Shown: positions 1 through 39,997 of the stretch, in pieces
How positions within the stretch are numbered: position 1 is the stretch's first letter
Layout of the letters: the number at the start of each line of letters is the position of its first letter
DNA from: a virus
IMG/VR virus record: IMGVR_UViG_3300042352_000239
Coordinates: 1 to 39,997 of that record
Strand: one strand, 5' to 3'
Length of the DNA stretch: 39,997 nucleotides
Notes under the pieces: generated by a model
What the model saw: the letters and a program-made list of their open reading frames with translations, nothing else
The model's database searches: none
What the model was told of the DNA's origin: nothing
Made by a program: the position numbers and the translations under genes

Positions 1-1
1 T

Positions 2-127
2 CCATGAATTACCCCCTAGCCGGGGGCGGCCAGAAGAACCTAGTCGATAGGGCCAGAACCGGCCCTAGGGCCGCGCCACAAGCCCGCACAGAGACGAAAC
101 AAGCTCGCCCCTAGCCCTATCCCATTT
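2..127. repeat. 126-bp direct repeat at both contig ends (left copy)
   Basis: Bases 2-127 are identical to 39872-39997; base 1 (t) differs from 39871 (g). This is either the k-mer overlap of a circular or circularly permuted assembly, or a genuine short terminal repeat. Either way the unique length is about 39,870 bp. The repeat is G+C-rich and contains the 12-bp palindrome GGCCCTAGGGCC at 61-72. Confidence 0.9.
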
Positions 128-220
128 GCTTTGCCCCTATGCTTAAATCGCTTCTTTGGGGCTTGCGCGAAAAAGCCCGCAAGGCATAGGCCAAGCGGGC
201 AAGCGATAGGGCGCGGGCAA

Positions 221-245
221 TAAAAAAGGGGCCTTGCGGCCCCTT
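221..245 (-). terminator. Intrinsic terminator of the left early unit
   Basis: On the minus strand an 8-bp perfect stem (AAGGGGCC at 226-233 with GGCCCCTT at 238-245) closes a 4-nt loop and is followed directly by a run of six T (complement of 222-227). It lies 25 bp past the stop of the 49-aa HTH gene, so it ends leftward transcription before the terminase region on the circular map. The other 1-269 sequence holds a GCCCGC/GCGGGC hairpin (175-200) and no gene I can support. Confidence 0.85.
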
Positions 246-269
246 CCCTTTATTCGATTGTTCGTAACG

Positions 270-419
270 TCAAAGCAATTGCATTAAAAGCATTGTCCTA
301 TCCGTTAGCGGGCAATGGCCCGCTTCCAGTTTCTGATAGTGTCTATAGCTAAGCCCTAGGGCTTGTGCGGCACGTTCTTGCGTCAAGCCCTTAGCAAGCC
401 GCCATTTTTTCATGTTCAT
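270..419 (-). CDS. 49-aa Xre/Cro-like helix-turn-helix protein
   Basis: This 49-residue protein is almost entirely an Xre-type HTH: residues 5-36 read KWRLAKGLTQERAAQALGLS, then YRHYQKLEAG, the usual 'LTQ..AA..LG.S...Y..LE.G' pattern. It should bind DNA as a small repressor or Cro-like regulator. The ATG (419-417) overlaps the TGA of the upstream gene as ATGA, so the two are translationally coupled. An alternative ATG lies two codons later. It is the last gene of its unit and a terminator follows at once. A CCCTAGGG palindrome (354-361) lies inside the coding sequence. Its target is not known; the palindromic cluster at 1358-1419 ahead of this unit is a natural candidate. Confidence 0.75.
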   Translation of the reverse strand: MNMKKWRLAKGLTQERAAQALGLSYRHYQKLEAGHCPLTDRTMLLMQLL

Positions 420-661
420 GCTTGGCCCCAATCCCTAAGTTTCAAATATGCGTCTTGCGCAGTGACATAGGCGTCCCGTGCATCCCGATATGCTTGATGC
501 AATGCGGCAAGCTTGGGCGTGCAAACTCCGTCAATTAGATAACGCTTGTCGCCTGCTTGATTGCCATACTCTAGCTCTAGCTCCGCCTGCCATGCTTTAT
601 CCGTGGCAAGCATTGCGTGGAAAGCGTTATCGCGTTCAATTGTTCTTTGCTCTAATGTCAT
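416..661 (-). CDS. Hypothetical protein, 81 aa, helical and charged
   Basis: I do not recognise a family. The protein is rich in Ala, Asp, Arg and Tyr with no hydrophobic segment. Its C-terminal half (AYRDARDAYVTAQDAYLKLR) repeats a D/A-Y rhythm that suggests an amphipathic helix or coiled coil. The start ATG at 661 has AAGGAA upstream at normal spacing, and the stop overlaps the next gene as ATGA. It belongs to a set of small leftward genes (1318 to 270) that look like phage early accessory functions. Confidence 0.7.
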   Translation of the reverse strand: MTLEQRTIERDNAFHAMLATDKAWQAELELEYGNQAGDKRYLIDGVCTPKLAALHQAYRDARDAYVTAQDAYLKLRDWGQA

Positions 662-673
662 TTGCCTAATTCC

Positions 674-883
674 TTATTCAAAGTTAGCCCATGGCTGCGG
701 GCAGTGGCTGGGCTTGCCAGCTCCTTCCAGCCATTCCCTAGTGTGCTCTATGCTTGCGCCTTTAACATATAACCTTCCGCCAACATACCAGCGAAGTTGC
801 ATCCCTTTGCGCGATTGAACATAACGCGCAGAACGCTTGCCGATTGGAGTCAGGTCAAGGTCTGTGTGAATTGTTATGTTCAT
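674..883 (-). CDS. Hypothetical protein, 69 aa
   Basis: Unknown function. I start it at the ATG at 883, which overlaps the TGA of the upstream gene as ATGA; a longer reading from 931 would run deep into that gene. The protein looks like a small beta-rich basic domain (YVQSRKGMQLRWYVGGRLY, then a helix TREWLEGAG). No cysteine pair, membrane segment or catalytic motif is evident. A 12-bp gap with an AAGGAA site leads to the next gene. Confidence 0.65.
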   Translation of the reverse strand: MNITIHTDLDLTPIGKRSARYVQSRKGMQLRWYVGGRLYVKGASIEHTREWLEGAGKPSHCPQPWANFE

Positions 884-1233
884 GCTGCAACCTCCAACTC
901 TTCCAATTGACCCATAATATCGCCAGCCCAAAGTTCAACGGCTGTTGAAAGATAGAAGCAGGCCATGCCAGTCCAGCTTTCGTTTTTATCAGGAGCTGGA
1001 ATGTCGCCAAGATAGTCAAGGATATAATCAAGAACTTCGTCACCATGTTGCGCCATTTCACGCGCCGCAATGTGATAGGTTACCGCAGGCATATAAGAGC
1101 CGCTGGCGCAACCTCCATTGCAGATTGATGCTATGGTCATTGCGCAGATATCTTGTTCAATCCATTCCGGAACCCGAATGTTAAGCAACTCAGCGACAGG
1201 GGTTTCACAATTCCAGATTTCGTTAGTGTTCAT
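880..1233 (-). CDS. Hypothetical protein, 117 aa
   Basis: No family recognised. The protein is acidic and mostly helical, with several Cys and Trp residues (ICNGGCASGSY near residue 37; DKNESWTGMACFYLSTAVELW near the C-terminus). The ATG at 1233 is preceded by AAAGG at good spacing. It is the first full-size gene of the leftward unit and couples to the next gene by ATGA. It may be cytosolic; there is no signal peptide. Confidence 0.7.
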   Translation of the reverse strand: MNTNEIWNCETPVAELLNIRVPEWIEQDICAMTIASICNGGCASGSYMPAVTYHIAAREMAQHGDEVLDYILDYLGDIPAPDKNESWTGMACFYLSTAVELWAGDIMGQLEELEVAA

Positions 1234-1237
1234 GTTA

Positions 1238-1318
1238 TTAACCTTTCAATTCATCAATAATAATAGGAAGCATAGGCAAAAACAAAATTGCCAGCCAGAT
1301 GAGAGATTGCATTGTCAT
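1238..1318 (-). CDS. 26-aa predicted single-pass membrane peptide
   Basis: The peptide reads MTMQSLIWLAILFLPMLPII then IDELKG: one hydrophobic stretch of about 16 residues with a short charged tail. The ATG (1318-1316) has GAGGTAAT upstream at suitable spacing, and the stop is 4 bp before the next gene's ATG, so it sits where an operon leader gene would. It could be a small membrane effector or a non-functional leader; only the ribosome site, hydrophobicity and spacing support it. Confidence 0.4.
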   Translation of the reverse strand: MTMQSLIWLAILFLPMLPIIIDELKG

Positions 1319-1357
1319 TGCGTTATTACCTCATTTGTTAATGCGCCCCTTTTACAA

Positions 1358-1419
1358 CGTCATTTTGACGCATCAATCCCATATTTTGACATTTATGGCC
1401 AAAATGAATGACGCGTCAT
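1358..1419. promoter_or_regulatory. Palindromic TGACG/CGTCA cluster ahead of the left small-gene unit
   Basis: The cluster contains CGTCA-TTT-TGACG (1358-1370), TGACGCATCA (1366-1375) and the perfect 12-bp palindrome ATGACGCGTCAT (1408-1419). Repeated half-sites directly upstream of a leftward gene unit are typical of a repressor operator/promoter region. No clean -35/-10 pair stands out, so the promoter itself is inferred. The rest of 1319-1647 holds a GCCAATTGGC palindrome (1464-1473), the repeats and hairpins listed below, and no gene I can support. Confidence 0.45.
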
Positions 1420-1523
1420 AGCAACGTGGTCGGGAAAGTTGCGCCCTATACAACCAAATGCCTGCCAATTGGCTGGCAAGCTGTGCCGCCATGGTAGAGG
1501 TCGGAGGGGGCAAAGCGCCGCCC

Positions 1524-1668
1524 ACCCCCTCCCGGTTTATGGGCCAAAATTTTGACCCCCTCCCGGTTTATGGAGCAAAAATTAAGGGGGCAGGCCGACT
1601 GGCTTACCCCCCTTGGCTATTTCTGGAGCAAAATTTTAGCCCCTTGGCTATTTCTCAAGCAAAATTTT
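1524..1668. repeat. Two pairs of 31-bp-spaced direct repeats
   Basis: A 19-bp unit ending in CCCGGTTTATGG occurs at 1524-1542 and 1555-1573. A related unit, CCCCTTGGCTATTTCT, two variable bases, AGCAAAATTTT, occurs at 1609-1637 and 1640-1668. Each pair is exactly 31 bp apart. All four units share a GCAAAATTTT-like end. The last copy includes the stop codon of the 67-aa gene, so its neighbour looks like a duplicated gene 3' end. The function is unknown. Confidence 0.75.
1577..1614 (-). terminator. Probable intrinsic terminator of the replication operon
   Basis: AAGGGGG at 1584-1590 pairs with CCCCCTT at 1608-1614, with an inner helix (AGGCC with GGCTT) around a GACT loop. On the minus strand the stem is followed by AATTTTTG, a usable T-run. 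It lies 34 bp past the stop of the 67-aa gene, the last gene of the leftward unit from 5963. A second strong stem at 1503-1532 (GGAGGGGG/CCCCCTCC) follows without a T-run. Confidence 0.5.
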
Positions 1669-1851
1669 CTGCACGTTCAGCGCCTTTGCGCATTCATTGC
1701 TCCAGAATGCCCAATTATAAATTAAGCCGTCTTCGTCTGTACGGTCAAGCCCTTCTTTGGCAGCGTTGTCAAGCAACACCATCAGATCGTTAAGTAAGTT
1801 AGTGGCGAACAGGTGCTGTGGGCCTTCCCAGTTTACAAGATTGTCATTCAC
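1648..1851 (-). CDS. Hypothetical protein, 67 aa (GTG start)
   Basis: Unknown function. The start is GTG at 1851-1849 with a strong AAGGAG site upstream at ideal spacing; no in-frame ATG exists. The protein is mainly helical (NLLNDLMVLLDNAAKEG), acidic, with two Trp near the C-terminus, and has no membrane segment. It follows the 243-aa gene after 11 bp and is the last gene before the hairpin at 1584-1614. Its final codons lie inside a duplicated 31-bp-spaced repeat. Confidence 0.65.
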   Translation of the reverse strand: MNDNLVNWEGPQHLFATNLLNDLMVLLDNAAKEGLDRTDEDGLIYNWAFWSNECAKALNVQKILLEK

Positions 1852-1862
1852 TGCCTTACTCC

Positions 1863-2594
1863 TTACAATTTACTCATATACCTGTTCAATATACGAGAAA
1901 AGTGCATTGGCAAGGAATATTTTAGCTGATTGCTACCAACGTCATGGAAATTGTAGCGGACCTTGTAGTTCGGGGTCTTGTTGGTGAATATCAGAACAGG
2001 CCGAATATCATCGCCAACGCGCTCTGCGATATACTCCTGACCGTCCTCACGCTTCATCAAGAAGAACTGCGCAGGCTTGCCTTCACGCTTCTTTGACGCC
2101 CTAGCTGTGGGGATCGTACCAAGGTCCGCCAGCATACGGGAATAAACCGAGCCGGGAATGTTTCCATAAGCATTTTTTGGATAGTCAGACGCCATCAACG
2201 TATAGCCACCTTGCAGCCAAGGCCCAAGACGCTTCTCTGAGCGTTTCTTGCGCCGAGGACCACCAAGCACATGAGGCCTGATCACATCATTCTGAGAGCC
2301 GCTCTGCGGAAACTCTTCAAAGTACGTCCCAGAGTTAGCCAGCGTCTGCCCAAGGCGCTTGCCTCCAAACTGCCCACGATCCTTTCCATAGGGCAGCGAC
2401 TTGACCAGCCCCTTCTGAAGCCAAGGCGTAGGATTGTCGAACGAGAGCTTCATTTCCTGTATCTGAGCCGCATGAATATCATGCACCGTTTCGGTCATGG
2501 CAGCAACGACAGCCTTTTCGATAAGTTGAGGAGCCTCCAGCATACGCTGGAAGGCCCTGTCAATTTCAGTCGTATCGATCTTTAGCGCAAGCAT
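1863..2594 (-). CDS. Putative tail-completion / minor-tail Z-like protein, misplaced in the early operon
   Basis: The 243-aa protein has the look of lambda gpZ/HK97-gp10-type tail or neck proteins: an N-terminal helical stretch (EKAVVAAMTETVHDIHAAQI), the motif FDNPTPWLQKGLV near residue 52, a basic GGPRRKKRSEKRL block near 111, an AYGNIPG turn, and a C-terminal PNYKVRYNF segment before a final helix. In such phages this protein usually lies with the head-tail joining genes. Here it is the penultimate gene of the leftward replication operon, its start overlapping the upstream stop (TGATG). The family call rests on motif pattern only; an unrelated early protein remains possible. Confidence 0.45.
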   Translation of the reverse strand: MLALKIDTTEIDRAFQRMLEAPQLIEKAVVAAMTETVHDIHAAQIQEMKLSFDNPTPWLQKGLVKSLPYGKDRGQFGGKRLGQTLANSGTYFEEFPQSGSQNDVIRPHVLGGPRRKKRSEKRLGPWLQGGYTLMASDYPKNAYGNIPGSVYSRMLADLGTIPTARASKKREGKPAQFFLMKREDGQEYIAERVGDDIRPVLIFTNKTPNYKVRYNFHDVGSNQLKYSLPMHFSRILNRYMSKL

Positions 2595-2791
2595 CAGTCA
2601 TCCACCGGCTCAAACTCGCCACACCAGTTCCAAGGGGAAACCACAGGCGAATAAAATTTAGGCCGACCAGCCTCATCAGTCGTGGTGAAGGTCGGGGGAT
2701 AGCGACGGCAATAGCCATGCTGCCCAGAGGGAGCAGCCTTCCAAAAAATACACTCTTCACAGCACTCAGGAATTTCTACTTCTTCAACCAT
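2594..2791 (-). CDS. 65-aa Cys4 (zinc-ribbon-like) mini-protein
   Basis: Cysteines are placed as C11-x2-C14, C28 and C57, with the context GYCRRYPP and PWNWCGEFEP. This is a likely four-cysteine zinc site, so the protein probably binds nucleic acid or a protein partner. The same layout, including a shared GYC...PP element, recurs in the 63-aa protein at 11258-11449, and a similar Cys4 tail ends the nuclease at 7703-8713. The start at 2791 has AAGGAAG upstream. The iteron array lies just upstream of the gene. Biochemical role unknown. Confidence 0.7.
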   Translation of the reverse strand: MVEEVEIPECCEECIFWKAAPSGQHGYCRRYPPTFTTTDEAGRPKFYSPVVSPWNWCGEFEPVDD

Positions 2792-2844
2792 TTTTCACTT
2801 CCTTCCGTTGAACGCATTTTACGTCCAAACCCCTTCAATCGTCA

Positions 2845-2997
2845 ATCACCTAAAAAGGCCCTTGGTGTGGATCACCTACTTTCACCTACCCTATAGGGTT
2901 TAGGTGAAAATAGGTGATGACTTTCCACACCTTTACCACGCTATGTGGATAACTTTCACCTGATCACCTTAGGTGAAATTAGGTGAAAATAGGTGAT
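2845..2997. repeat. Iteron array with DnaA boxes: candidate phage replication origin
   Basis: Ten copies of AGGTGA/TCACCT lie at 2846, 2872, 2882, 2902, 2912, 2956, 2964, 2971, 2981 and 2991. Many are exactly 10 bp apart (2902/2912; 2971/2981/2991), one helical turn. Two 18-bp arms (2871-2888 and 2901-2918, one mismatch) form an inverted repeat around CCCTATAGGG (2889-2898). A perfect DnaA box TGTGGATAA lies at 2944-2952, an 8/9 match at 2866-2874 and a 7/9 match at 2921-2929. The array fills the gap between the 86-aa and 65-aa genes and runs into the former's 3' end. It could instead be an operator array. Confidence 0.7.
2944..2952 (-). promoter_or_regulatory. Perfect DnaA box inside the iteron array
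   Basis: The minus strand reads TTATCCACA, the consensus DnaA box. It is embedded between the two iteron clusters. The phage encodes a protein made only of a DnaA-type DNA-binding domain (5276-5620), so either that protein or host DnaA could bind here. Confidence 0.65.
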
Positions 2998-3229
2998 GAA
3001 CTGAAATCCATGTATTATCAACGACTTGATAGCAAATATCACGCTTCCCATGCGCATAGACATCAATTTGCTCAACATCCGGTGCAAAAACCTTGGTGAA
3101 ATCGATTGTGCCTCGCATATCAGGCGCATTTTGCTCTGCTAGGTGATAGGTGATGTGTTTAGGTGATGTGATTTTGATACAAATCACATGGCAACCCATG
3201 CTTTCAATCCATGTCCCGTCATCAATCAT
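2969..3229 (-). CDS. Hypothetical protein, 86 aa, overlapping the origin array
   Basis: I start it at the ATG at 3229, which has AGGAGG upstream and overlaps the stop of the Toprim-helicase by 8 bp; an ATG six codons earlier lacks such a site. It is a small beta-rich protein with no recognised family (GCHVICIKITSPKHITYHL; DVYAHGKRDICYQVV). The last nine codons are made of iteron sequence (HHLFSPNFT), and three more AGGTGAT copies lie at 3141-3167 within the gene. Coupling to the helicase suggests a replication accessory role, which is inference. Confidence 0.65.
   Translation of the reverse strand: MIDDGTWIESMGCHVICIKITSPKHITYHLAEQNAPDMRGTIDFTKVFAPDVEQIDVYAHGKRDICYQVVDNTWISVHHLFSPNFT
3141..3167. 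repeat. Second iteron cluster inside the 86-aa gene
   Basis: Three copies of AGGTGAT start at 3141, 3148 and 3161, in the same orientation as those at 2971-2997. They match the main array 144 bp away and may be a second contact patch for the same protein. Confidence 0.6.
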
Positions 3230-5279
3230 ATTTGCCTCCTCCTTCATTTTTGACCATCATCCAAATCCCGCTGTGAGGCTCTCCGATGATCCTCCAGCCA
3301 TGCTCAAACGGTTCGATAATATTAGCGGTCAGCATAGGCAGGATCAGCCCGTCCTTTCTGGATGAGTCCAGCTTGTTACGGATGGTGGTTTCTTTCCAGT
3401 CAGCATTGCCCGCGAGAAAGTCTTTGAAGCCCGATCTAGATAGATAGGGATGCCCATCGCGCACCTCCTGTCCAGTCATGTCCCAAGCCCTTCGCATCAG
3501 CCTGAGGTTCTCATCATGTTTACTAGGCTTCTTTCTAGGCTGTTCAGCGGCGGCCTCCTTATCCTCGACGGCAACGCATGTCGTAGCTGGTTTACCAAAC
3601 TTGGTCTGGCCCATCTCAACCGTTTCCAGCTTGAAATAAATTATGTCGCCCTTGGAAGGTAATTCTCTCTGCTTTGTGACCTCGGCAGACCTTATGCCTC
3701 CCTTTTCCGAAATCTCGATCTCGGTATCAATATGCGCCCTGATCCCAGACCAGCCGCGAGCGCCTTTGGCAGCATCTTTACCATTGTGGTGAATAATGAT
3801 CATTGTAGCGCCTGTAGCGAGGCTCACATGCTCAAACCTAGCCATGACAGGCCCCATGTCCTCGCCGCTATTCTCATTGGCCCCAGCGGACATTCTGGCG
3901 AGGGTATCGCCTATGACGGCACCGCACTTTTTGCCCCGCTCTCGCTCGATCTCCTTGATGGCCTCGATTACGTCGAACGAGTCGCCCTCATTGGAGTAGA
4001 AATTTAACGGTACTGGCACGACAGCCACATTTTCGAGATCAACGCCATAATATGCCTTGATGGCTTGCAGACGAGTTTTGATGCTGCCGGGGGCCTCACA
4101 AGCCAGATAGACCACAAGCCCTTCCTCGACCTGCCTGCCGCAGAATGGCTGGCCGGTGGCAATTGATGCCGCCAAGGACAATGCCCAGAAGGTTTTGCCT
4201 GAGTTGGAGTCACCATAGATCACTGCGGTCGATCCAGCCACAAGCAGGCCCTCTACCAATTCATCTGGTGGCTCATAATCTTGCCCAAGTTCGTTACCGA
4301 AGACGATCTTTAGCTTCTTGACGATCTCTTGGCCGCTAGGTGGCTCAAGCAAGATTTTGAGGTTGCCGCCCTCTGCCACATAGTCATTGGCATCCCCTAG
4401 GGACGGCGGCATCACCACCCTTGCTCCATATTTGGCCGACGCCTGATCGGCATATTTCTGGCCGGTCCCAGAGGCATCATTGTCAGCCACAATCACAATG
4501 TCCTGCGAAGCCCCATATTTCTCTCGGATCGTGCCGGTGACTGGGACAAGGTTCGAAGCTGAATAGGCCACGATGCATGGCCGGTTGGTCACCTCGTTGA
4601 TCGTTGCGGCAGTGGCGAAACCCTCGGCCACGAAGATCGTGCCAGCCTCATCGAGCGTTCCGACCATCCAGAAGCATCCGCCGGTCTGTCCGCCGGAATG
4701 ATAAAGTTTGCCCCCTTCGGCATCAATATACTGAAGCGAGGCCAGTTTACCGTCCGGTGTGTAAAGAGGGAGCATCAAGCGACCGTCGCCGGTCATTCTG
4801 GCACCGTGCAGGCCGATCCCCTTTCGAGCCAGATATGGATGCTCCGGCGTTGCCAACATGCCATCTGACCATATCTTCTCGACAGTGTCCGAAGCCATGT
4901 CACGGGTCCGCTTCAGATCGGCGTCCCTGATGGTCCGAGCCTCGGCCAATCGGCGGGCATTCACCATCTTTTCACTGTCAGTCAGGGTCCGACCTATGTC
5001 GGCGCAGAAGGTGACTTCGACCCCAGCCCGCCAGCAGCCAAAGCGGCCAGACGGGATACCGTCCGAAAAGACCACATACCAACCCGGCTTATCGTGACCG
5101 GCCTTACCTTTCGTGCCGGAATTAAAGCGATGCAGCTTCCCATCGAACAAAATTTCGTTGGGTGGTGAGAGGCCAGCCGACAGCATGGCATCCCTTAGCT
5201 GCGTCTCTGGCGAATCGGGTTTAATCTCTTTTGGGGGCGACCAAGGCCCCCCGAAGACATTCGATAGGTTTCCGCTCAT
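3222..5279 (-). CDS. Toprim primase-like / RepA-type helicase fusion
   Basis: The 685-aa protein combines two replication modules. Residues about 150-310 are a Toprim domain: E219 in IFVAEGFATA and the D266/D268 pair in VIVADNDASG, the acidic metal site of DnaG-type primases. Residues about 340-560 are an AAA_25/RepA-like hexameric helicase ATPase: Walker A GDSNSGKT (356-363), Walker B AVIGDTL (454-460) and MIIIHHNGK (493-501). A winged-helix-like tail covers roughly 590-665. No zinc-binding N-terminus is obvious. It probably unwinds and primes at the phage origin. Its ATG overlaps the DnaA-IV gene stop as ATGA and its 3' end overlaps the 86-aa gene, just before the iteron array. Confidence 0.85.
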   Translation of the reverse strand: MSGNLSNVFGGPWSPPKEIKPDSPETQLRDAMLSAGLSPPNEILFDGKLHRFNSGTKGKAGHDKPGWYVVFSDGIPSGRFGCWRAGVEVTFCADIGRTLTDSEKMVNARRLAEARTIRDADLKRTRDMASDTVEKIWSDGMLATPEHPYLARKGIGLHGARMTGDGRLMLPLYTPDGKLASLQYIDAEGGKLYHSGGQTGGCFWMVGTLDEAGTIFVAEGFATAATINEVTNRPCIVAYSASNLVPVTGTIREKYGASQDIVIVADNDASGTGQKYADQASAKYGARVVMPPSLGDANDYVAEGGNLKILLEPPSGQEIVKKLKIVFGNELGQDYEPPDELVEGLLVAGSTAVIYGDSNSGKTFWALSLAASIATGQPFCGRQVEEGLVVYLACEAPGSIKTRLQAIKAYYGVDLENVAVVPVPLNFYSNEGDSFDVIEAIKEIERERGKKCGAVIGDTLARMSAGANENSGEDMGPVMARFEHVSLATGATMIIIHHNGKDAAKGARGWSGIRAHIDTEIEISEKGGIRSAEVTKQRELPSKGDIIYFKLETVEMGQTKFGKPATTCVAVEDKEAAAEQPRKKPSKHDENLRLMRRAWDMTGQEVRDGHPYLSRSGFKDFLAGNADWKETTIRNKLDSSRKDGLILPMLTANIIEPFEHGWRIIGEPHSGIWMMVKNEGGGKYD

Positions 5280-5620
5280 CTACTTGCTCTCTCTATGATC
5301 TTGGAAATTGCATCAATTTGCCCGACTAACTTTTTGTCTTTTCTGAGCAAATCATCGATAACTGCGCAGCCATGCATCACTGTCGTATGATCGGTGCGTC
5401 CTATGCTGTAAGCAATCCGCTGATACGACAGGTGCTGGCAGTGCCGACGCATCATATAGTAAGCTGCGTGTCTTGCCATACAAAGTTTTTTGGTACGGCT
5501 GGGAGATTTCAAATCCTCGACCGATACCGCCATAATTTTGCTCACGGCATTAATCACCAATGGCGCAGACGCACGTTTTGGTTTCCGCTTTTGCGGAGGC
5601 TCATACCATGTTGGGAACAT
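5276..5620 (-). CDS. Stand-alone DnaA domain-IV (Bac_DnaA_C) protein
   Basis: The 114-aa protein is the DNA-binding domain of the DnaA initiator without the AAA+ domain. Residues 22-45 match the start of domain IV (AVSKIMAVSVEDLKS), ARHAAYYMMRR (49-59) corresponds to the basic helix, and GRTDHTTVMHG (74-84) is the DnaA signature that reads the DnaA box. The N-terminal 20 residues are basic and Pro-rich. Without ATPase it cannot open DNA alone; it may recruit the adjacent Toprim-helicase, or compete with host DnaA. It lies between an HTH regulator (1-bp TAATG overlap) and the Toprim-helicase (ATGA overlap). A perfect DnaA box lies in the iteron array downstream. Confidence 0.88.
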   Translation of the reverse strand: MFPTWYEPPQKRKPKRASAPLVINAVSKIMAVSVEDLKSPSRTKKLCMARHAAYYMMRRHCQHLSYQRIAYSIGRTDHTTVMHGCAVIDDLLRKDKKLVGQIDAISKIIERASR

Positions 5621-5793
5621 TAGCGGTCCCCAGCCAGATAGTCTGACAATGCCTTAATAACCTTGATGGTCGGGTTGACATTCTCGCCACGCCGGATGCG
5701 CGAGATGGTTGAGCGCGACACACCCGTCGCCTTCGCCACCACATCCAATCGGCGATCCGCCAGACCCTCTGCAATCTTTTCTAAACTAAGCAT
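5620..5793 (-). CDS. 57-aa HTH transcriptional regulator (Xre family)
   Basis: The protein reads as a compact HTH: EKIAEGLADRRLDVVAKATG, then VSRSTISRIRRGEN around residues 25-38 as turn and recognition helix, ending ...IKALSDYLAGDR. It is a Cro/cI-like DNA-binding protein. AAGGAATAA precedes the ATG (5793-5791). The stop overlaps the ATG of the DnaA-IV gene by one base. As the second gene behind the divergent control region (5964-6079), it is a good candidate for the repressor or switch acting there, with the inverted repeat at 5996-6026 as a possible operator. Confidence 0.8.
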   Translation of the reverse strand: MLSLEKIAEGLADRRLDVVAKATGVSRSTISRIRRGENVNPTIKVIKALSDYLAGDR

Positions 5794-5795
5794 TT

Positions 5796-5963
5796 TTATT
5801 CCTTCCCCATATTATCAAATTTAAGCGCATAGCCATAAATCAGCACCAAAAACGCGATTGCCATGGTTTCAAAATGTGGCTCGCCCTTGAAGATTTCCCA
5901 AAGGCTGATCAGCAATAGCGTGTGTCCAAGAATGCCCAACAGAGCGATACAAAATCTAAGCAT
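5796..5963 (-). CDS. 55-aa two-pass membrane protein
   Basis: Two hydrophobic segments are clear: residues about 5-22 (CIALLGILGHTLLLISLW) and about 34-48 (MAIAFLVLIYGYALK), joined by a short polar loop (EIFKGEPHFET). The ATG (5963-5961) has GGAAGGAAAT upstream. It is the first gene of the leftward replication operon and ends 2 bp before the HTH gene. The function is not recognised; membrane anchoring of replication, superinfection exclusion and antiholin-like roles are all open. Confidence 0.65.
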   Translation of the reverse strand: MLRFCIALLGILGHTLLLISLWEIFKGEPHFETMAIAFLVLIYGYALKFDNMGKE

Positions 5964-6079
5964 ATTATTTCCTTCCTGCTAAAATTCGCTTTTGCGCTTT
6001 ACAATGGGTATTTTAATCCGTAAAGCAGTTTTTACACACCGACCGGATAGTCCGACTGGTGTGATGCAGGAGAGCCATT
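5964..6079. promoter_or_regulatory. Divergent early control region with inverted repeats
   Basis: This 116-bp gap separates leftward and rightward early units. GCTTTAC (5996-6002) and GTAAAGC (6020-6026) form an inverted repeat with 17 bp between, and a further TTTTTAC lies at 6029-6035, all plausible operator half-sites. TTTAC(A/G)...TAAAGC 17 bp apart reads as a weak -35/-10 pair on both strands. A second inverted repeat (CACACC 6035-6040 with GGTGTG 6058-6063, inner CGGA-TAG-TCCG) lies just upstream of the Sak4-like ribosome site. Promoter positions are inferred. Confidence 0.55.
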
Positions 6080-6754
6080 ATGGCAATTAATTTGAAAAGA
6101 ACCGGCGGGTTATCCGCCAACGGCGTCAAGCTGCTTGTCTACGGTCAAGCTGGTGCCGGAAAAACTTCGCTGATCCGTACCCTTCCAAAGCCAGTCGTGC
6201 TTTCAGCCGAAGGCGGTCTGCTTTCGATCCAAGATGCAGATATCCCGTTCATCGAGATCACCTCGATGGAGGAGTTACAAGAGGCATATATGTGGTGCCG
6301 CGACAGCGAAGAGGCGAAGGACTTTGAGACCATTGCGCTCGACTCGATTTCGGAAGTGGCCGAAGTGGTGCTGAACCATGAACTGAAGACCAACAAAGAT
6401 GGTCGCGCAGCATATGGCGAGTTGAACACGCAGATGACTGGTTTGATTCGCGCTTTCCGTGATTTGCCATCAAAGCATGTTTACTTCAGCGCAAAGCTGG
6501 AAAAGTCGCAGGATGAGATGGGCAAGCTTCTCTACAACCCTTCGATGCCGGGTAAGTCATTGACGCAGAGCCTGCCCTATTTCTTCGATGAGGTTCTGGC
6601 CCTGCGCGTCGAGCGCGACAGCGAAGGCGTCAACCAACGCGCCATTATGTGCGACACTGACGGCCTGTGGCTGGCTAAGGATCGCTCTGGCAAGCTTGAG
6701 CCGTGGGAAGCACCTGATTTGGGTGAGATCATTCGTAAGATTGCCGGTGTATAA
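6080..6754 (+). CDS. Sak4-like recombination ATPase (RecA/Rad51-type, AAA_24)
   Basis: The 224-aa protein starts with a classical P-loop (GQAGAGKTS at 22-30), followed by TIALDSISEV (84-93) as Walker B, and ends in a beta-rich region, the layout of short single-domain phage Sak4 recombinases and AAA_24 nucleotide-binding proteins. Such proteins promote single-strand annealing during phage recombination, usually with a single-strand binding partner. The start has CAGGAGAG upstream at good spacing. It opens the rightward operon and is followed by genes regularly found with Sak4: a 125-aa helper, a DUF669-type protein and a Cas4-like nuclease. The stop overlaps the next ATG by one base (TAATG). 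Confidence 0.82.
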   Translation: MAINLKRTGGLSANGVKLLVYGQAGAGKTSLIRTLPKPVVLSAEGGLLSIQDADIPFIEITSMEELQEAYMWCRDSEEAKDFETIALDSISEVAEVVLNHELKTNKDGRAAYGELNTQMTGLIRAFRDLPSKHVYFSAKLEKSQDEMGKLLYNPSMPGKSLTQSLPYFFDEVLALRVERDSEGVNQRAIMCDTDGLWLAKDRSGKLEPWEAPDLGEIIRKIAGV

Positions 6755-7131
6755 TGACCACCCTCTACCAAGATTGGCTAGACGCCAAGCGGCGCGAAAC
6801 AATGGCAGCGGCAGAACGCCGTGAGATTGAGGACCAGATCGTGAAGACCCTCAATTTCAGCACGATCTTCGACGGGTCCAAGACGTATGACGAAGGCCCG
6901 TTTAAGGTCAGAATCCAAGGACGTATTGATCGCAAGATCGATGCGGACAAGCTGCAAGAGATTGCAGTCGAGACTGGGTTGAGCGCCCATCTCTCAACCC
7001 TTTTCCGGTGGAAGCCGGAAATTAATGCGGCGGCATGGAAGTCCACCGACCGCTCAATAACTGACCCGCTGCTTGGAGCAATAACATCCAAGGATGGTCG
7101 CCCATCGTTTCAAATCTCAATTGTGGAGTAA
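6754..7131 (+). CDS. Conserved phage protein of the recombination module, 125 aa
   Basis: Function unknown. The N-terminus is a charged helix (LDAKRRETMAAAERREIEDQ) followed by a basic beta-rich part (KVRIQGRIDRKIDADKLQ). Proteins of this type commonly sit between Sak4 and DUF669 genes in phages. Translation is coupled to the Sak4-like gene by a one-base overlap. A role as a partner of the annealase or as a DNA-binding accessory is inference from position. Confidence 0.7.
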   Translation: MTTLYQDWLDAKRRETMAAAERREIEDQIVKTLNFSTIFDGSKTYDEGPFKVRIQGRIDRKIDADKLQEIAVETGLSAHLSTLFRWKPEINAAAWKSTDRSITDPLLGAITSKDGRPSFQISIVE

Positions 7132-7136
7132 GTAAA

Positions 7137-7643
7137 ATGGCATTTCTCGGACAAACCTATTCGGCAGACGAACTGCCCCAATCAGATCGCTCCTTCGACC
7201 TGATCCCCGAAGGCTGGTATAATGCGAAGATCACCAAGGCCGATCTCAAGGATACCAAGAACGGCACCGGCAAGAAGATCGATATTCGGTATGACATCCT
7301 TGGGCCGACCCAACAGGGCCGCGTGATCTTTGGTTCGATCAACATCGCCAACCAGAACCCGACCGCAGAAAAGATTGGCCAGCAGCAGCTTGGCGAGCAT
7401 ATGCGGGCAATTGGTCTGGCGCGAGTTGAGGACACCGATCAGTTGATCGGCGGCGAGTTGCAAATCAGGGTCAAAATCAAGCAGCCGTCAGACAGCGACA
7501 AGGCCAATGGCTATAACGATTCTCGCAACGAGGTGGCTGGTGTCAAGTCGGCTGGTGGCGCTGCCACCTATAACCCAGCGGCCTTTGCCAATGCACCGGC
7601 TCCGCTGGTTGCCGACCGCCCCAAGGCTCCTTGGGAAAAGTAA
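7137..7643 (+). CDS. DUF669 family protein (putative single-strand DNA-binding)
   Basis: The 168-aa protein matches the DUF669 pattern: N-terminal FDLIPEGWYNAKITKADLKD (residues 21-40), a beta core with GTGKKIDIRYDILG and VIFGSINIANQNP, then QQLGEHMRAIG. The C-terminal 40 residues are Ala/Pro-rich and end PKAPWEK, like the disordered acidic or proline tails of single-strand binding proteins. DUF669 genes lie with phage annealases and are thought to act as SSB-like partners. It starts 5 bp after the preceding stop with a weak GGAG site. Confidence 0.8.
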   Translation: MAFLGQTYSADELPQSDRSFDLIPEGWYNAKITKADLKDTKNGTGKKIDIRYDILGPTQQGRVIFGSINIANQNPTAEKIGQQQLGEHMRAIGLARVEDTDQLIGGELQIRVKIKQPSDSDKANGYNDSRNEVAGVKSAGGAATYNPAAFANAPAPLVADRPKAPWEK

Positions 7644-7650
7644 AAAAATT

Positions 7651-7674
7651 GCCCCCAGTTTTTACGCTGGGGGC
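7651..7674. terminator. Hairpin between DUF669 and nuclease genes (terminator-like on the minus strand)
   Basis: GCCCCCAG (7651-7658) pairs perfectly with CTGGGGGC (7667-7674) over an 8-nt loop. On the minus strand it is followed by AATTTTTTTA, a strong terminator. On the plus strand the 3' flank is only mildly T-rich, so it may attenuate rightward reading or block antisense transcription. Confidence 0.55.
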
Positions 7675-7702
7675 AGTCTGTCTATCTTAAGGAGAGCGGG
7701 CC

Positions 7703-8713
7703 ATGAAAATACCCGAACCCGTCCATACTATCGCAAATCTAATAGATCAATACCATTCTGACAAACAGGGCAAGCCGCGTCCGCATCTTGGAGCCAGCCT
7801 TCTGGGCCATCACTGCGACCGTTATCTGTGGCTATCATTTCGCTGGGTGGTGACCGAGAAATTCGAAGGTAGGCTTCTTCGCCTGTTCCGTCGCGGTCAC
7901 AATGAAGAAGATATGATCATTCGCGATCTTCGCGCCATTGGTGTCGATATTCGCTCCAGCCAGCGCCGTGTGGACTTTGGAGCGCATGTGTCGGGCAGTC
8001 TGGACGGTGTGATCGAGAAAGGCGTTCCAGAGGCTCCGAAGGCTCGCCATGTGGCTGAGTTCAAGACGCACTCAAAGAAATCTTTCGACGATCTTTGTAA
8101 GCACGGTGTCGAAAAGTCGAAGCCGCAGCACTTTATTCAGATGCAAGTGTATATGCACGGGACCGAGATACCCCGCGCCCTCTATTACGCTGTCTGCAAG
8201 GACGATGACCGCATCTACACCGAGCGGGTCAATTACGACAAAGAGGTGGCGATCAAATATATCAATCGCGGTCGCTGGGTCGCTCTGACGGATCGGATGC
8301 CAGAACCTTGCCCCGGTGCCAGCCCCGACTGGTATCAATGCAAATTCTGCCCAGCCCATCAATTCTGCTGGGAGAGCGCACCGACGCAGAACGTCAATTG
8401 CCGCACTTGCGCTCACTCAACGGCGCTAGAGAACAGCACATGGCGGTGTGAGCGCCATGAAGCGGATGACATTCCAGTGGAGTTCCAGCACCAAGGCTGC
8501 GACGATCATGTGATCCACCCTGACACGGTGCCTTGGCAAATGCTGACAGCCAATGAGGACAATCATGCCGTTTGGGTGATAGGGGACAGGGAAGTCCTGA
8601 ATGGCCCCAACGGATACAAAAGCCGTGAAATAATCGCGAATCCTGCGGCCTGTGGCGATCCTGTCGTTGAGGAAGCCAAGAGACTGTTTCCTGATGCGGA
8701 GGTGGTAGGGTGA
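7703..8713 (+). CDS. Cas4/RecB-like PD-(D/E)XK nuclease with Fe-S-type cysteines and a Cys4 tail
   Basis: The 336-aa protein carries the RecB-family nuclease core: D101 (GSLDGVIE), E119-x-K121 (VAEFKTHS) and Q146-x3-Y150 (IQMQVY). C38 together with C213-x2-C216-x5-C222 matches the four cysteines that hold an iron-sulfur cluster in Cas4 and AddB nucleases. A second cysteine set (C233-x2-C236, C249, C266) resembles the two small Cys4 proteins of this phage and may bind zinc. It is probably an exonuclease that makes 3' single strands for the upstream Sak4-like annealase. AAGGAG lies upstream of the ATG. It overlaps the next gene by one base. Confidence 0.85.
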   Translation: MKIPEPVHTIANLIDQYHSDKQGKPRPHLGASLLGHHCDRYLWLSFRWVVTEKFEGRLLRLFRRGHNEEDMIIRDLRAIGVDIRSSQRRVDFGAHVSGSLDGVIEKGVPEAPKARHVAEFKTHSKKSFDDLCKHGVEKSKPQHFIQMQVYMHGTEIPRALYYAVCKDDDRIYTERVNYDKEVAIKYINRGRWVALTDRMPEPCPGASPDWYQCKFCPAHQFCWESAPTQNVNCRTCAHSTALENSTWRCERHEADDIPVEFQHQGCDDHVIHPDTVPWQMLTANEDNHAVWVIGDREVLNGPNGYKSREIIANPAACGDPVVEEAKRLFPDAEVVG

Positions 8714-9228
8714 TGCAAACCTTGTACAGGCATTTTGATGCAAGCGACAATTTGCTTTATATAGGCGTATCAAGCAGAATTAGTCAGAGGATCAAAGAGC
8801 ATAGTATGCACTCTTCGTGGTGGCAAAATGTCTCTAAAATCACCCTTGAACATTTTGAAACCAGAAAAGAGGTTCTTGAGGCTGAACGCAACGCGATCAT
8901 CGCAGAAAAGCCAAAGCACAACATAAAGCATAAAAATGGTAAGATTAAGGATGTAAAGGAAAGCGTTGAATATAGTGATTATAGGGGCCGTCTGCTGACG
9001 GCTAGGTTGGTGGAAATCCCGATAATGTTGTCAGTGACAAATTGGTCTATCCAGCTTGGAATCCCAAAAACATATTTGCAATCTGCCATTGAGAAAAACG
9101 AACTTGGATATGTTACCATAGGCGCTGGCGGTCCCCAAAAAACACCGAGGCTTTGGTGTACTGGGTGGCAAATTATCGATTGGCTTGAAAATACCAATTT
9201 AAAACCCGACGCGGAGATCGTGAGATGA
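8713..9228 (+). CDS. GIY-YIG endonuclease with C-terminal HTH-like domain
   Basis: Residues 1-75 form a GIY-YIG nuclease domain: LYRHFDASDNLLYIGVSS, then RISQRIKEH, a conserved Glu region (LEAERNAII) and a final KPKHN. The C-terminal half (VTNWSIQLGIPKTYLQSAIE, later WQIIDWLE) looks like an excisionase/MerR-type helix-turn-helix that would give DNA specificity. I use the ATG at 8713 (TGATG overlap with the nuclease stop), not the GTG one codon earlier; this gives 171 aa. Codons are more A+T-rich than in flanking genes, consistent with recent transfer. It may be a homing-type enzyme or a resolvase-like helper. Confidence 0.8.
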   Translation: MQTLYRHFDASDNLLYIGVSSRISQRIKEHSMHSSWWQNVSKITLEHFETRKEVLEAERNAIIAEKPKHNIKHKNGKIKDVKESVEYSDYRGRLLTARLVEIPIMLSVTNWSIQLGIPKTYLQSAIEKNELGYVTIGAGGPQKTPRLWCTGWQIIDWLENTNLKPDAEIVR

Positions 9229-9650
9229 GATACGAAACAGACGCAGACCTAGCCAAGGAAAAGGCCGCAGAGGAAAAGATTTACTCATCTTGGGGCTGGT
9301 ATTGCATGAAGCTGGGAGAAGCCAAATACCGAGTGGATTGGGGCCTATTTGATGATTTAAAAATGATAGGCTGGGGCGAGTTCAAATTCAGAAACGTCCC
9401 AAAAGATCGGTTTCCGACACTGCTTTTGTCCGCTGACAAATGGATGAGGCTACTCGACCTTAGCGAAACGGCTGGTCTCAAATCTTTTATGTTTGTCCAG
9501 TGGGCAGATTCGGATTTGCATTGTCTCAGAGTGGGCAGAGAAATCAATCTCATGGTGAAATACACCCACGGCGGAAATTATGCCCGAAATCATTCGGGCG
9601 ACATCGAACCGGTTGTTCATATTCCAATCAATTTGTTTGAACCTGTTTAG
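9225..9650 (+). CDS. Small PD-(D/E)XK-like nuclease-fold protein, 141 aa
   Basis: The core motif is YRVDWGLFDD (about 35-44) followed by GWGEFKFRN (49-57), giving a D...E-x-K arrangement typical of restriction-endonuclease-fold enzymes. After it come helices and a beta segment (GLKSFMFVQWADSDLHCLRV) of the expected order. No specificity domain is seen. It overlaps the GIY-YIG gene by ATGA. It might be a structure-specific nuclease or a resolvase; the fold call rests on the motif alone. Confidence 0.6.
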   Translation: MRYETDADLAKEKAAEEKIYSSWGWYCMKLGEAKYRVDWGLFDDLKMIGWGEFKFRNVPKDRFPTLLLSADKWMRLLDLSETAGLKSFMFVQWADSDLHCLRVGREINLMVKYTHGGNYARNHSGDIEPVVHIPINLFEPV

Positions 9651-9669
9651 ATTTTGAACGGATAAAATA

Positions 9670-11280
9670 ATGCTTAGAGATTACCAAAAACGAGCCATAG
9701 GCGAACTCTACGACTGGTTTGGGAAGAACCCCGCAGGTAACCCCTGCGTTGTTCTCCCGACCGGCGCAGGCAAAAGTCATATCGTTGCAGCCCTTTGCAA
9801 AGACGCCGTTTCGAACTGGCCTAAAACCCGCATCTTGATGCTGACCCATGTCAAGGAACTGATCGAGCAGAACGCCGCCAAGATGCGCGAGCATTGGCCG
9901 AACGCGCCAATGGGCATTTATTCAGCCAGTATCGGAAAGCGCCAGTTGGGCGAGCCGATCACCTTTGCTGGCATCCAGTCGGTGCGGACCAAGGCAAGGC
10001 TTCTGGGCCATATCGATCTAATTATTATCGACGAATGCCATCTGGTTAATCACAAGGACGAAGGTGGCTACCGGACCCTGATCAACGATCTGAGGGAGAT
10101 CAACAAGAACATTCGGGTCGTTGGCCTGACCGCCACCCCGTTCCGGCTGGGCCACGGCAAGATCACCGAGGGCGATGCGCTCTTCCACGATCTGCTGGAA
10201 CCAGTCTCGATTGAGGAACTGGTTTATAAAGGCTTCCTTTCGAACCTTCGCAGCAAGCTGACCGAAAAGCATTTCGATCTGTCTGGCGTCCATAAGCGTG
10301 GTGGCGAGTATATCGAGGGCGAACTGGCCGCAGCGGTCAACACGCTCGAAAATAACGAGGCCGTCGTTCAGGAGGTGATAAGGCTGGCTGGTGATCGCAA
10401 GGCATGGCTGTTCTTCTGCTCTGGTGTGGCCCACGCGCAGGCTATGGCGGATACGTTAAACGATCACGGCATCCCTGCTGGCTTTGTTATCGGGTCTACA
10501 CCCAAGGCAGAGAGGGAGCGGATAATTGCAGATTTCAAGTCTGGGAAGCTACGGGCGCTCACCAACGCCAACGTTCTTACGACCGGCTTCGACTATCCAG
10601 ACATCGATCTGATCGCCATGCTACGCCCGACGATGAGCGCATCCCTCTACGTTCAGATGGCTGGGCGTGGGATGCGGGTCAAAAGCCACACCGATCATTG
10701 CCTAGTACTCGACTTTGCAGGCGTAGTGGCCCAGCACGGCCCCATCACGGCGATCCAAGCCAAATCACCAAGCCAGAAGTCAGATAACTCTGGCGAGGCT
10801 CCGGTGAAGGTTTGCGACAATTGCAATGAATTGGTGGCGATCAGCCAGAGAGAATGCCCGTCCTGCGGCTATAACTTTCCTCCGCCAGAGGAGAAGGTCT
10901 ATAAGCTGCACCAAGACGATATTATGGGGCTTGGCGTCCTTGAGATGCCGGTCAAAAGCTGGCGCTGGAGGAAGCACACCAGCCGCACCAGTGGCAAGGA
11001 CATGCTCGCAGTATCTTATTACGGTGCCTTGTCCGATCCTGTTGTGACGGAATATTTCCCCATCCTGCACGATGGTTATGCAGGCACGAAGGCCATGAAG
11101 GCGATCACTGATATAGCAAAGGAAAGCGGTGTTTCCTTTTCCGGCCTATATGGCTTAGAGGATATGGCTAAGGCTCTGTATGATGGCATCCTACCGAGGC
11201 AGATTAAGTTTAAGGTGGACGGCAAATTCCACCGCGTATTAGAAAGGATTTGGGAACATGAGACCGTCGAAGCCGCCTGA
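9670..11280 (+). CDS. Superfamily 2 DEAD/DEAH-box helicase with zinc ribbon
   Basis: The 536-aa protein has the SF2 set: Q-like LRDYQKRAI (2-10), Walker A PTGAGKS (30-36), DECH box (121-124), TATP (154-157), a second RecA domain with LTTGFDYPDIDLI (303-315) and motif VI QMAGRGMR (329-336). A zinc ribbon follows (C382-x2-C385, C396-x2-C399). It resembles UvsW/RadD/ResIII-type phage helicases acting in recombination, branch migration or origin handling. It follows the nuclease genes in one operon, and its 3' end overlaps the next small gene by 23 bp. Base composition matches the core replication genes. Confidence 0.87.
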   Translation: MLRDYQKRAIGELYDWFGKNPAGNPCVVLPTGAGKSHIVAALCKDAVSNWPKTRILMLTHVKELIEQNAAKMREHWPNAPMGIYSASIGKRQLGEPITFAGIQSVRTKARLLGHIDLIIIDECHLVNHKDEGGYRTLINDLREINKNIRVVGLTATPFRLGHGKITEGDALFHDLLEPVSIEELVYKGFLSNLRSKLTEKHFDLSGVHKRGGEYIEGELAAAVNTLENNEAVVQEVIRLAGDRKAWLFFCSGVAHAQAMADTLNDHGIPAGFVIGSTPKAERERIIADFKSGKLRALTNANVLTTGFDYPDIDLIAMLRPTMSASLYVQMAGRGMRVKSHTDHCLVLDFAGVVAQHGPITAIQAKSPSQKSDNSGEAPVKVCDNCNELVAISQRECPSCGYNFPPPEEKVYKLHQDDIMGLGVLEMPVKSWRWRKHTSRTSGKDMLAVSYYGALSDPVVTEYFPILHDGYAGTKAMKAITDIAKESGVSFSGLYGLEDMAKALYDGILPRQIKFKVDGKFHRVLERIWEHETVEAA

Positions 11281-11449
11281 ATTGATTGAGTGGGAGCAGT
11301 GGGTCCGCCCTGCTCCGCCTCAATTCTGCCATAATTGCGATCATTATTCTGGCGATGGATATTGCTATGTCTTCCAAATGATCCCGCCAGCCGACTTTGC
11401 CAATTCCAAGGGCGCTTGCCCCAACTGGGAACAAATGCTTCCATTCTAA
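11258..11449 (+). CDS. 63-aa Cys4 (zinc-ribbon-like) mini-protein
   Basis: Cysteines C24-x2-C27, C36 and C54 form a likely zinc site, with GYC at 34-36, PP downstream and CPNWE at the end. The layout matches the 65-aa protein at 2594-2791 and the Cys4 tail of the nuclease at 7703-8713. The ATG lies inside the helicase 3' end with an AAGGA site at suitable distance. The N-terminus is Pro-rich. It could be an adaptor for the helicase, which itself ends in a zinc ribbon; that is inference from position. Confidence 0.68.
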   Translation: MRPSKPPELIEWEQWVRPAPPQFCHNCDHYSGDGYCYVFQMIPPADFANSKGACPNWEQMLPF

Positions 11450-11493
11450 TTTAGAAGTGGTATTATATACGCTTCATAAAAGGGAATTTTGCC

Positions 11494-11919
11494 ATGATTA
11501 AAAAGTGTTTTAAATGCTTAGAAATGAAACCGCTCACAGAATTTTATAAGCATAAAATGATGGCCGATGGACATCTAAATAAATGCAAAACTTGCAATAA
11601 AAATGATGTTGCAAAGCATAGGTTGGAAAACATTGAAAAAATTAGGCAATATGATCGCGATAGAGGAAGGCGTCCAGAACGAATAAAGGCAGGCGCTGAA
11701 CGAAGAAAGGCGTGGAGAGCTGAAGATTTACGAAGACAAAAGGTCCACAATGCGGTTTATGCGGCGGTAAAAAGTGGAAAATTATTGCGCCAGCCGTGCT
11801 GTAGATGCGGAGAGGAAAAAACCGTTGCTCACCATGAAGACTACGATAGGCCACTAGATATTATGTGGCTTTGCCAGCCATGTCATACGCAACGCCACAA
11901 GGAAATAAATGCTGCATGA
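11494..11919 (+). CDS. HNH endonuclease with N-terminal zinc finger (homing-type)
   Basis: The 141-aa protein has an N-terminal Cys4 finger (CFKCLEMKPLTEFYKH, then CKTCNK), a long basic helix and a C-terminal HNH motif: CCRCGEEKTVAHHEDYDRP with WLCQPCHTQRHKE, giving paired CxxC zinc ligands and the catalytic His in AHHEDY. This type is common as free-standing homing endonucleases. It is preceded by a 44-bp gap with A+T-rich sequence that may hold a promoter, and its codons are clearly more A+T-rich than its neighbours, signs of separate acquisition. The stop overlaps the VRR-NUC gene as ATGA. Confidence 0.85.
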   Translation: MIKKCFKCLEMKPLTEFYKHKMMADGHLNKCKTCNKNDVAKHRLENIEKIRQYDRDRGRRPERIKAGAERRKAWRAEDLRRQKVHNAVYAAVKSGKLLRQPCCRCGEEKTVAHHEDYDRPLDIMWLCQPCHTQRHKEINAA

Positions 11920-12263
11920 TTACCGACCGCATCCCCACCGAGCATGAAGAGCAGCGCGAACTGGTCCGCTGGTTCCGCAAGAAGTACAAAGGCATCCGCA
12001 TCTTTGCGATCCCGAACGGTGGGTATCGGACACGATCCACGGCGGCAAAGTTGAAGGCCGAAGGCGTGATGCGCGGCGTCCCTGATCTCTTTATCCCAGC
12101 CCATAACCTCTGGATCGAGATGAAGCGGGTCAAGGGCGGGAAGCTATCCCCAGAGCAGCGTGATTGGATTAACTATCTGGAAATGCTGGGAAATACTGTA
12201 TTCGTCTGCCACGGCGCAGACCATGCCAAGGAAGCTGTTGACAAGTTTTTTTCTAATCTATGA
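11916..12263 (+). CDS. VRR-NUC domain nuclease (Holliday junction-type)
   Basis: The 115-aa protein is a stand-alone VRR-NUC domain: E-rich N-terminus with EEQRELVRWF, IPNGGYRTR (32-40), GVPDLFI (54-60), the IEMK core (67-70) and LSPEQ (77-81). These supply the PD-(D/E)XK active site. Phage VRR-NUC proteins cut branched DNA such as Holliday junctions, fitting concatemer resolution before packaging. I start it at the ATG overlapping the HNH stop (ATGA); an upstream reading from 11865 would lie within the HNH gene. The HNH appears inserted between helicase/Cys4 and this gene. Confidence 0.85.
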   Translation: MITDRIPTEHEEQRELVRWFRKKYKGIRIFAIPNGGYRTRSTAAKLKAEGVMRGVPDLFIPAHNLWIEMKRVKGGKLSPEQRDWINYLEMLGNTVFVCHGADHAKEAVDKFFSNL

Positions 12264-12301
12264 GAATTTTGCTTGACGGAGGGTGTTGGCGGAATTAGGA
12301 G

Positions 12302-12310
12302 TTATCCACA
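12302..12310 (+). promoter_or_regulatory. Perfect DnaA box in a short intergenic gap
   Basis: TTATCCACA matches the consensus DnaA box exactly and lies in the 67-bp gap before the 63-aa gene. It is the second exact box in the window. One or two exact matches could occur by chance in 40 kb, so this is suggestive only. Confidence 0.45.
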
Positions 12311-12330
12311 TAGCAATAAGGAGAATGAAA

Positions 12331-12522
12331 ATGGAAATGATAGTAGTTTTCAATCAAGGGTACAAGGCAGCGAAGGCTGGTGAACCTCGCATTGCGCCCG
12401 AATCAATTCAGTATCCGATCCTTCATTATGTAACAAAGCAAATTACCCATTACGAGAAGGCGCTTCTTGACCGCATGTCCAAGCAGGTCTGGCTCCAAGG
12501 TTTTGATAAATATCCCGCTTGA
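12331..12522 (+). CDS. Hypothetical protein, 63 aa
   Basis: Unknown function. I start at the ATG at 12331, 7 nt after AAGGAG; a GTG at 12283 and an ATG at 12325 are less well placed. The sequence is mixed (MIVVFNQGYKAAKAGEPRIA, later KALLDRMSKQVWLQGFDKY), with no cysteine or membrane segment. It opens a series of small rightward genes after a 67-bp gap that carries TTGACG (12273-12278) and a DnaA box, so a local promoter is possible. Confidence 0.65.
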   Translation: MEMIVVFNQGYKAAKAGEPRIAPESIQYPILHYVTKQITHYEKALLDRMSKQVWLQGFDKYPA

Positions 12523-12545
12523 TCGTTAATAAGGAGGAAATAGCA

Positions 12546-12746
12546 ATGACCGAAAATGAAATCCTAGCCAAAGCCGCAGTCGTGTTCGCCGAACTTGACG
12601 CCATCAACAAGGAAAAGAAGCGCCTCGACGATGAGGTCCGCAAACTCTGCCGCCAGTTCGATACTGCCGGTGGCGTCTGGGGCTTCCAGCCTCATCACCT
12701 TCGCCGCGCCTGTGAGGCTCGCGGCATCATGGAGGTAGCAGCATGA
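12546..12746 (+). CDS. Hypothetical protein, 66 aa, helical
   Basis: The ATG follows AAGGAGG at 8-nt spacing. The N-terminal two thirds are a charged amphipathic helix (FAELDAINKEKKRLDDEVRK) that may form a coiled coil; the end (FQPHHLRRACEARGIM) is basic. No family recognised. The stop overlaps the next start as ATGA, so it is the first of several small genes coupled by ATGA overlaps through 13864. Confidence 0.68.
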   Translation: MTENEILAKAAVVFAELDAINKEKKRLDDEVRKLCRQFDTAGGVWGFQPHHLRRACEARGIMEVAA

Positions 12747-13006
12747 TCAAGTTCTACGAATGGGAACCGATGTACGACGGCCACAAACCGCCATACTGGG
12801 AAAACGAAATGCCTTGGGCGCTGGCTCCTAGCGAGCCTCTGGGCCAGCCAAAGGAGCCGTCTTGGATCAAAGGCACTGGCTATTCCGTGCCGGTCGATGC
12901 CGTCAGGGATAAGGTCGATCTTGAGTGGATGCTGTCCGAGTTGCGCCGTTATAGTGCGGAGCAGTTGGCGGTTTATGGGATTGTTTTGGGGGAGATGCCG
13001 ACATGA
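12743..13006 (+). CDS. Hypothetical protein, 87 aa, Trp/Pro-rich
   Basis: Unknown. The N-terminal half is unusually rich in Trp, Tyr and Pro (FYEWEPMYDGHKPPYWENEM), followed by a helical C-terminus (LEWMLSELRRYSAEQLAVYG). No zinc or membrane signature. It is coupled on both sides by ATGA overlaps. Confidence 0.66.
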   Translation: MIKFYEWEPMYDGHKPPYWENEMPWALAPSEPLGQPKEPSWIKGTGYSVPVDAVRDKVDLEWMLSELRRYSAEQLAVYGIVLGEMPT

Positions 13007-13632
13007 CCGAAGAAGAACTGAAGCTATGCAACCTTTGCGGATCGCGGCTATTCGATGGAGGGGTGGATTGGTATTGCTCGAATAGGAACTGTGACGGCCC
13101 TGCGTGTGAGGAGCCAGTTGCGAACATTATGACTGACCGCACTAACTACTGCACAGGTTGTAAGGAACGGCAGGACCGCATCGAAGCCCTCACTGCCGAG
13201 AATGAGGCGCTGAAAAAGTCCGGACGGGCTTTGCTCAACGCAAAACACAAAGAAGCTGCTGAAGCAAAGCTGTGGTTTGAAAAAGGCCAAGCCCTGACCG
13301 TCGAGAACGAGCTGTTGCGTAAGGCTTTGGGAGCAGCGCCCCTTATAAGTGCGCAGGAGGGCCTAGCGGCGTTTAAGTCCAGACAGGATGAATGGCTAAG
13401 AACCGAATATCGTGCAGCACACCACCCTGAATGCGAAGACGCAACTGGCGCATATCCCGGTAGCTGCACCTGCGCTGCTATCAAGCGGAGGGAAGCCTTG
13501 GACAATCTATTCGCCAGTGATGCCGACCTTATAGACGTAGAGACTGAGGCGACACAGGAAGGCGGTTGGAAAGAGGCAGGCCATCCGTGGCTATGGACTT
13601 ACGATCCGCATTTGAAGGAGGAGCAACCATGA
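13003..13632 (+). CDS. Hypothetical 209-aa protein with Cys-rich ends and a coiled coil
   Basis: The N-terminus has C9-x2-C12 and two further cysteines (YCSNRNC) like a zinc ribbon, then another CTGC near residue 50. A coiled coil follows (IEALTAENEALKKS and ALTVENELLRKALG). A second Cys/His group occurs near 140-156 (HHPECED...GSCTCAAI). The acidic C-terminus ends WLWTYDPHLKEEQP. There is an internal ATG at residue 43, so the zinc part could be a separate module. No family recognised. ATGA overlaps link it to both neighbours. Confidence 0.65.
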   Translation: MTEEELKLCNLCGSRLFDGGVDWYCSNRNCDGPACEEPVANIMTDRTNYCTGCKERQDRIEALTAENEALKKSGRALLNAKHKEAAEAKLWFEKGQALTVENELLRKALGAAPLISAQEGLAAFKSRQDEWLRTEYRAAHHPECEDATGAYPGSCTCAAIKRREALDNLFASDADLIDVETEATQEGGWKEAGHPWLWTYDPHLKEEQP

Positions 13633-13790
13633 CCACAGAAACACCACCCGACGATTGGGTTTTGCTCGAAGCTGCGGAGCTGAGTGACACATGGTGCCGC
13701 AGCGTTGAATGGCTACGCGAGTTATATCAGGCTAGTGGCTCGTTCCGCGCCCTTTGCGACATGATCCAGAAATACGAGAAGCAGCCATGA
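13629..13790 (+). CDS. Hypothetical protein, 53 aa
   Basis: The protein starts at the ATG that overlaps the upstream TGA (ATGA), with GGAGGAGC as ribosome site. It is acidic and helical (SVEWLRELYQASGSFRALCD). No known domain. Confidence 0.6.
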   Translation: MTTETPPDDWVLLEAAELSDTWCRSVEWLRELYQASGSFRALCDMIQKYEKQP

Positions 13791-13864
13791 CCCTGCGCCA
13801 ATTCCTCTGGGATAATTTCGGGTTCGACATCTACGAATGGGACGAAGCCGACATAAGATTTTAA
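13787..13864 (+). CDS. 25-aa putative peptide
   Basis: It begins with an ATGA overlap after the 53-aa gene and encodes MTLRQFLWDNFGFDIYEWDE plus five residues. It is acidic and aromatic. Overlap coupling and a nearby GAAGCAG site are the only evidence; it may be a real micropeptide or a chance extension. The 142 bp that follow hold no gene I can support. Confidence 0.4.
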   Translation: MTLRQFLWDNFGFDIYEWDEADIRF

Positions 13865-14006
13865 GCTACCCACCCCCGATCCTTTCACATCTCGACAACC
13901 ACGGCGGGATAGAAGGCTAGGCAGCAGAAGTATCAAACGCTTCGGGGAGATGGGGAAACGCAAAAGGGCGTGAATGCCTAGCAACGTGGAAATTATAGGA
14001 GAAGGT

Positions 14007-14183
14007 ATGACATCAGATTCTGAAGCAGTTTTAATCAAGGCCCGCGAACTGGCGATTGAGAATATGCGCCCCGGCCTTGTCGTGGAACGTGCGATCCGCA
14101 ACGGTGCCTATGACAAAGGCACCATGATAACAAAATGGATTCCAGTGGTTCTGGCTAATCGCGAGGAAGTGATTGAGGAGTAA
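14007..14183 (+). CDS. Hypothetical protein, 58 aa
   Basis: I choose the ATG at 14007, with GGAGAAGGT upstream; the ATG at 13974 has no site. The protein is helical (AVLIKARELAIENMRPGLVV) and compact. It is the last gene of the rightward operon, ending two bases before the hairpin at 14185. Function unknown. Confidence 0.62.
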   Translation: MTSDSEAVLIKARELAIENMRPGLVVERAIRNGAYDKGTMITKWIPVVLANREEVIEE

Positions 14184-14184
14184 G

Positions 14185-14247
14185 ACGGGGGCAGTGTGCT
14201 TCAATGAGAGGCCGCCCCCGTGCGATTAGTTTCCGCTAATCGATTTT
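14185..14247 (+). terminator. Terminator where the rightward and late operons converge
   Basis: Two hairpins in series. ACGGGGGC (14185-14192) pairs with GCCCCCGT (14214-14221), and CGATTAG (14223-14229) pairs with CTAATCG (14236-14242), followed by ATTTTGCCTGTTTTT. The second is a good intrinsic terminator for rightward transcription. Late genes end at 14269 in the opposite direction and may use the first stem. Confidence 0.8.
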
Positions 14248-14268
14248 GCCTGTTTTTGCAATCAGCAA

Positions 14269-14886
14269 TCAATACCCTCGATCACCATCGCCCAACGGCT
14301 GCCATTTAACCAGCCGTGTCCAATTGGCTTTGACATAGCGTTCAGCAAAAGGCTGGCGTAGCTTCAACCGTGAAACCATGCGCTCAATGCTAGGGTGGTA
14401 AGTCCCCATACTAGCATCTTCGTTTGTGTAGAGATTAGGATCAATCGGATCAATGTCGCTCCAATAGCCTTTGGCGACATAAGGGCTGTCAGAACGGATC
14501 ATTGATCGCGCCTGTATCCGATATTCGGACGCCATGTTTTCGCGTTTGTAAAACAGCTTGATCGCGGCGATCTCGATGGCTTGACCAGTCAATTCCCGAT
14601 CATCTAGGTTAAATGGAATTAGGCGAAGCGTAACAGCCATCATGAATGCCACGCCAGCGGACGCCAGAGCGCCACACAGCGCATCATCAAGCCCAAGGGC
14701 ATATCCGCCCCAAGCAGCGGCCCAGAGCGCCACAGGAACGCCCCAGAACCAGAAAACATAGCGAGTAAACTCGTACCACTCCTGAAGCAGCACGGCAGCA
14801 AAGTATCGTGTGCCGGTATGGATTCGGATTCCGGTCGGCCCGTTCTGGGCAAGGTGCCTATCGTTCTTGATGATCTTTATAAACAT
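14269..14886 (-). CDS. Hypothetical membrane-associated protein, 205 aa
   Basis: The protein has two likely transmembrane helices close together (about residues 44-62, YVFWFWGVPVALWAAAWGG, and 69-91) flanked by a basic N-terminus and a long soluble C-terminal region with YKRENMASEYRIQARSMIRS. The C-terminal half is probably cytosolic. It is the last gene of the late operon, right after the spanins, whose 3' end it overlaps by 29 bp; GGAAGG precedes its ATG. I do not recognise the family. Position suggests a lysis or late membrane function. Confidence 0.65.
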   Translation of the reverse strand: MFIKIIKNDRHLAQNGPTGIRIHTGTRYFAAVLLQEWYEFTRYVFWFWGVPVALWAAAWGGYALGLDDALCGALASAGVAFMMAVTLRLIPFNLDDRELTGQAIEIAAIKLFYKRENMASEYRIQARSMIRSDSPYVAKGYWSDIDPIDPNLYTNEDASMGTYHPSIERMVSRLKLRQPFAERYVKANWTRLVKWQPLGDGDRGY

Positions 14887-15391
14887 CAGCCAAACCTTCC
14901 CCGATTAACTTATCGCCCCAAGCCTTCACATCCATCAGCCTGCCTGTGTTGGCGTTGAGGATATCGAAGTCGGCGCGGGATAGTATGACGGCGTCTTCAC
15001 TGGGTCGGTCACCGCCTTCGGAAGGATCACTTTCGGGGGAGGTGTTGGTTTTGGCTGGACAATGATTTCCCCACCGCATCCGGCGAGCATAAGCGTCAGC
15101 AGCGGAAGCAATTTTAAGCCGGTTTGTTTCGTTCTCATCTGTCAACCTCGCTATCTGGTCTTGTTTACTCTGGACGGCCTGATTGAGCGCCAATTGCTCT
15201 TTACCGGCGTTCTCAGAAGCGATCTTCATTCCGGCTATGGTGTCGCGGGCGTCACCAAGCTGCTCGTAAAGCCCATCCCAAAAGAGAAAGCCTTCGATGC
15301 GGGCGGTTTGAATTAGGGCCAGCCCCAAGAAGAAAACAGCCAAAGCGCCATAGACCTTGGATGTGATCGCGCTAAATGGGTTAAACATCAT
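14858..15391 (-). CDS. Inner-membrane spanin (Rz-like)
   Basis: I start at the ATG at 15391, inside the 3' end of the holin-like gene, with AGGGGG upstream (177 aa). An N-terminal transmembrane helix (VYGALAVFFLGLALIQTA) is followed by a periplasmic coiled-coil region (KIASENAGKEQLALNQAVQS, QDQIARLTDENETNRLKI) and a variable tail. That is the layout of i-spanins, which span the periplasm with an outer-membrane lipoprotein and fuse the membranes in the last lysis step. The o-spanin gene is embedded in another frame (14935-15138), as in lambda Rz/Rz1. Confidence 0.82.
   Translation of the reverse strand: MMFNPFSAITSKVYGALAVFFLGLALIQTARIEGFLFWDGLYEQLGDARDTIAGMKIASENAGKEQLALNQAVQSKQDQIARLTDENETNRLKIASAADAYARRMRWGNHCPAKTNTSPESDPSEGGDRPSEDAVILSRADFDILNANTGRLMDVKAWGDKLIGEGLADVYKDHQER
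14935..15138 (-). CDS. Outer-membrane lipoprotein spanin (Rz1-like), embedded
   Basis: The 67-aa protein has a short basic start, a hydrophobic signal (GLKLLPLLTLMLAGC) with lipobox LAGC (Cys about residue 21), and a Pro-rich mature part (VQPKPTPPPKVILPK) typical of Rz1-type o-spanins. It lies completely inside the i-spanin gene in another frame. Together they should connect inner and outer membranes and imply a Gram-negative host. Confidence 0.8.
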   Translation of the reverse strand: MRTKQTGLKLLPLLTLMLAGCGGEIIVQPKPTPPPKVILPKAVTDPVKTPSYYPAPTSISSTPTQAG

Positions 15392-15650
15392 TTTCCCCCT
15401 GATCACTAATCTCAACGCCATCCCGACCAGCCTTGATCGTGCGTTTGTAAAGCAAAGCACCGAAGCCAGTCATGCCGACAATGATCTGCACATGAGCAGC
15501 CATAGCCAGCCAGAAAGAAAGTCCGCTATCTTTGCGTACAATATAGACGCCAATCGCCGCAAACACCGTCATAACGATGCTGCCGCCGAGCAGGGCAAGG
15601 AATGCCCAAGCCCTGCGGCCATCCGGTGTCAGGATCGGCGGCAGCTTCAC
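15381..15650 (-). CDS. Holin-like protein with two membrane helices, 89 aa
   Basis: Two transmembrane segments (about residues 16-38, FLALLGGSIVMTVFAAIGVYIV, and 46-67, FWLAMAAHVQIIVGMTGFGALLY, segments of 20 or so residues) flank a short charged loop; the tail is charged (KRTIKAGRDGVEISDQGEND). Size and position between endolysin and spanins fit a holin or antiholin. Overlap ATGA with the endolysin stop. Another holin-like gene lies at 17204-17404, so one of the two may be an antiholin. Confidence 0.68.
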   Translation of the reverse strand: MKLPPILTPDGRRAWAFLALLGGSIVMTVFAAIGVYIVRKDSGLSFWLAMAAHVQIIVGMTGFGALLYKRTIKAGRDGVEISDQGENDV

Positions 15651-16156
15651 TCGGCCATCTCCAGAGCGTGTTTACGAACCTCGGCAACACGGCGAGTCCA
15701 GCCCTTACCGAAGCGCCAGAACGTGTCTAGATTGCGCAGGAAGCTCACACGGCGGTCGCACAGCGCATTTATCGTAGCGACAGGTGATTTGATAGCCGAG
15801 AGCGTCATTGCCCCTATAACGCCGTCCTGAGCCACGCCCAGCACCGCCTGCAAATGCTTCGATGCTCTCGCCACGCCAGAATTGACCGCATAGTCGAAAA
15901 CAGCATAGTCCAGACCGCGAGGCAGAAAGTCGCCTTGGACCCGATCCCAGTATTGGAATTTGTAGATCGCCTTGGTTTCATCCTCGGTGATAAACTTAAC
16001 CGACTGGATCGGACGCGCACGGGTCTGCCGGTAAGCGTCATAGACCTTCTGGGTGACACCCTTGTTGGTAGCACCACCCCTGTCGTGCGGATCGTTTACG
16101 AACCCGCCTTCGTGAGCCAGAACCATCTTCAGTGCTTCATCAAAATTCGTATTCAT
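15647..16156 (-). CDS. Endolysin, GH108 N-acetylmuramidase with peptidoglycan-binding tail
   Basis: The N-terminal LAHEGGFVNDPHDRGGATNK (13-32) followed by GVTQ is the GH108 signature, with catalytic Glu16. Helical middle segments (DETKAIYKFQYWDRV) and a C-terminal PG_binding_3-like domain (about 95-165, LQAVLGVAQDGVIGAMT) complete the family layout; length 169 aa is typical. It cleaves the glycan strand in host peptidoglycan. No signal peptide, so it needs a holin. Its ATG overlaps the stop of the phosphoesterase gene by one base (TAATG). Confidence 0.92.
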   Translation of the reverse strand: MNTNFDEALKMVLAHEGGFVNDPHDRGGATNKGVTQKVYDAYRQTRARPIQSVKFITEDETKAIYKFQYWDRVQGDFLPRGLDYAVFDYAVNSGVARASKHLQAVLGVAQDGVIGAMTLSAIKSPVATINALCDRRVSFLRNLDTFWRFGKGWTRRVAEVRKHALEMAE

Positions 16157-17181
16157 TAATAACCTCCTTTTTGGCGCAGGAATGTCAAAAAGTCTGCACC
16201 AGTTTCTACATCCTTAAACGCATGAACGAGCGGCTTATCACCAAAGCGAGGCTCGATCACAGTCACAACGGACTGACCTCGAAGCTGCTCAGTGAACTGC
16301 TTCTTCAATGCATAATCATCGCTCATCTTATATCCGCGAGCGCGGATCAAGCAATAATCGCGACCGTTCTCCATCTCACCTTGGGCAACGCCCCAAGTGT
16401 GACGGTGGAACGCCGCATAGATGTCAGCCTGCTCATCCATCATCGAGGCACGTTTGAGGCCGTGCATCTCGTTATACATGGAGTGGCCCTTGAAATCGTG
16501 CCTCGCCCAGACTGTCGCTTCACCAGATGGAGAGACCAGCTTTAACTTTGCGTCCCAGTCGCGCATCAGAACCTTCTGCGTGTTCATGCGTTCGAAGATG
16601 CGAGAGCCATAGTTCCAGACATCGTGGTTGCCGAGTATCCAAAGCAGCCAGTTGATGCCAAGATCGTTCATGAACCAATCGACCAGTTCCCACGCCTCGG
16701 AGGAGGTGGCTGATTGCTCTGCGTAAAGCCGTTCTAGGCGACCAACCCAGTTATTGATGCTGTCGCCACCATTGCAGCCGTAAAGGGCTTCGGTCTCGCG
16801 GCAGATCGCAGCATGTTCCTCGATCAGGTTGAGGTCACAGAAGGGATCGTCAAGATGGGGATCGCCGAACCAGCAAAGGCCATATGGCCCCTCGACCGGC
16901 ACCCTGATCGTCTGCCACGCCAAAGCCTTAGCGTGTGCGATCCGAAGCGAGTTGCGCTTCTTCATGGTTTCGAGGCGTTCCTCGAATGGCAGATCAGAGG
17001 GAGGTAATTCCTCCGCCTCTGGTTTCGCCGTCATGTTGGGAACGTAGTGATTGAGCCAGTGCTGGAGCGTCGGCCTCGATCTGTTCAGAAGCCTTGCGGT
17101 CTGCGTCAGATTATGCCCGCAGGCTTCATAGGCTCTAATGAACTTTAGCAGTTCTTCTTCAGATGGGCCGGGTGGCGGCAT
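16156..17181 (-). CDS. HTH-metallophosphoesterase fusion protein
   Basis: Residues about 10-46 form a helix-turn-helix (GHNLTQTARLLNRSRPTLQH), followed by a calcineurin-like phosphoesterase: GDPHLDD (about 106-112), GGDSINNW, LGNHDVW and RHDFKGH, the conserved Asp/His/Asn metal ligands. Such enzymes hydrolyse phosphodiesters or phosphomonoesters; an attached DNA-binding domain suggests a nucleic-acid substrate. It lies between a holin-like gene and the endolysin in the late operon, so it is made late. Similar proteins are found in other proteobacterial phages; the substrate is unknown. Confidence 0.85.
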   Translation of the reverse strand: MPPPGPSEEELLKFIRAYEACGHNLTQTARLLNRSRPTLQHWLNHYVPNMTAKPEAEELPPSDLPFEERLETMKKRNSLRIAHAKALAWQTIRVPVEGPYGLCWFGDPHLDDPFCDLNLIEEHAAICRETEALYGCNGGDSINNWVGRLERLYAEQSATSSEAWELVDWFMNDLGINWLLWILGNHDVWNYGSRIFERMNTQKVLMRDWDAKLKLVSPSGEATVWARHDFKGHSMYNEMHGLKRASMMDEQADIYAAFHRHTWGVAQGEMENGRDYCLIRARGYKMSDDYALKKQFTEQLRGQSVVTVIEPRFGDKPLVHAFKDVETGADFLTFLRQKGGY

Positions 17182-17203
17182 TAATCACCTCGTATAATTA
17201 CGG

Positions 17204-17404
17204 CTAATCTTTAGGTAGCCGCTCCCCGTTGAATCTGGCTTCGAACCAATCATAAATGCGTAGGCTCATCCAAACTATAGTGAGTAAAGACGCCAATGGT
17301 GGCAAGATTTGAGAGAGCGCCCCCGCAGCAACCGCAACAGAAAACCAGTCGGCAATATGCTTCACGTTATCCCCCAGTGCGTGAATTGCTTTGTGGACGC
17401 TCAT
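17204..17404 (-). CDS. Holin-like small membrane protein, 66 aa
   Basis: The protein has two hydrophobic stretches (WFSVAVAAGALSQILPPLAS, LLTIVWMSLRIYDWFE) and a charged tail (ARFNGERLPKD). The 'LLTIVW..LRI..W' pattern and size recall class II phage holins. It lies at the head of the lysis block, 10 bp from the tail gene upstream. The start ATG has a weak site (GAGGTGC-like). An antiholin role is equally possible. Confidence 0.6.
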   Translation of the reverse strand: MSVHKAIHALGDNVKHIADWFSVAVAAGALSQILPPLASLLTIVWMSLRIYDWFEARFNGERLPKD

Positions 17405-17413
17405 CTCAGCACC

Positions 17414-17728
17414 TTAAATCCAAGGAAGTTCAGGCCTGATAACAGGCGGGTTCTTCTGGTCCTCGATTTGTTTCATAATGGATGTTTCGTATTTATCAAC
17501 ACCTTCTTGACCAAGTGCATCTTTCACCCAACCAACGACAGTATCTTCGCTCAGAGCATCAAAGGCAATGAACTCAGCTTCAGGATCAAGCGTCAGGCCA
17601 GCAGAGCCATAAGCATAGCCGCTGAAGCCATCTTCTTCGTGGGCGAGCGTCCAGTGGGCCGTGAACACGACATTTTCCTGACCTTCATATTCAGGATAGC
17701 ATTCGAGACTTACGATTTTCCAGTCCAT
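17414..17728 (-). CDS. Tail-fibre-associated protein, DUF7936-like, 104 aa
   Basis: The protein has a beta-sandwich look (YEGQENVVFTAHWTLAHEED, SGYAYGSAGLTLDPEAEF), then a C-terminal helix (WVKDALGQEGVDKYETSIM) and a Pro-rich end (NPPVIRPELPWI). Small proteins of this pattern often follow phage tail-fibre genes and belong to a family annotated DUF7936; the exact role is not known. It starts 1 bp after the fibre gene. Confidence 0.6.
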   Translation of the reverse strand: MDWKIVSLECYPEYEGQENVVFTAHWTLAHEEDGFSGYAYGSAGLTLDPEAEFIAFDALSEDTVVGWVKDALGQEGVDKYETSIMKQIEDQKNPPVIRPELPWI

Positions 17729-17729
17729 T

Positions 17730-19619
17730 TTAGTTTCCTTCGAGTTGAGCCACGCGGGCGCGGAGGCTTTGGAGTTCTGCGATCAGATTGGCGATAATTT
17801 CCGGCGCGGAGTAATCCATCGCCTGCATTTCCTCGCCGTCCTTCTCGCCAGTAGCGATCTGGGTTTCGGAGACTTCTTGCGCTTCGTGAGCCAGCAAACC
17901 AATGAACCGGCTTCCGTCTGCCTTCCAGCTACCCTGCACCGGCTTAAGTGCATCGATATAAGCACCGCTGTTGGCGATGGGGCCGTCGATGTCTTTTAGG
18001 CGGTAGTCGGATGAGGTGTTGTAAGAAACGTTTGATCCGTTAGACGTGATAGACCCACGCTGAGTTCCACTTTCGCCAAACCACATGTGGTAATACGCGC
18101 CGCCGTTAACAAAGGCATCACTGGCAAAATTATAGCCGCCTGCCGATGGTTGGACTGCCTGAAAGGTATCAGCTCCAGCGGAAATCGCCCTGACGCGGGC
18201 AGAATATGGGTTAGTAGTAGTCCCAACCAACAAATTCCCGCTGGCGTCGATGCGGGCGCGTTCTGTGCCAGCCCGTGTTGTGGTGTTTGCCGCAGTGTAA
18301 AAAATTACATCTGTTGCAGCATTTAATTCGCCAATATAACCACCGATACGTACACTGTTTTCGCTCGTGGAAGAGGATTGCGTAGCAATCATAGCAAAGC
18401 CTTCCGGCTCTGCATCATAAGCATACTGAGTAGACACCAAGGCAGTGTACTTGGTAAAGTTATTCGCTTTGGACCCTATGTAGATGTTGCCCCCAGAGCG
18501 ATTGCCAGCCGTTGCAACATCGAGAGAAGTGCTAGGCGAAGCCGTACCAATCCCGACATTACCGCCATTAGGCTGAAGAAGGAGATCATAGTTTGTGGCA
18601 AGGGTGTCCCAGCGGGTCGCTTGCAGATAAGCATTGCCATTGGTAATTGCGCCAGCCGCAAGGCCATAACCGACCGTACCAAATGCAGCACAATGACCGC
18701 CAGCGCCAGCAGCAGGCACCGTGGTTGGGTTGCTATATGTAACCAAAAACTTGCTATTGGCCGAAGTTGTACCGACCATGACGTTACCGGAGGCGTCGAG
18801 ACGCATGCGTTCAAGCTCACCCCCTCCGTTGGGGGTGGTCTGGAAAGCAATATGTGCGCCACTAGCGTGATACGCGCCAAGGCTCGTTCCTTGGCTAGCA
18901 GTACGAATGCTCAACAGCGTCGGGCCGTCTGTACAAGCTATTGTACCGACTACTGATAGCTTGCCGCCGTATCCAGAGGGAGATGTAGTGCCAATTCCAA
19001 GATTACCCGCGCTATCAAGGAGCATGGATGGATTATTATCCCCCAAACGCCATTGATGCGAAATCAAATTCCCGCTGGTCTGAGTGATCTCGTAGCCGTT
19101 GCTGACGCCTGCGATTGCGCCGATAAGCGTTGTTGAGGCGACCCCAGAGGTGCCTATGAGGTTCATATTACCGCGAATATCTAGTTTTGCCGTGGGCGCA
19201 GTAGTGCCGATGCCGAGGTTGCCATTCGTATCCAAAGTGACACGCTCAACGCTGGCGGTTATTAAACCGAGGGCGTGATTGGTTGGAGTACCTATGAATG
19301 CGCTGCCAGTCGCCTGCGACTGCATACGAATGGTGCGAGTGCCGTTTGTTGCCTCGATGAGACCGCCATTGGCTCCATTGCTGACCGTAAGGGAGGTATA
19401 GCCAGAAAATGCAGACGGCGAAGCAGTCCCAATACCCAAATTACCACTAAAATATCCCTGACCACCCTTGGTAACACTAAAATGCTCAGTGCCATTGGTC
19501 TGAAGCGTCACCAGCTTCGAGGCCGAAGCCGACGCGCTATCGGTGACATTCATCTTGATGGCGTTGAACGTAGTCCCGCCAGCGTTCCAAGTATCGGTTA
19601 GGTCGTAGATATAGGCCAT
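17730..19619 (-). CDS. Tail fibre with C-terminal S74 intramolecular chaperone
   Basis: The 629-aa protein contains several copies of a 'GNLGIGT(A/T)(S/A)P' turn repeat (e.g. residues near 56, 137, 205, 355), which occurs in trimeric beta-helix fibres. The C-terminal 94 residues begin SSDYRLKDIDG (536-546), the self-cleavage site and Lys of the Peptidase_S74/endosialidase chaperone, and end in a coiled coil (LIAELQSLRARVAQLEGN). The chaperone trimerises the fibre and then cuts itself off. It would be a receptor-binding fibre. The gene directly follows the tail-tip gene. Confidence 0.88.
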   Translation of the reverse strand: MAYIYDLTDTWNAGGTTFNAIKMNVTDSASASASKLVTLQTNGTEHFSVTKGGQGYFSGNLGIGTASPSAFSGYTSLTVSNGANGGLIEATNGTRTIRMQSQATGSAFIGTPTNHALGLITASVERVTLDTNGNLGIGTTAPTAKLDIRGNMNLIGTSGVASTTLIGAIAGVSNGYEITQTSGNLISHQWRLGDNNPSMLLDSAGNLGIGTTSPSGYGGKLSVVGTIACTDGPTLLSIRTASQGTSLGAYHASGAHIAFQTTPNGGGELERMRLDASGNVMVGTTSANSKFLVTYSNPTTVPAAGAGGHCAAFGTVGYGLAAGAITNGNAYLQATRWDTLATNYDLLLQPNGGNVGIGTASPSTSLDVATAGNRSGGNIYIGSKANNFTKYTALVSTQYAYDAEPEGFAMIATQSSSTSENSVRIGGYIGELNAATDVIFYTAANTTTRAGTERARIDASGNLLVGTTTNPYSARVRAISAGADTFQAVQPSAGGYNFASDAFVNGGAYYHMWFGESGTQRGSITSNGSNVSYNTSSDYRLKDIDGPIANSGAYIDALKPVQGSWKADGSRFIGLLAHEAQEVSETQIATGEKDGEEMQAMDYSAPEIIANLIAELQSLRARVAQLEGN

Positions 19620-19656
19620 TGATAACTTCCTTTGCGCCCTTTTAGCATTTTATGGA

Positions 19657-22600
19657 TTAACTGCCAACAGCAGATGCAGTGCCAAGAAAATACATGGTTT
19701 TTGTCGGGGTTGATGAAACGCGCCTAGCAAAAAGCTGAACTTCATAATCTGTGCTTGTTGAAAGGCCGGTTTTCAGAGGGCCACAGTTGATGCTTCCATC
19801 AAAAGAAAAATAAGCATTAAATTCTCCGTCATAAAAAACGAAGGCATCAGGATCACTGTTAACGGCGCTTGCTGCATCAGCGAAGCTACCTCCAACTGTG
19901 CGATACTGCCATTTCATTTCGACATTAGAATCCGGCGTTTCAATTTCTGGAGATGCCGCATCACAAGTAACAGATAGGGCGGCAGAAAATTGAATTTGCC
20001 CGCCCGATCCGGTTTTTACGGTCATGAGGTCAGAGACGGCTACAAAACTGGTCCCCGTAATCGAATTGAAAACAGAGTCAGACACAGTAGTACCGCCGCC
20101 CGAACCCGTGTTTGGCGGGGCAGCATCATTACGGCTTACGCCTATAATCGCATCAAGCGTCGTGCTGTCCCTTACTGATCGAACCTCAATATAAGCAGTA
20201 GCCGCGATTGTAACGCCAGTCGGTATAGTAACTACGCCATCAGAAGATACCGTCACAGTCCCGCCAGTGATCCCAGCTTGGGAAACAATGCTCCATGTGG
20301 TCGAACTAGAAACATTTGTACCACCACGGCGACGAACGATACCAATTGTTTTAGGAAGTTGCCCAGCGGATAGAGTCCCAAGATAATCGGCTGCAAAAGC
20401 AATCGGAGCAATCTGGTCAAGGCTAGGCACGGCAGTTGATGTCAAATCAACAAGTGCGTTACCCCAAGCACTGCCACTCCAGCGGCGAAGCTCGCCGGTA
20501 GATGCCTTAAACCAAAGGTCGCCAACAGCGTCAGCAGTAGGGGCTGTTTCGCTTACGAATGTAGTAACTTTGCTATCGGCTGTCGTTTGGGCTGTGGCAG
20601 CATCCGTCAACGCTTGAGAAATACCAGAGTCGCGCACCAATACCCACGCCGAACCAGACCAGCGATAAAGCTTATTGTTATCGTCGGTGTCGATCCAAAG
20701 ATCGCCAACGGCCTCTGCGGTCGGTGCCGTGGTGTTGACAAAGGTGGTTACCTTACCGTCAGCCGTAGCTTGAGCATCAGAAGCGGCAGCGATAGCCGTC
20801 GAGATCGCGTCATCCTGAACCTCGATAAAGGTCGTGCCATTGTGGCGATACAACTTGTTCCCGTCATCAGTGTCGATCCACAGGTCACCCGATGAAGCAC
20901 CAGAAGGCATTGACGATTGATAAAAGCTTTCAATTTTACCGTCAGCGGACGCCTGAGCATTCGCCGCATCAGTCAGTGCCTGAGCGATTCCAGCGTCACG
21001 CGCTAAAACCCATGCGCTGCCTGACCATCTATACAGCTTATTGCTGTCATCAGTGTCGAACCACAAGTCGCCAACGCCCTCTGCTGTCGGCGCGGAAGTC
21101 GTGTAGAATGTAGTGACCTTACCGTCAGCAGTGGCTTGCGCCCCAGCGGCATCAGATATTGCTATCCCGATCCCAGCGTCCTGTACAACGACCCAAGCGG
21201 AACCGCTCCAACGATATTGCTTGTTACCATCATCCGTATCGAACCAAAGGTCGCCAATACCTTCAGCGGTGGGAGCAGAGGATTGATAGAATGTCTGCAC
21301 TTTTCCGTCAGCAGTGGCCTGTGCGTCATTTGCCAACGCAGCGGCGGCAGCTATGCCAGCGTCTTGTACCGAAACCCAAGCCGAGCCACTCCAGCGATAC
21401 AGTTTGTTGCTATCATCTGTGTCAATCCAGAGGTCACCGATGGCTTCAGCAGTCGGCGCGGAGGCACTAGCGAATGTAGTAACCTTTCCATCCGCAGTAG
21501 CCTGCGCATCAGAGGCAGCAACAATGGCCGCATTAATGCCATCATCCTGAATCTCTATGAAAGTGATTCCGTTGTGGCGGTAAAGTTTATTGCCATCGTC
21601 CGTATCGATCCACAGATCGCCCTCTGTGCCGGTGGTCGGCATAGTGGCCTGATAGAAGCTCTCTATCTTGCCATCAGCCGTGGCCTGAGCCGAAAGGGCC
21701 GCATCAAGCGCCTGATCGATACCCAGAATAAACGGAGCATTCAGCGGGTCGTAAATCGTCGGGGCAGTTGGCGTGACCGGAGCCGAGTCCTCACGATCCC
21801 AAGCGTAGATCGCAGCATTCTCTTCGACCAGAGCCAAAGGCACCTGACCGTCGAAGCGGATTTCCTGACTGATCACGCGGAACGGCTTATTCGACCAGCC
21901 AAGAGCCTCAATGCTGAGACGCACAACGTCGCCAACCTGACAACCAAGCGCCTTTGCGTTGAAGGTGGCGCTGAACATGCCGCGATACTGGTTGCGCTGC
22001 AAAATTTGCTTGGCGATCCGCTGCGCTCGCCGACCATCCTCAACATAAGCCAAGTCAATGGTGGTGGCGCGTTCGATGCCGTCCGAAGAGGTGAAGCCAA
22101 CTTCAGGATAGTCCACCATCTGATAAAGGCTGGTGTAAGACGGATCGACATAGCGGCCACGGGCCACATTATAGTTTTCTGTCAGGCCGCGAGTTTGCTG
22201 CCAATCAAACTCGCCAAGCATGTCGGCTTCGTCCAAATCAAGCACATATTCGCCAAGGTCATTCTTCATGACCGTCAGCGTCAACTTGCCGGAATTGTCG
22301 CGGAGCGTACCGTTCATGGACATGAGGAAGGTATTAATAATGTCCATGCGGCTGTCGGCGTCTGAAGCCGTGCCTGAAGTGCGATAACGCTTTTGCGTCC
22401 CGCCAGTGGCAAGGATCACACTTTCGTCGCAGATATTGGCCGCAGTGATGAAGGAAGCCATGTCCAGCCGGTTCGCCGGTACGCCACAGCCAACAGACAG
22501 TTTGCCATTGATCTTCCAACCCAGAAGCCACCAGAGAAGCTGGAGCGCCGGATTGTCGCAATCGTCTGCGTCGGTGTAAACGCCCCAAGTGGTCTGATCG

Positions 22601-23265
22601 TTAGAGCGATGGCTTCCAGAGCCGCCAGCAACTGTGCTGTCCTTGCGGGGGTCATAGAGGAGCGCACCATTGCCAATGATCGTCACACGGCTAGGCAGGC
22701 CATTTACAAGCGGGCTTTCAGCCTTCTTGGTGTTGCCAGTACGCTTGATCCGAATATGCAAATAAGCGCAGCCGGTGAGCCGACGTGATGAACCCCATTT
22801 TGCGCCACCATTAATGGCGATGGTATTGCCAGCGGTCCCTTCGGTGCGGGTCGTTACAGTCAGATAGCCGGTATAGGTTGCGGTCACGCCACCAGTGGCA
22901 GTCCAAGCCTGCTTTTCTTCGAACCAAATCTCATCAATCGACGCAACTTTATGAGCCGCGACGGCAATAATATAATCAATAAATTCCTGATCGGTGCCGC
23001 TGCTTTCGTGGTAGCGAAGGTCCAAGTTCATGGCAGTCGTGCCAAAAACCGACTTGCGCGGCGTAATAGGATCGAGGCTGACGTTTAGGCGGCTTGATTG
23101 TGTCCTTGGCGCTTTAGGGCCAAAAAGCTGTTGAGAAGCCCCGCTAAGAACAGTAGTAAACGCTGCAACTCTAAGAGTTGTTGCCAAGGCTGGTCCAATG
23201 CCGGGGATAAGTGAAACCCCAACCAAAACTGCGGCAATGGCAATGCTCTTTGCAATCTTACCCAC
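19657..23265 (-). CDS. Tail tip / central fibre protein (lambda gpJ-like) with 7 tandem repeats
   Basis: I start at GTG 23265 (GGAG at 8-nt spacing), overlapping the upstream stop by 8 bp; ATG 23346 would overlap by 89 bp. The protein is then 1202 aa. The N-terminus has a hydrophobic helix (KIAKSIAIAAVLVGVSLIPG), followed by a gpJ-type tail-tip region (residues about 60-480: SVFGTTAMNLDLRYHESSG, ASFITAANICDES, ENYNVARGRYVDPS). Then seven repeats of about 61 residues, each with AQATADGK, GDLW(I/F)DTDD and YRWSGSAW, lead to a C-terminal beta domain. It should form the tail tip and contact the host receptor. Confidence 0.85.
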   Translation of the reverse strand: MGKIAKSIAIAAVLVGVSLIPGIGPALATTLRVAAFTTVLSGASQQLFGPKAPRTQSSRLNVSLDPITPRKSVFGTTAMNLDLRYHESSGTDQEFIDYIIAVAAHKVASIDEIWFEEKQAWTATGGVTATYTGYLTVTTRTEGTAGNTIAINGGAKWGSSRRLTGCAYLHIRIKRTGNTKKAESPLVNGLPSRVTIIGNGALLYDPRKDSTVAGGSGSHRSNDQTTWGVYTDADDCDNPALQLLWWLLGWKINGKLSVGCGVPANRLDMASFITAANICDESVILATGGTQKRYRTSGTASDADSRMDIINTFLMSMNGTLRDNSGKLTLTVMKNDLGEYVLDLDEADMLGEFDWQQTRGLTENYNVARGRYVDPSYTSLYQMVDYPEVGFTSSDGIERATTIDLAYVEDGRRAQRIAKQILQRNQYRGMFSATFNAKALGCQVGDVVRLSIEALGWSNKPFRVISQEIRFDGQVPLALVEENAAIYAWDREDSAPVTPTAPTIYDPLNAPFILGIDQALDAALSAQATADGKIESFYQATMPTTGTEGDLWIDTDDGNKLYRHNGITFIEIQDDGINAAIVAASDAQATADGKVTTFASASAPTAEAIGDLWIDTDDSNKLYRWSGSAWVSVQDAGIAAAAALANDAQATADGKVQTFYQSSAPTAEGIGDLWFDTDDGNKQYRWSGSAWVVVQDAGIGIAISDAAGAQATADGKVTTFYTTSAPTAEGVGDLWFDTDDSNKLYRWSGSAWVLARDAGIAQALTDAANAQASADGKIESFYQSSMPSGASSGDLWIDTDDGNKLYRHNGTTFIEVQDDAISTAIAAASDAQATADGKVTTFVNTTAPTAEAVGDLWIDTDDNNKLYRWSGSAWVLVRDSGISQALTDAATAQTTADSKVTTFVSETAPTADAVGDLWFKASTGELRRWSGSAWGNALVDLTSTAVPSLDQIAPIAFAADYLGTLSAGQLPKTIGIVRRRGGTNVSSSTTWSIVSQAGITGGTVTVSSDGVVTIPTGVTIAATAYIEVRSVRDSTTLDAIIGVSRNDAAPPNTGSGGGTTVSDSVFNSITGTSFVAVSDLMTVKTGSGGQIQFSAALSVTCDAASPEIETPDSNVEMKWQYRTVGGSFADAASAVNSDPDAFVFYDGEFNAYFSFDGSINCGPLKTGLSTSTDYEVQLFARRVSSTPTKTMYFLGTASAVGS
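20430..21690 (-). repeat. Seven tandem repeats of about 183 bp in the tail-tip gene
   Basis: The sequence encoding AQATADGK recurs near 21690, 21507, 21325, 21142, 20959, 20776 and 20594, a step of about 183 bp. Units 1 and 5 share KIESFYQ, YRHNG and QDD, while units 2, 3, 4 and 6 share YRWSGSAW, so a block of four appears to have been partly duplicated. Unit 7 is degenerate. Confidence 0.85.
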
Positions 23266-23656
23266 GCTCAACGCTCCAGCACTTATCCCACATTTCGCGG
23301 GGAACGCGCTCCAGCCCATCGTCAGAGACGAAATATGCGAAGCCACCCATTACTACACCAACACTCTGATCGAAGAAAGCAAGATCGCCTCTTTGTGCAT
23401 GGCTAATAGGTATTTCGTCAAACTTGCTGTCGAGGGTGGTTTCAAGATCGCCCTCACCGATCTCCTTCAATGCCTTAATGCTGCCCCGTAGATCGCTGTA
23501 GGAGCCTTTGAACTCCTGCATGGGGTCAACACCCGTCATGACCTCAACAGCCCCCGCAGCGAACATGCAGCAGTCATTGACGCCATATTGAAAAGGCTCA
23601 TCGCGCTTGCTGGCGATATAGTCAGACAAAGCTTCTTCCCAGATCGTTACCCGCAT
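23258..23656 (-). CDS. DUF6950-like / NlpC-P60-type tail protein
   Basis: The 132-aa protein begins WEEALSDYIASKRDEPFQYG, followed by VNDCCMFAAGAVEVMTG, the Cys-containing helix of DUF6950 and NlpC/P60-like tail proteins (Cys about 29-30, preceded by a G-x-N-D motif). A later RGDLAFF near residue 89 is also typical. The gene sits at the position of lambda gpK. It may be a cysteine peptidase or an inactive relative attached to the tail tip. TAATG couples it to the upstream gene. Confidence 0.72.
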   Translation of the reverse strand: MRVTIWEEALSDYIASKRDEPFQYGVNDCCMFAAGAVEVMTGVDPMQEFKGSYSDLRGSIKALKEIGEGDLETTLDSKFDEIPISHAQRGDLAFFDQSVGVVMGGFAYFVSDDGLERVPREMWDKCWSVERG

Positions 23657-24372
23657 TATTTGCTGTCCTGCATAAGCGTATCCATACCGCCGCCATAAGC
23701 ACCGCCACGCCAGCCGAAGGATGCGTCTGACAGACCGCTTCCCTGAATGCCGTTAGCTGCGGAGATGGCCGCTTCACCACTGAGATCGCCGGGATCATAA
23801 ATGTTTTGCATAAGAAGCGTCTTATTCTGAGCACCGGTCAAGCTGATGAGATAGTTCTCAATCGTAAGTGTAACAACCTGACTGTCAGGAGCACCAGATA
23901 TAGTCACCTCATTCATGTAGCCGGTATAATAAGGAACAATTGACCCTACTTGGTTCTCATTCTCATCAACGCAATAATGCCACAAGCGAGCAATTCTGCC
24001 CTGCCACCGTGTCTTATCGCCGATCATGTTGAGGAAGTCAGAAGACCGCATCCGAATTAAATCGCCTTCGCGGTCAGTTACAAAATCGCCATCTCGTTCT
24101 TGTAAAAAGTCGAGGTTGACAATCAGCCCGCCAAGTGAAATCGAAACGGTATCAGAGCCAGTTTCATTATGCTGAACAGAGGAAACCTGAATGAGATTGT
24201 GGTCGTAGCTTTCGTATGTCCCGTCCAACTCCGAATCGCCAGAACCAGAAACTACTTTATCATAAATCCCGCTGGTGCCGCGAAAAACGTCACCGTCGAA
24301 ATCAGCATATAGAAGAACACGCCAAGGAACAATCGGCGCTTCCAGTGCAGCCTGAGTCGTCGGATCAAGCAT
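23656..24372 (-). CDS. Tail hub / baseplate protein, DUF2163-like
   Basis: The 238-aa protein has the layout of DUF2163/BR0599-like tail proteins: VPWRVLLYADFDGDVFRGTS near the N-terminus, a middle LWHYCVDENENQVGSIVPYY and GYMNEVTISGAPDSQVVTLT, and a Gly-rich end (WRGGAYGGGMDTLMQ). The gene holds the position of lambda gpL. It probably belongs to the tail-tip complex. The family assignment is from pattern and position only. It starts by TAATG-type coupling. Confidence 0.65.
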   Translation of the reverse strand: MLDPTTQAALEAPIVPWRVLLYADFDGDVFRGTSGIYDKVVSGSGDSELDGTYESYDHNLIQVSSVQHNETGSDTVSISLGGLIVNLDFLQERDGDFVTDREGDLIRMRSSDFLNMIGDKTRWQGRIARLWHYCVDENENQVGSIVPYYTGYMNEVTISGAPDSQVVTLTIENYLISLTGAQNKTLLMQNIYDPGDLSGEAAISAANGIQGSGLSDASFGWRGGAYGGGMDTLMQDSK

Positions 24373-24962
24373 CAGAAGGACTCCCGTAGATTCAGCGAGA
24401 GGCTATACACATAGCCTGCCTCGACTGAAAGTGTCGGTTCCTCCACCATATACATCAAGCAAAACGGATTGCGAAACTCAATTACAGCATTGTCACTGGG
24501 GGCAACCCTAATCAGCGGCTCGAAGCTAATCGTTGCCTGCCCAGAGCCGTTAGACGTGACATTGGCCGTAAGTTGCAGCAACTGATTATTGATCGTGACA
24601 AACTGCCCAGCCTGAAGCACCGTGGTCGATGCAGGCCATCCGTCCGTTGCAAGGCTTCGACCAGTCTGCCCAGCGCCGTTGACAAGTGCAGTCGCACCGG
24701 AAGCTGACTGCGCCGTAGGATCGACCGGAATTTGAAAATCATTGGTCCGGCCACGCGCCTGCGCAATGAATGAGCGCCAAGGATTGATAAGGCTGGTGCC
24801 AACAATGGGCGGGAGCGTGATCTGGCATTCCCACCAGCCACGGCCAGAGGCGATGGTTTGACGCTTGCCCGTCCAGCTAGACACGTTGGTCTGGCTTGGC
24901 ATAACAAAGCGCCAAGACATGCTTTGCGGCTTAGGCGTCGAAGGCAAAGTTATAGTAGCCAT
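24372..24962 (-). CDS. Distal tail-like protein, 196 aa
   Basis: A beta-rich tail protein: SMSWRFVMPSQTNVSSWTG near the N-terminus, GRGWWECQITLPP, and a C-terminal half with NNQLLQLTANVTSNGSGQ and VEAGYVYSLSLNLRESF. The gene lies between tape measure and hub, the place of lambda gpM or the distal-tail proteins. No enzymatic motifs. Start and stop are coupled by TAATG and a one-base overlap. Confidence 0.65.
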   Translation of the reverse strand: MATITLPSTPKPQSMSWRFVMPSQTNVSSWTGKRQTIASGRGWWECQITLPPIVGTSLINPWRSFIAQARGRTNDFQIPVDPTAQSASGATALVNGAGQTGRSLATDGWPASTTVLQAGQFVTINNQLLQLTANVTSNGSGQATISFEPLIRVAPSDNAVIEFRNPFCLMYMVEEPTLSVEAGYVYSLSLNLRESF

Positions 24963-26905
24963 TATTGCATAACCCCAGCAAGGCGCGGACGGCGCAGGCC
25001 TCTAGTTGTACGGGCCTCTGCCGCAGCGATGATTGCAGGCGCAGCCTCAAGGATGCCCTGCTGCACCTGTGCGCGAACAGCCGCAGGATCAGAGGAACCG
25101 CGAGCGTCTACAGTGATATTGATGCCGCCTCCAATACCACCTTTCATCTTGTGGTTGGGGATGACCTGACTGCCTTTAGGAAGATTAACCAACTCAGGAC
25201 CACGTTCACCGACAAGCGCCAAGCCGCCGGGTGCGTTCATGGTTCCGTTTGCGAATTTGGGTAATTTAATTCCAATCGCGGGCATGACTGTATCGGTAAA
25301 GAAGCCAACAATCTGCTTGACCACGTATAGCTTCCACAGTTCGTCAATGACGCTATTAATGATGCTTTTCATCCCGTCCTTGAAGGATGCTGCACCGGTT
25401 AGCATTCCCTTAAAGGCGTCCGAGACGGCGTTGCCGATGGATTCGAAGGATGATTTTATCTCGGCATTCTTTTTAGTAACCTCGGCCTTATCCATTTCCT
25501 CGCGAATACGCTTGTAAAGCATAGCAATATATTCAAGGTTTACGCCAGCCGCGCTACCCTCTTCCGAGAGTATATTCATAATATGAGCAAGCGCCGCCAT
25601 ATCCTCTTGGACAGGGGAAAGGCCAGCATTCATTTTCTCATATTTTTCAAGCATAGCTTCAAGCGGACCAGCGGCTGTCGCCGTGGCCATTTGCCCAAGA
25701 TCGCTCATTCTTTTCGTCGTTTCGCGATTGTTATCCGCCAAAAATTTATATTCAGCGTTTATCGAGCGAAGTGCAATCAGCCAATCTGGCAAGGATTTAT
25801 TTGCAAGATTAACCGCCGCGTCATCAAACTTTTTAGCTGCCTGATCTGCTTCCTTAAATTTGCTAAGAAACTCTTCAGCAGGATTTCTGGCTTCTTTATA
25901 TGCGTCAGTTACAGCGGTTAGCTGAGTTTCAAACTCGGCATAAGTCAGCTTTCCGGCCTCAAATTCTGCGATAATTTTTTCTTGTGCTTGACGCACTTTA
26001 TCGATTTCTGAAGTCTTTGGCTCTTTTCGCGGCTTCTCTTTGTCTCCCGCTAAAAACTTAGCCAAATTGGCGCGAGCCTCATAAACGGACGCAGTGGTTT
26101 CCTTCAAGACGGTGGTTAATTCATCAGCGTCTTTAGTTGCCTTTTTTACGTCTCCAAAGCCAAACAAATCAGCTATCTTTGCGCCCAAAGAAAAGCCGGG
26201 GCTTACCCCCCTCAAATTTTCAATCGAGCTTCTTTCGAGCAATGCGGCTTTAACACGAATTTGAGACGCCTTAACGTCGGTAGCCGCCGCTTCCAGATTT
26301 GCTAAGGCAGAGTCAACCGCTGCCCTTTTAGCCATTTCAGCATTTTTAGTATTACGACCCAAGGCTTCGTCAAGCTGGGCCTTCGCCTCTAACAGGTTTA
26401 CTGTAGCCGCTCTATCTGCCTTAAGAGCGTCGGTTAATTTCTTTGAGGCCTCACCAGTTTCAAAAAAACTCATGATAAGGGGCGTTAAGGCCATTGTCCC
26501 CAAGGTGATAAGAGCGCCCCAAGGCCCAGCCAAAAATGCGCCAAATGCCCCAGCTTTGCCGCCCATCTCCGACAAAGCAAAACCGATTTGGCCAAGTTGC
26601 TGGTTAAATGCTTGGATCGGACTAGCGCCAGTCGAGATCGATGTGGCCAAGTCGTTAAACTGCATCCCAAGCTGTTGAGTGCCCTGACGTTGACGGCGCA
26701 ACTCTTTAGCTTGCGCATCCGCCAAAGTATTATAACGCTTACCATTACGAATTACGGTCTCGGTAGAAGCGGCAAGCCCACCGTTTGCAGTTTTAAGTGC
26801 CTCGACCTCTTGGCGTAATTTATCGACGGAGGCAACGAGTTGCTGCATCTCTCGCTGGCCCTGAACCTGAGCAGCAAATAGATACTCAATTCTTTCTTGT
26901 GCCAC
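24962..26905 (-). CDS. Tape measure protein
   Basis: The 647-aa protein starts with GTG (26905) preceded by GAGGAAAGG. It has an N-terminal coiled coil (QREMQQLVASVDKLRQEVEA), a hydrophobic segment (about 117-147, containing AFLAGPWGALITLGTMALTP), long helical stretches and a C-terminal glycine region (FANGTMNAPGGLALVGERGP) common in siphovirus tape measures. By the usual 0.15 nm per residue it would set a tail of about 95-100 nm. It overlaps the 3' end of the gpGT extension by 20 bp. Confidence 0.9.
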   Translation of the reverse strand: MAQERIEYLFAAQVQGQREMQQLVASVDKLRQEVEALKTANGGLAASTETVIRNGKRYNTLADAQAKELRRQRQGTQQLGMQFNDLATSISTGASPIQAFNQQLGQIGFALSEMGGKAGAFGAFLAGPWGALITLGTMALTPLIMSFFETGEASKKLTDALKADRAATVNLLEAKAQLDEALGRNTKNAEMAKRAAVDSALANLEAAATDVKASQIRVKAALLERSSIENLRGVSPGFSLGAKIADLFGFGDVKKATKDADELTTVLKETTASVYEARANLAKFLAGDKEKPRKEPKTSEIDKVRQAQEKIIAEFEAGKLTYAEFETQLTAVTDAYKEARNPAEEFLSKFKEADQAAKKFDDAAVNLANKSLPDWLIALRSINAEYKFLADNNRETTKRMSDLGQMATATAAGPLEAMLEKYEKMNAGLSPVQEDMAALAHIMNILSEEGSAAGVNLEYIAMLYKRIREEMDKAEVTKKNAEIKSSFESIGNAVSDAFKGMLTGAASFKDGMKSIINSVIDELWKLYVVKQIVGFFTDTVMPAIGIKLPKFANGTMNAPGGLALVGERGPELVNLPKGSQVIPNHKMKGGIGGGINITVDARGSSDPAAVRAQVQQGILEAAPAIIAAAEARTTRGLRRPRLAGVMQ

Positions 26906-27382
26906 GCTTTTGCCTTTCCTCGTTCAGCTTAAAATAAGCGAGCCACTCGTTATACTCGTCTATGGAGATTTGTTCAATCTCCGCAATGGTTTTGCCAAGT
27001 CGATCCGCCAAGGTGATGAGGTTGTACCTTAGCGGATCGTCTATTAGTTTTTTTCAGCTTCCTCCGCCGAAGTGCCGCTCATCAGAGCAGCCGCCACGGT
27101 CGAGATTACCGCCACCTCTTCGCGCATAAGGACTGCCTTGTCCTCAAGCGTGAACAACTTCTCACCCTGTCCGTTTTCTGCCTTCAGAACGATCAGATCG
27201 ACCATAGCCTCGAATGAGGCTGAACTCAGAAAATTGGGGTGCTTGCGCTGAATGCGATTAAGTTCGCCAGCAAGAAGCGGACCATAATAGACCTTTTCAG
27301 GCGAACCCGGCTCACCCCACTCAGGAACCTCGACATGACGTTTATGCGAGGTACGCTCTGAAATACGCTTTGCAATGCTCAT
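26886..27382 (-). CDS. Tail assembly chaperone, frameshifted long form (gpGT-like)
   Basis: At 27053-27047 the minus strand reads A_AAA_AAC in frame, a classical -1 slippery heptamer, two codons before the normal stop. A -1 shift continues for 53 codons (LIDDPLRYNLITLADRLG, later IDEYNEWLAYFKLNEE) to a TGA at 26886, giving a protein of about 165 aa. The 'EW..YF' end is typical of T extensions that bind the tape measure. The tape measure start lies inside this extension. Frameshifting is inferred from sequence. Confidence 0.82.
27044..27382 (-). CDS. Tail assembly chaperone, short form (gpG-like)
   Basis: The 112-aa protein is the product of normal termination. It is helical and charged (KRISERTSHKRHVEVPEWGE) and ends EEAEKN. 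In siphophages this chaperone coats the tape measure during tail assembly. A frameshift at the end of the gene gives a longer form. AAGGAAATAT precedes the ATG. The upstream neighbour is the second tail-tube gene; the tape measure follows. Confidence 0.85.
   Translation of the reverse strand: MSIAKRISERTSHKRHVEVPEWGEPGSPEKVYYGPLLAGELNRIQRKHPNFLSSASFEAMVDLIVLKAENGQGEKLFTLEDKAVLMREEVAVISTVAAALMSGTSAEEAEKN
27047..27053 (-). other. A_AAA_AAC -1 frameshift slippery site
   Basis: Read on the minus strand, the heptamer lies at 27053-27047, with GAA before and TAA after in frame 0. It is the junction between the short and long chaperone forms. Confidence 0.82.
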
Positions 27383-27400
27383 ATATTTCCTTTCTTAAAA

Positions 27401-27793
27401 TTAGACAGTAGCAGAGGTCAGCGCACCAGTCCCTTGAATAGTGATCGTTGATTCCACCATGCCGTCGAAGCTGGCAGTAACAGTCTTGCCGGTAACAATG
27501 GCGTTGCCGGTCAGATAGACATCACCAGCCGTCGTTCCTTCGGGCATAAAGCGAACAGCAACCTCAGAGCCAACCACAAGAGCGCCCTGACCAGTCGTGT
27601 CAGCTTCGTCCCAAAATACGTCTACCGAGCCGCTCCAAGCCTTCAGCGTGGTCTTGAAGGTGCGATAGGCATCACCCATCGAGGTGTCTTCTGCGGTGTC
27701 GGAAGTTTCCTCAACCGAGTAAGAACGAATTTCGAGAACACTGTTTGACGCGCCAACGCGGACAGTGCCTTCTGAACCAGTGTGAGTAGCCAT
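27401..27793 (-). CDS. Major tail tube protein, second copy
   Basis: The 130-aa protein shares most of its residues with the next upstream gene (27805-28203): identical MATHTGSEGTVRVGA start, IRSYSVEETSDTAEDTSMGD, YRTFKTTLKAWSGSVDVFWD and IVTGKTVTASFDGMVEST blocks. Both look like siphovirus tail-tube proteins of the small lambda/TP901 type. Differences cluster in the loop after VFWDE and in the segment before the YLTGNAIV/YYTGSAIV strand. Which copy is the main tube protein cannot be told. It lies just upstream of the chaperone. Confidence 0.8.
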   Translation of the reverse strand: MATHTGSEGTVRVGASNSVLEIRSYSVEETSDTAEDTSMGDAYRTFKTTLKAWSGSVDVFWDEADTTGQGALVVGSEVAVRFMPEGTTAGDVYLTGNAIVTGKTVTASFDGMVESTITIQGTGALTSATV

Positions 27794-27804
27794 TCCCTAT
27801 ATCC

Positions 27805-28203
27805 TCAAGCCAAGGTTGCGAACGTCAAGGCACCGTTGCCCTGAAGCGTGATTGTGGACTCCACCATGCCATCAAAGCTGGCGGTAACGGTTTTACCCGT
27901 AACGATTGCCGATCCGGTGTAGTAACGCTCCGAGACGCCAGCAGAGGCACCTTCAGGATAGAAATTTACCGTAACCTCTGAGCCGGGGGCGAGGGCGATC
28001 TGACCATTGGTGTCGGTCTCATCCCAGAACACGTCAACGCTGCCAGACCATGCCTTCAGGGTCGTTTTGAACGTGCGATAAGAATCGCCCATAGAAGTAT
28101 CTTCGGCAGTGTCCGAAGTCTCTTCAACAGAATAAGAGCGGATTTCCGCGATAGCATTGGCACCAACCCGAACGGTGCCTTCCGAACCAGTATGGGTCGC
28201 CAT
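27805..28203 (-). CDS. Major tail tube protein, first copy
   Basis: A 132-aa paralogue of the next gene, about three quarters or more identical by eye. It carries an extra pair of residues in the loop before YYTGSAIV and a one-residue longer C-terminus (FATLA). It is coupled by a one-base TAATG overlap to the 47-aa gene upstream. It follows the tail-terminator genes, where a single tail-tube gene is usual. Both copies keep full length, so both are probably functional. Confidence 0.82.
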   Translation of the reverse strand: MATHTGSEGTVRVGANAIAEIRSYSVEETSDTAEDTSMGDSYRTFKTTLKAWSGSVDVFWDETDTNGQIALAPGSEVTVNFYPEGASAGVSERYYTGSAIVTGKTVTASFDGMVESTITLQGNGALTFATLA

Positions 28204-28346
28204 TATTCAGACTCCTCTTTCGCCTTAGCCTTTGCCTTGGGTTTCTCTTCGTGCGGCTTCCAACCGATGCTGGCATAATAATCCAGATCGACATGGCAAG
28301 CCAGAATTTCGTCGCCGTTGGCGTTATAAACCTTGACCATCTTCAT
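28203..28346 (-). CDS. 47-aa small protein with Lys/Ala-rich tail
   Basis: Unrecognised protein reading MKMVKVYNANGDEILACHVD, then LDYYASIGWKPHEE and a tail of repeated KAKAKAKEE. The N-terminus resembles small head-tail accessory proteins made of one beta-rich module with a basic tail. It is linked by ATGA to the tail-terminator gene and by TAATG to the tail-tube gene, so it is expressed with them. Confidence 0.65.
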   Translation of the reverse strand: MKMVKVYNANGDEILACHVDLDYYASIGWKPHEEKPKAKAKAKEESE

Positions 28347-28786
28347 CGCGGCGTCTCCAAATCAGAAATGACACTAACATATTCGACGGCATAAGACAAT
28401 CGCGCAGACGCAACTGGGTTTTCACCTTCAACGCTTATGTCAACATTGCTTTCGCGCAAGATACAGCTTTTCGCCAAGCCGCCAAGAGTGAAGTCGTTCC
28501 CAAGGGCGTCCTCGATCAAAACGCAGGCATCGTCGATGGCGTTTACGATTGTGCCGCTTGATGACTTGATATGGATTTCAATAACCACACCAAGCGAACC
28601 CAGAAGCGTCTTGAACCCGATTGTGGCAAGGCTGGTGTCAAGGCGATTGGTGTAAACAACAGCCGCTGGCAATTTACCATCATCCAGAGCGTAGGATCGC
28701 ATCTTATAGACCCTACCGGAGAAGAACGGCAGAGCGCCAATGACTGTGGCAATATGGTCGCGGATTTGATTATTAATATGAGACAT
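28343..28786 (-). CDS. Tail terminator-like protein, second copy
   Basis: The 147-aa protein resembles lambda gpU-type tail terminators and is a paralogue of the gene just upstream (28786-29295): shared QIRD...AT near the start, YALDDGKLPA, LATIG near 56, and GGLAKSCILRESNVDIS near the end. Tail terminators cap the growing tube and join it to the head. Having two copies is unusual. The ORF overlaps the 47-aa gene by ATGA. Confidence 0.68.
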   Translation of the reverse strand: MSHINNQIRDHIATVIGALPFFSGRVYKMRSYALDDGKLPAAVVYTNRLDTSLATIGFKTLLGSLGVVIEIHIKSSSGTIVNAIDDACVLIEDALGNDFTLGGLAKSCILRESNVDISVEGENPVASARLSYAVEYVSVISDLETPR

Positions 28787-29295
28787 TATACAGACACCTG
28801 ACTATTGCCTATGGCGGTCATGTAGCGGACATCAAATATCAGCTTGCCTGTGCCTACGGCTTTCTCGCCAGTGGTCTGAACAGCAAAGTCTGAACTGGTC
28901 AGAACGCAGCTTTTGGCAAGACCGCCAAAGTCATAGTCTTCGCCAACCACCTGAGCCAGATCGGCTGCAAACTGCTCGATATTCTCGAATATGTTGAGGC
29001 TTGAGCCTTTGTTAATAATGTCAACCCGCAACTCAAGGCTATGCTCTAGCTTGCGCTCGCCGATGGTCGCCAGATTGGTAATGTCTGATGTCGTGTAAAC
29101 GCACAGCGCCGGTAGCTGGCTTTCGTCAAGGGAGTAACGCCGGAACTTGTAAATTGTGCCGGTGCCGAGAATGCTATCCCCGTCCGTCAGTTGATTGCCC
29201 GCACGGTCGCGCAAAACAATCCCGAATCTATCATAGATAAATCCGGTTAGAAGTGTGGCAACATAGTCCCTGATTTGCTGCCGCACATGGGCCAT
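28786..29295 (-). CDS. Tail terminator-like protein, first copy
   Basis: A 169-aa paralogue of the neighbouring gene with an extra N-terminal insertion (YDRFGIVLRDRAGNQLTDGD). Shared elements include QIRDYVATLL, YSLDESQLPALCVYT, ITNLATIGERKLEHSLELRV and GGLAKSCVLTSSDFAV. The two may form different ends of the tail, or one may serve a joining role. It lies 1 bp after the head-tail joining gene and is coupled to its paralogue by a TAATG-type overlap. Confidence 0.68.
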   Translation of the reverse strand: MAHVRQQIRDYVATLLTGFIYDRFGIVLRDRAGNQLTDGDSILGTGTIYKFRRYSLDESQLPALCVYTTSDITNLATIGERKLEHSLELRVDIINKGSSLNIFENIEQFAADLAQVVGEDYDFGGLAKSCVLTSSDFAVQTTGEKAVGTGKLIFDVRYMTAIGNSQVSV

Positions 29296-29296
29296 G

Positions 29297-29608
29297 TCAT
29301 ACCTTTTCGAGCAATAGCGTAGAAACGCCGGTCCCGTCTGTTAGCACGACACGCACCTTATAAGCAACGGTGCGGATCACAATGTCATCGCCGTCAGCCG
29401 CATTTGGAACATCCACCGTGCGGCAAACAAACTGCGGAGCAGGGATCGTGATGTCCATTAGGTCGGTAGCGTTGCGGCTCGCCTGTGGAGCATCAAATAT
29501 GCCCTGAACAGTAGAGGCGCTACCACCAGCAGGAGTGTAGGTGGCAGCCTCTGCGAAATCATCTAACTCGAAAAAATCGAGTATGTCAGCGGGTGACTCA
29601 ACCGGCAC
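29297..29608 (-). CDS. Head-tail joining protein (gpFII-like), 103 aa
   Basis: The protein starts with GTG at 29608 (no ATG available) and has a beta-rich layout (VVLTDGTGVSTLLLEKV at the end, GIFDAPQASRNATDL in the middle) like lambda gpFII and related head-tail joining proteins. It overlaps the 71-aa gene by 11 bp. It lies between the capsid genes and the tail-terminator genes, the expected place. Assignment is from size, order and pattern. Confidence 0.65.
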   Translation of the reverse strand: MPVESPADILDFFELDDFAEAATYTPAGGSASTVQGIFDAPQASRNATDLMDITIPAPQFVCRTVDVPNAADGDDIVIRTVAYKVRVVLTDGTGVSTLLLEKV

Positions 29609-29813
29609 GGGGCGGGCGACCGCGCTTGGGCATTACGGGATCACGGTGTTCAACCACCGGAGCCTCTGCAACGCGAACGGCTTCTTCAGTTACAATTGCC
29701 AGCTTGCCAGCAGCAACTAGCACAACAGCTTCGTTGGCAGGAAGGCTTACAAGATCACCAGCCTGCAACGGACCCTGAGACGTAACAACGCCGCGAATAC
29801 ATTTATACTGCAT
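29598..29813 (-). CDS. 71-aa small head or neck protein with basic tail
   Basis: I start at the ATG at 29813, which follows GGGGAATATT; two earlier ATGs lack such a site. The sequence reads MQYKCIRGVVTSQGPLQAGD, VSLPANEAVVLVAAGKLAIV and ends in the basic MPKRGRPPRAG, an AT-hook-like stretch. It could be a neck or DNA-entry helper; the family is not recognised. A hairpin (GGGGAC 29833-29838 with GTCCCC 29860-29865) lies between it and the capsid gene. Confidence 0.62.
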   Translation of the reverse strand: MQYKCIRGVVTSQGPLQAGDLVSLPANEAVVLVAAGKLAIVTEEAVRVAEAPVVEHRDPVMPKRGRPPRAG

Positions 29814-29874
29814 AATATTCCCCATAGAAGTCGGGGACCGAGATGACTTCCAAATCCCAGTCCCCAACATTCAA

Positions 29875-31698
29875 TTACACGCCGTCGTTGTTGTAGGCGA
29901 AGCTGACCGCATGGCGGACGGCAACGTCAACAGTCTGGAGCGCGACGATACGGACGGTGCCGGTCGTTGATGCGGTATAAGGATCGACGGTGAGATCCAA
30001 TCCAGCCCACATTCCGATTAGGCAGTCTTGGAAATTCCCGAAGTAAACGTTACCAGCAGTTGCCTGCTGCGAACGAATTACGCGGTAGCCGTTGGCCTGA
30101 CCATTTTCGATCACGAACATGCCCGAACCAGTGTCTTTCGACTTGGTCTTGAGACCGCCGTAGGTGGCTGCGTCGGTGATGTACGCGAGGTTGCCCATGA
30201 GAGCATTGTCTTCGGCAACAGCCGATTCCAGTGCAACCATTTCAGCAAAGGTCGGAACCGCAGCAGCAAAGCTGGTCGGCTTGTTGACACCAACGGTGTT
30301 CAGGATACCGGTCGGCTGACCCGACAGGCCCGTACCTTCCAGAGCGCCCTTATCAATGGCAAGTGCCAGAGCCTGCGTCAGGTCATCACGAACCAAGGCT
30401 TCAATCGCCGGAGTTGACTGGAGGATCAACTGACGGGTCATGTCAGTGAACGCACCGATGTTCTTCGGCGTGAGGCTGACGGTGCCGAAGGTCGGTTCCG
30501 ACTCAGAAGCCGCACCACCTTCAGTGCTGATCCAAGCGCCGGTCGAAGCAGCGGTCTTCTTCGGGATAGCCACGTTGCCAACCAGACCGGGGAGCATACG
30601 AGCGCCAGCCTGCATGACCGAAGCCTGATTGCGCAGAACGTCGATGAACTCGTTAGCAAGCAGATTGGTTGCAACGATTTCGTTATCGTCCGACGTGTTC
30701 AGGTCGCGCTGTTTCCACATGCCAAGAACGTCGGTCGGAACCATGACGCCCTGAGCCGAGCGGCCATAACGCTGTGCAGCAGCTTCCGAGGCTTCAAACT
30801 CGAATGCAGCAGCTTCGCGCAGGCGGCGGTCGCCGGGGTTAGCAAGTGCGGCAATCGCACGAACGACCGAGAACTGGCGGACTTCCTTCTTGGAAAGGCC
30901 GATGTTGTCGTTTTCGAGCGGCTTGTCGTTGCCAATTACGTCGAGCAGTTCGCCACGGAACTGTTCAATGCTCTTGCCAGCCTTGATGGCGGCATCGCCC
31001 AGATCGCGCTTGTTATGGCGAGCAGCGAGCGACAGGATTTCAGATACGTTGCGGGCAGCGTCAGCAGCAGCTTCGGCCCGAACCGCATCCAGATTAACTT
31101 CGTCAGTCATTTTGACTTCCTTTTTGATGGATGGTTCAACTTTAGGTTGGGGTTCGAGAGCAGCCGCGCTGCGGCCCACGCCAACTGACGGGTCGGCAGG
31201 GATCGAAACGACGGATACCTCAAGGGGCGACCACGAACGAACAAGATATTCATCTTTGCCCGAAGCAGAACGCTCCATTTTGTTGACGCGGTAACCGACC
31301 GAGACGTTCGCCCGAATACCATCGACAACATCCTGATAAACTTCCTCCGCGAGTGCCGAACGCCCGAACCGGACTCTGGCCCGTAGCTTTCGATCAGCAG
31401 AAAGTTCAACAGATTCGATTACGCCAATTTGCTTCTCCATATCGTGATCGAGAAGAAGTGGCGCACGGCCAGAGGCAAGAAACGCCATATCAATGGCATT
31501 GCCCTCATGAACCAGAATTTCCTTGCCGAAGCTGCGCTCAACCGGCAATTCCGAGGAAACGGCAATGTCAACGGTGCGCTTTTTATCGTCGCGGCCTCGG
31601 ACATCCATGTCAACAGCAGCGCGATGAACGGTAACGGGGTCTGCCCGCTCCTCAATCACCGCCTCTACGTCGATGCTTTCGTTTGTATCTTCAGGCAC
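29875..31698 (-). CDS. Prohead protease-major capsid protein fusion (HK97 fold)
   Basis: I choose GTG 31698 (GGGGGT upstream), giving 607 aa; a GTG at 31731 has no site. Residues about 30-190 are an S78-type prohead protease: His in LLLDHDMEKQIG, Ser in ANVSVGYRV, then EVSVVSIPADPSVG. The rest is an HK97-type capsid protein (MLPGLVGNVAIPKKTAASTG, AFTDMTRQLILQSTPAIEAL, GTGLSGQPTGILNTVG). Between them a scaffold-like helical part begins MTDEVNLDAVRAEAAADAAR. An ATG at 31110 with its own AAGGAAG site would give a 411-aa protein without protease. Confidence 0.9.
   Translation of the reverse strand: MPEDTNESIDVEAVIEERADPVTVHRAAVDMDVRGRDDKKRTVDIAVSSELPVERSFGKEILVHEGNAIDMAFLASGRAPLLLDHDMEKQIGVIESVELSADRKLRARVRFGRSALAEEVYQDVVDGIRANVSVGYRVNKMERSASGKDEYLVRSWSPLEVSVVSIPADPSVGVGRSAAALEPQPKVEPSIKKEVKMTDEVNLDAVRAEAAADAARNVSEILSLAARHNKRDLGDAAIKAGKSIEQFRGELLDVIGNDKPLENDNIGLSKKEVRQFSVVRAIAALANPGDRRLREAAAFEFEASEAAAQRYGRSAQGVMVPTDVLGMWKQRDLNTSDDNEIVATNLLANEFIDVLRNQASVMQAGARMLPGLVGNVAIPKKTAASTGAWISTEGGAASESEPTFGTVSLTPKNIGAFTDMTRQLILQSTPAIEALVRDDLTQALALAIDKGALEGTGLSGQPTGILNTVGVNKPTSFAAAVPTFAEMVALESAVAEDNALMGNLAYITDAATYGGLKTKSKDTGSGMFVIENGQANGYRVIRSQQATAGNVYFGNFQDCLIGMWAGLDLTVDPYTASTTGTVRIVALQTVDVAVRHAVSFAYNNDGV
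31105..31126 (-). promoter_or_regulatory. Internal ribosome binding site for unfused capsid protein
   Basis: The minus strand reads AAGGAAG, six bases, then ATG (31110-31108), in frame with the capsid part of the fusion. It would give a 411-residue product that starts at the scaffold-like helical domain, so capsid subunits could exceed protease-capsid fusions. Confidence 0.65.
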
Positions 31699-31756
31699 GT
31701 TTACCCCCAAAATTTTAAAATAAAATAACACGGCAGCCCATAGGGGTCAACCGAAA

Positions 31757-32779
31757 CTAAAAGGCCATAGAAATGAGGGCGATTAGCTCCCCATCAGTCG
31801 GATCATTCCAGCTTGATTTGGCCTCTACACTTCTCACCCAGCCGCTTGCTTCGGCGGATGTCGCACGAATTTCCGCATTGACTTCGCCAATTGCAAATAC
31901 CCTGCCAACGCCACTGGTCGAGATGGCGGCGGGAGCATAGGCCTCGCCATCAATCGCGACTTCTTGCTTTTCTTCCTCATCAAAATCCCAGAGGATCGCC
32001 GGTCTGAATGGGCGGCGGCGAGGACCAATAACCGAACCAGCCGTGATCGGTGCTGGAGGCGCAATGCTTCCATTCGTGACCGCTGGAGCAAAGAAGCCAT
32101 TGTTATTGCCAAAGAGGATCGGGTTTATCGTCTGCCCCGCGCCAGTGGCTGTGACAGTCGGCGGGAATATAAACTCGCTATCCGCGAACATTGGCGGAGC
32201 AATAATATTAAGATTTCTGGCGGTCGGGCCATAAAAAGTCTGGCCGTTAGTGACCAAGCCAGCCGCAAGGTTTCTGGTTGCCGATATGCTGGCCGCATAG
32301 AAAGTCTGGCTGTTGCTGACCAGAGCCGGGGCAAGCGTATTGGATCGGGTCGCGCTAGGAGAATAAAAGGTCTGGCCGTTACTATAAAGGCTCGCCGACA
32401 GGCTGTTTAAGCGCGTTACAGTCGGCGCATAAAAAGTCTGGCCGTTGGTAAATAAGCCCGCACTTAGCGCCCGCGTAGCCGTTACAGTGGCCGCGAAGAA
32501 TGTTTGGGTATTGGTGTAAAATGGTGCCGTCAGCGCCGTGACTTGCGCGATTGTCGGCCCATAAAAAGTCTGACTATTTGTCAGTAAATTCGGGGCAAGC
32601 GTTATTGTGCCACGACCAACAGTAGCCGAATAAAAAGTTTGAGTGTTGGTATAGAGGGACGGCGACAAGCCCCCCAAATTTTGATTAGCTACAGAATCAT
32701 CGTCAAACCAGCCAGCCGGTTGCAGGTCTGGGTCAAACCATGCAACTGGGACTAATTGAGGATCAAAAGTGCCTGCCAT
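31757..32779 (-). CDS. Structural protein with nine 22-residue TN-QTFY repeats
   Basis: The 340-aa protein contains nine tandem units of about 22 residues with the pattern L..xL.(T/S)N.QTFY.xTVT, covering residues about 38-236; the last two are degenerate. This is a repeated beta-strand rhythm like phage appendage or head-fibre proteins. The N-terminus has AWFDPDLQPAGWFDDD, and the C-terminal 100 residues form a separate domain (RRPFRPAILWDFDEEEKQE). It lies between portal and capsid genes, so a head or neck appendage is likely. Start at 32779 overlaps the upstream stop. Confidence 0.72.
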   Translation of the reverse strand: MAGTFDPQLVPVAWFDPDLQPAGWFDDDSVANQNLGGLSPSLYTNTQTFYSATVGRGTITLAPNLLTNSQTFYGPTIAQVTALTAPFYTNTQTFFAATVTATRALSAGLFTNGQTFYAPTVTRLNSLSASLYSNGQTFYSPSATRSNTLAPALVSNSQTFYAASISATRNLAAGLVTNGQTFYGPTARNLNIIAPPMFADSEFIFPPTVTATGAGQTINPILFGNNNGFFAPAVTNGSIAPPAPITAGSVIGPRRRPFRPAILWDFDEEEKQEVAIDGEAYAPAAISTSGVGRVFAIGEVNAEIRATSAEASGWVRSVEAKSSWNDPTDGELIALISMAF

Positions 32780-33681
32780 TAACTTACGGCTGCGTAAATG
32801 CTCGCAGTCGTGCCGGTGATTGCGGCTGCCGTAGTCGGCAAGCTGGTTGTCAGGCCGGTTGTGCTAGTGCCATAGATGATTGGGGCAGAGTTAGCCAACT
32901 GACCGCCAGTCCTTGCCGTACCGCCCTTAAGCGTTGCAACCGTGGTCGCGGTCATCATGTAGCCGATATAATACGCACCACTAACAGGAACGCGATAGGG
33001 CGTGGTCATGGCAAGCGTCTTGACGGTGTTGGCAGGCCAAGCACTAGTGGTCTGGTTTGCCGACTGTGCGAGCAAGTTGCGGTTAATATCGTAAAGAGCG
33101 AAGAAATAGTTCGTCGGCGTGCCTGCCGCAGTCGTTGCGCTTGACAGCGTGATATTCGAAACCAACTGACCAGCCGTCAGATAGATAAGCTGCATTCCCA
33201 GCGTGCCGGATGCAGGCGCAGAGGTGTTGACTTCTGGGCAAAGTTCGCGGGGCATGCTTTCCGCAAGCGTGTTTGTGATTCCAAGGTTGGGCTTGGCCGG
33301 TGGCTGATAGGTATATTCAGCAAGTGTTCCCGTGCGGTGAACCCAAGCGCCATTTTCGTTAAAGTTGAGGTGCTCATCCGGCAAAAGCGTGCAGTTCACC
33401 AGATCGACGTTATTCGTGCCATCGAAGTGCTGAATAGTTACCGTTGTCGCTACGGTGCTGCTGACATTGTGAATATACAGCGCCTTAACGTTACGCTGCG
33501 TCGAAGCACCGGGCGATGCCACAACGGTCGTTGTCGTTGCCGTGACAATCGGCGGCGTGTTGGTGCGCCCCGGCGTGACAGTCGTGCCGGAAATATCCAC
33601 ATAGGAAGCATGGACATCGACATCAGCCGCACTGCCAGTGACAATGCGGATAATGTCAGAAGTTGAAGTTAGCAGCAGCAT
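32779..33681 (-). CDS. Virion structural protein, possible head fibre, 300 aa
   Basis: I start at the ATG at 33681 with AAGG 8 bp upstream; the longer reading from 33756 would overlap the HNH gene. The N-terminal MLLLTSTSDIIRIVTGSAAD, VDVHASYVDISG and TTVTPGRTNTPPIVT are typical of a phage structural-protein family in this genome position. The Thr/Ala-rich C-terminal half (TVKTLAMTTPYRVPVSGAYY) looks like a beta-rich adhesin domain. Role unknown; an appendage at head or neck is the best guess. Confidence 0.65.
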   Translation of the reverse strand: MLLLTSTSDIIRIVTGSAADVDVHASYVDISGTTVTPGRTNTPPIVTATTTTVVASPGASTQRNVKALYIHNVSSTVATTVTIQHFDGTNNVDLVNCTLLPDEHLNFNENGAWVHRTGTLAEYTYQPPAKPNLGITNTLAESMPRELCPEVNTSAPASGTLGMQLIYLTAGQLVSNITLSSATTAAGTPTNYFFALYDINRNLLAQSANQTTSAWPANTVKTLAMTTPYRVPVSGAYYIGYMMTATTVATLKGGTARTGGQLANSAPIIYGTSTTGLTTSLPTTAAAITGTTASIYAAVS

Positions 33682-33721
33682 GGCAAGCCTTAAAGTTGGA
33701 AAATACCAGATACGTTCCGCA

Positions 33722-34372
33722 TCATACACTATGCTCAAAGCAACGGCAACCCGCACAGTGGTAGTCAGCGGCCCTTATGCCTGCTGGCTGCGATCTTTTC
33801 CATAATTCAAGGTTTTCGGGCCTATTATCGTCACGAACGCCGTTTATGTGATGAACGTTTTCATTTTTCTGAAGCGGCCTGCCCAACATTTGCTGCATAA
33901 CATACCGATGCTCCCACATCCAGCTATTGCTGCTTGTTCCTCTTTTTGTTTTTACGCCTTGTGTGTTTGGCGGCACTTTAACTATTTTGTAACCGCTGCC
34001 TCCATCTCGCACCGTCCCGACAGGGCATTTGTGTTGGTAATGGCATGATTTTGAGCAAAACCGACCTAAAGTCTTTTTCTTCCGAACAAAGGTTTTGCCG
34101 CAATTCTCACATATAAAAGTTCCGCGTTTGCAAGTTTCTGAGCAATATGTAGCGCGAGGAGTTGACGGTATAAATTGCTGTTCGCACCGCTTGCAATTCT
34201 TGCGATAACACAAAGTTGAACAATAATCCGAGCCGCCGTGCGGAAACGTTGCAAACTCAACAAGGCACGTTGGGCAGCTTTTTATTTTAGCACGCTGTCT
34301 GTTGCCTGTGTTTTGGATAAACCAAATGGTCCCGTTTTCATCGGTGATACTGCGAGGGAGATTATTTTTCAT
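33722..34372 (-). CDS. HNH homing endonuclease with multiple zinc fingers, 216 aa
   Basis: Several CxxC-type fingers line the N-terminal half (CPTCLVEF, YCSTLCYRKNCKRCEQQF, YCSETCKRGTFICENCGKTF, FCSKSCHYQHKC), followed by a C-terminal HNH_3 domain: WMWEHRYVMQQMLGRPLQKN, then ENVHHINGVRDDNRPENLE. This is a free-standing homing endonuclease. The gene lies between late structural genes, its codon use is clearly A+T-rich, and it interrupts the series of head-related genes without destroying a neighbour. It ends 40 bp before the 300-aa gene. Confidence 0.88.
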   Translation of the reverse strand: MKNNLPRSITDENGTIWFIQNTGNRQRAKIKSCPTCLVEFATFPHGGSDYCSTLCYRKNCKRCEQQFIPSTPRATYCSETCKRGTFICENCGKTFVRKKKTLGRFCSKSCHYQHKCPVGTVRDGGSGYKIVKVPPNTQGVKTKRGTSSNSWMWEHRYVMQQMLGRPLQKNENVHHINGVRDDNRPENLELWKRSQPAGIRAADYHCAGCRCFEHSV

Positions 34373-34402
34373 AGCCCCGTCATATCACAAGAATCACAAC
34401 GC

Positions 34403-34804
34403 TTAAAGCTGAAATATTCCAGAGACTGACCAAGTGATTGTAATATCCCCGCCATTTGGCGTGACTGGCAGGCCGGTAACGCCGGTATCGATAAACGCAA
34501 CAAGGCGCGAGGTGGCTGCTACCGTGGTGTCAATATAGATAACCAAAGCTTCAGCCGAGTTGCCTGTAACCCCGCTATAAGTCACGTTATCGCCGTCAAA
34601 CAAACCGTTGGTGACGGTTGTGTTCGCGATGGTCTGCGCTGTGCCTACAACGCCAGTAAGCGAAGTCAGAAATTCATGCGCGCCCGAATAAGTGTAAGTG
34701 CCGGTATCGACCAAGGCCACCTTGACGGTCAAATCATTAATATCGGTGTTCGCAGCACCATCAAGCAGGGCTTGCTTGTAAAGCGGATAAATTGCGTTGG
34801 CCAT
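34403..34804 (-). CDS. Virion protein of a common phage family, 133 aa
   Basis: The protein begins MANAIYPLYKQALLDGAANT and contains VKVALVDTGTYTYSGAHEFL and LPVTPNGGDITITWS. Proteins with this pattern are common near the head or fibre genes of phages from Proteobacteria and are likely structural. Beta-rich, no catalytic motif. It starts by TAATG coupling from the 136-aa gene. It lies just upstream of the HNH gene, which separates it from the other appendage genes. Confidence 0.68.
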   Translation of the reverse strand: MANAIYPLYKQALLDGAANTDINDLTVKVALVDTGTYTYSGAHEFLTSLTGVVGTAQTIANTTVTNGLFDGDNVTYSGVTGNSAEALVIYIDTTVAATSRLVAFIDTGVTGLPVTPNGGDITITWSVSGIFQL

Positions 34805-35214
34805 TACCTGATCCTTATAAGTCCATTGCCGTCACTCGGCATGTTTACAGCAAAGCGTCCATTTCTGCAAACGACATTGCCACCAAAGCTTAGGGCCGCA
34901 ACGGCCCTATTGTCCTTGCTGGCGTTATAAACCAGCGCCCCAGCCGCTTCAAAGGTGGCCTGCCGCCACTCTGGCTGGTCAAAGTTGATGATCGCCGCAT
35001 TGCCAGAAAATCCAGAGGCAATGCCAGTCAGGACAATGCCGCCAGCCTCATAACCGCGTCCTTCGACCTCGCCATCAGCCGTATAGGCTTGGGTTTCCCC
35101 ATCGAGAACGGCAGCTTCGGTATAAAGAGCCATGCGATACTCATCAGACAGGCTATGAACCCCGTCCATCACCTCGGCCTTGTACGACCGGCAAAGCGCA
35201 GTCTCAATTGCCAT
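34804..35214 (-). CDS. Virion-associated protein, 136 aa
   Basis: I start at ATG 35214, which has GAGG upstream and overlaps the portal stop by 11 bp; a reading from 35241 would run further into the portal gene. It reads MAIETALCRSYKAEVMDGVH, then DEYRMALYTEAAVLDGETQA and GRGYEAGGIVLTG, a pattern repeated in many phages next to the 133-aa family above. No catalytic motif. The pair probably belongs to one structure, perhaps decoration or fibre. Confidence 0.65.
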   Translation of the reverse strand: MAIETALCRSYKAEVMDGVHSLSDEYRMALYTEAAVLDGETQAYTADGEVEGRGYEAGGIVLTGIASGFSGNAAIINFDQPEWRQATFEAAGALVYNASKDNRAVAALSFGGNVVCRNGRFAVNMPSDGNGLIRIR

Positions 35215-36865
35215 CTTCGTCCTCCGCAATCTCAGCGCCAATCACAACGCCTTCTGCATCCCGAACCAGCTTGATTGACCGCTTTGCCGGTGCCAATTCA
35301 GTGTGCTTGACCTGAACCTCAACCGGAGGTGCCTGAATAAAGGTCGGAGCCATCGAACGGACGGGTGCATCGTCCTCATCCTGATCGTCACTGCTATCGC
35401 TATCCTCGACATCCATCCCCTTGGCAGCCTTGTTGCCGCCGAATGGGAAGAAGGCCAGTTCAAGACCAAACTGGTCAGCCAATTCCTTGTCGCGTTGCCA
35501 CTGGCTAAGAGTTTCCTCGATGTCGCGGCCATACTGGGTCGAAACATCCTGCATCGACATGATGCCGTTGTGCATCGCCTCGACAGCGGCGTTGACTTCC
35601 TTCTGAGGATCAACCCATTGCCAACCGCGTCCACGGAAATGGCTGGCTGTGAAGAATTTAGGGAAGCGTGACGCTGGGATCGGAATATAGCCGAACTCCA
35701 TAACGTGCATGAGCCACACCCCATAGGCTTGCAGCACAAAGTGATCCAGCATGAACTGCTGCATCATCTTATAAGCGTCACGCTCCTCCAGCGCCCCCTG
35801 TCGGATCGAACTGTAAGAGGTTCCCTCAAGATCGTTAGATAGCGAGGCATAAGAGACGTTCAAGCCAGATGCGATCCCGCGCAGAATGCCCTTCTGGAAA
35901 TCCGAGAACGCAGTCGCCGGATGGCTAGGATCGAACGGTTTGAAATCAACACCAGCCGGAAGCTGATGGAATGTACCCGGCTCCGCATCAATGATTGGGA
36001 CGTTATTCTCGTAATCGTCCGCAGGGGCATCCTCGCCACTCTCAGACGTAAAGAAGCCCATCTTCGATGCAGCCATGCGGCTTGCGACCAACTCTGCCTC
36101 GCGGTGAGCGTTTAGCATCTTAAGCTGGCTGATCGCCGAGTGCATCCAAGGCTCACCACGGGTCTGACCGGCGCGGATCGGATCATAAACATGAATTATG
36201 TTCTTAGCATCGATCCGCGTCGATTCGTTAATGGTGACCGTAGAAAAGTCATAATCGCCGGGGTGGCGCTTCTTAACCCAGTAAGCGATAGGACGCTGAT
36301 ACTGGTCAACCTCGATACCCATGCGAATTTCACGGCCATCCTTCAACCGCTGGTTCTTCTGCTCATCAATCAAATCGGCTTCAATCGGGTGATACGCAAC
36401 GCCATGAATAAATGCACGATTGCGGACCACCTGAACAAACGCCTCGCCGTCACGCGCCGTAGCCTCGATGACGTACTTCTGTAGATCGACCCAGCTAAGG
36501 CGTCCATCTGCGGTACAATTGCCCTTCAGGCCAAACTGCGTCCAAGCATCCTCGATAATCTGGTTACCGATTGTGTCCATCGTGTTGTTGGTATTACGGG
36601 CTTTCACCTGTAGCACCATGCCCTTGTCGCCAACCACGTTGGTTTTAAGCAGTGTCAAATAGCGTTTGACATAGACATCGTCCCGCGCCAGCGCCCGCGA
36701 ACGGTTGCGCATGGTGACAAGATCGGACTTAATTTCGCTATCAGGGCTGCGGCTGGATGCCAAAAAGTCAGCAAAAAGCCGACCAGTGTTCGCCGCGTGG
36801 TAAGAACGCTTTGAAACCTTGCCGCTCTTTTCAGGCAAACCAAGTATATCGCGCCACAGACTCAT
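35204..36865 (-). CDS. Portal protein, lambda family
   Basis: The 553-aa protein fits the lambda-type portal: MRNRSRALARDDVYVKRYLT near the N-terminus, VVGDKGMVLQVKAR, HPIEADLIDEQ, VYDPIRAGQTRGEPW, SSIRQGALEERD and the SHFRGRGWQWVDPQKEV region near 430. The acidic C-terminus (DVEDSDSSDDQDEDD) is less conserved. It forms the dodecameric vertex through which DNA enters. It follows the 195-aa connector-like gene (ATGA overlap) and is followed by the virion-associated pair. Confidence 0.92.
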   Translation of the reverse strand: MSLWRDILGLPEKSGKVSKRSYHAANTGRLFADFLASSRSPDSEIKSDLVTMRNRSRALARDDVYVKRYLTLLKTNVVGDKGMVLQVKARNTNNTMDTIGNQIIEDAWTQFGLKGNCTADGRLSWVDLQKYVIEATARDGEAFVQVVRNRAFIHGVAYHPIEADLIDEQKNQRLKDGREIRMGIEVDQYQRPIAYWVKKRHPGDYDFSTVTINESTRIDAKNIIHVYDPIRAGQTRGEPWMHSAISQLKMLNAHREAELVASRMAASKMGFFTSESGEDAPADDYENNVPIIDAEPGTFHQLPAGVDFKPFDPSHPATAFSDFQKGILRGIASGLNVSYASLSNDLEGTSYSSIRQGALEERDAYKMMQQFMLDHFVLQAYGVWLMHVMEFGYIPIPASRFPKFFTASHFRGRGWQWVDPQKEVNAAVEAMHNGIMSMQDVSTQYGRDIEETLSQWQRDKELADQFGLELAFFPFGGNKAAKGMDVEDSDSSDDQDEDDAPVRSMAPTFIQAPPVEVQVKHTELAPAKRSIKLVRDAEGVVIGAEIAEDEDGN

Positions 36866-37449
36866 AGGAACCTAACCTTCATCGTGGTTTTAGTGGTCTT
36901 GCCAAGAGCAATATCGCTTTCTCTACGCTCGCGGCTAACTTCCTTCCGGTAATAATCGCGCCACTGTAGCAGATCGGCAATCGTCATTTTGGATATTGAG
37001 CGACCTTGGATGCTGTACGAAGAAACATCCTTATCAGCACGGCCAACCAGAAGCCCCTCAATCTTGTTGAGCATGATCTCGGCGTGAGTGCGGGGGTCGG
37101 CGTTATTTTCATCAAGATCGACAATGGCTTCAAATTCGCCGCGCTCGACAACAATCCGGTTGCCTGAAGCCGTCTCGGTAACCTCAAGCTGCCAATGGTA
37201 AAAGCCCGCTCTAAAAGCAGAGGAAGTCGCGCTTGATACCTGAAAAAGATAATATGTAGAACGCTCTGTAGCCGGAAGTTTAATTTCGGAGGCCCCACCC
37301 GCCGTAATCCGCGCTACATACTCAGCACTATGGGTCGCAGGCGGGTAACTTTGCGCCAACGAGCTTTTCTTCCACTGGATAAAATCGCCTACGACGATTT
37401 TTATCGGCTCGCCTTCGGGAGCATTGCTTTCATCAAAAAGATTTGCCAT
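36862..37449 (-). CDS. Head-to-tail connector-like protein (gpW-type C-terminus), 195 aa
   Basis: The N-terminal part is beta-rich (KIVVGDFIQWKKSSLAQSYP, YYLFQVSSATSSAFRAGFYH). The C-terminal part has KMTIADLLQWRDYYRKEVSR, a helix pattern shared with small gpW-like joining proteins that in lambda lie between terminase and portal. The gene occupies exactly that place here. GAGGGG precedes its ATG and it overlaps the portal start by 4 bp. The N-terminal domain is not recognised. Confidence 0.68.
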   Translation of the reverse strand: MANLFDESNAPEGEPIKIVVGDFIQWKKSSLAQSYPPATHSAEYVARITAGGASEIKLPATERSTYYLFQVSSATSSAFRAGFYHWQLEVTETASGNRIVVERGEFEAIVDLDENNADPRTHAEIMLNKIEGLLVGRADKDVSSYSIQGRSISKMTIADLLQWRDYYRKEVSRERRESDIALGKTTKTTMKVRFL

Positions 37450-37455
37450 TACCCC

Positions 37456-39261
37456 TCAACGCCAGTTATTAGCAAAGCCACCACGTTTCGGTCCCCTTTT
37501 CGGCACCAACGGATGCGGCCTAGCATCCTCAACCTTGGCCGGAGTGTCCGACCTTCGTTCGATATTAGCATAGAACCGCTTCACAATGCTATCTATATTA
37601 ATATTGAGGATATGAAAAGCCGCAATGGCGTAAACACGAACGTCGAGAGCCTCGTTTCGGGTCCGGTTTTTGACCCAAGTTCGCACTGGATAGCCCTTAT
37701 GATAGCGGATCACCTGTTTCTCCGCAGTCAACTGCTTAAAATATTCATCATCCCGCTTGGCTTGGAAGTGACAGTAGCCACCGCCAGCATCATCTATCCT
37801 TAGACGCGCATAATGTAACTCTTTGGCCGTGTCGACGCCAATTGGATAGAGCGGCACTTTGCCAATATTGTTCCGAGACGGACGGCCAACGATAGGCTTA
37901 CCCTCTCCGCCGACACCCTTGATGGCGTAGACCCTGTGTCCTGCCCTAGTCTTGGCGTAATTGTAAACTGCCCGCGTGTGGTGACCACCAGAGTCAATGC
38001 AAGTGGCGCGGATCAGCATAGGCTCTCCGGACGGATGCTCGTAGGTCGCCAAAACTATCTCATCCAGCTTGGCCCAGAGGCTTGGGGTGGACGGATCGCC
38101 GTACAGAACGTGATATTCTATCTGCCAGCTTTCCTCACCGGCTCCCCAGCCGACAATCTCGACCTCCAGACGGTCATCCTGAACGTCAACGCCGCAAGTG
38201 AGAACCACAACCTCATCAGGAATGCCTTCATAGTCTTCCTTCCTCTGGGCGACAGCATAATCGTCCACGCCCTCGCCCTGATCCTCCCACGTCTCGCCAA
38301 AGAAGGTGTTGACGAAGGTTTTGAGCCGCATTGGGTCTTTGCGAGCAGCCAGAAAATCCTCGACCGCGTCCGATAGCACCGTCCAAGGCGAGTAAAGCGA
38401 GTTGAGATGGAACCCAGCCACGCCGTTAAAAGGACAATGGGCTACCCATTTCCCTTTCGACACAGCCTTGTGCCGGTCGGAATCGCTCCAGATCGAGCCA
38501 CATTCGGCGCAGCTATAGTAGGCGGTGTGCGGATTTTCGTCCGTCCACTGGACATTGGCCCACCTCAGTTCCTGTTCGTGACCGCAATCCTTGCAAGGCA
38601 CCAAGAACTTGCGCTGGTCGCTTTCCTGATATGCCGACTCGATCCGGCTCGCGTTCCGGTTGGTCGGCGTCGAGACTAGGATTACCTTCCTGTTCCAGAA
38701 GGTAGCCGCTCGCTTTTTAGCCAGAGATATTGGATCGCCTTCCTCACCAGCCGAAGGGGGATATCGATCAACTTCGTCACACAGAACGACACGGATCGGG
38801 CGAGAAGCAAGGGAAGATGGACTGTTAGCGCCAACAAGAGACAGAGCGCCCCCAGCAAATACTTTGTGCAGAGTTGTATTGTTCGCATCTTTGGCCTTCG
38901 AATCCTTTACCTTTTCCCTCAGACAGGGAGTTGAGCGAAGCAGGCCCGCAGTGATACGGTCCTTCGAGAATGCCTGCGCCATATCGACGGTAGGCTGCAT
39001 CATCAGGATCGGCGCAGGATCGTGCGCCATGTGATAGCCAATCGTGTTGAGCAGCATCTCGGACTTGCCAAGCTGCGCACCGCACATGACAACCACCTCT
39101 TTAATCAGGGGATCGGAGCAAGCATCCATGATGCCGCGCTGATACTCGGCGCGAGCAGTTACCCAGCGCCCCGGCTCTGCGCTACTTTGAGAGTCCAGCC
39201 GCCTTTCTTGGTCGGCCCACTCGGCGACTGACATTCTTGGTGGGGGCGTCAGGCGCTTCAT
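37456..39261 (-). CDS. Terminase large subunit, GpA family
   Basis: I take the ATG at 39261 (601 aa), which keeps the conserved RLTPPPRMSVAEWADQERRL start; ATG 39234 is an alternative, and 39357 would overlap the small subunit by 176 bp. Walker A-like CGAQLGKS (about 60-67), Walker B VVLCDEVD (about 158-165), a zinc finger (CKDCGHEQ...CAECG) and the nuclease region (GVDVQDDRLEVEIVGWG, CIDSGGHHT) fit GpA terminases. The enzyme cuts concatemers at cos-type sites and packages DNA. It overlaps the small-subunit gene by 80 bp. Confidence 0.9.
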   Translation of the reverse strand: MKRLTPPPRMSVAEWADQERRLDSQSSAEPGRWVTARAEYQRGIMDACSDPLIKEVVVMCGAQLGKSEMLLNTIGYHMAHDPAPILMMQPTVDMAQAFSKDRITAGLLRSTPCLREKVKDSKAKDANNTTLHKVFAGGALSLVGANSPSSLASRPIRVVLCDEVDRYPPSAGEEGDPISLAKKRAATFWNRKVILVSTPTNRNASRIESAYQESDQRKFLVPCKDCGHEQELRWANVQWTDENPHTAYYSCAECGSIWSDSDRHKAVSKGKWVAHCPFNGVAGFHLNSLYSPWTVLSDAVEDFLAARKDPMRLKTFVNTFFGETWEDQGEGVDDYAVAQRKEDYEGIPDEVVVLTCGVDVQDDRLEVEIVGWGAGEESWQIEYHVLYGDPSTPSLWAKLDEIVLATYEHPSGEPMLIRATCIDSGGHHTRAVYNYAKTRAGHRVYAIKGVGGEGKPIVGRPSRNNIGKVPLYPIGVDTAKELHYARLRIDDAGGGYCHFQAKRDDEYFKQLTAEKQVIRYHKGYPVRTWVKNRTRNEALDVRVYAIAAFHILNINIDSIVKRFYANIERRSDTPAKVEDARPHPLVPKRGPKRGGFANNWR

Positions 39262-39628
39262 CGCCCGCAATAGGTTCGACAGCAGCGGACCCCGTGTTGA
39301 CTGGATCAATTGCTGGTTGATAATTGGAGAGTTCAAGCAATGCCTCCCTGATAGCATTTTCCATGTGGTCTTTTACCACAGCGACATCGCTCTCGTTCGC
39401 CACAACCGGGGCGACCTTGGTGGGGAGCGACAAAAACTTAGCCTTGCAGGCATGAAGAACCGTTTCCCACGCCTTCACCACATCTTCGGTCAGACATAAG
39501 GTGCCGCGTATCTTCGCCAGTTCCAATTCAGCGATCTCGGCCTCGGCATTAATTTTACGGGTGCGGGCTTCGTCGTAAGACGATCCGATAATAATCCCGC
39601 CAGTGGTGGGTTTTCTTTCCTGCTTCAT
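39182..39628 (-). CDS. Terminase small subunit (Nu1-like)
   Basis: I start at the ATG at 39628, with GGAACCC upstream; the reading from 39667 starts with TTG and lacks a site. The 148-aa protein has SSYDEARTRKINAEAEIAEL (residues about 16-35) and LAKIRGTLCLTEDVVKAWE, then KAKFLSLPTKVAPVVANES, patterns of Nu1-type small subunits that recognise the packaging site. The C-terminus is basic (SRRVGRPRKAAGLSK). It is the first gene of the late operon; the 370-bp region upstream to 39997 has a palindrome pair and no gene I can support. Confidence 0.85.
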   Translation of the reverse strand: MKQERKPTTGGIIIGSSYDEARTRKINAEAEIAELELAKIRGTLCLTEDVVKAWETVLHACKAKFLSLPTKVAPVVANESDVAVVKDHMENAIREALLELSNYQPAIDPVNTGSAAVEPIAGDEAPDAPTKNVSRRVGRPRKAAGLSK

Positions 39629-39674
39629 AATGGGTTCCGAAATTGCATCAAAATTTTTATTCCCCAATTCTATA

Positions 39675-39760
39675 AAGTGCCGCCCGCCATATATCTCCGG
39701 TGTTTTAATGGCGTATTTGTCCCCGATTTCCCCCAGATACGGTCTTCGTCGGCGGCACTT
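39675..39760. other. Inverted repeat ahead of the terminase genes: possible cos/packaging region
   Basis: AAGTGCCGCC at 39675-39684 and GGCGGCACTT at 39751-39760 are perfect inverted copies 66 bp apart, lying directly upstream of the small terminase gene. On the minus strand the terminase-side copy reads GGGCGGCACTTT, close to lambda's 12-base cohesive end GGGCGGCGACCT, and lambda cos also precedes Nu1. Whether cleavage occurs here is not known. Confidence 0.4.
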
Positions 39761-39871
39761 CCATTAAATGACACCTGCCAGCGTTTTTGTCTAGGCTTTT
39801 GTTATTTCGAGCTTTGGTAACAATATTTCACAAATGGGTCTGGAAATTGCTCTCTCTGCAAATTCATCGGG

Positions 39872-39997
39872 CCATGAATTACCCCCTAGCCGGGGGCGGC
39901 CAGAAGAACCTAGTCGATAGGGCCAGAACCGGCCCTAGGGCCGCGCCACAAGCCCGCACAGAGACGAAACAAGCTCGCCCCTAGCCCTATCCCATTT
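39872..39997. repeat. 126-bp direct repeat at both contig ends (right copy)
   Basis: This is the right-hand copy of bases 2-127. Together with 39668-39871 it forms the non-coding stretch between the terminase genes and the left unit's terminator on the circular map. Confidence 0.9.

Follow-up and report, generated by a model that had tools for sequence, protein, structure and literature searches.

What is the function of the dense cluster of AGGTGA/TCACCT repeats near 2.9 kb in the viral record IMGVR_UViG_3300042352_000239, and which protein reads them? The stretch analyzed (the window, 39,997 nucleotides) represents a circle of ~39,870 bases with redundant ends, in which bases 2-127 and 39872-39997 form an identical 126-base direct repeat with a one-base offset. 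An earlier note on this DNA had interpreted the cluster as an iteron-type replication origin and had suggested a phage DnaA domain IV protein as one of its binders. The first part of that interpretation held up on position, layout and covariation of the repeat word in relatives, whereas the second found no support. We estimate at roughly 80% the probability that the array is a phage replication origin at which the phage's own primase-helicase would dock through a C-terminal winged helix, load, unwind and prime.

The repeat array and the genes beside it

Thirteen exact copies of AGGTGA/TCACCT were found in the 2845-3167 region, ten of them within 2846-2996. All are where the earlier note had placed them, including those whose starts follow one another at exact 10-bp steps (2872/2882, 2902/2912 and 2971/2981/2991). 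The whole window holds 30 copies, compared with 14.0 +/- 3.4 after shuffling, and none of 100 shuffles reached 30. The 18-bp inverted repeat, described as near-perfect, was confirmed as well: its arms (2871-2888 and 2901-2918) are 94% complementary and flank CCCTATAGGG at 2889-2898. The three outlying copies may be incidental, because they encode part of the conserved TYHLA motif in a real gene (Table 1).

Table 1. Features of the window in and around the repeat array
Feature	Coordinates	Strand	Remarks
Promoter-like sequence	2816..2845	-	Abuts the array, directed at the next genes; identified solely by consensus (10/12 bases)
Core iteron array, ten AGGTGA/TCACCT copies	2846..2996		Starts 2846, 2872, 2882, 2902, 2912, 2956, 2964, 2971, 2981, 2991; layout common to relatives
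Palindromic half of array	2871..2918		Two inverted copies, CCCTATAGGG core, two direct copies; counterpart in most relatives
Perfect DnaA box, TTATCCACA	2944..2952	-	Between the array halves; orientation as in relatives
Second half of array	2956..2996		On the + strand, two inverted copies precede three direct ones; read in helicase orientation, three precede two; steps of 7-10 bp
92-codon gene	2969..3247	-	Between helicase and array; homologs in L005 and L008; final codons overlap the array
Three outlying AGGTGA/TCACCT copies	3141..3166		Inside the 92-codon gene, coding for part of the TYHLA motif
Toprim primase / RepA-type helicase with C-terminal winged helix	3222..5279	-	Proposed self-loading initiator; Pfam Toprim_3 and AAA_25
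C-terminal winged-helix domain	3225..3527	-	aa 585-685; proposed repeat reader
Predicted recognition helix H3	3369..3392	-	aa 630-637
DnaA domain IV-like protein, 114 aa	5276..5620	-	Pfam Bac_DnaA_C, 3e-19; repeat word not tracked

Both genes said to lie just upstream in transcription, encoding a DnaA domain IV protein and a Toprim/RecA-type helicase, were verified by their Pfam matches. By sequence profile, the helicase half of the latter protein matches RSF1010 RepA (PDB 1g8y, E 1.5e-13), and its fold resembles those of T7 gp4 and RepA; Pfam returned no P4/D5-type family and no DUF927 or D5_N/Primase_Cterm match. AlphaFold models aa 587-678 as a winged helix, both alone (pLDDT 89) and within the full protein. 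Pfam and PDB sequence searches with this domain gave nothing useful, and its structural neighbors in Foldseek and VIA were generic winged helices (best Z 6.8, linker histone), so we claim no specific structural relative. A Sak4-like annealing gene faces the helicase gene across the gap.

Two other stretches of the window are also repetitive. Positions 1524-1668, which are gene-poor, contain two pairs of 31-bp tandem repeats (ACCCCCTCCCGGTTTATGGAGCAAAA... and CCCCTTGGCTATTTCTCAAGCAAAATTTTAG), and positions 1-240, near the end of the record, are rich in CCCTA/GCCCCTA-like words.

The cumulative GC-skew minimum had been proposed as a test, with the expectation that it would lie at the array; the detrended minimum is instead at 6044 (6.04 kb), and the curve does not turn at 2.9 kb, a point against an origin here. 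Because this minimum sits between divergent operons, the skew reports transcription layout as much as replication, and we did not use it as origin evidence. A+T content peaks at 68% in 50 bp (window overall 48%), which is no strong AT-rich unwinding region and weighs somewhat against the origin reading. The perfect DnaA box is present as claimed, but one near match was found in the region rather than two (TGATCCACA at 2866-2874, with a single mismatch), and these two boxes do not amount to a DnaA-box cluster of the kind seen in oriC-like origins.

Arrays with other words in related phages

A scan of viral contigs with the window's helicase produced 80 loci at 62-99% identity, out of at least 599 relatives. 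In almost all of the 80, hexamers are densely arrayed just beyond the 3' end of the helicase gene, the word being mostly AGGGGC rather than AGGTGA. With additional scans seeded by PB15, CGphi29 and L006, we obtained 232 loci with a complete helicase and sufficient downstream sequence. In 173 of these 232 loci, the 450 bp that follow the helicase gene contain 6-13 copies of one hexamer; the set includes many near-duplicates and collapses at 88% identity to 66 representatives. Shuffled sequences had maxima of nearly always 4-5 copies, and upstream sequence mostly 3-4. Thus, the search of related phages that the earlier note had called for finds the array at the same place, mostly with other words; the accompanying remark that such an arrangement is less usual in a phage has to be reversed, since the array is the rule for this Toprim/RepA-type helicase family.

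The arrays share one layout. A block in which inverted copies precede direct ones is joined by a linker to a second block, whose palindromic core (frequently CTATAG) is preceded by two inverted copies and followed by two direct ones. The words include AGGGGC, AGGTGA, GGTACA, GGTAAC, GGGACA, TGGACA, GGTACC, GGTACT, CGCAAC, GGTTCA, GGTCAC and CGTACC. Cultured marine phages are represented by Salicola CGphi29 (GGGACA), Alteromonas PB15 and XX1924 (GGTTCA), Idiomarinaceae 1N2-2 (GGTACA) and the Roseobacter phages CRP-406 (CTGGAA) and CRP-821 (GTATAA). Bacterial contigs and prophages of several phyla have the array too, including beside RepA-type helicases that match in the helicase half only. It is absent directly 3' of the RepA-helicase gene in Caulobacter GB2A, Mycobacterium Dove and ct76p945.

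In the phage isolate ctyzp037 (L316, 4601-4900), a nine-copy GGGACA array does not follow the 3' end of the RepA gene directly but lies ~1.5 kb away, and in L003 five GCCCTA copies are found ~3.4 kb beyond the helicase. A GGGGGCAAAA-like element, possibly a priming or opening site, is found near mid-array 3' of the helicase: of 28 representatives with a word unrelated to it, 16 (e.g. L159, L167 and L178) have it in forward and 2 in reverse orientation.

The symmetric arms allow long potential hairpins in most relatives, and the inverted halves could accordingly be read as RNA or single-stranded DNA hairpins (a terminator, an attenuator or a priming hairpin) with the repeats as a by-product of symmetry. 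We give this explanation very little credence: the same word is kept in the non-palindromic half and in the direct 10-bp steps, where a hairpin would not need it, and a scan reported no terminator-like site within 2846-2996. We also considered a TIGR array, because CGphi29 carries a TIGR-Tas locus. In TIGR (Tas) arrays, which lie next to a Nop-domain gene, edge repeats and loop repeats of 8-12 nt alternate, with spacers of ~9 nt. The window's array does not match that plan: it consists of a single hexamer in either orientation, at steps of 7-10 bp inside each cluster. A separate repetitive, gene-free stretch of CGphi29 (L083, 6602-7410) is possibly that phage's TIGR array.

Candidate readers of the repeat word

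Although the word differs among phages, it is altered in every copy of a given array; therefore, something in trans must read it. We propose that the reader is the C-terminal winged helix of the helicase. This domain varies more than any other part of the protein, whereas the core is well conserved even between phages whose words differ strongly. With words assigned by hand, and with register shifts by one or two bases, partial Mantel correlations between protein distance and word distance, given core distance, were calculated for 134 segments of 20 residues. The correlation peaks within aa 616-655, at 0.42 for all 69 sequences and at 0.33 when the CCCCT group is left out (42 sequences); permutation, which leaves shared ancestry in, gave maxima of 0.12 and 0.18, respectively. 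This peak surrounds the predicted recognition helix. Within the CCCCT group alone (27 sequences), segments in 441-465 rank first, followed by segments in 586-640, including 611-640.

Two natural chimeras agree with the winged helix as the putative reader. L144 joins a GG-type core and primase to a winged helix whose closest counterparts are of the GCCCCT type; its word is TCCCCT. In L006, the core is nearest that of L005 (80%, GCCCCT), but the winged helix is nearest the window's, and the word is TCACCT, as in the window. Linkage of the array to the 3' end of the helicase gene (hitch-hiking) contributes to the correlation between word and protein; that linkage alone produces it is argued against by the drop in signal toward the very end of the protein, which is weaker at 656-685 than at 621-650. 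Among individual residues, K636 and R641 occur with CCCCT-type words, and a tyrosine near 636 accompanies nearly all words containing AAC. These pairings are suggestive of a recognition code, but single-column signals in the 42-sequence set are too weak for us to propose a single-residue code.

The primase and helicase halves of the protein also differ in how they relate the phages to one another. Word correlation was 0.2-0.4 for the primase (residues 1-320), as against r ~0.75-0.8 for the helicase half (325-600), which suggests recombination between the two halves.

The promoter-like sequence that abuts the array at 2845-2816, and the small HTH genes often found directly upstream of the helicase, raise the alternative of an operator array, in which the repeats would bind a phage regulator, or the helicase as a repressor, and control the downstream genes or the helicase operon without acting as an origin. 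However, the word is tracked by the helicase C-terminus and not by the HTH genes: 30 related HTH genes pair with at least eight words and, more generally, a single word can occur beside many kinds of upstream gene, and a single kind of gene beside many words. Moreover, the array persists while the genes downstream of it vary among phages. We thus regard a pure operator as unlikely, whereas a dual role as operator and origin is possible.

The DnaA domain IV protein is not supported as a reader of the repeats either. In L006, TCACCT goes with an upstream gene unrelated to the window's, and the word beside the DnaA-IV-like gene of L133 is GGGACA, so that such genes occur with two unrelated words and the window's word occurs without such a gene. 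The DnaA box itself is a real but optional part of the locus, because TTATNCACA is enriched 3' of the helicase (13/57 representatives, 12 forward and 1 reverse) relative to upstream sequence (1/52) and gene controls (0). Host DnaA or the phage DnaA-IV protein could in principle be the main initiator at this box, with the repeats as accessories, and the box lies within the array, in the same orientation in several relatives. Yet there is a single perfect box in the window and none in about three quarters of the array-bearing representatives, and we consider a DnaA-type origin quite improbable. As a partner at the box, host DnaA is likelier than the phage DnaA-IV protein, because a DnaA-IV gene is missing from most of these phages; the phage protein may nevertheless act there.

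A proposed origin mechanism and its known counterparts

The origin reading is strongly supported by the conserved position and layout of the array and by covariation of its word in relatives. We infer that replication starts at the array through binding, ring assembly, opening and priming. In this scheme, the winged helix of the Toprim/RepA-type primase-helicase would bind, in phase, to the AGGTGA copies that flank the CCCTATAGGG palindrome on either side, and the repeat-bound winged helices would allow helicase rings to be assembled at the array. The helicase domain would then open the duplex and, after opening, the Toprim domain would prime, so that a single polypeptide would recognize the origin, load onto it, unwind it and prime synthesis. 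At the single DnaA box, assistance could come from host DnaA or from the phage DnaA-IV protein.

More tentatively, and with somewhat more doubt than confidence, we suggest a widespread class of phage origins in which a RepA-type primase-helicase brings its own reader, and in which the reader helix and the six-base word have repeatedly been rewritten together under selection, for example for escape from origin-directed interference or from cross-talk between co-infecting elements. If this is true, the family is a natural dataset for reading the recognition code of winged helices. The origins of environmental tailed phages are mostly unknown, and the rule to look directly 3' of the Toprim/RepA helicase locates a candidate in hundreds of uncultured phages and prophages. 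The analysis also narrows the likely reader to a single helix and yields dozens of pairs of reader and matching word, which makes it testable how initiators shift their DNA specificity yet keep their function, and whether targeting drives the diversity of origin words.

Literature searches of open-licence papers found no published description of arrays beside this helicase family, and the pairing of a Toprim primase/RepA-type helicase fusion with repeat words that are interchangeable and number in the dozens is apparently undescribed in the literature searched. Its separate elements have counterparts. The RSF1010 origin has iterons, and its binder RepC, helicase RepA and primase RepB are three proteins. 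The helicase half of the window's protein is a homolog of that hexameric RepA by sequence and fold, but the three roles appear to be combined in a single polypeptide here. The alpha protein of phage P4 is a fusion of primase, helicase and origin-binding domain that acts on short repeats. The window's protein is likewise a fusion of primase, helicase and (proposed) origin-binding parts, but it is built from Toprim_3 and AAA_25, with no P4/D5-type family.

Geminiviruses are single-stranded DNA plant viruses with a rolling-circle Rep. As described in PMC12548392, their iterons are five to six bases long, differ between close relatives and are read by the cognate Rep; short iterons that vary between relatives are thus common to both groups. 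In the PLE satellites of Vibrio cholerae, the origin and the DNA-binding domain of RepA covary and have been swapped more than once; the authors attribute this to a phage nuclease whose specificity imitates that of the initiator (PMC8263062). PLE RepA is a RepA_N initiator without helicase or primase and has ~30-bp iterons in few variants, in contrast to the dozens of words in the present family. By analogy, similar nuclease pressure is a possible reason for the diversity of words here.

Staphylococcal elements resemble the locus in arrangement. According to the account in PMC7581432 of Ubeda et al. 2007, the C-terminal domain of SaPI Rep recognizes iterons directly downstream of its own gene, and SCCmec Cch2 binds repeats in the same position (PMC7581432). 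The present arrays are similarly placed directly 3' of a putative initiator helicase gene, with one small gene intervening in the window. The proteins differ, in that SaPI Rep and Cch2 belong to DUF927 or D5_N/Primase_Cterm families and the window's helicase is RepA/RecA-like with a fused Toprim primase, as do the carriers, which are staphylococcal islands and cassettes in one case and tailed phages and prophages in the other. The mechanism proposed here is thus one already known: an iteron origin read by the C-terminus of the initiator helicase.

Follow-up and report, generated by a model that had tools for sequence, protein, structure and literature searches.

What use does a phage have for a DnaA protein that is reduced to its DNA-binding domain? 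This question is raised by a small gene on the minus strand of a viral record of 39,997 bases, which was analysed over its whole length and is referred to here as the window. The record carries terminase, portal, major head, tail, tape-measure and endolysin genes and therefore belongs to a tailed phage. A Rhodobacteraceae-type host appears likely, because the terminase is nearest to those of marine Roseobacter phages (58–61% identity). Scanning with Rfam and for tRNA genes gave no match in the window. The features that bear on the question are collected in Table 1.

Table 1. Coordinates in the window of the genes and sites discussed in the text
Feature	Position	Strand	Remarks
Iteron array, probable replication origin	2846..3166		11 copies of TAGGTGA/TCACCTA, directly downstream of primase-helicase
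TGATCCACA, Caulobacter G-box form of DnaA box, inside iteron array	2866..2874	-	overlaps an iteron
Perfect DnaA box TTATCCACA inside iteron array	2944..2952	-	enriched at same place among relatives
Toprim primase/RecA-like ring helicase, 685 aa	3222..5279	-	Toprim_3 and AAA_25
DnaA domain IV-only protein, 114 aa	5276..5620	-	ATG start; domain at residues ~17–111
XRE/Cro-type HTH regulator, 57 aa	5620..5793	-	HTH_3 E 1e-8; leads the conserved genes of the replication operon
Weaker DnaA box-like site TTTTACACA	6030..6038	+	between divergent early operons; overlaps imperfect inverted repeat 6035–6063
Perfect DnaA box AGTTATCCACATA	12302..12310	+	intergenic promoter-like stretch, rightward early operon

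An earlier note, made from the letters alone, had read the gene as a phage DnaA DNA-binding domain with the signature GRTDHTTVMHG, and this identification is confirmed. The open reading frame and the signature are present, and the Pfam domain Bac_DnaA_C (PF08299) is matched over residues 22–86 with 69.2 bits against a cut-off of 31.5 (E 3.1e-19). The same Pfam search found no AAA+ or other domain besides PF08299 in the 114 amino acids, and the protein therefore lacks the AAA+ domain, as the note had also said. The score against the DnaA family model TIGR00362 is 69 bits, where 343.9 are required, and PDB sequence matches found with phmmer are DnaA proteins only. An AlphaFold2 model of the protein (mean pLDDT 89.9) superposes on DnaA domain IV:DNA complexes, with Z 18.9 and rmsd 1.1 Å over 96 residues for 3pvp_A, and Z 18.5 and rmsd 0.9 Å over 94 residues for 1j1v_A, the E. 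coli domain IV on a DnaA box. The best non-DnaA chain in this comparison has a Z of 5.3. The gene thus encodes a DnaA domain IV (DnaA-IV) without an ATPase.

The base-reading positions R42, R50, D77, H78 and T79 are kept; by hand alignment to the E. coli sequence, R42 and R50 appear to correspond to E. coli R399 and R407. Judged from these residues, the protein would bind DnaA boxes. R42, R50, D77, H78 and T80 are invariant in an alignment of 51 rows, but the DHTT share of this invariance is by construction, because the rows were collected by a pattern that includes DHTT; likewise, the presence of DHTT in 76 of 82 viral domains is a product of the search pattern and carries no evidential weight. 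The dN/dS ratio of the gene is 0.05–0.17 (15 pairs, six sequences), which indicates purifying selection and therefore a gene that is maintained. Residues 1–15 (MFPxWYxPPxxRKPK) are conserved in five aligned members and are modelled with moderate confidence; perhaps they form a partner-binding tail.

The minus-strand gene order is a 55-amino-acid open reading frame, which is absent from the related locus L002, followed by the HTH regulator, DnaA-IV and the primase-helicase. The TAA of the HTH gene and the ATG of DnaA-IV share one base (TAATG), and the DnaA-IV stop and the Toprim-helicase start share four (ATGA). The gene overlap behind the earlier claim of translational coupling to the Toprim-helicase is thus real; translational coupling of DnaA-IV to its neighbours is suggested by such overlaps. 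The structural model of the primase-helicase resembles T7 gp4/Twinkle and RSF1010 RepA. Its C-terminal 100 residues have no sequence match in the PDB. Secondary structure assigned by DSSP to the predicted model places helices at 587–601, 615–625, 630–637 and 646–651 and strands at 610–614, 655–658 and 661–664; residues 586–685 are thus predicted to have a helix-strand-helix-helix-helix-hairpin order, a winged-helix topology. The divergent plus-strand operon contains Sak4-like, SSB-like, Cas4-exonuclease, PDDEXK and helicase genes. A GIY-YIG endonuclease-like gene is found at 8710–9228; the stretch ~8720–9224 does not align to the related locus L179, and the gene is probably an inserted homing endonuclease.

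All 11 copies of TAGGTGA in the 39,997-base record are within 320 bp past the primase-helicase gene, with none elsewhere. The G+C content of 2801–3100 is 42% versus 52% for the whole record, with no pronounced A+T peak. The repeat that follows the primase-helicase stop codon varies between relatives: it is TAGGTGA in the window, L001 and L002, AGGGTCA in L098 and L179, and a GGTAAC-like set in L003. Repeats at this place were assessed against first-order Markov shuffles in 97 loci that have the stop codon and 350 bp downstream, near-identical loci included. In 70 of the 97 the best downstream 7-mer beats all 60 shuffles, and its median count is 5, whereas the highest count within the gene itself has a median of 3. 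The L003 repeats fail this test. Where a repeat occurs at least four times (52 dereplicated loci), whether two loci share it is predicted best by the identity of primase-helicase residues 586–685 (AUC 0.772 for all pairs, with 0.669–0.724 for other segments). The value rises to 0.866 for pairs with similar helicases, and among pairs with dissimilar helicases the segment fails to predict the iteron (0.557). The array in the window is probably the replication origin.

Perfect DnaA boxes are strongly enriched at this place across relatives. In the 500 bp after the primase-helicase, TTATCCACA occurs 35 times, in 23 of 75 dereplicated loci, where 100 shuffles average 0.32 occurrences and never exceed 2. 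Its density is 0.94 per kb in the downstream region versus 0.013 in genes and 0.02 upstream. The reversed pattern, used as a control, is absent downstream, and single-base variants are near chance there, with TTATTCACA slightly raised (3 vs 0.28 expected). The form TGATCCACA, given as the Caulobacter G-box sequence in the accessible part of its source (PMC4285127), shows no enrichment among relatives. Nor is there enrichment of TTWTNCACA over the whole window (3 vs 2.46 expected), and in the surroundings of 64 diverse viral DnaA-IV genes the excess of boxes is no more than mild (TTATCCACA 7 vs 1.9).

A search of 29 whole records, picked mainly by length together with all those positive for DnaA-IV, found the perfect box in 18. 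In 12 of the 22 records negative for DnaA-IV the box lies no more than 1.3 kb after the primase-helicase (coordinates mapped by hand); elsewhere in such records the sites fall within genes (L303, L304, L306) or, in L305, within a second array of repeats. This second array of L305, the record of L071, lies at ~1800–2500, away from the primase-helicase. The origins of this primase-helicase family look DnaA-assisted even where DnaA-IV is missing, and since most box-bearing phages have no DnaA-IV, their origin boxes presumably serve host DnaA. Iterons with perfect DnaA boxes after a large family of phage Toprim primase-helicases would constitute a probable origin type, which is annotated in no record examined and is testable in dozens of phages.

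The distribution of DnaA-IV is far narrower. Its close relatives are found in L001 (97% identity), L002/L177 (96%, a single contig), L003 (90%), L178 (64%), L098 and L179 (both 63%). All of them are in viral contigs; in genome contigs, 8 stretches match the pattern and none codes for a subfamily relative. In all loci of the subfamily the primase-helicase gene follows the DnaA-IV gene immediately and overlaps it by four bases. For the primase-helicase, 397 viral loci were confirmed, and the DNA fetched around the best 80 of them gave no DnaA-IV match. Of these 80, 72 have at least 400 bp upstream; in 49 of those 72 the gene immediately ahead of the primase-helicase is a small HTH gene, and the regulator-primase pair without DnaA-IV is found in Salicola CGphi29, Alteromonas XX1924 and PB15, and Idiomarinaceae 1N2-2. 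In L035, L063, L080, L085, L088 and L092, a PAPS-reductase-like open reading frame lies directly before the primase-helicase, in the slot of DnaA-IV.

Phages that have DnaA-IV share the Toprim half of the primase-helicase (residues 1–300, 74–100% identity per block). Their helicase halves are of two unrelated types, one in the window, L001 and L002, the other in L003 and L098 (14–50% per block). Neither the module nor a particular helicase therefore needs DnaA-IV. When 3222–5279 of the window is compared with L003:1445–3481 and L098:1559–3577, the swap of the helicase half is sharp at about residue 300, with the Toprim half nearly identical. Among 80 primase-helicase loci from genome contigs, L222 (Mycoplana) carries a divergent DnaA-IV immediately ahead of a helicase open reading frame (L222:3539–6095), possibly an independent pairing, and L220 and L221 have a DnaA-IV a few kb downstream. 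A wider scan of 66 dereplicated viral DnaA-IV loci covered 59 downstream and 61 upstream neighbours. Among the most frequent are, downstream, primosomal (5 members), RusA (4) and replication initiation (4) genes and, upstream, HNH endonucleases (6). A replication-module setting of viral DnaA-IV genes is common, not universal.

The reading proposed here is that the window protein is an ATPase-free, in-house DnaA that acts on boxes of the phage itself, in the origin and in one early promoter; a probability of about 0.45 is assigned to it. The HTH regulator, DnaA-IV, the primase/ring-helicase and the origin, consisting of the iteron array and its DnaA box, would form one replication unit. The primase-helicase is probably the initiator. 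Its winged-helix-like C-terminal domain would sit on the iterons, and the enzyme would unwind and prime by itself. Host DnaA would occupy the origin boxes of most relatives; in the window lineage, DnaA-IV made from the initiator's operon would take or share the place of host DnaA and aid opening structurally, and it may thereby substitute for it. It would also occupy one early promoter, probably as a brake.

The earlier note assumed that a protein without AAA+ is disabled at an origin. This premise does not carry over to a probable iteron origin: iteron plasmid origins need DnaA boxes and not the AAA+ ATPase domain of DnaA, as stated in the accessible portion of a review (PMC5043065). If the ATPase is dispensable there, DnaA-IV alone could play the part of DnaA at the phage origin. 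Confidence is kept below one half because the origin box is inconsistent among relatives that have DnaA-IV; the box does not track the gene. In L003, whose protein is 90% identical, there is no box, even with one mismatch allowed, in the 700 bp that follow the primase or in the 1,100 bp that precede it. Downstream of the primase in L098 and L179 the sole candidate is TTATTCACA, which lies at +372 and falls within the following gene. The more sweeping proposition, that a phage lineage has replaced host DnaA at a DnaA box/iteron origin with its own minimal ATPase-free DnaA, must for now be regarded as doubtful. If true, it would mean that a phage origin was freed from the regulated initiator of the host, and that DnaA box-binding was naturally split from melting. 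Iteron replicons borrow host DnaA, of which seemingly only the DNA-binding part is needed; a phage coding for just that part, in the operon of its initiator, would amount to a natural experiment on this idea and would give a handle on phage escape from host initiation control.

Might DnaA-IV instead be a transcription regulator only, which acts through DnaA boxes to repress or activate phage promoters and is not involved in replication? This is the main rival, because GafY and GafA, which bear DnaA-IV, are known activators of gene transfer agent genes in alphaproteobacteria, proven regulators in the parts of the reports available (PMC9632790, PMC9638019, PMC11150451). The box at 12302 is accompanied by promoter-like elements, TTGACG at 12273 and, after a 17-base spacer, TAGGAG at 12296, and would overlap the transcription start. 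It is the one box common to both sublineages with DnaA-IV (window/L002 and L179): AGTTATCCACATA is at the equivalent place in the record of L002 and in L179, and three different genes follow it. The records negative for DnaA-IV that were examined have no comparable promoter box, and the three positives represent two lineages only, for which reason no weight is given to a Fisher value for this site. Against a purely regulatory role, a single promoter is involved, L001 has lost the AGTTATCCACATA promoter box, within a replication operon the gene is flanked by regulator and initiator, and the protein is not GafY in its recognition helix, partner or clade (see below). On balance a role in transcription alone seems rather improbable. 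The weaker site TTTTACACA at 6030 was rejected as a conserved operator, the box being lost in L001 and L003. The imperfect inverted repeat CACACCGACCGGATAGTCCGACTGGTGTG (6035–6063), between the divergent early operons, is a candidate operator of the HTH protein.

A decoy role, in which DnaA-IV in large amounts would occupy the DnaA boxes at the host's oriC and keep the host from initiating replication, is a still fainter prospect. Box-reading residues kept without an ATPase are what a competitor requires, and two lineages with DnaA-IV have no recognisable origin box and hence would not poison themselves; yet the window's own probable origin has a perfect box that would be blocked too, and placement in the initiator's operon suggests a role in replication or its control. 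DnaA-IV might also be a mere passenger, unlinked to the origin, in a slot between HTH and primase-helicase genes that collects accessory genes, of which the PAPS-reductase-like frame in six loci would be another. The low dN/dS and the DnaA boxes at the family's origins make a chance fit between box-reader and module less likely, and this account is given little credence. Least probable of all is the suggestion of the earlier note that DnaA-IV is an adaptor recruiting the Toprim-helicase to DnaA boxes: the four-base overlap in all subfamily loci and the association with the Toprim half, where a contact is conceivable, fit it, but none of the best 80 of 397 viral relatives has DnaA-IV in the DNA fetched around it while 23 of 75 dereplicated loci have perfect array boxes, DnaA-IV coexists with two unrelated helicase halves, and domains I and III, through which DnaA contacts the helicase, are absent.

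How does the in-house DnaA proposed here compare with known systems? With domain IV (PF08299) of full-length DnaA it shares the fold (0.9–1.1 Å), the DHTT helix and the invariant arginines; domains I–III are missing. DnaA R442 and K443, described as backbone contacts in the accessible text of one report (PMC9638019), correspond to A86 and V87 of the window protein in a hand alignment. Its identity to 23 alphaproteobacterial DnaA domain IVs is 21–32%. A recent capture from a host dnaA gene is unsupported, given this identity and the grouping of the window family with viral stand-alone DnaA-IVs, which has a support of 0.94 in a tree built on an alignment of ~95 residues with deep nodes unresolved.

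GafY/HdaB-type proteins resemble the window protein in being free-standing DnaA-IVs, those of GafY type with ~130–145 amino acids. GafY-type proteins were gathered via PF08299 and NCBIfam NF004688, and the DUF6456 partner was confirmed in 6 of the 6 tested. In these six loci PF20057 (DUF6456, GafZ) is directly downstream, where the window has the Toprim-helicase instead, and the recognition helix has DRTT or DRST in place of DHTT. In the tree the GafY-type clade includes other chromosomal stand-alone domains with a support of 0.99 and excludes the window family. Membership in GafY was rejected on these three differences.

Stand-alone DnaA-IV reading frames, likewise without AAA+, are present in other phages, such as Rhizobium phage RHph_N28_2 (EVB88_078) and Microcystis phage Mae-JY35. 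They are often in early or replication modules, some adjoining primosomal or replication-initiation proteins. Four DnaA-IVs aligned from annotated phage records have 25–29% identity to the window protein and different partners, and the records assign them no function. Most of the weak 'phage' matches from human faeces were left out of the analysis; the one inspected, L008, proved to be a full-length DnaA of 406 amino acids and not a stand-alone domain. None of the papers listed by the literature search deals with a DnaA domain IV that stands alone in a phage and acts at an origin.

The operon itself has parallels in other replicons. In the accessible part of one source (PMC4234260), pRN1 is described as having an operon of a repressor and a multifunctional Rep with the origin directly downstream, and P4 alpha as having a Toprim primase and a C-terminal winged helix that binds origin repeats. 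With the pRN1 ORF904 type the window shares the order of a regulator-Rep operon and then a probable origin, and with P4 alpha the Toprim domain; a C-terminal winged helix is predicted in the window as well, and its covariation with the iterons is partial. The helicase of the window resembles T7 gp4/Twinkle and RSF1010 RepA and not the SF3 helicase described there for pRN1. The iteron plasmids P1, R6K, pSC101 and RK2 have, like the window, iterons and a DnaA box beside an initiator gene. Unlike these plasmids, the window has as its putative initiator a fused primase-ring helicase, and the phage itself supplies the DnaA-IV.
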